Part shown: positions 1 through 64,000 of the stretch, in pieces | Layout: every line of letters starts with the position of its first letter | How positions within the stretch are numbered: the stretch's first letter is position 1 | The notes under the pieces: model-generated | The model's input: the letters and a program-made list of their open reading frames with translations, nothing else | What the model was told of the DNA's origin: nothing | Databases searched by the model: none | Position numbers and translations under genes: made by a program | Assembly: GCF_018687715.1 (NCBI RefSeq) | Contig: NC_056762.1 | Coordinates: forward strand, 33,654,864-33,718,863 | DNA: 64,000 nucleotides | From: Carya illinoinensis | Lineage: Eukaryota; Streptophyta; Magnoliopsida; Fagales; Juglandaceae | Reading direction: 5' to 3'

Positions 1-1560
1 ATGAGTGCACACCAAGTGTTTGTAATAATTTCTAACTCATCTAATATCCTTTATATTTTGGCTATTTCTTTTCTAACTTGGTTGAAGTGTTGATCCATAT
101 GAGGTTCAAAGAAAGGGAAAAGTGAAAGAAGATCACTCCAAAGAAAGGAAAAAGCGAAAGAAGATCACTCCTCTTATGCCATTTGAGAACTCTTCAAGTG
201 AGAATAAACCGATACTAGAACTTGTGCAGTTAGGAGAAACTTCAGGTGCATTTAATCCATGAAAAGTTGAGACACATGGGAATTTTTTTTATCATGGCAC
301 ACATAAGTGGTATTTATTCTGGTTATTGTCAGATTAGTGACAAAAATGGGGAGTGTTGAAAGTGCAAATTAAAATATGTTAAAATATTTAGGTGTTGTGA
401 AATTGAGGGGGAGTTTAATGAATTTGCTGAAATGAATTTGTTGAAGGGGAGTTGAATGATATTGAAGGAGAGAATATTTTTATTCTTGATTATTTGCTTG
501 TAATTTCTACTCGTTTTCTTCATTTGTTGTTTGTGCTTTTGAGAGGTTTATATTACATTCATCAAGTTGGTTTTGTCACCAATCCGTCAAATGGGAAGAT
601 TGTAGAGGCAAAAATTAGATAGAATTAGATGACTAAATGATAAGGTTTATCTTATCATTATTTAATTAATTTTGGATGAATATAAAATAAGAGATGACTT
701 TATCTTTAACAACATTGAGTCTATCTAGAAATTTATAAGGTTGTTTAGATAAGTCAGTTACATGAATTTCAAATCCATAAGAGTTTGCATTTATCAAGAC
801 CCGAAGCTGAACACAGATAAGAAACTACAATGAAGAGTTATCGCGAAATATCAGCAACCTGTTAGGAAACGTTCTCGCAACTGTCTCTACCCGTCAGCAG
901 AATCTTACTGTAACTGAAACTCTTTCCAGACTTTTTATTCAAAGGGATTCAATTTTGTATCTCATAAGTGACTTTGAGCCACGAATTCCAGAGAGGATAT
1001 TCTGAATATTTGTGAGAGAAAATTTGCTTGAGAATTTTCATGGGGTTTTTCATCTCTTATTGAGTATGATCATGCTTTGATTGTAAAGTAACATCAATTG
1101 GATTTCAGCCCCTAGAGTTTTAGAAGGAAAGACAACATTTGAAAATTGTCAGAAGTTCTGGCTGCTACTGCGGTAGAAGACAAACGAGTCGTTTGTCTAG
1201 ACAAATAAGATAGTCGAATTGCAAAGGTTTTGTAATTGATGATTTATTGTAATTATTCTTCAAATAATAAGATTAACTTTCTTGAATTTGGCTACCTCGT
1301 AGGGTTTTACCTTTAAAGGGTTTCTCTTCGTAACCAATCATTGTGTCTTACAAAGTTGATTATTTATTTTAAAGTATTTAATTCATTTTATAATCTTGAT
1401 CATTGAGATCTAACATATTTGTTCAATGAAATTGGTAGACATTTCGTGGTCCATAGGGGTACGTTGAGAATTTCACCTACAAAGAGGGCACCGTCTTAAA
1501 AGACGGTTTTTTATAGTTCGCATAACTGATCTATTACTGAAGGTGGTGGAAGCTGGAAGT
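1..1560 (+). mobile_element. Probable LTR-retrotransposon 3' remnant
   Basis: No gene is visible. The stretch looks like the end of an LTR element. Two polypurine-tract-like strings occur (TTGAGGGGGAGT near 402-413 and ATGGGGAGTG near 345), a typical arrangement just before a copia 3' LTR. A further purine string near 590-600 is followed by TGTAGAGGC, and a TCTAACA lies near 1405, so an LTR of roughly 600-1412 is possible. I found no matching target duplication and no second LTR, so the boundaries are guesses. The class assignment is inference from texture only. Confidence 0.35.
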
Positions 1561-2524
1561 GCAATGCGGTTTGTTGTCTTAAAATGTTTCTTAGAGAGAT
1601 CCGTATTCCCTTCTTCAAGATCATCAATTAGAAAAATAGAAACATAGTAAGAAGATCAGCATCGGATGGACTAGATTGCGTCAGACCAACTTCCTTCACG
1701 TGCATTTGTGGTGGCTTGTGGAGACTTCGCACCAATGGTTGTGAGATGAAGTGGGGAATCTACTGGTTTGATGCGTGTAGCTGACGGACTCATCAAGGCT
1801 TGGCGACGCTTGAAGGCAACCCGCAAAACAAATAAAGGGTCACAAGCAGAGAATTTCACTGCGGTTCCACTTCATCTCAGTAGATCAACAACTGGAGAGT
1901 TGCGTGGTGGGGCGCGTATCAACTTGCGGTCGCCGGAGTGTGGTAGATATGACCAAAACCGAACTTGTGGAAATGAGAGGGAAAAAAAAACACTATCATA
2001 AAAGCATATACACAAAACAATATTAGAAAAGGAAAACAAAGAGCTGGGAGCCACGACTCCACCTTCCTCTCCCGCAAAAAACACTCGAGAAAGATTGAGT
2101 TTTTCTAGATAGAATGAAGAGCTTCTCTTTCCAAAAACCTATTAGTTTCTTTTTCCTATATGTATAACTAGTTAATTTTAGTAGTACACATTAATAGTAA
2201 TTAATATATATCATGGTTAATATTCATGTTAAATCATCACTTATTTAAAAAATTTAACTTAATGGAAGGATATAGATTTTATTATTTATATTTATGTTTT
2301 TAACACTATCTTTCATGTGTTATATTTAATTAACCGGATGAAAAATGAAGTTAAGATTCGAATTGACCTTTGCTCTAATAGTATTTTAAATTATTATTTA
2401 TCTCAAAATTTTAAAATAATAAAAAAAATTAGATTTTATTATTGGCATTTATGTCTTAATAATTCATGTAATTGACAAGTCGTTTTAGCTGATCTCATCT
2501 CTTTCTCTAATCTTATGTATATAT
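1561..2524. other. Spacer with no recognisable gene
   Basis: Short open frames occur on both strands around 1670-2080, but they overlap one another, have no recognisable domain and show no splice or start context that would favour one. The DNA becomes strongly AT-rich after 2150. I see nothing supportable here. Confidence 0.5.
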
Positions 2525-2755
2525 TTCATGCTTGGGCTTCGACTCCGCCGGAGTCGGAATCACGAATTTCGAACTCTGACTCCGACTCCGACTAGAGTCG
2601 GAACCGGAAGTTCACTTTGACTCCGAATTCGATCGAAGGTCGGAGTTCAGTACTCCGATCAGAATTTCGAGGAAAAACGATCAGAATCGGACTCCGACCT
2701 CCGTCCGATCTGATTCCGATATATTTGGACCCTATTGGTCCAATTCCTAGCCCTA
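2525..2755. repeat. GACTCC-rich hAT-like MITE fragment
   Basis: The segment is built from degenerate copies of GACTCCGACTCCG and its complement, in a locally GC-rich patch inside AT-rich DNA. It ends with CCTAGCCCTA, whose complement TAGGGCTAGG resembles the TAGGGGTG ends of the other short-repeat elements at 13655-13806 and 35740-36498. Clear terminal repeats and target duplications are not preserved. It lies just left of the hAT transposase remnant and could be the subterminal region of that element rather than a separate MITE. Confidence 0.45.
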
Positions 2756-3210
2756 AACTAAAACAAAATAAAATAAAATAAATATAATACATAACACATC
2801 TTTCAAAAACTCTTATACAATTGTTCAAAACATTGATAATAGTTTAAACAATCCATTTCGAACATCTTCCAATACAAAAGTAAAAACATCTTTTAATTAA
2901 GAGGTGCTCCAAAACATCTTCCAATACATCGTGGTTTGTCGTTGGTGATACCTGAAATTAAAATAAAAAGTCACAATCAATAAAAAGAAAAAAAAAATGA
3001 TTGAAAAAATTTATTATTGCTAAAAATAAAATGTGATTATCATTTCTCACCAATAAAATTTAAAGGGAGTTTATCAACTTAGCCACAATCCAAGTATTAG
3101 TCATCGGCAAGTATGGTAGGGTTCACAATTATATCTATGAAATCATAAAAAGTATAAGGTTAATAGATTTATGAAATCATAAAAAGAATTAAATAAATTA
3201 ATTGAAATAC

Positions 3211-5447
3211 TCAAATAAAGTTACCCGATTCAAGCTTATAGCTATCAGTATTAAAGCCAATGGTATCTAGTCCAATGGGTGTATCACTTAACCAGTTCTG
3301 TGTACAAATGAGGGCCTCTACAGTTAACGGTGACAATGAACTCCGGTAAGAATCCAATACTCGACCTCCAGTGCTAAATGCCGACTCAGAGGCAACGGTA
3401 GTGATAGGAATGGTCAGCACATCTTGTGCAATACGAGAAATGATCTGATACTTGGTGGAATTAACCTTCCACCAAGTTAATAGCTGAAATACATCGCTAG
3501 ATACCTCGACCTCTTCCATAAAATACCATTCAATCTCAGAAGTACACTGCATAATGTTCCTCGTTGCAATGAGTTGATGATACTGATTCAAAATATTGTA
3601 ACCTCGACGTGGTAGATGTAATGAGTCATCTGAGCTACAATCATCAAAGAGAGGTCTCGGAATCGAGTGTGAGGTGCCCGCTGCGGATGAAGGCTAACCA
3701 CTATTGTTGCAGTGGGAATATAAGTCATCAAGATCCCTTTTAAGCGTTGTAATAAACCGTGCAACCTTCACTGCCCTTATTGTGGAATTTGCCGAAAATT
3801 CTATCAAGGCCAACTTATAGCGGGGGTCAAGGATCATAGCCACAAAAAGTAAACTATTTATTTTCTCAACATCCCCCTAATATTTATCATATTTGGCCTA
3901 CATCCTCATAGCCATACCAGATAATAGTCTGCAGGGATCAGTACAACCTTCTTGCAAGTGGTAGTGAAGCTCTGAGAGCTCACTGAAGAACAAGTTTGCA
4001 GTTGTATATGCAGATCCAGATATCCGCATAGTTATGTCATAAAAAACTTGTAAAAATCTCACAACGTGCCTCACACTAGTCCAATCATGTGTGTCTGGCG
4101 CACCAAGCCCATTTCCTGCAGGCTCCAGCAAAGCATACTTAAGGCCCCCATCCTCGACCTCCATCCGCTCGAATACTCTTTGGTACTTTTGTGCCAGATC
4201 CAACATAAAGTATGTCGAGTTCCATCGAGTCGGAACATCCAAGCACAATGTCTTAGAACATGAAATCCCAAGTTGGCTTGCTATTGCCTTGAACTTGGAT
4301 AGCCTTTGAGGGGAAGCCCTCACATACCACACAATATTGCAAAATCTGGTAATAGAATCGTCAATCTCCTTTAACCCCTCAACGACAATCAGGTTGAGAA
4401 TATGAGCACAACATCGAACATGAATAAATTCGTGGTTGAGGATGACATCAGCTTTCACACTCATATTCCTCTTCAACCATTCAATTGCAGTGTCATTGGC
4501 ACTGACATTGTCAATTGCAATACATAGAACCTTTTGAATTCCTCAGTCCTTTAAACAATCATCCATCAGTGCCCCAATTGATGCTCCCTTATGATCAATA
4601 ATTTCTTTAAACATAATAATCGGTTTTCTCAAATTTCACTCACTGTCTATGTAGTGTGTTGTGATACACATGTAGGAAACGTTCTATATGGAAGTCCATG
4701 TGTCAGTCGTAAATGACACTCTCTGGCCAGTGGTCGTGAACATCTTCTTCATCTCTGTCTTCTCTTTTGCATGCTTCTTCATACAATCCCGCATCACCGT
4801 ATACTGTGATGGCAATGGAAATCGTGGCTCAATAGTCTTGACAAACTTTCGGAAACCTTTTTTTCGACTATGGTTAAATGCATCTCATCTTCAATTATCA
4901 TCTCAGCAAGCATATCCCTCACCAATTTTTCACTGTATTGAGGGATGACCATTTTCTTAATCTGTGTACCATCAGTGGCCGTAGAAGTTTCGTAACTAAG
5001 CTTAGTCTGATCAGTGGCGGACTCTCTCTTCGCTATTTTATATTGCTGGCAACCATTAAAATGGGCTATTAAGATAAAGGTGTCTTGCTTCTTTGAATGA
5101 CATCCACAGAGTTGCCCACAATAGTGGCATCTCGCCTGTGGGTTCTCACTATTACCAGGAATCTTGGTAAAATACTCCCATGTCCAAGACCTTTTTTTAG
5201 TAGTTCGTGGCTGAGGTGGCTTTGTAGATGAAGGTGGTAGATCTCCAATACCCATCTCCTCATCCTCATTAAACTCATCCTCATCTTCTATGTCTACTGG
5301 AAGTAGGAATCGACTACTTGTACAAGAAGTAGCTGCTCTAGAAGTGGATCTAGAACTCGGTGACCTAATTGTGGCAGTTGGATTCCCTGGTGAGGGAATT
5401 GTGGCATTTGGATTCCTTTCCGACCTTCCACTAGATGAAGCATCCAT
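3211..5447 (-). pseudogene. Decayed hAT transposase (RICESLEEPER-type, BED finger)
   Basis: This is a remnant of an hAT-superfamily DNA transposase read on the minus strand in three blocks. Block 1 (5447-4794) has an acidic and serine-rich N-terminus followed by a BED zinc finger: a W-x-F-like start (SWTWEYFTKI), CHYCG, and a downstream H and C cluster. Block 2 (4476-3898) carries the central RNase-H-like core with the conserved strings RCCAHILNLIV and DVPTRWNSTYFML. Block 3 (3591-3211) is the C-terminal hAT dimerisation domain, with PITTVASESAFSTGGRVLD. Blocks 1 and 2 are separated by a frameshift near 4870 and in-frame stops around 4500-4700; blocks 2 and 3 are separated by a degraded stretch. 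In the family an intact protein is about 650-700 residues. It cannot encode a working transposase. I could not place its terminal inverted repeats. Confidence 0.9.
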
Positions 5448-5469
5448 ATCTATTAAAAATAAAATAAAT

Positions 5470-7150
5470 TAGTTTGGAGGTTGCTGCCTTAAACAGTAGT
5501 AAAATAAAATAAATATTGAAACATCCATTAAATACTGATAGAAATCATACCCATATACTAGATAGCTTCTCTAGCATTGAGCTTCACAATCTCCTCCTCA
5601 AACAACTTCTTAAAACGTGATAACTGTATTTCAAATGCCAACTGAAACATAAGCCATCGAAAATGCAAAACAAATATGGTAGTGAATAAAAATGCAAAAC
5701 AAATAATTGCATTTCAAATGCCAACTGAAACACAATTAGCTAGGTAGGAGAATTACATTTCTGATGGCTATTATGTTCTCAAATTCAGTGCCATAAATAA
5801 GTTTAGGTTGTCAAACAAAATTCAGTGCTATAAATTCAGTGCCATTTTAGGCTGAATTACATTTCTTTTGTTAGACTAATTGTTGTTCTTCTGCTTCTTG
5901 TTTTGATCGAAAGTGACACAATTTAAATGAATTGAATAGATGTGATTTCTACTACACAGGTGTTCTGTCCTTAAAACCCGATACACTGCTTCGCTTGAGT
6001 TTTCAGTCTAAGATAGTCAATCTATTGGTATATTGGGGTGAATCCGAAATCAGTTTCCTCTTGAGCTCAAAGGCTTTTAAAAAAATCTAATAAAATATTT
6101 AGATCTTTTGCAGCCAAGAGATATGAGAAGTCTAATAACTCAAGGCAGACTGGCTATTGTAAGTTTGTAACAAGTGGCTTATAAAGAGTGGGTGATCCAC
6201 TTGAATTAGGCTCCTTTTAAAACCTTTTAACACTTGCACAGAACAGAAATGTAGAACACTATGAACTTGTACACGTGAACACCTAACTTTGGAACATTAT
6301 TATTTTGAAATAGTTGTTTTAATTAATATTTATGCAAACTTGTATTTTTTCTTCCTTTATTACATTAATTATTGAGAGGCTATGTTACCTAACTTACTAC
6401 CTGTGATTGATGCATGCATTCAGCAAATTCATGTCCATCATCAGTTATTTATGCATTTGAAAAAGAAAATTAAATGGATTTAGAACAGTTAAGAATTGGT
6501 CTCTTCAAGGTCTGGAGTGATCAATTAGATCCCTGGAAAAATATCATTTCTTTTCTGTTTTAAAAAGCATAAATGCCATATGAATGAACTGTCTGGGTGT
6601 TTAGTAACATGAATACCATGAAGTTAGCTGTATAATTGTCCCTGACCCCTCACAAACATTAAAAATAAAAATTCCACGTTTATTATACGAGAAATGATAT
6701 AAGGAACCCTTACAGTTACCACATATCTCCACGTAACTAATATATGATTTATCATTTTTGCCATTCTATTTAAAACACACGAATATTTATGATTTGATGA
6801 GCTGGAACTATGTATACTCATGAACTGTGTAGTATGCGACCATCATGCAAAGTTGAGCCTCTTGAGTACTGCAGCCATATTTTGAATGGCGTTTTGAGTG
6901 TTCCTTCTTACAGGTAAAATAAAACTTTATTGAATAAAAATAAATTTGGGAACTCCTAATTGTTAAACCAAGAACAAAAAGGCAATTTGACTTCAAACTT
7001 TTGGAACAGAAAAAGAAGATTCCCCAAATGAAGTACATTCTAGGAGCAGCATAAGCAAAATAACCATTCAACCATTGAAAGGAACCAACCATGAATTCAA
7101 TAATCAAAAGAAGCCATTGTTGCGCCTAAACTTTGATTCAAATTAATGAA
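5470..7150. other. Spacer right of the hAT remnant
   Basis: AT-rich DNA with no recognisable coding region. It may hold the 5' untranslated region and right end of the decayed hAT element, since the transposase would be transcribed leftward from here. The phrase CAAATGCCAACTGAAACA occurs twice (near 5633 and 5717), a small local duplication. Open frames at 6624-7107 on the minus strand have no supportable similarity. Confidence 0.4.
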
Positions 7151-8600
7151 CCAAAAATTTAGTACAGTTTTACCTGCAAGTATACAGGTGTTATAGTATC
7201 TTACAGGATCGAATCCACAGGGATTGACTTTTGTGATAAAGAAAATAAATTCAAACAATAAACGAAATTACTAAAAGAAACATGCAATCGAATATAAAAT
7301 AAAATTACTGAGATGAAGATTTGTAAAATAACTTAATCAAACTAAAATGATAAAATGAATTGATATGTTGAAAGACTAAGGTTTCGAGGATCTGTCTAAT
7401 AATTTATGATATTGTTTCCGATCGATTTATTTCAATTAAACTAGAATAATGATTCCGTTTAATTAAAAGATTTAGCATTTAAGATCAAGAAAAAAGTCGT
7501 TAATGATTGAGCATGAACGATTGATGATTAAAACATTTACAAATCTATTTGAATATCATAAGGATTTCTCAAGCATTCACTGTATTCGAAAATCACAATG
7601 AATCAAAATAAATATATAGATAATCAAAATATCCAATAATAAAATCTTCAATCAATCATGCTCACAAAATAAATTTTACGTTAATCTGAAAATAATATTT
7701 AAATCATTAAACTTCACCTCTAACCTTAGTATGAAAATTTAGCCAATTATGTTTATCACAAATGTTATAGAAATCACATAAATATTCTCTATTAGAAAAC
7801 TAAAATAAAATAGAAGAAATAATAAGAAACAATTTAGAAGCAACAAAATCTGAAATCCAGTCGACTAATGGTCTGAAACACAAAGCATTAAGAAGGAACT
7901 AAACAAGCTGCGAAAAATACAACAATGAAAATGCAGGGAGAGAGCTGCCACTGACTCCCAACTTTCTCTAGAAACGAAAACATCCTCATGTTTTTTTCTC
8001 CCGTCAGACGAAAATGTCCACCCTCAAAACTCCCACCGCCTCACGTACTCTCTCTACTCCACTCAAAACATCCACCAACTCCATCAATTCCAAACTCTCT
8101 CCACGTCCATCCAATGAATTCAAGGCAAAAGAATAGATCCAATGAAATCAGAACACCTAAACTTCCTTCTAATCCCACCGACTTTGCTTTCTTTCACTCA
8201 CCCAATTCCCTTCCACGTACAACTAATCGTCACCTTACTTTCTCTCCCACCAAGAAAATTAATTCTGACCGACTCTCTCTTCTTTCCCTCTCTACTGACC
8301 AACCGACTCTCTTCACAACCCACTGATGTCCCTACACTTCTCTTACTCAGCAAAATAAAACTCACCAAGCAGAAAATTAAATTCATGCATTGACTCTCTC
8401 TTCAAAAGTAGCTGGGCACCTCTCCTGCAAATCCTCCCTATAGACTTTTGTCCACACCTTTCCTGCAAATCCCCCCTCCCTGGAATAGAGTAAGAATATC
8501 AATATTTATAGCCACGTCAAGCCAGACGTGAAGTCGGTTCACTCCTTTCACACTGAATTCATTCTTTAATTCCAGTCGACACAAAATTTATTTTATTCTG
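7150..8600 (-). mobile_element. Probable LTR of a Ty3-type element, minus orientation
   Basis: On the minus strand the block reads like an LTR. A TATA box (GGCTATAAATAT) lies near 8502-8513, a pyrimidine-rich leader-like tract follows, and the left end carries a characteristic U5-like string near 7171-7226 (CCTGTGGATTCGATCC, then TACTATAACACCTG, then TACTTGCAG). A closely similar string closes the plus-strand LTR at 56400-57740. I did not find terminal TG/CA with a target duplication, so both edges are approximate. No coding domain is seen inside. Several short open frames (7988-8393) are by-products of the CT-rich composition. Confidence 0.4.
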
Positions 8601-9922
8601 CTTGACTATCAAATACCACGTTTTCAGCACCGGAGGATTAAGCACTTCCAATCAAGTTCACTTTAGCTGCACCAACCAATATCAAATATTTGATTCTCAC
8701 GTGAAAGTTAAGCTAAACAACAACAAGCTGCCGCCCAATTACATTCACACTCCCACTGAAAATTCATTTTTCTCTTTTCACTTTTGCCGTAATTCAACCC
8801 CGTTGTATGACTTTAATGTTGCACCACCAAAAATTCTCAAGCCTCCATGATTTTCTTTCAACCATAAAGATCACATGCATCTTGAATAATCAAAGGAAGA
8901 AAATAACCACCGATTCTTCATTTTGTATACTTTTCAGTTGTCCAAGTACATCGCTTCCTTTCTTCTCTTTATTCCTCTCAATTAATATGCACTTTTGATC
9001 AAAAGTTCCAACCGGATCCCATTTGAATTTTATTTAAGCTGAAAATAAGAAGAAAGAAATAACACTCAAAAGTAAATTAAAAGAAAAATAGATTATAAAA
9101 AAAAAAGATTATATATGTGAAGAAATATTGTCCAATTAAATCATAGTTATAAACTTAAGAATAAACATGATATCAATCAATTAAAAATCACAACTCGTAT
9201 TTATTCTTATTAACCATTTTTCCATCTGAAACCAATAATAATATCACGAAGAGTTTAAAATACATTGGTTTTAAATAGCTAAACTATGCAATATTTCAAC
9301 TCAATCAGCCATCTTGACATCTTGTTACCGAACCAATCACAAATATATCAACTATCAAGCCAACAATTCCAATTCTATCTATGTTACATTGTTACCCACT
9401 TTTAATTGTTCTTATAATTACAACCACGTCCAAATCTACACAAAAATAAATAGAAAATGATCTAATTGAATATAAAGTAATATCGACAAAAAACCAAATA
9501 AATTCCAAAGGAACAAGTAACCACGAAGTCTGTTGCCTTTAGGCTTCAGAGTTCAGAGAAAACAAAGATTGGGCTCGATGATTAAAGTACAAAAATCTAC
9601 CAAGTACCAACTATGAGAACAAATAAGATCAAGAAAATACTAACCCTAAGTTCCTAATTTCGTGATTTTGTACTGAGGAGTAAGGCGTGGCGCCGTGGGC
9701 GGTGGCACTGTGATTTTGTGAAGACGGCGCCTTGGGCAGCGGCACAGTTTCGAAGGCAGCACAAAGAACAAATGAAACGGGAGAACCAAGGGAACGACGG
9801 TGAGCAGCTGAGCAAGGGATGAAGAAATGAAGAAGAAGAAGAAGAAGAAGAAAGGGGGCGGCTGACTCGCTGAGCAACAGAGCAACGGAAGGGAAGACGA
9901 AATGAAGAAGAAAGGGGCAGCG
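8601..9922. other. Spacer, AT-rich, with GAA-rich stretch
   Basis: I see no gene. A GAA microsatellite of about ten imperfect units (roughly 9820-9851) produces two overlapping minus-strand frames rich in Phe, Leu or Ser (9629-9885). The right end at 9923-9927 (GGTTT) is the target site of the solo LTR that follows; the same five bases reappear at 13558. Confidence 0.5.
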
Positions 9923-10213
9923 GGTTTTGTAACAGCCCGCTAGAAATTCAATTGTGAAATTTCTATTAACTTTAAGAATCTAGTGAAAAACCCCATAAGT
10001 TTTCACGAATCCATTAATCATATAGGTTTTTGTCTAACTACATAGTTAGAGTTATTATTTACTATGGTATCAGAAGTGTGTTTTTGATTATTGGAGATAG
10101 TTAGAAGTATCAAAATGTATTATGGTTTGTGCCATTAGACTCGGAGGGTTATTTAAAGTCTTATGGCGCAATAACATTTTTTCATATTTTCGGTCAAAAC
10201 GTCTGTTTAAAAC

Positions 10214-10408
10214 TGTAGATATTATTGGATAAAAAGAAATATCTTGAGGTAATTTTCGTGGATATTATTGGGTAAAAATATCTTGAGTTGATTTTTGTAG
10301 ATATTATTAGGTAAGAGAGTCCTACACTCCACTCTCACTCCGGTAAGAGAGTCCTACACTTAACTCTCACTTCGGGTAAGAGAGTCCTACACTTAACTCT
10401 CACTCCAG
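10214..10408 (+). repeat. Two adjacent short tandem arrays in the solo LTR
   Basis: From about 10214 to 10312 a unit of about 40-45 bp (GATATTATTGG-GTAAAAA then ATCTTGAGGT) occurs two and a half times. It runs directly into three 32-33 bp units, 10310-10408, each GGTAAGAGAGTCCTACACT followed by a variable base pair and AACTCTCACT or CACTCTCACT. The second and third units share a two-base change (TTA for CCA), so they are the more recent duplicate. Confidence 0.8.
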
Positions 10409-12345
10409 CCTCATCTCTTCCATATCTTATCCACAAATATCTCCAGCCATCCCTCCCCACGAAATTATCTTCATTTATGCTTTCCATTGAAAGAATACCA
10501 AACACTCTCTCTCAGACAGCTTTTAGGAGTTCTTTTGCACACCTATTTCGAAGCTTTTGTAAGTGTTTTATCATAAAGTCTCCTTCATATAAGTTGTTCC
10601 TCTTTGAGTCTAGTTTCCGTAGATGTATTTTTCGTATCATTCCATGGTCATTTGGTCGGTCAAAAGTATTTTTAACCATAAAAAGGTCATTCTGGGCGTG
10701 AATCTGGAGAGTATGTTATAGTTTGGAGTTTTTGACCAAGCTAATGGATAGATATTGGTCCGAAATTTTTATGGAGTATTGTTAACATGTATATATGACT
10801 ATTGGTTGAGGATTTTTGCATGATTAAAAGTTTTGATGAAAGATTTTCTTAGATTTAGAAACTTAGAAACTGGAAGAGGAAAAAAACAGTTTCTGTTTTG
10901 AGAAAGTTTAACTCTTTGGTGGTCTAAATCTATTCTAATGACTTTAATAATTTTATTGGAGGATCCTAAACATCTTATATACATGTTATATTATTATTTT
11001 GAAGATATTTGATGTTAGTTTCAAAGATATGAAATTTTATGCAAAGAGATATTCAGATAAGCCAAAGTATGGATATTCTTGGCTAAATTTATGTTTTGAT
11101 TAATTTCTAACCATGTGATCTTGAATTAGAAGCTTGTATATGTTTTAGGACATCTTTTTAAACCATGTAATGGTTTGGTTTGAAGATCATATATTTATAA
11201 GTCATAGATCAAGAGATTTATCAAAACTAGTTGAGGAAAAAGCTCCTGTTTTTGGACTAAGTGTAAAACAAAAAAAAAAACTCCAAATGTTATTTTGTGA
11301 TTTTGGTGACTTTAGTTTGATGATTTAAAGCATGGTTGATGTTAGGATGATATTATGAATATGTTAGAAGTAAGATTTGATTTTTGAAATTCTTGGAGAT
11401 GTTTTGATTTAAGGTCAAAACTTGTGATTCAAGTGCTTGGATCTTTTTACAAAAAAGTTTGGTGTTAATTATTAGCTTTTTCTAAATGGATGTTTTAAGT
11501 ATGATTTTGAACTTAGGATTGGAAGATGTTTGTTGCAAAATTTTGGTTTAAGCATGAGTTTTGAAATTGGAAGGAATTGCAACAAAAATCAAGGGAAATG
11601 GCCTATGGATGTTTCGGCCATAATGTGTTCTTCATAGTTGTGTTTTGTTTTAAATTTTTCTGAGTTGATATTTAAGTTTAGGACAAAATTTACATGAGGA
11701 ATGTAAATTTTGGAAACTTTTGGATTTAGTATGCAAAATTCTTAAGTTATGGGTAAAACGGTCATTTTCCCACATGTAGAGAGTAAAATGAAAATTTTAC
11801 TCTTTAAGTTAGTATTTTCCATATTTCAAATTATTAGTGATTTAGTTCTAACTTTTAGAATCACTAATTACAGTTCCTCGTGATCGCACTTGAAGTTTTA
11901 TGAGAAACGCGGAGATCGAGGTAAGTTAGCTTTTAACTTATTAGCAGTCTACTGTGTATGTGTGCTAAGTAAAGGAACTACAGTGTATGTATGTGTGTTA
12001 TCATATATGTCATGCCATGCCAAGTTATCACGTAATTGTCTATTATACAGAATTTATTCTGTCGTCAATTTTTATCTGTTACATAATATATTCTGTTATG
12101 TATTACTGTACTTTACAAGTACGTCATGCTAAGTATGCCATCTATTACATGTATGTCAAGTCATGTAATATTCACTGTTGCAAGTATGTCATGTTAAATA
12201 TGTTGTCTATTATATATTATGCAATGTTACGAAATTTTTCTATCTCAAGTTGGTCATGTATTTCAAGTTATATTCAAGTCACGTTATGTTACGTCAGGGC
12301 TTCAGTCATTTCGTATTCCAGTCACGTTTCATCTTGATTACTTAT

Positions 12346-12906
12346 GTATGGGGTCACAGCAATTGTGACGCATACACTACGTGAGACACAGCAATTACGA
12401 CACGTAGAATACATGGGGCCACAACAACTGTGGAGTATGTATTTAAGCAGTTAAAGAATAAGTTTCCGTAGAATACATGGGGCCACAACAACTGTGGAGT
12501 ATGTATTTACACGTAGAATACATGGGGCCACAACAACTGTGGAGTATGTATTTAACTACAATTGTGATGCGTAAAATACATGGGGCCACAACAACTGTGG
12601 AGTATGTATTTTTCATGTTAAGTCAAGTTTGTGTAGAATACATGGGGCCACAACAACTGTGGAGTATGTATTTAACTACAATTGTGATGCGTAAAATACA
12701 TGGGGCCACAACAACTGTGGAGTATGTATTTTTCATGTTAAGTCAAGTTTGTGTAAAATACATGAGGCCACAACAACTGTGGAGTATGTATTTTTAATGT
12801 TAAGTCAAGTTTGTGTAGAATACATGAGGCCACAACAACTGTGGAGTATGTATTTACACGTAGAATACATGGGGCCACAACAACTGTGGAGTATGTATTT
12901 TTCATG
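12346..12906 (+). repeat. Nine-copy hairpin-forming tandem array
   Basis: A 36-bp core is repeated nine times, starting at about 12408, 12472, 12517, 12575, 12637, 12695, 12757, 12819 and 12864, with a degenerate tenth copy near 12346. In each core an outer arm AATACAT pairs with ATGTATT, an inner arm CCACA pairs with TGTGG, and the loop is ACAAC. Spacers of 9-28 bp alternate between two types, giving a higher-order unit of 120 bp: 12541-12660 and 12661-12780 differ at only two bases. The open frame that runs through it (12477-12797, repeating MGPQQLWSMY) is a consequence of the repeat. Confidence 0.92.
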
Positions 12907-13654
12907 TTAATTCAAGTTTCAGAGCAAGTTTATGCTAAGTCAAGTTCAGTTCATGTTTCAATTTAAATTATGTCAATTATGCTATGTTGTACGCTAAGTT
13001 ATTCTTTAATTACTTATGAATTTGATTATGCATTTATGCTTTTACTGTCATCCATGCATCATTAGTCTGTGTGGAAGTTTTTTGTTAACTTGCTGAGATT
13101 TGTAATCAAATCTCACTGTGGTAGTCCCAACTACCATTCCTCCCGAATGGTAGATCTTGTTACAGGACCTGAAGGAGGATCAGGAGCTGACCAACTAGAC
13201 ACAGTCGACTGAACGACGGTGCGTCGTTAATGTTAATATAGTAGTTAAATTACTACTTGTACGATGGAGTTGCATCTCCAGTACTTTTGGATCATAACTA
13301 TTTTGGAATAGTGCTGTGATCTTAGTTATTCAATGGATCTTTATGTATGAAGTATGTTTTAAGTATTGGGATATTTTCAGTTTGGTGCATAGTATTGCTA
13401 AAGAAAAAAATTATCCGCTGCGAATATTGCATAATGTTAGATGCATGTTAGGATTATTGCATCTTATATGTCATGAACGGGGGCAGGTAACCTTGTGTTG
13501 CATGTCTCGACGCTTCAAATGTCCGTCCGATCCCAAACGAAATTTGGAGGCGTCACAGGTTTATCTTCACGTAGCAAACGACGTCGTTCCTATTTCAAGG
13601 AACATTGTCATTTAAGTTAAGGGAAAAAAAAACACAGATTAAATCGTGTGTTTT

Positions 13655-13806
13655 TTTTTTAAAAAGTCGGAGTTTGGAGTCATGTGGACTCCGAACTCCA
13701 ACTCCGACTCTGATACCATTTTCGGAGTGTCTCTGATTTTGACTCCATATTCTGAAGATTCCGACTCTGACGGAATCGGAATTTTCAAAAATTTGCCCAC
13801 CCCTAA
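13655..13806. repeat. GACTCC-rich hAT-like MITE fragment
   Basis: The segment consists of degenerate AACTCCGACTCTGA units and complements. It ends at 13806 with TTTGCCCACCCCTA, whose complement starts TAGGGGTGGGC, matching the TAGGGGTGAG terminus of the complete element at 35740-36498. The left terminus is missing. It lies about 100 bp outside the right edge of the solo LTR. Confidence 0.55.
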
Positions 13807-14341
13807 TATATTTCTCCAATTTCTTTGAGACTTTTCTTCTCTCTTTTCAAAGCAAGGCCAGGACGAGTGGAGAGAAATTGTATATATGTATAATATTACT
13901 CTTTCTGATTTCTTAAGTGAGCAAACCTCGAAGTTGCTATAGATATATAATTAATAAATCTTAAAATTTCCTCATTTATATAGTACATCAACTGATCATC
14001 ATCTCCCTTAAAGCTAATTATATACTCGTTTTGCACCACTAATTTCTAGAGTCAAAAGAGAATGATCATATTTAAATATTATAAGTGGAATGGTCAGATA
14101 AAGAATCAATAGATCAGCAGCATTAAGAGGAATCGATTTTAAAATAAATGATAATTTTTTTGTATATATAGAAGTACGATAATACAGACTGATCATGTGA
14201 TAAACATGATATTGAAATTTTAGTTAAATGTACGTACGATCTCAATTTTTTTTTAATAGCGATGGATCGATGGGAGTCATTTTACAGATGGCTTACACAG
14301 AATCGAATTTTTGGTGCAATGACGTGAACAATTGAGTTTGA

Positions 14342-14392
<51 letters not shown>

Positions 14393-15400
14393 ATCTAGAA
14401 GAATATTATGGCCTTAAAATAAACAAGTTAGAATGCAATAGTATGAGATGAAAATGGTGGACAAATTGTGTCATGATTGATTGATTGTAGTAATTTGCGA
14501 ATATTAGAATATGTGTCTGTATCGTGGGTGACCTACATTCATGCCCACTTTCAAATGTCAGTCATATATTGTCTCATATTGTTGTAATTTGGGTGGAAGA
14601 TTCAACAGAAATCTTGCTGACCGAATATTTAACAGGGAAATTTAATAATTAGTTGCTTCTGCTTTTAGATATTTACCAATGATATCCCCTGCTCTGCTCT
14701 CCCCTTTTCAATTTTAAATTTTTGAGAGAAATAGTAATTTCAGGTAATATTATAGTAACAATTTTGAATTCGAATTCTAACTTTATACTCTAATTTATTT
14801 AATTAAGACTACATTTAGATGTTGAACTGAATTGAATTAAACTCAATTCTTTATGAATAATAATGAGTTGAAATGGTGGAATGAGTTTTGTTGAGACTAT
14901 CTAAAATTAGTTTAAATGTATTTGAATGTTAAGATGAATTTAGTACTATTAATAAGAAGTTAAAAAATATTATGGGTCTTACATATAAAGAAGTTGAAAA
15001 AAATTATGTAAGCATGTTTTGAATTGAGATAAATTTAGTAATTTAAGAGTTGTGTGTTTAGATGTTAGACTCAATTTAAAATTATACTGAACTGAATTTA
15101 TCTCAATGCATTTCATATAACCAAATTATCCTAAATATTCTACAAGTTGGGTCATCTTTTTAAAAGGGAGTCTGACCCATACGTGAGAGTGAATATTAAG
15201 ATATAAAATAAATAATATGATCTATATATTCTCACGATAACGTGTGTCGATTCATGTATAAGTTGGGATCCTTTTAATTAGGATAGCTCATGGCTGATTT
15301 GATTATTGACCACACGACTGAATGTACGATGAATAACATACAAACAAAAAATGTATAAAAAAGGACATGACACACTTGTTCGATAATAACGATAATAGCC
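13807..15400. other. Spacer with long poly(A) tract and MITE-like segments
   Basis: No gene. A pure A tract of 43 bases sits at 14347-14389; nothing LINE-like precedes it, so it may be a microsatellite or the tail of an unrecognised retroposon. Around 14809-15130 there are phrases such as TTTAGATGTTGAACTGAATTG (near 14816) and GTGTTTAGATGTTAGACTC (near 15055) that look like decayed copies of the TGAGATGAGAT-type MITE found intact at 51579-51775. Confidence 0.5.
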
Positions 15401-18096
15401 AATGTTTTCATTTGTAAGGAAATGGGTACTGTCGATACCTACTATCACCATCCGTCTGGTCCCAAATTGAAATCCAACTCATGAAAATAAATTCAAAGAC
15501 TTGGGGACGAGAGAGAACGGCCAAGGCGTAAGATGCATCTAGGTCCTGATTCACTATTTCCATTTTGTGTTTTCTGTCACTAAAAACTTTATAAAGTGCA
15601 CTGTATATAAGGGTTAGCATCCCTTGCGCCTGTTTGGCTTCATTAACCCCATGCCCCTGTAACATTATGGGACATCGATCCTTATAAAACTAATAATTAA
15701 TGACAGCATATGTCAATGAATGTTCAACTAAAAACAAGGGATCAAGTGGTTGCTAATTTTAGAGGTCCACCAATTAGATGGTGACATGTGACACAATAAC
15801 ACTTATCTCTTTACATACAAAATGAATATGCAACAAATTTAGGGACAAAAAATAATCTCTTTCAACAAGCATTCCCTTGTGCTCTTAAATGTAAAGATCT
15901 ACTTTCAATTTGTAGAGTTTTGAATTAGCCATCGAGAGACCCTTTCAGTATCTTTTCGAAGTCACTTCTCTATTATTTTGCAATGCATTACGTGGAGTGT
16001 TGTTGAGAATTTTTAATTTTAGATGAAAGTTTAAAATATTATTTTTTAATATTATCATTATTTTAAAATTTAAAAAAATTAAATTGAGATTTAAAAAAAT
16101 TAAATTATTTATTATATCTTATATAAAAATTTAAAATAATTATAATAATAAGATAAAAATTTTATATCTTCTTTTATGCGACAAACCTGGCCTTGGATGT
16201 TCTCTGCGCACAAGAAGTTGTGTAGTGGGTCCGTAAACCAAATTCACATCGTCTTGTGGGCTTTTTTTACCCCCTCAGAGCCCAAATTATTGAAGCCATT
16301 ATACAGTATTATGGCAAGTACTCCCAAGGACTGGCGCAACCCCATGTCATGACCTCACACGAGTAATATGTTGAGATGCGCCTCCAAATTGCTGAACAAG
16401 GACAATACAGGTTGCTCGATAATTGGAATAGTGAGAAAAGTGAACAGTTGGTAGTGGGTACACATGACCCATGTCATGTTCGTATGCATAGAAACGTTAT
16501 TATTTAACTCTCCACTACGACTATTTAACTTTAAAGGAGTTAATTAACTACTTATAAGAAAACTTTTTAAATAAATGTGTTACATACATTAAAAGAAATA
16601 GAATGAAAAAGTAATCGTACAAAAGAAAAGCTATAAAGTGACGTAAGCTGTAAAACGAGTTAATATCCGGGCTTGTGAGAATTTCACTCATTGTAAATAA
16701 TTTAAATTAACTTTAGTTAACATCAACACACTAGATTTGAATTATCTATATACTTTAAATTAAACCTACAAGTAATAAAATGTATGCAAGAGGTAGATCC
16801 ATTTTAAGAATGATAATTTGAGGTTAATTGTTCTCCAAACTATCAATGAAAATAAATATATGTTCTCAGATGGTCAGTCTTGTTATTAAATGCCAGTGCC
16901 GTCAACATGAATTAAGTTACAATCCGAGCCACTTCTTTTTAGGCGCTGATGCCTTGCAACAGAAGATTTGGGTCATGGATGTTGTGCCTCTGGCCTGTCC
17001 AAAAATCACACAAGACGATAGAGAAACAATATTTAAGTGGTTCGGCAACTTGCCTACGTCCACTGAAGCGAAAATTCAATATTTTCAATATGTTTGTACA
17101 AAATTTCAAACACTCATGAACAATCTCTCTATCTCTCAAATGGCACTCCATTCTAGGTTTCTCCAGAACCCAAATTTCGCCCTCAACCCTCTGCCCGATC
17201 TCACTTCAGTGAGGATGATTTTCATCTTTAGAATTCATCTCCTTTTATAGGAGAACCATGGGAGACAAGACACATGCAATTTTTAAGTCTTCTTTCGGTG
17301 CAGTTTGATCAAGAGCTCTTTTGGTCAATATTTGCTGCAGAATTACGGTGGAGTGGGTGGCTGGCTAGGTAGGTAGCTGTACATGTAAATTTCATTTCAC
17401 ACTTGAGGGGTTTTCCAACAATGGACACCCACATCATCTCTTTCTATTGAGAACTAATTTTGGAACAAGGTAAAATACTGAGAAGTGGTCAGAACTGATA
17501 TTTGGTTCTCAGTATGTACTTATATTTGATCGATGCAAGCCACTTGAGCTGAATTTATTCCCCCAAATTTCTTGGCCCGATTTACTAATATTTAAGCATT
17601 TCCCTTTTCTTGGAGCTTCTTATTTTAAGTATACCATAGGTTAAGCTCTATTTCAATCTCCATACAGTGATGCAGCCGTATGGCAATGGTGGAAATGGAC
17701 CTTGTGCACACGAGCAATTTCCTAGATAGAAGGATGATGGTTTATAAATTACAAAACTCTTATAAATGCCCTGCTATGGTATTACTTCGGCAGCATTTCT
17801 ATTGCGCAAAAATAAAATAAAAAAATAAAAAAAAAATGTATAGGGAAGCTCGATTATTAATTATATATATACCATAGATGATTACATTAGAGTACTCCAT
17901 GCAGGCAGATAATGAACCAGCAAAACATTACAGTACCGTTCAAAGGAAAGCTAATATACATATTTGTATTAGCACCCACAGATAGCTGAAATTCTAGACT
18001 GGAATTAAGCACCCAGTACTCCAACATGAACAACGACCAACAGCTAGAACCCTTACACAGACTATGTTTAGCATTGGGCCCCAGAAAATGGTGATA
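15401..18096. other. Spacer downstream of methionine gamma-lyase
   Basis: No supportable gene. Frames at 15408-15665 (minus) and 16828-17250 (plus, 140 residues) are the longest, but I recognise no domain and see no supporting gene structure. An AT-rich stretch at 16010-16170 with GAGATTTAAAAAAATTAAAT resembles the body of the local MITE family. The 3' end of the methionine gamma-lyase transcript must lie in the right end of this region, about 17850-18096, but no AATAAA is visible there. Confidence 0.4.
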
Positions 18097-20498
18097 TCAG
18101 TATTTGTTGAAGGAACCCGAGTCCTGCATTCTGGAAATCGCCTTCTCGAGTTGGCTCCACCTCTGCTCCAATGTCCCAAGGTATCCGACGGACATCCTCA
18201 CCAACCCTGGTGAAATTCGAGCCATCGCCTTCTCCTCATCATTCATCTCACTGCTGGTGCTACTGCCTGAGCAGGACATAAGAGTCTCATAATATCCCAG
18301 GCTAACTGCCATGAACCCAAACTGGGTGCTATTCTGCAAGTGGTGCATCAGCCTGTTAGCCCTTTCCTCGGTCTCCATGTCAACGCAGAGAAGCCCACCG
18401 TAGCCATACTCTTTGTTGGCAAAGGACTTCAAAAGGGTGTGGTGCGGGTGGTCCTCAAGCCCTGGGTAGATGACCTTAAGGCCCAGCTTCTTCATCCTTG
18501 TGGCGAAAACCAGTGCTCGGTGGCAATGTTCCTTCATTCTTAGGCTCAAGTGAGGAATTCTCTCAGACAGTTCGAATGCAATTTTGGGGTTCATTGTAGG
18601 GCCCAAAAGCATCAGGGTCCCTTGGTGGAGGTCCATCATGGAGTTCACAAGACTTGCAGGCCCACATACAGCTCCTGTAAATTGTCATTGTGATATTAAT
18701 TTCATATACATGTTGGATGCTAAAGCCACATAGGGAAGCCACTGAAGAGGCTTTTTTTTTTTTTTTTTCATACTTTTTTTTTATATCTTTAAATATTTTT
18801 TTAAAAAAATATTCACAATGTACATCATATAAAAATATTTCTTTAATCATTAAAAAAATAGAAGAAGAAATAGGTGAGTCACTATCGGTGGGCTAAGCAT
18901 TATCCATAAAATAAAGAGGTCCACAAGCCATTTATAAAGCTAATACTGGATCGATAGAGAGGTATGTATATTTCAAAATCACATGTCTAAATGGTAATTT
19001 AATTATGACTGAAACTTCCCATTTATTAATATTGCTAATAACAATTAACTCGGGATTAAGATATGCTATCCAAGTTTGAATAGTAAACGTTATCCCTAAT
19101 GATTCTCTTTTACCAAAAAGCCATATATGAGTAAGTTCGTAAAGGATTTAAAGTAACTTTTTTGTGATGGGATGTATAAATAAAAATTAATTTATAAATT
19201 AATATAATTTAATATGATATATTATATTAAAAATTAATTTTTATTATAAAATAAATCTTAACAAAACCACAAGAAAACTCTCAATCGATAAAGACATGCT
19301 AGGACCCAGTACCTCAAAATGCAACATCACATAAATTATAACATCACACACATGTAAAAAATAAAACATGCAATTTAATTATTTAAAAATAAAGAAGAAG
19401 AAGAAGAAGAAGAAGAAGAAGAAGAAGACAGAGAAAAGTACTGCTTGTAACATGTGGCAACATCATTCACGAGTGAAAGCAACTCATCACGTGAATCCAA
19501 AATGCCTTGTGGGTCTGACTGGAGAAAGGTTTCACGTTTTTAACTGACATTGAGTTTAATATTTTTTAATTTTTATTTTACATCTTGTCATTTTATTTCT
19601 ACGTGATTTTATCGCAGGTTATTACGCCATTAATGGATTAATTTCAACCTGTCGGGGAGATAAAGCCGCGACACGTGTGCGCTATAAAAATAGAAAGGCC
19701 AGAAAATATTTGCTGCTTACCTGCAATAATATCCGCCCCACCACTTATGAATTTAGAAATGCTGTGAATCACGACGTCGGCGCCGAGCCGAGCAGGCGAG
19801 ACCACCATGGGAGCGAAAGTGTTGTCGACAACGACCTTGACTCCCTTCTCGTGTGCTATCCGGCTCAGCTCGGGTATGTTAGCCACTCTCAGCGTGGGAT
19901 TCGAGATGGACTCGAAGTACAGCACCTTGGTTCGGCCTTGGACGATGGCGTTCCTCACCGATTCTAAATCGCTCATGTCCACGAACGTTGTCTTAATGTT
20001 GCACGCCCTGGGGAGGAAGTGGGTCAGCAGGGCGTGGGTCCCGCCGTAGAGGACCGTGGAGGCGACGATGTGGCCCCCACTGCTGACGAGTTGGAGGAGT
20101 ACGGAGGATATCGCGGCCATGCCGCTGGAGGTGCAATAGGCGGCTTCAGTGCCTTCCAAAGCCGCCATCTGACGGCTGAGATTCAACACGGTCGGGTTGA
20201 AGTGACGGCTGTAGATGAAGAAGTCGCGGTCGGGGCCGAGCTCCCCTGTGAACATACGGCTCAGGGTCTCCGGCTCCATCACAGTGAAGGTAGCCGAGGC
20301 CTCGATGGACATGTTCACGCCTCCATGCTCGCCGAATTCGTGGCGAGCAGCAGCTAACGTAGCTGCCGGATCATCCCACGTAGATGCCGCAGACAGCATT
20401 TGTTTCTTCGCGCTGAGGATATTGTCGCCGCCGAAGTCATCGGACCTGGTATGTTTCTTGTCGGAGATGGCAAAGCCTGGGGTTTTGGTTTCAGCCAT
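18097..20498 (-). CDS. MGL: Methionine gamma-lyase, two exons, PLP-dependent
   Basis: The product is a cytosolic PLP enzyme of the Cys/Met metabolism family that cleaves L-methionine to methanethiol, 2-oxobutanoate and ammonia, feeding isoleucine synthesis. Exon 1 is 20498-19721 and exon 2 is 18674-18097; the 1046-bp intron has GT-AG ends (CAG|GTAAGC and TTACAG|GA) and phase 1. The joined frame is 451 residues, the usual plant length. Visible motifs are RHEFGEHGGVNMSIEAS, YSRHFNPT (phosphate-binding region), SSGMAAISS, VVVDNTFAP with the cofactor-ring Asp, and HSISKFISGG with the Schiff-base lysine at about residue 249. Exon 2 has YGGLLCVDMETEE and SCSGSSTSSE, both typical of plant MGL. I chose the ATG at 20498 because a TATA-like box lies at about 20581-20588, downstream of the in-frame extension to 20636. 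No breaks are seen. Confidence 0.96.
18675..19720 (-). other. Intron 1 of methionine gamma-lyase
   Basis: The intron is AT-rich with T tracts at 18751-18780 and a pure GAA microsatellite of about 12 units at roughly 19393-19429. No coding sequence or transposon is recognisable. Plant MGL genes usually have this single intron, which splits the codon for the glycine after IIA. Confidence 0.85.
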
Positions 20499-20580
20499 GT
20501 TGTTGGTTTTGGATATTGCAGATGGCAGACGGGTATTGAGAACTGAAGAGAGAGTTGAGGAGGAGCCTTCGGATGGGAAG

Positions 20581-20588
20581 TTTAAATA
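20581..20588 (-). promoter_or_regulatory. TATA-like box of methionine gamma-lyase
   Basis: On the minus strand the sequence reads CTCTTATTTAAACTTCC. TATTTAAA sits about 83 bp upstream of the chosen ATG, which would give a 5' leader of about 50 bases. This favours the ATG at 20498 over the open extension that begins at 20636. Confidence 0.5.
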
Positions 20589-20639
20589 AGAGAGCCTGTG
20601 AGAACGACAAAAAGCTTTTCGTTGGGTTATGGGCAAAGT

Positions 20640-23600
20640 TATGAGTAAGAAAGACGATGGAGGGTTGAGGAGAGCCTACGGCCCAAATAGACTTGAGAAA
20701 TTAATGCACTCTTTTTTTTTTTTTTCTCTTTTTTTTTTTTTGGGTGTGGGGATAAATTGGATAAGATCTCATGGTTTACCTTAATGGTGGGTGTGAAAGT
20801 ACAGTGAATCTGGTCACGTTTTGAGAGTCCAGACTCCAACCGTAGAATAATCTGTGATTTTCTCATGTGTGACCATTTCAAATCAGAAGAGAAGATTTGG
20901 TAGGACTCCAAAAATTAAAGGAAAAACAATAAACTGAGAATGTAATTTATAATTATATGATCAGGCACTTTGTTTTTTCTCATGACATGCATATTAATCT
21001 CTTCCTGCCATTTAAAAAAATTATTATGCTTAGATTAAGGCTGAGCATTGACCAAGTCGGAGTTGGTATGCTCATCCTCAACTTCGAGATGTTCATCCTT
21101 CGCTCCAATTCTAACTCCGACTTATTGGGAAGGAGTTGAATTTTAGACTTTTTTGAGTTTTTTTTTTTAAAATTAATTATGAAACTAATTAACAAAGTTT
21201 CATGGCCTCTACCATGCATATAATATATATATATATATATATGTATGAGTTGGGCATATATATGATCTCGATATCCTAATTACACGTTTTTGGAGATCTA
21301 TCACTGTCCCATACATGCATGTCACCGTATCCAACCGTGGGTGATCTGGAGGACGATACTATGCTAGATTGATATAGTAATTTTGTCATTAGTTAATTAA
21401 CCTTAATTCGAGAGAATAATAGCACATGTACTAATTCTTTCTAGAAATTAGCAAGAAATTAGGGACGGGAAACGTTTCATATAATTAAGGAACGTCAATA
21501 TTTTTTTTGGTTTTATATGATAGGTTTTTAATCACGACATATGCATGTAATGGATGGATTATTATATATATATATATATATATATAAATCTAGGTGATAT
21601 AATTAAATATGTATGTATTTACATATGTAACATATGCATCTTTTGTTGGAATAATATATATTTCTCCTTGAACTAAATTATAAATATTATCAGATTGAAT
21701 TGTAATATTTACATTATTGATTTGAAGTGCAAAGTCAATGGTAGGAATGAGGGAAGGATAGTTATAACTATTTTTGTGTCCAAATTGAATTATAATTTGA
21801 TTCTAAAACAGATAATTAAACACAGTATATATATATGAATCTTACAACATGATTTAATTATGTCTATACAAGAATTTTAGGCAATATTTATGAAACTCGC
21901 ATAGACATTAATTATCTATATTTAATTTGATTTGGATAAGGTCCATCCGAGCTAAGGATTACACATTGAGTTGTACGTAGTCCTTTTCCATTCGTTGGAT
22001 CATTGTTTTCTAATTAAGATTGATAGTGTACGTACGTAGGGCATTAGGCATGGATATTTTTGGCTGCACATGATGATCTTCGTGTCATTAATGTTAATTA
22101 ATCATATGAGAAAGGGATCTCTATTTTGCAAGCTGCCGAGCTGCTAGCTAGTCACTCTTAATGCATACATGCATGCACATGACATGATGAGCGTAATTAA
22201 GGGGAAGCTGGTCGGGCGAGGCATATAATTAATTCAAAGTGGTTATGGGGCTGATTCCAAGAGTATATATTAATAGTCTAATGATTTCTTTGCATTCCTT
22301 AATTGTCATCTCATCCTCCTCATCATGCAATATGCATGCACTTATCCAAAACATATATAGTATACGAATACCTCTGAATTAATAAGGTAATTTTTTTCAT
22401 CAGGTACTGTACTACAATAAAACGTGTATATATATACACACACATACTAGCTTGGTACGTAAGAGCTTATGTGCAAAGCACGTATTCCTAGTTGAAGGTT
22501 TTACTGTATTTTTCATATGGTAAATATGAATTTTAATATACATATCATGAATTAGAATGAACAACAACTATGATCGACAAATATAAGATAATTATAAATC
22601 TATTCAAAATGTTCTACAAATGATAATAATTATAATTGAAAAAATGAAGGAAATAGAAAACGTAAAATTATTGAACATATAACAAATCAAATGTTTAGAC
22701 CTTATTACATTGAAATTATAATAGGACATGCATTGCTCCACTCATTATAAGACCAATTAGGCATGTACATAATAATAATAATAATAATTATAATATTTTT
22801 CTTGTAAATGAGAAAAATATAATAATAATAATATTTATAATTGTTTAAGAAAACTACTGGATATAATTCTTATTGGAATGATAAAATGTCAAAAAAAAAA
22901 AAAAAAGATGAAGATTATTCATTTGAAATTTAAAAGGTATAATAGTTTTTTTAAAAATGAAAATAATATTAGTCTAAAAAGTGTTATTGAGTATGATTCA
23001 TTATTATGAGAAATAATATGAAGAAAATTATTTTTTTCTGAAACAATATCCTATAGTAGTAAAATATTATTCTTAAAATTTAAAGACAATATTTTTTATT
23101 TTTGAACTTAAATATAATATTGTTATTCTTTTCAAATCTGGAATTGCAATATTCATCTTAGAATATAAAAGCAGTACGTTCTTACTAAAATAATTTCTTA
23201 AAGGATAAATAGTATTATTAATTTTTTTAAAAATAATTAAAAAAATGAATTACAAATAGATTAATATAAAATGAATTATTTCAAAAAATAAAGTAATAAA
23301 TATGATAAATTAAAGACCAATTATAAACCGATGCATAAATTGGAACCTAAAAATAATAATTGCATTTTGTAAAATGAAAATATTATTATTATTAGCCCAA
23401 CAACTATGATTTATTTTTATGAATTACTATGAAAAATAATATGGAGATAATTTTTTTTTTCTTCAAATAATATTTATACAAAAAATAATCTTATTTTTAA
23501 ATCCAAGAAGAAATAGAAAAAATTCTAAGTTGTTAATTTGTTCCAGAATAGTTCAATAAACCAAAATCTTCAATTTAGATTATTTGTAAGTTCATTATTA

Positions 23601-24663
23601 TTATTATTATATTCTAATTAGTATTAGAATAATAATAATAAATTAATGATGAATTAGAAGACAAAAATGTAATTGTGCAAATGATCAGGATAGTGTGAAC
23701 TCAAACAAAATCCACTGTTGATTCCACTGTTCATGAGGCTATAGCCCCTTTGTTGTAGAATAGAAATATTTATATATATATTGATTTATTAATCCTTTTC
23801 TTTTGATTTGAATATTAAATATTTTTTTAGTAATATTACATACATTTCTTATTTAGAGACTGCAATGCAAGTATAAATAATTTTATTTTTAAAATTTTTT
23901 AAAATTATTAAAATATTTTTTTTAAAATAATATTTTTTTTCTCCTTTAATAAAAGGTCGGATTGCAAATAGAATTTGTCTAAATGTTTAGATAAGAATAG
24001 AATTGAATATAATCCTTTTCTTTTGATTTGAATATTCATTGGTTAGACAAGATTAGAATTGAATATTAATACATATTTTATATATATATACACGTCTCCA
24101 AATCCTCGGAAAGGATACCATTTTTTTGTAAAAAAATAAAATAAAAAAAAGAAAAAAAAAAAAGAAAAAAAGAAAACGTTAATGGTGGTTGTATCTATCA
24201 TGGTACTCTTATTCTCGTGATGATGATGAAAACCAAACACGTACGTTGGTTGCATAGTCCGGGATGAAGCAGTACTTCTCCATTTCTGAATATACTATTA
24301 CTACTGTACTACAGGCCGGCGATCCTGACCCGAAGCTTATCTTGTTTACTTTTCAAAATCGACATTTCATTCATTTTTTCTTGCAAATAGCTAGCTATTA
24401 AAATACAATACCTTTCAAACTGATATTACACTACTAATTCATTAATTTCCTCGATGGCTCCTTCCCCGGCCCCCCCCACCCCACACAAAGAAAAATACGA
24501 TCCAGCTTTTCACACTGCGCAATTAACGTTTCCAAGTGGATTCTATCATATCCCACACGTACATATCGATTAGGACTTCCAAATTAGTGGGAATTGTGAG
24601 GGCCGGTTAGGATCTGAAAGAACCTGCCTCAAACTTTGGGTAAATACATCATGTGCGCTTCTC

Positions 24664-24720
<57 letters not shown>

Positions 24721-24986
24721 GTTGATAATTGCCAGCTTGGGGAGATCACAAGGGTTAATACTGGACAGGACCAGATCATGGGATCGATCGAACAATATTA
24801 TTTGTATTTTTGTTTTCCTGATCAATTTTATTATATGGCTCCGACCATGATATTCATCAAACATTGAATGCTACACATCATGAGCTAGCTAGCTTTATTG
24901 CGACAGATAGTTCCTGCAGGCCATACTTATCTTGTACACCTACAATATGGTCCTCTCGACCAATTGGATAAAGCGAAACCCACCAC

Positions 24987-25036
<50 letters not shown>

Positions 25037-28000
25037 TTCCTTTTTGTTGATTAGAATATCAGACACCAACCCATGCTTATGCATGCAGTGTGTCTCTTTA
25101 TATTAATTTCTGCTTATCCAGTACTTTTTCTTTGTATACATCCTAATATAATTCGTAGATACGCATGGATGAGTTATGTTAATTCGATATTAGGTCACGT
25201 TGTTTTTCGTCATGATTCACTACTTATCTATCTATCTATATATATAAATATATATATATATATTTATGAGAGTAATGGCTGATGCGACTAAATGAAAAGG
25301 ACAAGTCATCTAAGAAAAATATATATGTATACTATCATATATATACCATCTAAGAGCTCATATATATATATATAGATATATATAGCACTAGCTTGAGAAG
25401 AACACAATAAAAAAGAAATGTTACAAACCCATGATCTCATACCAAAATTCCAGAATAAATGGTATATATAATATATGTAGATATAGCCAAAAATTAGTTT
25501 TGTCACACATTATTAGTATATATGTTACTTTTAGATGCAATATTTAAACTTAATTACGTGTAATTAACTACATAATATTGTTAGTGATCATGTGTTCGGC
25601 GAACTCACTTCCCTATTTTTGGAATATCATGTGTGTTTTCTAAGGGAAATAAAAAACATTAACTACATTAAGATATATTGAAAAATCTACAAGTGAAATA
25701 TTAAGATTATAATGAAATTTCAAGATGAAGATGTCCCACGCAAGCGTAAACACCACGTCAGCATGCAGTAAAATTGATTAAAAATATGTTTATCTCCTAG
25801 ACAGGATATTTCCCCTAACAAGAAAGTTCAATCACTTATTATGCTCCCTCATTGTGATAATGATCAGATTTATAATTCGATGATGCTGATTGCTGACTGT
25901 AGTTTTTCAATTAACTATATTTTTGTAAAAACCTTTCTAATTAATTATATTATTTGTAACCTGGAATTTAGAAAATCCATTAATTAATCAAGCACAACCT
26001 AAATTTTCAATTTTTTAATGACTTTAGTACATGTTTGAAATTGACGTAGAAAATATATATAGATTATAGTTATAACTTATAATATTTATAGCTTATAATT
26101 TAAGTAATAAATTATATTTTTAAAAAATTATTTATTATTTGATAACTATATATTTAAAACATTTTTAAACATGTTATGTTTATTTAGAAATAGATTAAAA
26201 AGCACTTTTTGATATATAAATATTAATTATTTAAATTTTAAAAAATTATAACTATATTTTTAAAAATTTTAAAATAATAATTATCTTAAAATTATATGAA
26301 TATTTTTATTTATTAACAATTTTTTTAAAATTTAAATTACATTCAACATTAGTTAAAGAATTACGTTTAAGAAAAAGTCAGACGTATTTTTTAATCTATT
26401 TAAAATTTAAAATATTTTAATATATAATACACCCAGTAATCTAATTTTTTTATTAGATAACTTCTAAAATTATTTAAATACTTTTTAACATTTTTATCGC
26501 AACCACAAAAAATATACTTCTTCTATTATTTTAATTATATTGGGTACGTGTCCTGATTTTAATGCCATCACTGTCCAAAAAAAGGTGCTGGATTCTCTTC
26601 AGATTTTGGATAGATGACTCGCACTGACAAAACTCCACATAAGCGGTAGGCCCCACTGTCACACAGAGTACACTAGGGCCCACCACCATTCCATCCCTAA
26701 TCCATCCCCTTGGGTTGGGCACGCACGTTTTTAAAGATTCTGATTGTGAGTTTCTTTAATTTCGTTGTGGGGTATGTATGTTTTGGGATTCCCAAGCACC
26801 ACCATCTTAGGGGCCCCACGTTTTCATCCATTTCACATTTGCCATATACTTGGATACACCAAGGTGGCGGCAAAGACACCGTTTTCACGTATGAAGTGAG
26901 TTAAATATTTTAATATTTTTTTAAAGTTTTTTCTTCTTAAACTAATTTATTTTTTTATTAATTATTCATATATTAAATATTTGATAAAATAAAAAAATAA
27001 TAAAAATTAAAAAAAAAATGTGATAAGTGAAGATTGTGTGAATTATAAGCTCGGTAGATTTGTCAGGAAAATTTACAGAAGTTAGATTAATTTGAAAAAA
27101 TTACACAATCTTCTCGATTCAACCAATACTTCAAATATGGCTTCCTGTCAAAGTCCCCATCCTTCGGGTTACTTCCCAAACATAATCCAACCATGGATTC
27201 CTTGGAATTTTCTTCGATGTGATCCAGACAGGTAGCCTTGTCACCATCGAATAGTTCTTGGGCATTATCTTTTGCAATACAATATTAATGCTATCAGTTG
27301 GGTGACCTTGACCAAAACATACAATGAGTGGAGGCGGCTAGAACCTCCCCAATCACCTTGTCTCACATCATCAGGCCTACTTTCATATACGACATTACAA
27401 TGAGTTTCTTGGTCAATCATAGAAAAGAGCAACAATAACTGAATAGGAAGGGCACTTGAATTTGGATTGTAATTGAATATGCCTAACTAGCTTCCAGAAG
27501 AGTAAGCAAGGATGTGAGATTATCTTTTAATTCATTGTTTTTCCATCCATTTTCTTTTCCAACATGTGGTGGATAAATTTGAAGATTATGCAAATGCAAC
27601 ATATTATTTACTCAATTAAATCAATGACTGATCTTGTATCTCGCCCATATTATACAAATCAAATAAATCATTGTTTTCACACTGACGATGGAGCGTGACT
27701 CTTAAAAATTATTCGCACCTAAAGGTTCAAACTTTAGACCTAAGAGAGCATATACCACCAAGACCATATCCTTACAACTATTTAAAAAACACATACCAAA
27801 GCCCTTACCACTTGAGCAAACCCACAAGGTTATCCAACCAAATTTTAATGCAATGAAAGAACAAGAAACTCACATCGACAAGGATAGGCATCGAACAAAG
27901 CACTAGGTTATTCCTTGTCACATGAGGACAGGCCAGAAGGGTCCATCGCACCATTGACGGTGAAGATTTTATATAGGAGCCAGATAAAATGCTGACAGAT

Positions 28001-28350
28001 GTAAACGTGGTGTTAAATCGGATTTAATCTCTTAAAAAGATACTCATAGTAAATACAGGATTGCTGCTTCATTTCACTGACAGAACAAATGCAAATGTAT
28101 ACTTCAACGTGTCTGCATAAATACTGCCCTTGGATGTGTTTTTAACCTAAAAACGAACAATTCCCTAGACTATTATATCTTTAGTCCATTCATTTTTGTA
28201 AATTCATGATTATGTACCTCAAATTTCAAATATGTAATCCAATGATGTTTGTCTGCTAGGCCCCAGTGACAGTACCTGGAGTAGAAAGAATTTGATGGCA
28301 TTATCCTATTCTTTTTTAAATGTCAATTTACATGACCATGATAGCAAGAT
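20640..28350. other. 7.7-kb AT-rich intergenic region with microsatellites
   Basis: No gene is supportable. Microsatellites: AT repeats at 21219-21242 and 21563-21587, a TTA run at 24665-24716 (about 17 units), CT repeats at 24992-25033 (21 units) and TA runs near 25250 and 25365. A short segment at 21033-21150 repeats the GTCGGAGTT/AACTCCGAC theme and begins AAGGCTGAGCATTGACC, close to the TAGGGGTGAGCATCGG start of the MITE at 35740. The 26531-26904 patch is less AT-rich, with frames on both strands, but none has a recognisable domain. Confidence 0.5.
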
Positions 28351-28411
28351 TAAATTCGAGTGGATATAACAATATCATGTGTGTGTATGAAGAATGCTAA
28401 GAACCTGTTGG

Positions 28412-31400
28412 CTACAGTACTTCTAGGCTTAGCAATCCCTCAGGCTCAGCATATTGCTGCACATAAACTGAATTACTACAAGATGCAAGGCCTTTGGATG
28501 CTCCTCTCTCTAGATGCTCAAGGTAATCCATCACAACAGGATCAGTCCAAGGAGCCCCGCGCAGAGCTTCAACACCCGCAATCCACCCCAGATGGCCACC
28601 TTTGGGTGTAATAATCAACAAACAGTTTGGATTTTCCTGTAACAACAGCAATCAGTATACTTATACATACAAGAGTGTTCAGGAGACAGGAAGTCAAAAG
28701 TAAAGTCAATAAACAAATTCGACCACAAGGAGCAAATTGCACCTTGAGAGATCAACACAATTTGGAAATAAGGGAAGGAAACAACTGTATAGATCAAGAA
28801 ACTAAGGAGCAACAAACAAACCTTGATATCTTCCCGAGGAATTCCCACAGATGGACAAATCGGATCATTTGCTGCCTGCAAACCCACTCACACGTAAATC
28901 TATAGCACATGCTGCAGTCCACCAAATGATTCTGAAACATTCCTATAACTCACGCCTTCCAATTCAAATATAAAAAGCAAGCCAAAACAGTTCAAAGACT
29001 AGCATTTTGAATGTCCTTCCTTATCCTTCACTCATTAGTATGTACTTCCAGGCATTACATGTGGCCCAGTAAAATAACTTAAAAGTGCTATGAGTTACCA
29101 CGCATTTTAATCTTATTGCTTGCTTTCATGCCATGCATATCTAAAAGATTGTAATTTCTATATTATAACTACATCACTACAGTTTAAAATGTCTGTAATA
29201 ACAACAAATGCACAATTGCCATGAGAAAGACGTATGACTGCCAAAGATTATGTGAGTTATGCCAATTGATATATACACAACTTATATGCAGAGACTTTTA
29301 TTCTCTCATTCTCCCTCGATACAAACCACAAACCATGAAATAAACAAAATTCTGTGAACCAAAATTTCTTCAATCCTTTTTGGAATTATTTTATGCATAA
29401 CTCTTGCATATCAAGGAGTAAATGTCTGCCTATTCAGCTGAATTTGGTATGATGAAATAGAAGAAACAGCTCCATGTTGTTAGGCCTTATCATTACTCTA
29501 GCCGATAAGAGAGTTCTAAACGGTATGTAAGCTAGTACTAGAGATATGGATCAGCTGTAAGGGGCAAGCCAATTTGGCAATTGGCACTCGGGATGGTTTT
29601 TCCCCCCTTTTTTCTATATAGTAAAGGGAGAATTTGAAAGAGTTCCTCTATCTACGTCCAGGGTGGAGGTTTTTTCTCGTCTTCAGTACGAGGTCAAAGT
29701 GATGGCAGAAGATTTAGATGAACTCTATGTGAGTTTGTCTTTAACAAAGAAGGAAAATGAAGCCGTTTCGGTGGAGACTAGTAGACTGGAAGAAGTGCTA
29801 GAATGAGGGGAGAACTGTTTGATTATGAAGATTTTGGTAAGGAAGCATTATAATCACGAAGCGTTTAAACAGACGATGAGGAAAGTTTGGAGACTTGTGA
29901 AGTTTCGTGATCTGAATGCTGAGTTTACGCTGGTTGAGTTTGAAGATCCATGAGACAAGGCTAAGGTCCTACGGGAGGGTCCTTGGACTTTTGACAAACA
30001 CTTGGTGCTCTTGAAGAAGTTCTATGGTATGTTGCAGATTAGTAAGCTTGAACTGGTGCAAGCACCTTTTTGGGTCCGTAATCCGTATATACGATTTACC
30101 TTTGATGGCTCGTAATGTGTATGTTGGGAATCTGATATGTGGTGCTTTGGGGGAGGTGTTTGAAGTTGATCTGGATAGGGGTGAGATGCAGTGGGGGGAG
30201 TATATGAGAGTTCAAGTGATTTAGATATTTCGAGGCCATTCTTACGACAAAACGTATGAATTTGGGGGAAGGAAAGCCATGTTGGGTTTGCTTCTTATAT
30301 GTGAGACTACCAAACTTGTGTTTTTATCGCGGGGTGTTGGGGCATACTCTGAAGGAATGCGATGTTGTTGATGCTGCCAAGTTGGACCATGCTAAGCTTC
30401 CTTATGGTCAATGGTTAAGAGCTGGGTTACAACTACTCAAAGGGGAGGGAAGCGACATATTCGTAACTCGGGGATGTCAAAAACTGTAGAACCATGGACG
30501 ACGGCAGGAGCAACGGGGGCTGAAACTCCGACGAGTAGTAAAGTTGGTGGTTCTAATGTTCCAATTGTTATGGAGACAATTATGACTAATCAATGTGGGG
30601 ATGTGGGGGAGCAAGTTCTGGAAACTGACGAGGTAGAGATAAATGCGGGAATGAAATCTTCTGGGGGAACTTGCTACTTCCACTGATTTAGGGATAATGG
30701 CCAATGTGGAATCTGAGCAGTTGAATGAGCAGGGTTAATGACTTTTCTAAAGGGGAAGAAAGTGGATGATGGGGTTACCGAAGTGCCTGTCTTAGAGGAA
30801 TCACATATGGGCTTGGGTTTGGGTTTCGGCCCAAATGGTGGCAGTATGGTTACAAAGTTTCCTAAAACTGGCCCATTAACTCAAAATTCCCAGAAGAACC
30901 TGTATTGTGCTCGGGGGCAATTTTCGGGAGTTAGGGTTGCAAAACTCAAGCTTGGTTCTGACCCGAGAGAGGAAGAAAGCATTGGCCGAACCCTGAGAAG
31001 GGGGAATTCTTCAAATCATGGCAAGAAAAGGAAGGGAAACATGCTGTTGGAGGAAGACGCAAAATGTTGTAAGTCAAGTTCTGTTTCTGTTTTAGTAGAA
31101 CTACTACCAGAGATATTGGCGGCGGTTGTTGAACAGCCTTGCTGGACACAATGAAGCTTTTAAGCTGGAATCTCCGTGAGCTTGGGAACCCACGAGGTAT
31201 TCGTACACTTCGTGATCTGATCACGAGAGAAGTTCCCGATGTTATTTTTCTGCAAGAAACACGATTGAAATCTCAGCAATTGGAGTTTTGTAAGTTTAAA
31301 TTTGGTTTCATAATTTTTTTGGTGTTGATTGTGTGGGTTGTAGTGGTGGTCTTGCGTTGTTGTGGAAAGATGAAGTTCATTTGTCGATTGTTAATTTCAC

Positions 31401-34400
31401 AAAAAATCACATACATGCTGTTGTTACTAATAACGATGGGGGGAAATGGCTGTTAACAGTATCAAAGGAAAACTGGGGTTTTCTTTACTTAAAATGCGGC
31501 AGTCTCCTAATAAGATATGTTTTCTAATAGTTATCTTGTATTTAAATTAAACTTATACATATTTAGATAGGATAAAGTCAGTTAGTTAGTGGAGATTCAA
31601 ATTGAATCTCAATCTTATCTTTGTAACCCGAGAACTATTGTCTATTTAATGATAAGAAAATACCTCAAGGGGTACCTTCGGCTAAAACTTTGACATGGTA
31701 TCAAGAGCAGGTTCCTAATTACCGTGCCTCCTCCAAATTTTTTTTTTTTTCCTTGGAATTGTATTCTTGTTCTGGGTATTCTCGGCACTTCTGTGCCTTC
31801 GTGACTATCGTAGACAGCTTGGGTTCTCTTTATCGGTGTCCTCTGTGATGTATTCAGAGGTTGTTTTTGGCCTCTCGCGTGACTATCGGCACTGTCTAGG
31901 TGGTTTGTGGGGTAGTTCAGCGCCTTCTGTTGGGTGCTCTTAGTCTGTCAACGTTTTCTGTGCTGGGTCATCCCATTTTCGGCAATTGGGTTGCGTTGTT
32001 CTGGCACTCGGCTTTTTAGTGACCTTCGAGCTCTAGGTTCAGACCACCAAGGAATATTTTGGCACTCTCTATCTCATTTTCTGGCTCTCGAGACTCTGTT
32101 TGGTGGTGATTTCCCAGTTCTGGCCAATTTTGACTCTCGGAATTTGATAGGTCTGTCCTCATGGTATCTGAAAAATCTAATTCCTTGTGCATTCGTTTCA
32201 ATGGTAAAAATTATTCTGCTTGAGCATTTCATTTTCAACTTCTTGTCAAGGGTAAAGAACTTTGGGGTCAGGGTTGATGGCAATATTCCAGCCCCAGAAA
32301 GTGCTACGGAGAGGTCTAAGTGGGAGAGTAAAGATGCCAAGATCATGTCTTGGATCCTAGGCTCTATGGAGCCTCACATCATTCTCAATCTTCAACCCTA
32401 CAGAACCTCCAAGCCTATGTGGGAGTATTTGAAAAGAATCTATACTTAGAATAATTCTTCTATAAGGTTTCAGCTAGAATTTGAGATGGCTAATTTTTCT
32501 CAAGGTGCCTTATCTATAGAGGAATTCTATTCTGGTTTTTCAAATCTGTGGATTGAATACATTGACATTGTGTATTCCTCTGTCACTGTCGCTGGTCTCC
32601 CTCATGTGCAAAGTGTGCATGAAACCAGTAGGAGGGATCAATTTCTTATGAAACTACGTCCAGATTTTGAATTTGTTCATTCTCAATTAATGAATAGAGA
32701 TCCAGTTCCTTCTCTTGATGATTGTTTGGGCGATTTGCTTCGGGATTCTCTGATCTCTTGGAAGTGTAAGAAGCAAGATTGTGTATCGAAGTCATCTATA
32801 GAGGCTGAATATAGGGCAATGTCTGCTGCATGTTCAGAAATTATGTGGTTGCGTGGTATTCTTTCAGAACTCGGGTTTGCACAAACACATCCCACGCCTC
32901 TTCATGGTGATAATACAAGTGCCATTCAAATTGTAGCCAATCCAGTTTTTCATGAACATATGAAGCACATCGAGGTTGATTGTCACTATATCCGAGATGC
33001 CCATGTGTCTAAAGCTATCATTCTCCCTCATGTGCCAACTGAACACCAAGTAGTTGATATCTTCATCAAAGCTTTAACTTGACAACGGCATCAATACTTA
33101 CTTAGCAAATTGCTGCTAGTTGACTCACTAGCATCAATTTGAGGGATGGTATCAAAGGAAAACTAGGGTTTTCTTTACTTAAGATGCAGCAGTCTCCTAA
33201 TAGGATATGTTTTCTAATAGTTATCTTGTATTTAAATTAAACTTGTACATATTTGGATAGGATAAAGTCAGGTAGTTAGTAGAGATTCAAATTGAATCCC
33301 AATCTTATCTTTGTAACCCAAGAACTATTGTTTATTTAATGAGAAGAAAATACCTTAAGAGGTACTTCGGCTAAAACTTTGACAAACAGGGGTGTATGGT
33401 CACCCAAATTGTAGTTTGCAAGCAATAGTGTGGAGGTTGTTAAAGGCTTTGGGTTGTGGGGTGAATTTACCATGGCTGGTTTTTGGGGATTTCAATGAAA
33501 TCCTACATCATTCTGAGAAGTGTGGAGGTAATTTCAGAAGTGAAAAACAGTTGAGGGAGTTTAGGGAGGTGTTAGCAGAAGGTGAGCTTAGAGATTTGGG
33601 TTTTGTTGGTGCTAGTTTTACTTAGAGTAATAGGAGGGAAGGGGTTGGACTAATTAGTGAGAGATTGAATAGATTTCTTGCTAACTCTTTGTGGTGTGAT
33701 CTGTATCCGAATCTTAGGGTGAAAACATGGGGTGGTAGCTTATTCTGACCACATTTCTTTGTGGTTGGACATAGATGGGGTGGTTTTTATTAGAAAAAAA
33801 GGTAGAAAGTCTTTTAGGTTTGAAGCCATGTGGGTGGGGGAGAAAGAGTGTTCATCCATTATTGAGAAGGCTTGGAGGCAAGTAGATGGCTCTAATTCAT
33901 TGAGTCGTATTATGAAGTGTATCTCAACCTGTGCTAAGGATTTGGGAAGGTGGAATCAGACTTCTTTTGGCCATGTTCATAAGGAATTAGCAAGTACAAA
34001 GTTGAGACTGAATTTGTTGCAAGAGAATGACCTGAGTTATTATTTTCTGGCTGAGCATAACAAAGCTAAAGAAGAGGTTCAAAAGTGGCTTGAAAAGGAT
34101 GAATTAATGTGGATAGAGAGGTCTCGTGTGATGTGGCTTAGAGAGGGGGATAGTAATTTGAAGTATTTTCATTCTAAGGCTTCTAGTTGAAGAAGGAAGA
34201 ATAGCATTGTACAGCTGCAAGATGAATCTGGAATTTGGACTAAAGGAGATCAGATGGAAGATTTAATTACTGATTCTTTTCATAAGTTATTCTCAGCTGC
34301 AGGCCAAGTGGAGATGGAGGATGTTTAATCAGGGATAGAGGCTAAAGTAACTGATGGGATGAATGTGGAGCTTTTAAAACCTTATACGGCTGAGGAAGTG

Positions 34401-37400
34401 GAATTAGCACTCAAACAGATGCACCCCTCAAAAGCTCTTGAACCAGATGGGATGTCTCCAATTTTCTTCCAAAGGTACTGGCATGTGATAGGTAAATCTG
34501 TTATTGATTCTTTGCTCTTAGCTTTGAATACTAGAGAGTTTCCTAGGAATTTGAATCACATTTTCATCACCTTAATTCCTAAGAAAGCCTCTCCTTCTAA
34601 AGTAGCAGCTTTTAGACCTATTAGTTTTTGTAATGTGCTTTATAAGATTTTATCAAAAGTCATTGCAAATAGACTAAAGAAAGTATTGCCATAAGTGATC
34701 TCAGATACTCAATGTGCTTTTGTTCCTGGTAGACAAATTTCAAATAATGTGTTTATTGCTTGAACTGTTGCATTTTCTGATAAATAAGAGAAATGGAAAA
34801 AAGGGGTTCATGTCTCTTAAACTTGATATGAGCAAGGCATACAACAAGGTGGAATGGGTGTTTTTGGAAAAAATGATGGAGGCGCTTGGTTCTTCTAGAG
34901 GATTGATCAATATAGTAATGCAGTGTATGAGAACAGTTTCTTTTTCAGTGCTTGTAAATGGGTGTCCGAAAGGGCCTATAATTCCAAGTAGAGGACTCAA
35001 GCAAGGAGGCCCCTTATCTCCTTACTTGTTTATTCTGTGTACTGAAGGCCTTATTTCTTTGTTAAAAAGAACTGTTGGAAGGGAAGTAGTGGAAGGTGTA
35101 AAAATATGTAGAGGGGCCCCTAAAGTTAATCACTTGTTGTTTGCAGATGATAATGTCATTTTTTCTAAAGCTGATGTGATTACCAATGAGAAGATCCATT
35201 CTTTACTTAACAAATATGAGAGAGCATCGGGGCAATGTATTAACAAAGAAAAAACTTCAATGGTGTTTAGTAGGAATGTGAAAGATGAGTTGAAAGCTGA
35301 GATTATACAGCTTTTTTTTCTTTTTTGTGGGGGGGGGAAGCTATACACAACAGTATGAGGAGTATTTGGGTCTTCCACCCATGGTTAGGAGATCTAAAAA
35401 CCAAGCCTTTTTGGGTATTAAAAAGAAGTTGTTGCAGAAATTACAAATGTGGAAAGGAAATTTGTTATCATAAGGGGGTAGGGAGGTCCTTATTAAGGAA
35501 ATAGCAATGTCCATTTCGACATATGCTATGAGTTGCTTTTTGTTTCCAAAGTCCTTGTGCTATGAGTTAGAGATGATGATGGCTAATTTTTGGTGGGGAA
35601 ATCAGTCTCAAGGGAATAAAATACATTGGGTTAGTTGGGAGCAGCTTTGTGATTCAAAGTTTAGAGGAGGTATGGGTTTTAAAGATTTAAGACTTTTTAA
35701 TTTGGCTCTCTTAGCTAAGCAGGGATGGAGACTTCTAAGTAGGGGTGAGCATCGGCCGGTCCGGACCGGCAAAACCGACCGGACCGGCACTATTTGGACC
35801 GGACCGGACCGGACCGAATTGGGTCCGGTCCCATTTTTAAGGGACCGAAAAGATTCGGTCCGGTCCCGGTCCGGGAGTTTTTCACCCCGGACCGGACCGA
35901 ATAGAAAAAAAAAAAAAAATTATTTATATATATTATTTATATAATAGTATTAGCATATTACTAATATATATAATAGTATACTATATGTATATATATTAAA
36001 TATATTACAATATAATTACATAAATATTAAAAAAAATGTCATTAAATATTAGCATATTATATAAATATATAGTTATCACTATTACTATTATTACATATAG
36101 TTATTAGTTATAGTATAGTTATTATTACATATATTTATTAGTTATAGTATTATTACTAATAGACTAATAGTATTAGCATATTACTAATATATATATAATA
36201 CTATATGTATATATATTAAATATATTACAATATAATTACATAAATATTAAAAAAAATGTCATTAGATAAAAAATAAAAAAATAAAAAAAATCAACCTTGG
36301 ACCGAATGGACCGACCGGACCGGACCGGACCGAATAGGACCGGACCGGACCGGTCCTGATGGAGTTCGGTCCGGTCCAGGGTTGGAAAACCCTGGACCGA
36401 ATAGGTCCGGTCCGGTTTTGTAACCCTGGACCGAATAGGTCCGGTCCGGTCCACAAAACCTCCCCGGACCGGACTGGACCGGACCGAACTCACCCCTACT
36501 TCTAAGAAATGAGGGCTCTCTATTATACATAATCTATAAGGCCAGGTATTTCCCTAATACACGTTTGTTTGAAGCCAAAGTTTGTTTTAATTCATCTTAT
36601 GTTTGGAAGGGAATTTGGTAAGCTGTCAATGTTTGGAAAGAGGTTGTAGGTGACGAGTGGGCAATGGAAAATCTGTTAAGAGTTTTCAAAGACCCAGGAT
36701 TCCAGATTTTAAAATGCATGATATCCATCAAGCTCCTATTAAGATTGATGAAGATTTAAGAGTCCAATCTTTAATAGATGAGGATACAGGTTGGTGGAAA
36801 GTTCAAGTTTTGAGAGCTCTATTCAATCCAAATGTGGTTCAACAGATTCTGAAGATGCATGTCTCTACAAGTTTAGATGACTCTTTGTTTTGGGTTCATG
36901 AGAAGAATAGTATTTATTCAGTTAAGAGTGCTTATAGAGTGCTACAGCAGAAACAATCTCAAGCAGTGGGGCATCATTCAAGGGAAAGAAACGAATCATC
37001 TTTTTGGAAATGTTTGTGGCAGTTGAGGCTTCAAAAAAAAAATGAAGATATTTGCATGGAAGGCATGTCAAGAAAAGCTGCCAACATTTCAGAATATGAA
37101 GAGGAAACGTGCTGGAGGATGACCAGTGTGTGCTTTGTGCTCAAGTTAGAGAAGATGTTGCTCATGCTGTGTTTTACCGTTCAGATGTGAGAAATGTATG
37201 GATGGAATATTGTTCTCAACTGGGTAATGTGGATTATTATATTTCCTTTTGGGATTTGGCAAACTTGGCTCAAGATAGAGGTTTAGAGGAGATGTCCAGA
37301 TTTATAGCAATTGCTTAGGGGATTTGGTATAGAAGGAATAAATTTATTTATGAGCATGTATCATTGCAAACTAATGTAGTAGTGAATAATGCTTTTTCTA

Positions 37401-40400
37401 TACAGCTTGAGTATAAGCATTTGTAAGTCTTTGATGTTTCTAATAAGAAGAAAAACAAAGTTGTGTGTTGGAATCCTCCTCCTATTGGATATTTGAAATT
37501 GAATGTTGACAGGGCTACCTTTTGTGATCAAAATTCTGCTGTGGTTGAAGTGATTCTTAGAGATCATAATGGTGATGTTGTAGTGGCTTGTAGCAAGGCT
37601 GAAAGGGAAATCTCTTCTGCAGAATTTATTGAGGCTACTGCTTTGCTAAGGGGATTACAGTTATGTGCTCAATGGGGAGTTCCAAAAGTGTTGTTAGAAA
37701 CTGATTGTTTGATACTTGTTCATGCTTTTAATTATATATCTGAGTTTCTAATAGACTTTGATTTTATTCTACAAGATATTCAGAGACTCATGAGAGGTTT
37801 TCAAGAAGCAAAAGTTGTCCATGTTAATCGATTGGGAAATATGGCTGCTCACCAATTGGCAAGACATGCATGGGAATAAGCATGCGCAATAAGCATGGGA
37901 ATAAGCACGCGCTTCACGACACTAGTCTTGGTGCAAACTTTGAAGATTGCGCAATAAGCATAACATATGAAACAAGTACAGTGGTCCTTTACGTTGACAT
38001 ACTTTTGTTGTTTCAAAAGGCATCTCCACCTTCCACATCCTTATGATTTTGCAATTATAATTGGCCCATGTTCCTTGGATCAAAGGGTATTTCCTCATCA
38101 TATATATGTTAAAGGTGGACGGTGAGATCACGGGTTCAATAGCTTGGAACCCGTGAAAAATGGCTTACGTAAATTCAAACAAATGGGTGTTAATGATTTT
38201 TCAGTTTTGCAGGACCTTAATTGTCATATTCTTCCGGTTCGTGAAAAATTACCAAGATTAATAGCTTGGAACCCGCCAGACTTGGGTTTTTTTTAACTCA
38301 ATGTTGATGGTGGTTCTTGTGGCAATCCAGGGAGATCCGGCGGTGGGGGCATCCTTTAGGACTATAGGGGTAAGGTGATAGCGGGGTTTGCTCACTCGTA
38401 TGGTCATGCGACAAATACCATTGCCGAGTGTCATGCTCTTCTTGATGGGCTTCGTTTGTGTCACTCCATGGGTTTGAGAGATTTGTGGGTGGAATCTGAT
38501 TCAAGTGTTGTGATGCGTTGGCTAGCTTCCAGGATATGCAAATATTGGTTTCTTTGGAATTTTTGGGAAGAAATTCAATCTCTTGTTGGTTTGTTCAATA
38601 TTCGGTTATGGCATATTTTCAGAGAGGCGAACATTGCAGCAGATTTTTTGGCAAAACAAGGCAGGATAGATAGATCTTTTGATTTCATTGGTGAGGACTT
38701 GGTGCAAGGAAGGCTTCGGGGTATTGTTCGACTAGATTTATTGGGTATTCCATATGTTCATTATTGATGCATTCTTATGATGAGATGTTGTAAATTCTCT
38801 GGTGACATGTGTTGTTTTTACGGTATCCCTCCGCCATAAGTAAGGGCTTTTTAATAAAATTGGGAGAGAGTCACTCATGGACTTGTGACCTTCGTCTCTT
38901 AAAAAAAATAAAAAAAGATCACAGGTTCAATCTCATTTGGTACACAAGTTTTAAGTATTTATTTACAATTTTAACAGAATACATTATAATTTTTTACAGA
39001 ACTCATTTGAAGACCAAAAAATGTCAAAATAGCAAAGCTATATAATAATTGTACGAGGTGTTTAATCAATACAGTTTAATATTATAAGTTAGGATTATGA
39101 AATATAGTTTAGAAGTGCGTGATATGAGGGAAAAGTTACCTGGATACAGAGCAAAGGTATGCGAACATGTTCTATTGAGTCTGAACTGCTAGAATTGTAG
39201 TAGTAGTCATCCACTGACTTGAAACCAAATGAAACTGCAACGTTAAAAAAAATGAAGATTATATCCCTAAATGAATAATTATTCTCATGTACAAAAGATA
39301 CATTTCATTGTAACATCTCAAAGGAAAATCCAAGTGACATCAAGCTCATATTTCAAAAGTACTCAAGGTCACAATTGGAACCCATTAGAGAATGCCACTC
39401 TCCCAAATAATGTCACAAGCAATATTGAATCCCATTTTTACCCCATTCTTCTACTTCGTATACTAAATTTGGTGTATTACACACCTACCACGAGTTAGTC
39501 CTTCGTCAAACTCCCTAAGAGTCTTCGCATTGGCAGCCAATGGGATATTATATTCACCACCCATGTCTTCAAAGAGAAGAGCATGCCTATAAAAACCAAA
39601 TATTTCAGGTGATACTTCAAGCAATCATAGAAATCAACCTCATGCAATCTCACGTGTAAATAAGTAGCAAGAACAAAGGATTACTTCTTAAAAATTTCAC
39701 GGCGAGAACGTGCAAGAGCTTTGTCATAGACAATGTTAAAGCCCTTACGAAGGTTCTGATCTGTAAGGAGACCATTGAAAGGATTACACAATGATACAGC
39801 ACCAGAAAGGGGGCAAGTATGAGATTCCTGCAAGTAACACATAATAATAGTACATATGAACCAGGAGAAGAATTGAGTACGATGGAAAAAAGAAACCAAA
39901 AAACAGTGCAGTCCAAAGATATCTCCTCAGAACAAGAGACCAATAAAATATAATATTCCTCTTCCCGAACTCGAAGATGCACACTTTAGCAGCTACGGCA
40001 TTCAAGATCACATCAGAGTATAAATTGGCTTAAATTAAATAATTAACCAAACACCCTTTTGTCATGGCCCAGTCCAAGAGCCCAACTCAACCCTTTAAAA
40101 ACCCAAACCTGGCCCAGCCAGGAAAAGAAATGGATAAGGGAAAAGTTCAAAACTTGCCTTCTGACTTTCTTCCCAAAAAGGGCTCAAGGTCACAAGAGGC
40201 ATGTTTATAGCTCTCTGAGTTTAATTTAGTTTTCTTTAAAGGTTATTAATCAATGTTTCCTTTGTGTCATGGGGTACTTCGATTAGGAACTATATAATAT
40301 TTTTTTAGAAATAAGAAATAAACCATGTGGTATGAGTTAATTAGGAAGAGACCCCGCGTTAATTTTTTCCTTTTATCAGTATTAACTGAAAACATATGGC

Positions 40401-42827
40401 AGTCTCTAAAACTGCAAAACTTAATTTATTTTTTTAAAATAACATTAAAAAAGGTACATCCATTTTTATAGTAAAACAGAGTTTTTATTTTAAAAAATAA
40501 AAAATGTTAAAAAAAAGGCCATCTCATGGTGGCCAAAGCTCGACCACAATGGGAGTGACCTGATCTTGGCCATTGTGGTGGCAAGAGCTCGACCACCACA
40601 AGTCACCCAATTTGGGCTACCCTTTGTGGTTTGCAGCCACCTTTTTTTTTTTTTTTTTCATAACAGTTTTATTATTTTAAATATAAAAACTCTTTTTTAT
40701 TATAAAATATATGTATCACTTTCCAGAAATTAATTTCCTTTTTTTTTAAACAAGATTATTTTTTAAAAAGTTTCCACTTAGGCAGGTTTGGCAAGTGGGT
40801 GAGATAGAAAATTCACATCTTATCTCAGCTCATCATTATAATTTTTTCAAATTCACACAAAATATAATAAACAATTCAACTTTTTTAAATCTCAATTCAA
40901 CATTTTCAAATTCCAAAACAATAATAATATTAAAAAACAATATTTTGAACTTTCTTCTAAAACCAAAAATTCTCATCTAACTATCCAAACCTACACCAAC
41001 ATATTACTATACAGCGTGCTTTAAGTTAATATTGATGGAGGAAGAAAGAAGAAATTAACCGAGGGATCTTTTTCTAATCAACTCACACTACATACATAAA
41101 GTTAGAACAAAGAAATGTATAGGATCCTAAGTCTAAATATAACATAGCATAGGGGACGTTTACACAAAATTTTCTAAATTAAATCTCAAAATCTAGCTTA
41201 TGGCATTTCACAAATTTCCCAAAATACAAATTCTTGTGACATTTTACATTACAAGTTCAACACAGATTGGCCTATGATCTAACAGAGAATGCCAGAATGG
41301 CCTTAGGTAGAGCATATGGAGATAAATGTTGTGTGTAACTGTATTCCCCCTGGCTATCCAGACTTGAGGCATTGATGAACTGAGTAGAGCAGAAAATAAC
41401 TGAATTTTACATTGCAACAATCTAGCCTAATATTATTGTTGCATCACATTATGCAAAATTAAAAGCAGTAAAGCCTTCCAAAGCAAAACATTAGCATTTA
41501 TCAATAAGTCATTAATCATGGATGCAATACGAGTTAAAGAAAGAAAAAACAATTGATACAAGAATATAAAATTTATAAGAAATGATATTTGCAGTCGTGA
41601 AATGCGCAAAAATGCCGAGCAATCTCTTTGAAAAAAGTGAGTAAATACGGAATCCGATAAAAAACTAAATTTTTAATAGTGGACCTCACTCTTTTTTAAA
41701 AGGATTGCGCAGCACTTGCGCACTTGACGACTGTATCTAGCATTAGTCAAAACTTCTTGAGAGCACTTAGCTATACACCAGGTATATGGACATTAACGTG
41801 CATGGGAAAAAGAAAACAGACAGAACCAAAAACAAGGTAACAATTTAATGCATGGTTATTATACCTGACCCAAATATCGAACAAGAATGTTGGCCCCAAG
41901 AGACCAACCAACAGCATATAAATTAGCTTTTGGAAACCGAGTGGCAACATGCTCCACTACTTCACGCATATCTCCTAAAAACGAAGATGAATAGAACTGC
42001 ACTAACATTATAAGATCAATAGCATATACCTCGGAAGAAACTAGAAAGAAACTTCTCAGGATTCGAATGTTTTAATCTGACAAATATGTTGTCCAGGACT
42101 TCAGGCCATAGTTGGACAAGGTCAGGGCCAAAAAAGCCATGGAATAATCTTCAAGCTAAAAGTAAGTACCTGAGGAGTCGTGACAGGGCTATTTGCACAA
42201 CCTCGGCTATTGAAGACGACCACACGCCAACCTTTGCTTCTGGCTCTAACCAACATGTGCCTCACGTACGCGTCCCCACTCCCTCCGGCTAAGCCTGGCT
42301 GAGACCGTCCATTATTAGCACAGTAATACTCGGTTAGTAGGAACCGAAACCAAATAGAGCATAGAAATAGCGAGTAGAAAGGGCGGAACCAGCAAGATGA
42401 GGATCGGAGAGTCACGCGGCAAGTAACGATCGTCACCGGACACCCAATCGAGGGCGACGGTGCCGTTATCTTCGGTACGGAGGCACTCACGGCGGAGCCT
42501 GACGTCAGGGACGCACCGAAAGAAGGCGGCGAAGAGGGTCTCCACGTGGCCGTTCCATCCGATCACAGGAAACGGATTGTACGGAAGGGACAGAGTCTTG
42601 AGATCTTGGAGTATAGAGTCGCGATGTGGGCCACCGCCGACGATCTCAAGAGACGGATGAATGTACCGGCGACTCGTCATGGAGTCGGAGGTGGCGGTGC
42701 TGACGTGAACGGAGGAGATTTTGCGAGGAGTGGTTATTGTAATTGGGGAGAGTAATTGGGTTGGTTTGGCTGTGATCGGTCGAAGATGGAGGTGGCGGCA
42801 GGGGGTGAGAGGGGGAGCGCTCGCCAT
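28412..42827 (-). CDS. EMB8/ABHD-type alpha/beta hydrolase, copy 1
   Basis: The product is a predicted serine esterase/lipase of the plant embryogenesis-associated EMB8-like group (ABHD1/3 relatives); the substrate is not known. Eight exons: 42827-42390, 42298-42170, 41996-41865, 39827-39685, 39586-39489, 39234-39140, 28875-28822, 28636-28412. All introns are GT-AG and the joined frame is 437 residues. The Ser/Thr/Pro-rich first 45 residues, nearly free of acidic residues, could be a plastid transit peptide. The nucleophile elbow GWSLGA places Ser at about 221; NDPI gives the probable Asp at about 349, and GGHLGW gives His at about 378, so Asp and His are on separate small exons. PGLAGGSGD is the oxyanion region. 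Intron 6 is 10.3 kb of nested retroelements. It is a tandem duplicate of the gene at 43903-49008. No coding damage is seen, so it is probably active if the long intron splices. Confidence 0.93.
31460..31695 (+). repeat. Left LTR of the copia derivative
   Basis: Begins TATCAAAGGAAAACTGG and ends AAAACTTTGACA. It shares almost its full length with 33150-33384. The inner segment TGTATTTAAATTAAACTT has a possible TATA motif. Confidence 0.93.
32160..33082 (+). pseudogene. Copia gag fused in frame to RNase H C-terminus
   Basis: From ATG 32160 the frame shows a gag-type start ([19 protein letters not shown]), then a stop, a shift and a further stop at 32447-32449. An uninterrupted 198-residue frame then runs 32486-33082. 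Its first 90 residues are gag ([20 protein letters not shown] is typical of the UBN2/copia gag family). At about 32750 it changes without loss of frame to RNase H sequence ([19 protein letters not shown], then [19 protein letters not shown] and [11 protein letters not shown]). About 3 kb of pol is missing at the junction. Gag carries earlier stops, so a full protein from this copy is unlikely. What the fusion could do is unknown. Confidence 0.85.
33150..33384 (+). repeat. Right LTR of the copia derivative
   Basis: Starts TATCAAAGGAAAACTAGG directly after the purine tract GAGGGATGG and ends CTTTGACA, followed by the target duplication AACAG. It is one base shorter than the left LTR. Confidence 0.93.
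35740..36498. mobile_element. hAT-type MITE rich in GGTCCG repeats, 759 bp
   Basis: The termini are TAGGGGTGAG and its exact complement CTCACCCCTA, flanked by the 8-bp target duplication CTTCTAAG (35732-35739 and 36499-36506). Eight-base duplications and TAGGGGTG ends are typical of hAT. Both arms (about 35750-35895 and 36295-36490) consist of many short GGACCGGACCGG units. The middle is very AT-rich and holds a direct repeat: 85-90 bp around 35950-36040 recurs at about 36175-36262. No transposase is encoded. Removing the element restores the LINE reading frame across the site. Frames read through the GGTCCG arms are meaningless. Confidence 0.95.
38126..38931 (+). mobile_element. 5'-truncated LINE tail with 15-bp target duplications
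   Basis: The insert 38141-38916 is bounded by GATCACGGGTTCAAT (38126-38140) and GATCACAGGTTCAAT (38917-38931), one mismatch. It carries a non-LTR-type RNase H domain: a start around 38290 ([12 protein letters not shown]), a stop, then [33 protein letters not shown], and [14 protein letters not shown] ending at 38767. The 3' end is an imperfect A-rich tail (38901-38916). The protein differs clearly from the RNase H of the LINE at 37463-37879, so this is an independent insertion from another family. Confidence 0.9.
39828..41864 (-). other. Intron 3 of hydrolase copy 1, 2037 bp
   Basis: The intron is longer than its counterpart in copy 2 (900 bp). It contains a MITE (40784-40992) and a GC-richer patch with GGTGGCCAAAGCTCGACCAC and related phrases (40519-40632) that looks like a second decayed insertion. 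No coding region is recognised. Confidence 0.75.
40784..40992. mobile_element. Small MITE of the TGAGAT family
   Basis: Terminal inverted repeats AGGTTTGG and CCAAACCT close a 209-bp AT-rich insert in hydrolase intron 3. The body shares its order of motifs (ATCTCAGCTCATCAT, then AATTCACACAAAATATAATAAACAATTC, then CATCTAACTATCC, read as separate short strings) with 60181-60364 and, in the other orientation, with 51579-51775. No target duplication is certain. Confidence 0.7.
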
Positions 42828-42959
42828 GAATTGGCTGCTGTGTGTCTTTTTTGTTCTGGTTTTTTAGGCGGGAGAGAAGGTGATTGGATGATAGAGCAAT
42901 AAGAAAGCAGAAGGGAAGGATCAATGTGAAGGGACGATGATATCTCTACGGTACTTTAA

Positions 42960-43900
42960 AGGTGAAACGCGTGCGTTTTGAAAACCATGTGTGAACTGAA
43001 AATAAAAGCCAGTCAATCCATGATGGCATGCGCGATCCGTCCATCGTGGAAAACGTTTTTATATGTATGGTGGCGGAGTAGAGCCGAATCAATTTACTTA
43101 GCCTAATCTCACCGACATAATATTATATACCAATGGTAAGGAAACCGAACAAGCCATCTCAGTGGTGGCTTCTTTATTCTAGTAGAGTTTCATGTCAACC
43201 CAACACAACACAGTCATCCGTTTGATTATATTAATTTTGAATTGAATGAATATATTCTATTCCAACTCGATTTCACACTAGAACTCAACGCTGACAACAT
43301 ATGAATCTAATAAACATAAAATCAAATTAAATTAAATTAAAATATACAGAATTAGATGAGTCTATTGGCAATGGTAAGAACCCTGTCAATGGGCCATTGT
43401 GTAATAAAAGGATAAAAAAAACCACAGAAATTTAGAGCACATGGATGAAGAAATTCATTTTTTAAAGTTAGAAATCAATCTGTCTATAAACCAAAACATG
43501 GTGACTAGTTTAGCATTTAGCTTTTTTTTAATGAAATTTTTCAATGGACGACATTGTGTTTTAGATATGCTGTCCAGGTGAGCGGTAGCTTGCAAGCTAG
43601 TAAAACAAAAGATAACTAACCTCACTATATAAATATTTAGTTCCTTCATTTCTGTAAATTCAGTTTGTACATCCAGCATTTTGAGTAATATAATAATCCA
43701 ATGATGTTGTGTCAGCTACACCCCCATTGAACAACAATATGAAACTGGAAAAGAATTGTATGACATAGTCTTATTAAAGAAATATCAAGAGGACATAGTC
43801 TTAATCCAATGATATTTCTTCATTGTCCACAAGCATCATCGCAAGTGGATGTATCAATTGATCACCAAATGAATAAATGCCAAGCACTCTGCCTGCTACA
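42960..43900. other. Spacer between the two hydrolase genes
   Basis: It holds the promoter side of copy 1 (right of 42827) and the 3' flank of copy 2. The stretch near 43630-43720 (CCTTCATTTCTGTAAATTCA and AATCCAATGATGTT) resembles the 3' flank of copy 1 near 28185-28250, so the duplicated segment reached at least 500 bp beyond the stop codon. No further gene is seen. Confidence 0.6.
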
Positions 43901-43902
43901 CT

Positions 43903-46900
43903 TTAGCGTGTGAAAACCTTCTGTACATCGCTAGTTTGCTGCACATCTACTGAAGATGCAAGGCCTTTAGATACTCCTCTCTCTAGATGCTCAAGGAAAT
44001 CCATTACAACAGGATCGGTCCAAGGAGCCCCAACCGGAGCTTCCACACCAGCGACCCATCCTAGATGCCCACCCTGGGGCGTCACTATCAACAAACAGTT
44101 TGGATTTTCCTACAAAAGTAACAATGGATATATTTCATACTAATAATTTTCTTTTTGAAAAAAAAAAAAAAAAAAGAGGAAATGGAGACGAGGAGAAAAC
44201 CAATACAAAAATTGAATTCGCAACAGTGGGAAAGCCCAGAACCTGGTTAGGTTCATATGATGGAGTGAAATATCAATCAAGTCAAACTTTTCAAAAGAAT
44301 TAACCCATAAACAGGTAGATATGTGTGTTTTAGCATACAACAAGGTGGTAGTCCTGGTTCTTAACGCATGACATTTCAAACCACAGCAAAAGTCTATTTT
44401 TTGTCATTTTATCCCATTGTTATATAGCTCCTCTAGAGCTTAACCATGATGCATGGGGGACTCAAATGCAGCAAACTGTAAAATTGTATAAGAAAAATAG
44501 TTCCACTTAATCAAGAAAAGACCCAAATACACCCCCAACCTTTTTCCTTTACTTTTACTCCTCCAAATCTAAACGACATGGGTAGGCTAAATGCCAGGTA
44601 GAAGCTTTTCCAAGGTTTCCATGACCACTTTTATCATCTTTCTGCCAGTTTAGAATAGGCCCTTTCATAGTTATTCCCCCAAACGAAAGTTCTTTTGGGA
44701 ATTTTAAAATACTGCATTCCAAGAGTAACAAACCAAACTGCATGTGAATGAGAGAGAGAGAGAGAGAGATACATTGGACATAGGTCAAAAGATCATGTAC
44801 TGATGTTTGGAAACAGGGTCTACAAGTAAACACAACCTTTTTACAAAGTGATCTGATGCAAATACGACCCTGGCCATATGAAGGCTTGAAGCTAAACTAA
44901 ATGGGGATAACAACATTGTGCCAGATACATGAAGACTACAAGGAAGTGGTCTTGTGCAGATAAGTTGATAATAAGCTTGAAAAATTTGGTTAGCCACCTC
45001 AGGAATGAGGAACAAGTTGCACATTTAGAGTTTCGACATAAATGTGTCTTAAGTGAACCAAATGAGAATATGTCTCAAGAGACAAAAAGCAACTTCTTTA
45101 CCAAAGTGAAAGTGTTCTGAATAAAATATGACCCTGATGAAGGCAAGAAGCTAAATAGGGAAAAGAAGAGTGTGCAGGAGGCATGAAGACTGCAAGGAAA
45201 AGGCTTTGTGCAGTTGAGGGAATAAATAACCATGGCAAAAGTGATTGGGCACCTTAGGAAGAAGGAATAAGTTGCACCTCCAGAGATTCAACATAACTCT
45301 GTACTAAGCAAATTAAACGAGATCTCTCAAGAGACTAGAGAGCAACATACAAACCTTAATATCTTCACGAGGAATTCCCCTTGATGGAGCAATTGGATCA
45401 TTTGCTGCCTGCAAACCATTCCATATATAGCCTTAATAGAACATTCTGAACATCACAAAAGTGTCTAATTTCATGCCTCAGAAATCCAAACCTAAAAAGC
45501 ATTCCAAAACATTTCAAAATCTAGCATTTGATTCTTCTTCCTCTCTCCTTTAATCATTAGTGTGTACTTTGTGATCCAATGAAATAAGAACTACAATTGC
45601 AACACATTTTAATATTTATTGCTTTTAGTGGAATAACTTTCAGGTCATGCTTGTCTAAAAGATTGTAATTTCTATATTATAATCACATGGCTCAATTAAA
45701 TAAGTTATGTTGCTCTACACATTGTTTAAAAAAATTACATCTCCCTCCCTCTCCCTCATTTCACCAAAACCACTTAAAAGTATGTATTTATCTATTATAA
45801 AAATAAATCTATATATGGACTTAAGATATATACATCCATATATCAGCCTTAATAGGGATGTACATGACTGAGAAGTGAATATTCTGGTGGATTTTTTTAA
45901 CTTGCAGTATAACATTCTTGTTGCTGCCACAACTGAAGATGTGATGATTTGGAGACCCTCTAGGAAAGGAAAATTTACGGTACGCTCGTTTTATGACTCT
46001 TTTACCATGCAACAAGGACATTCTTTCCCTTGGAAGAATATTTAGAGGAGTAAAGCACCCACAAAGGCCGCCTTCTTTGTCTGGATAGCAGCCTTAGGAA
46101 AGATATTGACTAATGATATTCTGAGAAAACGGGACCTTGTAATAACGGACTGGTGCTGTTTGTGTCAAAAGAGTGGGGAAACGGCGGATCATCTCCTCTT
46201 ACATTGTGAGTTTGCTAGAGATTTTTGGAACTATTTCTTCAGCAAGAAGGGAATAGCATGGGTGATGCCAGGCCGGGTGATTGATCTTCTGGCATGTTGG
46301 AGAGGAATCACTGGGACACCACATATTGTACCTGTATGGAAGATGGCCCCTATTTGCATTCTTTGGTGTATATGGAGTGAACGTAATGAGAGACTTTTTG
46401 AGGATCATGAACGTTCCTTGGAAGAGTTTAGGAGCTTTTTTTGGAAGACTTTGTTTTTGTGGGCTATTGCGTTAGATCTAAATGGTCTTAGCTTCCATGA
46501 TTTCCTTGTAACGGTTTCTAGTTCTTAAATAGGTGTATGCTTTTGTGTACCTCTAGTGTACTTGGGCTATGCCTATCTTTATATCAATGAAATATCTTAT
46601 TACTTATCAAAAAAAAAAAAAAAAAATGTAGTGGTAAAGAAGTTAGTTACCTGAATGCAAAGCAAAGGTATGCGAACATGCTTTATTGAGTCTGAACTGC
46701 TTGAATTGGAGTAGTAGTCATCCGCTGACTTGAAACCGAATGAAACTGCAGCAATTGTAGAAAGTATTGCAAGATCATAACGTATCATTATATCCTTAAT
46801 GAAATATTTACTCCCATGTACAAGAAACACATACCACGGGTTAGTCCTTCATCAAAATCCCGAACAGACTTTGCATTGGCAGCCAATGGGATATTATATT

Positions 46901-49008
46901 CACCACCCATGTCCTCAAAGAGAAGAGCATGCCTACAGAAAAAAGTTTTCAAGTGATACTTTCCACAATCATAGAGATCAAACTGAGGTTCAAATAAGTA
47001 TCAGGACAAGATAACAAGCGGTTACTTTTTGAAAATTTTGCAGAGAGAACTTGCAAGAGCTTTGTCATAGACATTGTTAAAGCCCTTATGGAAGTCCTCG
47101 TCTGCTATGACCAAATTGAAAGGATTACACAGTGACACAGCACCAGAAAGATGGCAAGTATGAGATTCCTGCAAGTCACACATGATGAAAATATAAATGA
47201 AACACGTACAGCAGCAGATTTGAGGCAAGTGGAAAGAAGAAAACAATAAGAAGCCAGTCCAAGAGTAGCTCCTACAACCAGATGACATTACTTCTCAGCA
47301 ATGATGATGGCTTTAGCACATGTCGCATTCAAGGTCACATCAGAGTGTAATTAGCTGAAATTAAGACTCAACATCCTAACTTAACACATTCTTGTCATTC
47401 CACTCTTCAGATGCCCCAAAATTGCAGATTACTGTCCTGATAAAAAAATATGAAGCACCACTATGATAGATATGAAGTAGTGACATGATTTTCCAATCCC
47501 TAATCTCCTTATAGACTTTTCCCTTGTCGGTTAGAACCTCAAAATTGAAAAACCTTTGAAATGGAACACATATAAATGGAATAGTTCCAATTATTCGCGA
47601 CAGATCAAGTAAAACCCACCACAGCTAGAGGAGAAAAAGAACAAATTAAGACAGTGGCAAAACACAGGCTAGCCTATGATCAAGTGGAGGCTAGCCTGTG
47701 GGTAGACAATAAAAATGACTGCGTACTCCACCTGGTTAGTTAAAGTTTTAGTGAAAGCATTGATGAATTGAGTGGATGTTACGACAATCTGAAATTATTA
47801 CCATATTCAAGCTTAGCCATACAAGCTAGAATAAGATTATCCCGGAACAGGGTCCTCTGTATCATACAAAATTAAAAAGCAAAAGCCTTCCAAACCCGAA
47901 TCAACATATCACATCAACTCATAAATCATGGAAGAGAATGAGTTAGAGAAAGCAAAACACTCGATGGGAAAAAATAATCGCAAGGAGAACATTTCGCTTA
48001 ACACGACGTATAGAATCAACACGGTCAAAAAAAAAAAAAAAAAAACCCTAGTTATATGGTTATCCTACCTGACCCAAATATCGAACAAGAATGTTTGCTC
48101 CAAGAGACCAACCAACAGCATATAAATTAGCTTTTGGGTACCGAGCAGCAACATGCTCCACCACTTCACGCATATCTCCTAAAAACGAGGCCGAATAGAA
48201 CTGAACCAGGAGAGTTATAAAAATTGATCACATACCTTCAAAGAAGCCTCTCAGTATTCATATGTATAATCTGTTAAATATATTGCGTGCACCATACTTG
48301 GACAGTGCAGTGCAAAAGCCATAGAATCTCGAACCGAAAGTAATACCTGAGGAGTGGTGACAGGGCTATCGCCACAACCTCGGCTATTAAAGACGACCCC
48401 ACGCCAGCCTTTGCTTCTGGCTCGAACTAACATATGCCTCACATACGAGTCCCCGCTCCCTCCTGTTAAACCTGGCTGTAACCATCCATAAAAACCACTA
48501 AAAAGGTTAAACTCAGGATAACAACTAATTGAATTAGAGAGAAAATTGATTATGAACGGGACGGAACCAGCAAAATGAGAAGCGGAGACTCAGGCGGCAA
48601 TTGACGGTCGTCGCCGGAGACCCAATCGAGCGCCACGCAGCCGTTGTCTCGGGTGCGGAGGCACTCCCGGCGGAGCCTGACGTCGGGGAGAGACCGGAAG
48701 AACGAGGCGAAGATTGTCTCCATGTGGCAGTTCCATCCGACCATAGGAAACGGGGTGTACGGACGGGTAAGGGTCTTTAGAGCCAGAAGGACCGAGTCGT
48801 GAGCTCCGTCACCGCCGCCGGCGATGATTTCGAGCGACGGGTGATGCTCAGGGTGACTGGGCATTGCGTCGGTGGCGGCGGAGCTGACGTGTATGCCGGA
48901 GATACTGGGAGGTTTGGGTCTCATCGGGGAAGGGAAAAGTGGTTGAGTTGGTACGAACGTGATTGGTCGAAGGTGGAACAAGGGGCTGAGCGGTGTGGCT
49001 CTCGCCAT
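43903..49008 (-). CDS. EMB8/ABHD-type alpha/beta hydrolase, copy 2
   Basis: The product is the tandem paralogue of the gene at 28412-42827: a predicted serine esterase/lipase of the EMB8-like ABHD group, substrate unknown. Eight exons: 49008-48568, 48475-48347, 48200-48069, 47168-47026, 46932-46835, 46745-46651, 45408-45355, 44109-43903. Lengths of exons 2-7 (129, 132, 143, 98, 95, 54 bp) equal those of copy 1 exactly. The joined frame is 432 residues. Probable triad: Ser at about 222 in GWSLGA, Asp at about 350 in NDPI, His at about 379 in GGHLGW. PGLTGGSGD keeps the usual Thr where copy 1 has Ala. The N-terminus is Pro/Ser-rich without acidic residues and might target plastids. The C-terminal tails of the two copies diverge after LERG. 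All introns are GT-AG; intron 6 carries a LINE tail. No coding damage is seen. Confidence 0.95.
44110..45354 (-). other. Intron 7 of hydrolase copy 2, 1245 bp
   Basis: The counterpart in copy 1 is 185 bp, so about 1 kb was gained here. It contains an A tract at about 44160-44175, a GA repeat at 44751-44769, and an internal near-repeat: GAAGACTACAAGGAAGTGGTCTTGTGCAG near 44930 is echoed near 45186 (shared parts GACT-CAAGGAA and TTGTGCAG), with several further matched phrases 250 bp apart. This suggests a roughly 255-bp tandem duplication of part of the intron. No gene is seen. Confidence 0.65.
45930..46626 (+). mobile_element. 5'-truncated LINE tail in intron 6 of hydrolase copy 2
   Basis: A zf-RVT region of a plant LINE reverse transcriptase, read on the plus strand: KGKFTVRSFY, a stop near 46045, then WCCLCQKSGETADHLLLHC (Cys-x2-Cys ... 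His-x4-Cys zinc-binding pattern) and APICILWCIWSERNERLFED, ending at 46528. An AATGAAATATCTTATTACTTATC tail region and a pure A run to 46626 follow. Everything upstream in the LINE is missing, as usual for abortive reverse transcription. It is antisense to the hydrolase and absent from copy 1. I could not find the target duplication. Confidence 0.85.
47169..48068 (-). other. Intron 3 of hydrolase copy 2, 900 bp
   Basis: Ordinary AT-rich intron with an A run at about 48028-48045. Parts correspond to intron 3 of copy 1, for example the phrase AAAGCAAAAGCCTTCCAAA near 47876 against AAAAGCAGTAAAGCCTTCCAAAG near 41461. No insertion is recognised. Confidence 0.7.
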
Positions 49009-49009
49009 T

Positions 49010-50640
49010 GGTGGCCGCTTTTAGGAATAGGTGAGCGAATAGCCGCCGTTACAAGTAGTGAATTCCCGTTGCAACAGAAGTATTTGTTTTGGCGCCCGGG
49101 AATTGACTGTTTACTGCCTTCATTTTTACTACTTTTGAGACTTTTTTTTAACAATAAATATTATATTTTATTAAAACTCGTTGAGTACTGTATTGATAAA
49201 ATTAATTAAAAAATGATTTTATAATAACTTATCGGTATAAATTATACTTGGAAAATGTTTTTTGTATGTTTTTGGTGCTAATTCTTAGCATTCACACACT
49301 TCAAACCATTAACAAACGAGCTTCTTGCTGGCCAGCATCTTGACTTTAAGCACGTGTATAACTCAAATCCGTGTTTAGAGAATAGCAGGGCATAACTTTA
49401 AGCACATGTCGTGCTTGGGCTGCTAGCTAGCGGATTAGATATGTTAGGAATAATGCTATGCGTCCTATGAAGGCTACCGACAGTTAATTTTGATTTTTTA
49501 TTTATTTAATAATTAAGAAAATATTTTTTAATGATATTGTAAATTTTTTTTAAAAAATTTAAAAATATAAGAAAAATATATGAAAAAAAAAATACAATTT
49601 AAAATTTTTAAAAAATAAAAAAAAATAATAATAAAGAGCTCGAGTAGATGTAGCACGATTCATATGTTAATCATGTGTTTCCTCGTATCAAGATACAAGT
49701 CATGTTTCATGTGCTCATTTACAGTTAAAAGTTACAAGTTACAACCTCCCTAGTTTGTGAAAACAAATATTTCGCAAATCAGCTCAATTCATATTATCTC
49801 ACATATAATTATTATAATTTTTTAAAATTTTTAAATAAAAATAATATTAAAAATATATATTTTAATAATATTTTATTTAATTTTTAATTTTAATCTCAAT
49901 TTTACCTACCAACACAGATTAGGCTCGTCTAAGAAAATGTTTCTAAAAGTAGCTCCTCAATTTACAATTTGAACCACAGCAAATCTTCCATTGTTCGTTT
50001 GTGGCTAATAGCCACTGACTATCTTCTCGAGCGAGTGAAGGAAGTAGCTACGCACGGTCAATTTATTGGATTTATTGTCTTTTATTTATTTAGTTTTATA
50101 GGTTATGTTGTGGTCTTTTATTTATTTTTTTATTAAGTAAAATTACTACTTAATTTTACATACTTAAATTGATAAAAAGAAATAGGCTTTTTGGTAAGTG
50201 AAGTAGTCTCACTATTCACAAATAATTTATTCATTATTATTTATAAATAGTTTATTATTATTCATAAATTATTCATTACTATTTATTATTATTTATAGAT
50301 CATTTGAGATCACTTCAACATTAAAGGCTAAACATAATCTTAATAGTTGATGATCATCCTAACAAGCCAAAAGCATTCCCATCCCATAATACTTAGAAGT
50401 TGTCGAGGCAAATCAAGGACAGACGTGGTCTATTTTGTTACCAGGACAATATATAGGACAAAATGACAAAGAAATATTGGATTATTGATTGCGATCCACT
50501 AAGATCGAGCAAACGCTTAAATATATATATTGATGCAGTCGGTGAAATGAAACTGATTCAAAAGACAAACAGAGTACGAAATAAAAACAGTAAGAGATTG
50601 TTCAACAACAAAAGAAAATCTAGCTGCAGAATAATTATGA
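49010..50640. other. Spacer between hydrolase copy 2 and DUF538 gene
   Basis: It contains the promoter side of hydrolase copy 2 and the 3' side of the DUF538 gene. The 49760-49925 stretch (CAAATCAGCTCAATTCATATTATCTC, body AT-rich, ending AATCTCAATTTTACCTACCAAC) resembles a decayed TGAGAT-family MITE. No coding region is supportable. Confidence 0.5.
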
Positions 50641-50660
50641 AGAAGTTTTCGTTCCTTCCT

Positions 50661-51143
50661 TCATTGATCAGTACCATTCGCCTTCTCCAGATACTTCTTC
50701 TTCTCTTCCTCATTCATGAAGGCTGTAATGGGAAAAGATTTGCCAATCCCCATTGGTGTTTTGAAATAGATCTTCTTGCTTGATGCATCTTCCATGCTCA
50801 TCTCAGTTATGGGCACCCACAAAAATACGGCCTGTTTGCTCTTGACTCCGGTCATCTTCTTCATCTTCAACTTCTCCACGTACGCAGTCACCTCTGAAGC
50901 ATAGCTCACTCGGGTGTTAGTCCCAGCAAAGAAATGCTCGTACGGGGCCTTCTGTTTCATCCAGACGAACCCCGTTTCTCGAACTCTTCCGCACTCTTCG
51001 AGGTCCTGCAGGGGAAGAACGCCTCTAGGGAACCCTAGCTCTGCCAAGAGCTCGACCGAGTGACGATAGCACTCTTCCGAACCATGCACAATCTCCGCCC
51101 CGGCGCGCTCGTCCTGATCCCGTGATGTGCCGCCGCTTGCCAT
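50661..51143 (-). CDS. DUF538 family protein, single exon
   Basis: A 160-residue plant DUF538 protein. The family is plant-specific, small and often stress-associated, but the biochemical role is not settled. Visible features: an N-terminal acidic stretch (RDQDERAGAEIVHG), the family pattern HSVELLAELGFPRGVLPLQDLEECG, then GFVWMKQK, the VSYASEVTAYVE region, KMKKMTGVKSKQAVFLWVPITEM, and near the C-terminus IYFKTPMGIGKSFPITAFM. There is no signal peptide or membrane segment, unlike some longer DUF538 members. The frame is open upstream to 51164, but that extension begins at a TTG, so the first ATG at 51143 is the start. A TATA-like TTATTTATT lies near 51221-51229 on the minus strand, about 80 bp upstream. 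No introns or breaks are seen. It is flanked by spacer on both sides, so context says nothing about its role. Confidence 0.93.
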   Translation of the reverse strand: MASGGTSRDQDERAGAEIVHGSEECYRHSVELLAELGFPRGVLPLQDLEECGRVRETGFVWMKQKAPYEHFFAGTNTRVSYASEVTAYVEKLKMKKMTGVKSKQAVFLWVPITEMSMEDASSKKIYFKTPMGIGKSFPITAFMNEEEKKKYLEKANGTDQ

Positions 51144-51578
51144 TGCGCTTTTGGCCCACGACAAATGATCTGTGACGGTTTGCGTCGAAGAATTGAGGAT
51201 TGTGCGATCGAATGCGGTGGAATAAATAAGGGGAGGAGAGGTCGTTGGCTGGAGGTTGAGCTAAACTGAATTATTCAAGAGTGGTTCACCGAATTGCTGG
51301 CCATGACTTATGTTGATCGGTGCATTAAGATACAGTACGTACTGAATTCATCTATGGAAAGAGAACTTTCGTAGAGGTCTCATTGTTTGGCAAATTTCAG
51401 TTGAATTTTTATTTGAGAACGAGACTAGTCACAATATGGATTTAGGTAGTGGCGGATAGAACTTTCCAACAAAAAAGAGTTTTTTTTTTTTTTTCTTAGG
51501 AAAATAAATGCACGACAGAATAACTCTGTTATAGAGATCCAATAAATGAAATATAGCCGGCGGCTTGTGTGTTGCCCC

Positions 51579-51775
51579 GTTTGGTTACAGATGAGATGAG
51601 ATGTTTTAAATAGTAATGAATAAAATATTATTATAATATAATTTTTAAATATTAATTTTGTATTGAGATTTAAAAAAGTTAGATTGTTTATTATATTTTA
51701 TATGAAGATTTGAAAAAAGTGTAATGATGAGTTGAGATGAGATGAGATGAGATTTTTAGTTTTGGTTAACCAAAC
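51579..51775. mobile_element. MITE of the TGAGAT family, 197 bp
   Basis: Perfect 9-bp terminal inverted repeats GTTTGGTTA (51579-51587) and TAACCAAAC (51767-51775) close an AT-rich body that starts CAGATGAGATGAGATG and ends TTGAGATGAGATGAGATGAG. No coding capacity. Target duplications are unclear, so the superfamily is open. It is the best-preserved member of a family also seen at 40784-40992 and 60181-60364, with weaker traces at 14809-15130, 16010-16150, 49760-49925 and 55370-55510. Confidence 0.75.
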
Positions 51776-51779
51776 AAGA

Positions 51780-54700
51780 TTAAATTTTAGCTAGAAAATT
51801 TATTTTTTAAAATTTAATAAACTATTTTTCTATGATGCTAAATAACAAACTCCTTAAATCTATTGCTATTTTATTAAAATATTAATTTTAAAATTTTTAT
51901 TTATTTTAATTTTAATGGTAATTGGAATATTTATTCTTTATTAAAAAAATACATATTAATTTTCTAACTTTTATATTATTTTAATAGATATAATTTTTTA
52001 ACGATTTTTTTTTTTATTATAACGATCATATTTTTCAAACAAATATATTTTTCTAACGGTCATACATACTTTTTTAAATGGCTAGTATTTCTCCATTATA
52101 AAACATAACATTTCAGTTTTCATACGCAGATATTTTGTGGAAAAGAAGGCTACGCGCACGATGACTATGTCTAGTGGAAAGAATATTTTACAGCAAAAAA
52201 AAAAAAAAAAGGCCTGCAATTGGGCTGGTTAGATTTAGCCGGGCAAGTACTTTATGGATAAAATTACTATAGATTTAGCTAGTTTGATATAGATGTATTT
52301 TAAGCAAATTAATTAAATCTTATTTAAATTTTGACTATGCCTAGCTCACTATTAGTGGTTATCAAATCATTTATAAGTTAATTTATAAAATTCGCGACAG
52401 GAGATCTTCTCTTGTCAAATTTGTATTCGAATTGTAGAGTATCTAGCAGCCCCGTAAATAGTTTACTTAATAAGATGGATCGAAAGAGTCTCGGGGGGAG
52501 GGCCGAAATGTAAGCCCATAATTGGATCAGAGAATCAACGCACGCATCTGTACCCTGCAACATCACGACTCGGCCTCTAGGAACATATTTCGATGATCAC
52601 AAAATTGTGAACCAATAGATATTTAATTAGAAAAATGGTAAATTTATAAATTTTTTTAAAATAAGAAATAGTAAAATTGAAATTATTTTTAATTAATAGA
52701 CACAATTAGATTGACTAATTATGGAACGAAATAATTGTAAATGAAAAATGTTTTTTGCAAGCGCCTAATGCAAACGGCGCTCAACCGGCTCTATTTATTA
52801 TTATTATTTCCTCTCTTTGTCGTCTTCGCTTTATCTTTCTCAGTTATCTCTTTTCTTTAATCCGTTTTAAGTGTTTATTTATGTATAAACTCTTTAACAG
52901 ATTATGCTTCACGTCGGCCAAAAAAAAAAAAATATAACTCTTTAGAAATCAAAGATGAGTTGCACAAATTGAAGAAAGGATGTTTTTATTGCAAATAAAA
53001 TTCGAAGACAACCCAATCACAAAACCTCCCAGTCCCTGCCCAGTTTTTGTGCTCTGTGAAGTATTGAGATATATACAAGATTAATTTATTCAGTTAAGAA
53101 AAAAAGAAAAGAAAAAAATATTCTTGATTTAAATTTAAGAAGTAAATGTGGATAGCAAATAACAAAACACGAAAAGCCACACGGTTTGGAATCTAGACTG
53201 GGAGTCTTGAAATATTTTCTGCAGTAGTTCTACTGAAATTTATAGATAGAAAGTGAAAGACAGAGGAAGAGCTTTATAGTTGGTTGAGAGGTTATTAACA
53301 TTTGGATAGACACACTTGGGTTGGGTGTTGAGAGTATAAGAAAGATGGGTGAAGGGACAAAGTGGGGGATTATGGATAGCGATGCATATTACATACCTTT
53401 TTTTTTTCCCCACTTTTGACAATGGTTGGAGCTCGGAGCTTCAAATCCTAATTTTCATTTCAGAATTGCTAGTTGTCTACGACACAGAGACAAGAAAGAG
53501 ATCAGAAGAAAAAAAAAACAGAGAGATGAGAAAGAAGAAAAAGAAGAAAGAGAAAGATGTTTTTGTCTTATCCATTTTATTTTTATTTTATTCTTTTTGT
53601 ATATCCGATTGCATGCTGATTGTATATCTCGATTGTACCTAACAGTTCCGATCGTAAATATACCATTATCTATTTGATTAAAAAAACAGTTTCACTTTAG
53701 AGCGATAAGGCTGTTTTCAATTGTTTAATAGCATCAAATTAAAAAGTGAGATCTCGGCATTACAGAAATTAAAATCATGAGATCACTGTATGGGATTTCT
53801 ATCAAAAATTAAAAACCTAAAATATTTTCTCTTTCCTCTCCTATGGTGCTAACCAGCTTACCTGACGTTGTGCCTCTTATCGTTGCTTCCACCACCTGTT
53901 GCTGCCACCAGTAGTTCGATGCCAGCCAGTCCGACGGTGGCTATACTCATTCTAACAACATACCTAAAAATTAGTTTGCAACACTTCACAGGAAATGCTT
54001 TCAGTACTCTTTGGAATGTAGTCTAATTTCTTCATCAGATTTTTGTAGAGAGATTTTTGTAGGCTTTCATGTGGTTTCTTTTATATATAAACAAAAAAAA
54101 AGGCAGATTTGGGTTGGAAAAAAAATCACAAACTCAAGGTAGTGAAGTCAATTCCGTTTTGACAAGGGACAAACCAGTTCTTGAGTGGAGGACGACGAGG
54201 ACAATGGTGGCTGCGTCAGACTGGTTGGCATTATTGTTAGAATGAGTATTAAATCCATAAACCCAATGTCCGGCGTCGATGAGAAGAGAAGGGTGGGCGG
54301 CGTCGATGGGAGCAAAGTGATGGGATCTGAGATGGGAGAGAGGGGAGGGGCTAGGGATCTGATCGAATGATTTCCCTTCATAGTTTTTTTCTACTGTGTG
54401 CTACGATTTCATGGTTAGCTACATGGATAGGCTCCGTGGCGAAAAAGTATTGAGAGCTGTTTTCTGCACTTTAACAACATGACCGATGAGAAGATTTTCC
54501 CTTGAAAAAAACATGAGCTTCTCTTTTGAAAGATTTGCTAATCCATAGATGATTTGTTACAAAATAATGCACTAAAAAAACCTTCCATATATAAAAGAAA
54601 CAAAATAGTGCGCTCAAAAAACCTTCCATATATAACAAAAACATGCATCAACTTCAGCTACTTGTTATTATTGCCAACTAATCTCTAATGAGAAATGTTT

Positions 54701-56390
54701 GATCCATAAAAATATCTTACAAGACAAGCTTACAAACAAATGTACTTTGCTATAATATGTTAGATTGTAAAATATTTTTTATAGTAAAATAAATTTGATA
54801 TATCATACGAAATCATATAAGTTTGTAAATTTATTTTTATAAAATCTTTTTGAAAATACACTACTTCTTATCTCCAATACCCATATTAGAGAAATTCACA
54901 TTTAATAACCCCTACTCTGTTCTCAATGAAATTCTGATCCTTTTTCCTTCAGTTAGTATATTACAGAACATAACTCTTAATTTCTACATGATTCCTCTTA
55001 CTTATAAAATTATAGAAGGATGCTCCCTCTAGTCTAGAGTCTTCCTCCACTTAAATGGTTTTTTGCCATTCTATATTATCCTTCGTGATCTCTTGAATGT
55101 TCTCTTTTCAGACGATTTCCTCAACTTCCTCTCATTTAATGGCAAGTCTAGAACATCCTCCCCTCCGTAGTAATTCAGCAGGGCCGATGGTGAAACTTGA
55201 AGTTTGGGAGGTTATATCATACGGGTCCATATAGGTTGATGGGAAGCCCTCCAAACGCCGAAGTGGGTCTATTTCACTGCATTTTTGGCCAAGTCCTGTA
55301 TGCCATAGATTAACCAGTCCTTTTGTCCGGAGCATGTTTGGGCAGGTAAAGAATTCTAAAGGTTTATAAAAATTTTAAAATAAAATATAAAAATTAATTT
55401 AAATTTTAAAACTTTTGAAAATATATTTAATTTTTTAATTTTATAATATTTTTATTTAATTATTTTTTTTCATTTATTAAAATTTAATAAAATAATTTTA
55501 TTTAAATTATTTTATTATTATTCACAAAATGACGAGGTTGTCTTGTTTCATAGACCCACTGTATAAAACCTGCCTCGAACACAGCATTTTCTCATCTTTG
55601 ATTCTAACCCGAATTTTAGATCGATGTTGGGCGCTATGGACTCAATTTCCAAATATCAAAGCCTCCCATTGTTGCACTCTACTTGGCCAGCTTTAAGTTC
55701 AAATCTAAAATTATCACTAAAAAGTGGGCAACAAAGCCACCAACCAACCAACCAACCGCTACTTAGTGGCATCCGTTGTGCATATATATATATATATATA
55801 TATAGATTGACCTTGGGGGAAAAAGAAGAAAAGTACGCGGAAATTGTGGACAACTCAACTATCCCAACGAACAATCTAATGATTTGCCAATGGGCCCATC
55901 CATTATAACTGGTGGGCACCTTTGGTCATTATGCGTTCTCTTTTTTTTTTTTTTTCTCTCCTTCTTTCTTTACACCAAACTTTGGGATGGATTAAGGACC
56001 AAGGTCGACATGACCCGAGGCCTGAGGGCTATGTCGAGACATACATTATCAATCTTCAATTATTCTTTCTTATTATTTTCAGAAATCTGGATAATGCTGT
56101 TGAAGTTATCAATTCTACAACACTCTCATATTATTATATTTCTCAATAAAACCTTTCTTCCTATTTCACCGTGTTTGAAAAACTTGGCTCGTCCGTCATG
56201 TTTGGTTTTTTCTCGGGGTAAATGGGCTGCCCAAACAGTCAGATTTTGGTTTTTTTTTTTTTTTTTTCTTTTTTTGGATTGGAATAAGCAAACTCTTCTC
56301 GTAAGTCATACGTGACTTATGAGGCGAGATAGGACTATCGCGTTTTACTGCTTCTCATGACTTGAAACAATAGTGCATTTATAATAAGAA
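51780..56390. other. 4.6-kb spacer with no supportable gene
   Basis: AT-rich DNA with A or T tracts (52195, 52921, 55940, 56250). Frames at 52378-52566, 53349-53677, 54148-54381, 55132-55335 and 55624-56315 have no recognisable domains. A phrase reading GAATGAGTAT beside a GTTAGAAT motif near 54235 and its complement near 53945 suggest a small inverted duplication. An AT-only stretch at 55370-55510 resembles the body of the local MITE family. TA repeats lie at 55783-55803. Confidence 0.45.
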
Positions 56391-56456
56391 AATTATCGAG
56401 ATTGATTTGATGAGATGTGATGGCTTGCAAAATTTCATATTGCAGATTTTACAAGT

Positions 56457-56700
56457 TCGCTCGAGCGGAGGCTTTTGGCCGCTCGAGCGAATTCAGGCAG
56501 ATTCAAACGCTCGACTGCCGCTCGACAGGGAGCTCAAGCGGGTTGCTGAAAAACGAAGATCGCTCGAGCGGAGACATTTGCCGCTCGAGCGAAATCAGGC
56601 AGAGTCGAACGCTCGATGTGCGCTCGATAGGACGCTCGAGCGAAATCAGGCAGAGTCGAACGCTCGACGCGCGCTCGACACCCCGCTCGAGCGAACATCG
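56457..56700. repeat. Six-copy CGCTCGAGCG palindrome array
   Basis: Six perfect 10-bp palindromes CGCTCGAGCG occur in about 240 bp, mixed with half-site variants (CGCTCGAC, CGCTCGAT, GCTCAAGCG). Longer units are visible: CGAGCGAAATCAGGCAGAGTC occurs twice and CGAGCGAATTCAGGCAGATTC once. The high density of stop-free codons makes three frames open here (56407-56920 plus, 56503-56808 minus); none is a gene. The array lies 35-280 bp upstream of a TATA box. Confidence 0.9.
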
Positions 56701-56734
56701 TATTTTGACAGATTTTAGGTTTTCCGCCGTGGGA

Positions 56735-56745
56735 CCATATAAAAG
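56735..56745 (+). promoter_or_regulatory. TATA box downstream of the palindrome array
   Basis: CCATATAAAAGGCC is a strong plant TATA context. Transcription would start near 56770 and run rightward through the LTR-like block. Confidence 0.55.
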
Positions 56746-57740
56746 GCCATTCTTCACTCTAGAGCCGCGGTTTTTGAGAGGAGAACACTCTTTGGGAGAG
56801 AAAAACATAGCTAGAGGGATTCAAATCATTTGTTTTGGAGACGGAATTCCAATCTATTGCACGTACGTTGGATTCATACACGAGCACGGACGGGAGAAAG
56901 GCGTTGAATCGTTCCCTTGAGCTTTTGACGACCAGTTGAGGCTGCAAGGAGGATTTTTCAGTGTTTATTTTCTTCTTCCCATCTTCTCAGAACAATTATG
57001 GTGAATTCGTTTATGTTGAATTCCAATTCTAGCATGAGCTAAATTTTCTTCTTTCTAGGAAAACGATGTAACCTAATTCCGAACTATGCTTGTTTGTCCA
57101 TGCTAATTTAATGCAATTCTCTCTTTGTTTATCTGATTTATTCTGAGTTTAATGCTTCTAATTAACTGGCCATTGATTAGATGATTATTAATCTTGTGAT
57201 TTGCTATCGAAAGAGGGAATCATAGGGTAGATCTTGGATATTTCAGCATAGGTAAGTATAGAGATCGAAAGACTTGTATGAACCTGTGTAGTAATTAAAT
57301 CATTGGTCTTATTGCGTTCTTGATTATTTAATTTGCATACTCTTGTGTGAATTGATAAACTAGAATCAATTTCAATTGACTATCGAAAGAGGCTTTTGGA
57401 TGAATTAGAGATTTGCTAATAGATAAAAGAGGTTTAAGTTAAATTAGCTGGATGAGAAAAGCATAGTGAAGAATTATGGTGAAATCGATTTCCTAGAAGT
57501 TTTCTTCCCTATTGAATTTGATCTTCAAACATCAGTTTTACTTTCTTTGCTTATTTCTTTTGAGTTGATCTAGTTTTATTTGCTACTATAAAAACCTTAG
57601 CGATTCCTCTAGATAGAATTGAGATTAGCATAATTTTGGTATTTGGCAAGAGTAAGGTACCAATCCCTGAGGACGATACTCTTCTTATTACTTTACTATA
57701 AAACTACGATACTGTGCACTTGCAGTTTTGCACCGGTCAA

Positions 57741-60180
57741 GATGAGATAAAATACGATATCATACATGTAAAGATCTAGATTGGAAGATGAAATTAATAA
57801 AAAAGCATTCAACGTAATATACAAAAGCGTAGAAACATGTCAAGATCGTCCTACCCACCACTCTAGTACGTTTAGAAACAAGGTAAAATTTTCTTTGGCA
57901 CTGTAATTTTATGTCTACTAAGTTTAATCTATCAGGAGCATAACTTAAGTATTTAGAGTTTCCCATGCTCGAAACTCCCAACTAGATGTCTCTCTTCATT
58001 GCAATCTACCTCAGACAGCATTGTTGGCATCGAAAGCTACACCAACATGCAGTTTAATCATCCATTTTGGGAGGTTATGCTAGTAAGAGCAATTAGCTAT
58101 TTGCTTTTCTCGATGTTACATTAATTTGGGTAAAACGCGTGCGTTTACTGTGTATAGAAAAAATCTATTTATTATTAATTTTTTATTATCTCGTGATATG
58201 ACATTAAATAATAAGTTTATAGGTGAAATATAATAAATAATTCTCAATAATTTAATGTTATATCAAGAAATGATAAGATAATGATGAGAAAATATATGAT
58301 TAGTAGCATTATATATATATTCAAAATAGATATAAATTAGTAGGATTTTGAAAAACAAAAAATATACTCAGCAGCTTCATACTTTTTCACACCATTAAAA
58401 AATATGAATTTACTATTTTACCTTCTTCTATTTTATACTGGTGTGTTGAGTGTGGGGCTGCTGTATAGCAATGCTTTTTGAAAAATATCAAAAAATAATA
58501 ATAATAATAATAGAAATAAAACAAGGAAATGAATGGAAGCTATAAATATACAAAGGAACAGCCGTTGAGACAAAAACCAAACAGAATATAGATGGATTCT
58601 CGCGCCTCATGTGACTTCTTTTAGATTGGGTCAGTAGTAGTAAGTAGCGAAGGGCAAAGGAAGGGCATGTTGTCCGACAGGATTATTGATTATTTTGTCT
58701 CCCCCATGCTCTTTTACGTGCTCTTTCAGCCACTTAATAATATTAGTACGCCATGTGATATCAAATCCCTATCTTATTTACCTGGCCTTTTGACTTTTGT
58801 TTCATCTTTTAGCTTTGTTTTCTTTTCCCTAACCTCGCTTGTTTTGACGATGGTAAAGGGTAACGTTTTTTATGCAGCTAGCACGTTTTAAGAATGGCTG
58901 GCGGTGGTATCTGTTTTTTTATAATAGTAGAAAATTGTAACGTAAATAATATACCAAACTTGTTTCATTCAATATTTGTATCAAACGCGATCTCTTTTGA
59001 TATGCTTTCATAAGTTATCAATATTAATAATATAATATAAATAATTAAATTTATTTTTTTAATCATTTTAAAATAATTGATGATTTTACACATATCAAAA
59101 TAGATGTTAAAATTTAAATCTCGTCTATACCCATTTTGAGCCAGTGACAATTTAACAATAACCTTGAGGAGAGTAATCTAGCAAACTGCCTAAAAAAAGA
59201 AAAAAGTTTGTCATAATTAATTACATAAGTAATTGTGACAAATAATGCTGTTATCCAAAGCCGAGTTAGAACACCCAATGGATAATGTATATAACGTCGT
59301 GTTTTATATATCTTTGAGTTAACTTTTATGAATTTGGATCTTGAATCTTTCGCCTACATACTAAAAAAATTACAAAGAATTAGAGGCTTGGGTGAAAGCC
59401 GAAGAGTTTTTGATGTTTGAGTTGGTATCTCTTTAATAGTTTGTGCAAGAGTTTAGGAAAATCAGAGATAGATTCCTCGTACCTTAAAACTGGTTTTTAT
59501 ACTAAGTTTCTGAAGGAGGGACAACCCATACCCTACCTTAGGGAATATATGTCTCCTCAACTGATCACTTACTCATAATCCTTTAATACGGTATGGCTCT
59601 TAGGGTGGCATCATTAATGCAACGTGGAGTTCAGGGATCGACAACATTAATGCGGCATAGCTTCTTGACTTTTTATCCAGTGGGTGGTCATTATCAATCC
59701 ACTCCATGTTTGCTGCCAAAAGATCAAGGGTTCCTTATATTTCCTGCCCACCTGCTTGTAGAGGTTCTTGAGTGCTATGTGTCATAGAGAGTACTGGTAC
59801 GGCGAGTCCCTTCCATCTTTGCCCTTAGTTTTTTCCGCGTGATTGTGGTCGTAGGTTAGTTTCAACTTTTGGGTTAAGCAGCCTTAGCAGGATGAGGGGC
59901 CATTCAGGCAGGCTGGCCTTTCCTTATATGGGTTTGCCTCATGGGCTTATAGTAGAGGAAAATCCCCTTACAATATATTTTACATATACATACAAAATAA
60001 TTATTTATTTATCTATAAAAGCTCCAATTATATTTTAATTTTATACTCATTTTCTATTTTGTTATGGTAATCTCACTACATTTAGTTGACACTTTTTATC
60101 CACGTAAGATTTTTCTTTAGTCATTTTTCTTTTCACTTTGTCTTCCACTTAATACTTGTTAGATGAAATTAGATTGTTTA
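57741..60180. other. Spacer with no supportable gene
   Basis: AT-rich DNA. A less AT-rich patch at 59440-59960 has a 64-residue plus-strand frame (59593-59787) with no recognisable domain; it could be old retroelement sequence. Nothing else stands out. Confidence 0.45.
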
Positions 60181-60364
60181 GTTTGGATATAAGAAGTGTT
60201 TTATTTTATCTCATCATTACAAATTTTTAAAATTTTCACACAAATTAAAATAAATAATTCAATATTTTCAAATCTCAAAACAACAATAATAATAATCTTA
60301 AAAAATAATATTTTAACAATATTTTATTCAACTTTCAACTTTTATCTCAACTCACTATTCAAAC
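60181..60364. mobile_element. TGAGAT-family MITE, 184 bp
   Basis: Ends GTTTGGATA and TATTCAAAC (complement GTTTGAATA, 8 of 9 matching). The body runs ATCTCATCATTAC, then AATTTTCACACAAATTAAAA, then ATCTCAACTCAC, the same order as 40784-40992. No coding capacity. Confidence 0.65.
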
Positions 60365-61500
60365 AACAATTAATATTTTGCTAGATATGAAATAATTTGC
60401 TATGCATATAATATTTCTAATTTTCTTCTCATAATATAGTCACATTTTTTCATTTTTTGATTTTATTTTAATTTTTTTCTTAACTTCTTTTTTATTTTGT
60501 GTGTATAGGAAGAAATTATATTATATTATATATGAGTAATTATTACAAATATAAGAAGATATAGGGATATTGCAAATTCATTTGTAGTTACAATGACTAT
60601 TTGAATTCAATAAAATATTTAAAAAATAATATTTAAATTGTATAGAGAAAAAAAAAATACATTAACTGGTATATGATATATGATATATTATAAATGTTAT
60701 CAATTAAAAAAAATGAGTTTTAGTGATTTATTATAAAGAAAATATACGCAATCCATTGGGGGTGTTGTTCTAAAATGTTATAAAGAAAATATACCCTTGC
60801 ATGATATTATAGACGAGATAAATATTGATCTCTCTTAAATGAATTATTAGTCAAGTTAACAATGTTAATTTGATGGATATTACAGTTATGCCCTGAATTA
60901 ACTCTTAATAATGTTAACAGTGTTACACAAATTGAAGTTAAATTTAAAAGGTTGTTTACTAATAAAACTTGAGTAAATTTTAAGTTCAATATTGTTTGTA
61001 TGAATTCTTTTACATATAATTATTTTTACATACTTTTTTTAGTACTAATATATCTATAAAGAAATTATACAAAATAATATTATAAATTAACGTGATTTTA
61101 TCTGATCTGTTAGATCTTTTTTATAATAAAAGTAATTTTATAATCTAACAAATTACATCATACTACATCAGTTTGTGAGATTACTTTTATATAATTTTTT
61201 GTGATTAAATTAATTTTTATCTTTTATACATTTTATCGAGGTGATTGTTAAAATAATTATTTTATATTAAAAAGGTGACATAATTAATCATATAAATCAA
61301 ATATATAAAAAATATATAAATATAACTATATATATATCCCTATAGACGATCAAATAATATTTTACGAGTAAAAATGTTACACTTGTTATGAAATCATAGA
61401 AAAGAGAGAGCCATAACGTATTATAAAACTTTTAAAAGGAGAGAGAAAGAGATAGAGTTCAGAAAGGTTATCAAACTTATGAATTTCTTAAAAAATTCAA
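60365..61500. other. AT-rich spacer
   Basis: No gene, repeat or element end is recognisable apart from short TA-rich runs. Confidence 0.5.
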
Positions 61501-61534
61501 TGATATATATAGGCGTACAAAGGGAACTATGCTA

Positions 61535-61725
61535 GCTTACTATGCTGCACTATACTAGCACTATGCACTATGCATATGTCGGCCAACTCACTATGCTAGT
61601 ACTATGTTAGTACTATGTACTATGCATATGTCGGCCAACTCACTATGCTAGTACTATGCTAGCACTATGCACTATGCATATGTCGACCAACTCACTATGC
61701 TAGCACTATGCACTATGCATTTGAC
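61535..61725. repeat. Tandem array built from ACTATGC hexamer-like units
   Basis: A unit of about 50-65 bp (CACTATGCATATGTCGGCC, then AACTCACTATGCTAGTACTATG) occurs three times with a partial fourth. Each is itself composed of CTATGC/CTATG words, so it is a nested repeat. It lies just left of, and probably belongs to the LTR or 3' untranslated region of, the minus-strand copia remnant that follows. Confidence 0.85.
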
Positions 61726-61796
61726 GACTAGATAAATGTGGTCATACAATTCAAGATAGTTTATAACACTTCCCCTTTGGATGACCATATTTAAAG

Positions 61797-62300
61797 AATA
61801 TGCCTCGTTAAAACCTTGCCAAAGAAAAACCCTGTGGGAAAAAACCAATGGCGAAGGAAAAAGAGTACAGTATTCATGTATATCGCCGAGTGCTTTAGGA
61901 TTGCCTCATTAAAACCTTGCAAAGGAAAACCCAGTGGGATAAAACCTTACCGAAGGAAAAAGAGTACAATCAGTACAAGTCTTCAAGAAATTACTTCTCC
62001 TGAAAAGTGCATGATAACAGGTCTTCAAACCTCCGCATTCCAATGTTCTACATAATCTTCTTAAATCTTGCAGTTGGTAGTGCATGATAACAGGTCTTCA
62101 AACCTCCGCATTCCAATGTTCTGCATAATCTTCTTAAATGTTGCAGTTGGTAATGCTTTAGTGAATAAATCTGCCAGATTTTTACTTGACCGTACGTTCT
62201 TGATATCAATTTCAACTTTCTTCTCATGAATTGCAATAATCTTCTTATGTGTATCTGAAAGATAACTTGTATCTGTACATCCAACTAACTGTGGACTTGA
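61797..62300 (-). mobile_element. Ty1/copia 3' remnant with two tandem duplications
   Basis: On the minus strand 62300-62048 encodes the end of a copia RNase H: QLVGCTDTSYLSDTHKK, then a jump to VEIDIKNVRSSKNLADLFTKALP and KKIMQNIGMRRFEDL. The normal residues between these are deleted. The end of the gene is duplicated in tandem with a 73-bp period (62011-62083 and 62084-62156). To the left, a conserved non-coding block (TGCCTCGTTAAAACCTTG ... GAAGGAAAAAGAGTACA) is duplicated with a 101-bp period (61801 and 61902). The rest of pol is absent to the right. An LTR should lie to the left but I could not delimit it. Confidence 0.8.
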
Positions 62301-62502
62301 TCCATGTTGATAAAATAATCACAACTGGATCTTTCTGCTCATCACTACTCTTCTGGAGTTGTACTCTTCTGGAGTTATTGTAAATAACACAGTTAGTGGA
62401 GAATTCATTAATATTAAACCGCTAACCTTATTTTTTAATAAAAACGGTGGCCAGCCTTTTAAGATCAGACAAGCACCGCAGATTTTCAACTCCTTTGTAG
62501 GT

Positions 62503-62558
62503 GTCAGGCGTGCTGTCAGGCACCGCAGCTGTCAGGCGTGCTGTCAGACGCCGCAGAC
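62503..62558 (+). promoter_or_regulatory. Two 28-bp direct repeats upstream of a TATA box
   Basis: GTCAGGCGTGCTGTCAG followed by GCACCGCAGCT or ACGCCGCAGAC occurs twice head-to-tail, ending 65 bp before TATAAA at 62623-62628. The GC-rich repeat stands out from AT-rich surroundings and its position suggests an upstream activating element. Function is inferred from position only. Confidence 0.55.
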
Positions 62559-62622
62559 CTATGAAGCTATATTCCATCTCTTTTCTCTTGCTTCACGAGA
62601 GATGTTGTACCATAATTTTCTC

Positions 62623-62628
62623 TATAAA
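62623..62628 (+). promoter_or_regulatory. TATA box for the 62743 reading frame
   Basis: TTCTCTATAAAAGAGATA is a strong plant TATA context, 115 bp before the ATG at 62743. A start near 62655 would give a pyrimidine-rich leader of about 85 bases with no upstream ATG visible. Confidence 0.6.
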
Positions 62629-62742
62629 AGAGATATTCAGCTCATCTTCATTCGCATCTCATCTTCTTCACTTTTCTGTAATCATACTGCATTTTTACTT
62701 TGCAATCTCTTTTTGCATTCTTATCCTACAATCTCTCTCTGA

Positions 62743-63135
62743 ATGGCTCAGCAATCTTCTCAGGGTCAATATATGAGGTATTCTGCACTTCGTTCATCAG
62801 CTGTTCCTGCTTCTACCACAGGTGCTATCATGCAATATTATGATCTGACTCGTAGGTCAGATAATGAAGCTATCTATGAGCTTGTGAGTCTCGGTACCCG
62901 ATACTCATCATCCATTGTCGCATTTTCTCAGCGACTGCAATCCAGAACTTGTGGAGTTGACAATCTCCATGAGAATATTGCTATACTTCAACGACTTCTT
63001 CTGGAGTCCAACATGAAGATAGAATCAATAAAGAAAGAGAATAGGAATTTAAAATCCTTGATTAAATCTTCTTTTCGATTGCCCACCCCTTTAGATAGGG
63101 ATGCTATGCAGATTCTTGAAGAACAAGAGCGTTAA
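62743..63135 (+). CDS. 130-residue coiled-coil protein, family not recognised
   Basis: I do not recognise this protein with certainty. It starts MAQQSSQGQYMRYSALRSSA, followed by a polar region with YYDLTRRSDNEAIYELVSLG and SSSIVAFSQRL. The part from about residue 75 to 110 (ENIAILQRLLLESNMKIES, then IKKENRNLKSLI) has the heptad spacing of a coiled coil. The C-terminus is DRDAMQILEEQER. There is no signal peptide or membrane segment. It has its own TATA box, leader and a polyadenylation signal AATAAA at 63184-63189, about 50 bp past the stop. It lies next to a copia remnant that runs on the opposite strand. Options are a single-copy host gene, an accessory frame of a retroelement, or a captured pararetroviral-type gene. 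The neighbourhood favours retroelement origin; this is inference. Confidence 0.55.
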   Translation: MAQQSSQGQYMRYSALRSSAVPASTTGAIMQYYDLTRRSDNEAIYELVSLGTRYSSSIVAFSQRLQSRTCGVDNLHENIAILQRLLLESNMKIESIKKENRNLKSLIKSSFRLPTPLDRDAMQILEEQER

Positions 63136-63183
63136 AAGAATGAGGCAAAGTGTCTCAAATTTTTGTAATTCTTGCTTCAAGAT

Positions 63184-63189
63184 AATAAA
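63184..63189 (+). terminator. Polyadenylation signal after the 62743 frame
   Basis: AATAAA lies 49 bp past the stop codon and is followed by TAATATTTCACAAATATTC and a T-rich stretch (TTTGTGTTTCTATCTTTTGG), a normal plant 3' end arrangement. Confidence 0.5.
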
Positions 63190-63240
63190 ATAATATTTCA
63201 CAAATATTCATATTTGTGTTTCTATCTTTTGGTAGATGTT

Positions 63241-64000
63241 CTGTGTGCTCCCTTTTATTTCTTCTTTAATAATGCACATTTCATATCAAACCCATAATAT
63301 GAATCTGAAATACTAATTGTATTAAAAGATGGTATTTCATGACTAATAACATCATCCATCTTCCCCTTGAAGCCGCAAGGGTTTCAGATTTATATTTCAA
63401 ATATGTGCAGTTTTTATGAGCTCTTCTGGAGCCTCAATGACATTTAAATCATATATATAAACTGCAATAATAGCTTGTTTTCATTTGCGTTTGGATTGCT
63501 TTAGATCATATAAGGATCTTTGAAACTTGATAGAATACATATTTCCAGATGTATTCATATTAGAAGTTTCAGACATTTTCTATCATTCAGGGATTTTCAT
63601 ATATATATATATCATGATCCAATGATCCATATAAATATGCAGTTAATCATGCATATCCAAACTCTCGGTAACTTTCAAACTAATAAAAATCTCAATATGA
63701 TTTCAACCACTTTAAAATCATATCAATATTGTTTCTTCGAGAAACTAACTTGTGATTTCTATATCACATTTTCATATTAAAAGTTTCAGGCTTTTTATAT
63801 CATGTATATAAATATCCACTGATATTTAATAAAAATCATCTCTTTAGGTGTTTGGACTTCAAGTCCATATTTATCACATTTTACTTAGTGATATCAATTC
63901 TGCAGGAATTGAGAAACTGACTCGTGATTTATATATCACATTTTTATTTCCTTTCCATAAATACCCACTGACATTCAACAAGTATCACCTCTTTAGGTGT
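63241..64000. repeat. Retroelement-like non-coding DNA with spaced direct repeats
   Basis: Two blocks repeat at a spacing of about 168 bp. GAGAAACTAACTTGTGATTTC with ATATCACATTTT near 63739 recurs as GAGAAACTGACTCGTGATTT with ATATCACATTTT near 63910. ATATCCACTGATATTTAA with ATCTCTTTAGGTGT near 63812 recurs as ATACCCACTGACATTCAA with ACCTCTTTAGGTGT at the window edge. No reading frame of note. It appears to continue beyond the window. Confidence 0.6.

Follow-up and report, generated by a model that had tools for sequence, protein, structure and literature searches.

Here, we analysed a DNA stretch of 64,000 nucleotides (the window) and found that an open reading frame (ORF) of 130 codons in it belongs to a real, unnamed family of small rod-shaped plant proteins. 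In the best explanation, a plausible one to which we assign a probability of about 50%, the ORF is one decayed member of a dispersed family of plant genes, which would constitute an accessory gene, antisense within an LTR retrotransposon and equipped with its own TATA promoter; an inserted cassette fits the position of the ORF between reverse transcriptase-like and RNase H-like pieces equally well. The family itself, the C-terminal end shared by its members and the helix are supported by computation, and selection on the family is likely. We consider the family interesting and the copy in the window probably dead. The coding unit consists of the following features:

62499–62526 and 62527–62554, + strand: two tandem GC-rich direct units of 28 bp (repeat search, 89% identity)
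62623–62628, + strand: TATAAA within CTATAAAAG, a putative core promoter
62655–62742, + strand: putative pyrimidine-rich leader (75% C+T, no ATG) with a putative start of transcription
62743–63135, + strand: truncated ORF of the coiled-coil family, recognised by homology (130 codons, stop codon 63133–63135)
63136–63168, + strand: remainder of the family C-terminus, ten in-frame codons followed by a stop (alignment of relatives to 63165)
63184–63189, + strand: AATAAA, a possible polyadenylation signal and a frequent hexamer in AT-rich DNA

The original prediction had proposed a search for the encoded protein elsewhere, and copies were indeed found. Searching with the 130 residues of the window protein yielded 9 proteins, profile searches with the growing alignment yielded 25 and then 26, and all searches combined gave at least 28 different related proteins, a lower bound since the profile searches scored the best ~8000 candidates (those with most shared words). 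Scans of genome contigs confirmed no relative. The nearest relative is 94% identical to the window protein; among the 15 relatives compared, the most distant one shares 42% identity and 14 lie at 42–74%. Pecan, Carya illinoinensis (Juglandaceae), is the source of three annotated relatives. Their locus tags hint at chromosomes 15, 7 and 10 and, being of two series, probably stem from two assemblies. In two of these pecan gene models the protein starts only at an internal position, and the N-terminus of the third is unrelated, a kind of start that we would regard as common for transposon ORFs. A tree was calculated from the window protein and 20 of the 28 relatives, with eight short, divergent or leader-fused rows excluded. 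In this tree, the window protein pairs with relative P0001 (100/98) and the pecan proteins are found in two clades; the position of P0023, which has a long branch, is uncertain. Three members, P0019, P0025 and P0028, are filed as Streptomyces plicatus and S. clavifer; their contigs measure 1013, 673 and 758 bases and probably represent plant DNA contaminating bacterial assemblies. The C-terminus of P0018 reads RSEERRVGKECR, which we take to be a translated Illumina adapter, so that its contig would be a short-read assembly, perhaps of RNA.

As predicted, the protein could not be assigned to a known family: no Pfam match above the cut-off was obtained for the window protein. When 18 members were compared with Pfam at E ≤ 0.1, 40 families were matched. 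The 25 of these 40 that are listed include many coiled-coil types; among them, RM44_endonuclease is the most widely shared (4 of the 18 members), HAP1_N has the lowest E value (3 of the 18, best 0.00037, cut-off not shown) and no family occurs in more than four members. Sequence comparison with the PDB returned two matches to RALF-like 4 with E values of 0.78 and 1.3, which we took as chance. In the literature, no description of the family was found in titles and beginnings of abstracts, and no occurrence of five family peptide motifs was found either.

Full-length family members comprise 142–148 residues. A disordered N-terminal part of ~40 residues is followed by a conserved block (consensus DAIYELVSLGTRYSSSIVAFSQRLQ) and an uninterrupted helix of ~70 residues with a heptad pattern. 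A brief interruption separates this helix from a second one, and the sequence ends in LKFL or LKFM. An AlphaFold2 model of P0001, computed with 18 aligned rows, reached a mean pLDDT of 76.9 and a pTM of only 0.39. Residues 1–40 of this model mostly stay below a pLDDT of 50, the helix spanning residues 46–116 shows block means mostly of 97–99, and the second helix extends over residues 122–145. Hydrophobicity along helix 46–116 peaks at a period of 104 degrees, compared to 103 degrees for a heptad, and 8 of 2000 shuffled sequences reached the observed value (52 of 2000 for residues 70–116). The second helix displays no heptad-like period, with 838 of 2000 shuffles reaching the observed value. 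The long predicted helix 46–116 with its heptad-like hydrophobic period bears out the earlier proposal of a coiled-coil protein, for which an oligomeric state is predicted at most. A comparison with solved structures by fold gave no match at E ≤ 10, and a comparison with viral folds gave a single match at this threshold; the absence of fold matches is common for a bare rod.

The predicted ATG frame of 130 residues was confirmed at 62743–63135, and its description as clean, free of stops and part of a complete unit had to be revised. Using tblastn, 27 of the 28 relatives matched the region at E ≤ 1e-5, the exception being P0028, a fragment. Nineteen of these 27 align past the stop codon at 63133–63135 to one common end at 63165, directly after which an in-frame stop follows (63166–63168); the remaining eight, which are fragments or have divergent ends, end before the window stop. 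Because 19 relatives run through the stop, the window protein lacks the ~11 C-terminal residues of the family. An intact gene at this locus is ruled out by the early in-frame stop. With its C-terminal end lost and degraded DNA around it, the window copy is most likely non-functional.

To what extent the family evolved under constraint was assessed for 15 of the 28 relatives, for each of which the observed substitutions were compared with neutral drift from the window codons in 150 simulations. The mean substitution score of 13 of the 15 lay above all but at most 5 of the 150 simulations, and no departure from neutrality was seen for P0001 (8 differences, 68/150) and P0017 (31/150). For ten relatives, no more than 3 of 150 simulations reached the observed share of positive-scoring changes; for the other five, 6–59 did, namely for P0001 (59), P0016 (14), P0017 (12), P0014 (11) and P0002 (6). 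Simulated sequences free of stops numbered 0–3 of 150 for the 13 relatives at 42–62% identity, 11 for P0002 and 85 for P0001. This stop test is biased towards selection because the protein collection holds open frames only and hence favours intact relatives; the substitution test is less affected. The relatives are not independent of each other, and the simulations were run without insertions or deletions and over 140 codons even for four relatives aligned over 102–107 residues. Selection on the protein is likely for the family.

The promoter-side layout was found as originally predicted: two 28-bp direct repeats (68% G+C, compared to 35% in the whole window), a TATAAA box, a stretch from 62620 to 62742 with zero ATG and a nearby AATAAA. 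Taken singly, the layout features (hexamers, ATG frame) are weak evidence; both hexamers are common in the AT-rich window, the + strand of which contains 115 AATAAA and 79 TATAAA. The relative P0006 is a protein whose start lies far upstream of the position of the ORF. Its residues 12–78 match 62540–62740 (58 of 67 identical, 87%). The matching frame differs from the one used by the window ORF, and the DNA with TATA box and leader therefore recurs in the P0006 copy, for which the listed protein reads continuously from the leader region into the family protein. Among the 28 relatives found, P0006 is the one whose listed protein spans the whole promoter region, and the region is kept there, in a comparison made with this single relative and via protein only. 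Residues 2–11 of P0006 match 62481–62510 (a weak match, E 1e-4), and the jump to 62540 omits 29 bases. As about one 28-bp unit thus appears to be absent from P0006, the twin repeat is probably variable between copies. A role of the twin repeat as a fixed promoter feature is unlikely for the same reason.

On both sides of the unit, the opposite strand carries remnants that resemble parts of a retrotransposon:

63400–63579, − strand: copia reverse transcriptase-like remnant, two one-frame pieces split by a stop (translation)
62064–62318, − strand: remnant like the C-terminal part of a copia RNase H (translation)
61769–61778, − strand: purine tract, continued from 61768 downwards by TGTTATAA (printed sequence)

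We take the first two pieces to be of Ty1/copia type on the basis of their motifs, and the purine tract with the following TG may represent a polypurine tract and the beginning of the 3′ LTR that would belong to this remnant. None of six copia-like pieces was matched by Pfam; the RNase H-like remnant gave a weak match (E 0.011) to another fragment in the window that looks copia-like. The original prediction of an adjacent copia remnant in opposite orientation was correct as to orientation and has to be modified as to adjacency, since copia-like pieces lie on both sides and the unit is therefore located inside a pol remnant, provided that our reading of the motifs is right. Several repeats were observed in the surroundings. 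An exact 15-bp direct repeat, TACTCTTCTGGAGTT, lies at 62346–62360 and 62362–62376 by the presumed junction of RNase H-like remnant and unit, and the end of this remnant carries a 78-bp tandem duplication (62006–62083 and 62079–62156, 96% identical). The presumed 3′ LTR contains a tandem array of ~51-bp and shorter units (61536–61730), and at the presumed start of the reverse transcriptase remnant (63739–64000) near-repeats are found at 63739–63772 and 63911–63944 (91%) as well as at 63792–63851 and 63941–64000 (80%).

The location of the unit bears on the question of whether the family might belong to the host. The ORF could derive from a host plant gene family for a small coiled-coil protein. 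A copia-like element would have captured one copy of this family, or one copy would have been inserted into such an element, and decay would have followed. Conservation at the protein level (42–74% identity in 14 of the 15 relatives compared) and the annotation of three pecan copies as genes speak for such an origin, as does the interruption of the pol remnant by the unit, which, on our reading of the motifs, is not where antisense ORFs usually lie. However, the promoter region is kept in P0006, the sole relative of the 28 found that covers all of it, the window protein has no Pfam match above the cut-off, and the pecan models with their internal starts or unrelated N-terminus would rather be expected of transposon ORFs. 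We thus rate a host gene as rather unlikely. Even as a host gene, the family would be a conserved plant protein family lacking both a Pfam match above the cut-off and a description in the literature searched.

The compactness of the unit, its own promoter-like DNA and its opposite orientation between copia-like pieces would also fit a gene of a separate small non-autonomous mobile element, which was nested in the copia remnant and has ends that can no longer be recognised. A repeat search in 62330–63400 revealed two inverted pairs, one of 15 nt and one of 12 nt, neither of them with arms straddling the unit; neither terminal inverted repeats of at least 12 nt around the unit nor flanking direct repeats of note (≥12 nt) were seen in this region. 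Against this background, a nested element appears a good deal less probable still.

Pararetroviral virion-associated proteins are small coiled-coil proteins of a size similar to that of the window protein, and a TATA promoter with leader would suit a piece of an endogenous plant pararetrovirus that codes for a protein of that type. Scans of viral contigs confirmed no relative, the single viral fold match at E ≤ 10 had an E value of 6.0, and no pararetroviral family is among the Pfam matches listed for the window protein, for P0005 and P0007 and for the six copia-like pieces, nor among the 25 of 40 Pfam families listed for 18 members. In addition, pararetroviruses have long leaders, whereas the leader here is short and free of upstream ATGs. 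A pararetroviral origin is therefore highly improbable, receiving support neither from the viral contigs nor from the viral fold search.

A chance ORF in repeat DNA has a next to negligible probability: ATG frames of at least 130 codons on either strand did occur in resampled DNA (13 of 60 sequences of 64 kb; with first-order resampling, 6 of 1000 sequences of 2.6 kb), but homology, with at least 28 relatives, a common C-terminal end and conservative substitutions, lifts this ORF above chance and refutes such an origin.

Other long frames were noticed elsewhere in the window. Two similar sets on the − strand (42122–42863 and 48251–49020) resemble duplicated hydrolase-type genes, and the frame 12462–12797 contains an in-frame tandem repeat of EYMGPQQLWSMY-like units.

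If the ORF is, as we prefer, a copy of an antisense accessory gene of an LTR retrotransposon, the following picture would emerge. The family would travel with the element, antisense to gag-pol, and would be expressed from its own TATA promoter with a short leader. In intact copies, the protein would oligomerise through its rod, and the oligomer might scaffold or regulate the element, a role that has been proposed in the literature for antisense genes of other plant elements. The window copy would then have lost its C-terminal end to the early stop in DNA that is degraded. Going further, the family might be an undescribed accessory gene, transcribed in antisense from a promoter of its own, that is borne by Ty1/copia elements of many plants and encodes a conserved coiled-coil protein needed for mobilisation or for evasion of silencing; we put this forward tentatively and consider it doubtful in this extended form. 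As the protein is small and encoded by a single ORF, its function is testable.

How does the unit compare with known systems? The elements Grande, RIRE2 and PvRetro13 are of the Gypsy type. According to one article, antisense ORFs (aORF-3R) are known in Grande (gene23), RIRE2 and PvRetro13 (ORF2), run antisense to gag-pol, are located between pol and the 3′ LTR and show no clear similarity to other proteins; gene23 of Grande is transcribed from its own promoter and encodes a nuclear protein, and no role is assigned to antisense accessory genes in LTR retrotransposons of plants (PMC7264820). The window unit would resemble an aORF-3R in being antisense to gag-pol if our reading of the copia-like pieces by their motifs (0 of 6 in Pfam) is right. 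In contrast to an aORF-3R, it lies, on the same reading of motifs, between the reverse transcriptase-like and RNase H-like pieces; since this is not the interval between pol and 3′ LTR, we did not file it as a canonical aORF-3R. Retand, another Gypsy element, carries antisense ORFs with a TRP28 domain (PF04195) in eudicots and Liliopsida (PMC11963269); together with those of Grande and RIRE2, they offer a precedent for the reading that we prefer. Here, the likeness would be that of an antisense accessory-type gene and the difference is the domain: at E ≤ 5, PF04195 does not figure among the matches listed for the window protein and for P0005 and P0007, nor is it among the 25 of 40 Pfam families listed for the 18 members. 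If the reading as a copia accessory gene is true, antisense accessory genes would not be peculiar to Gypsy elements, and with a coiled-coil family under selection that belongs to a copia-type element, the phenomenon of antisense genes would reach into the other superfamily.
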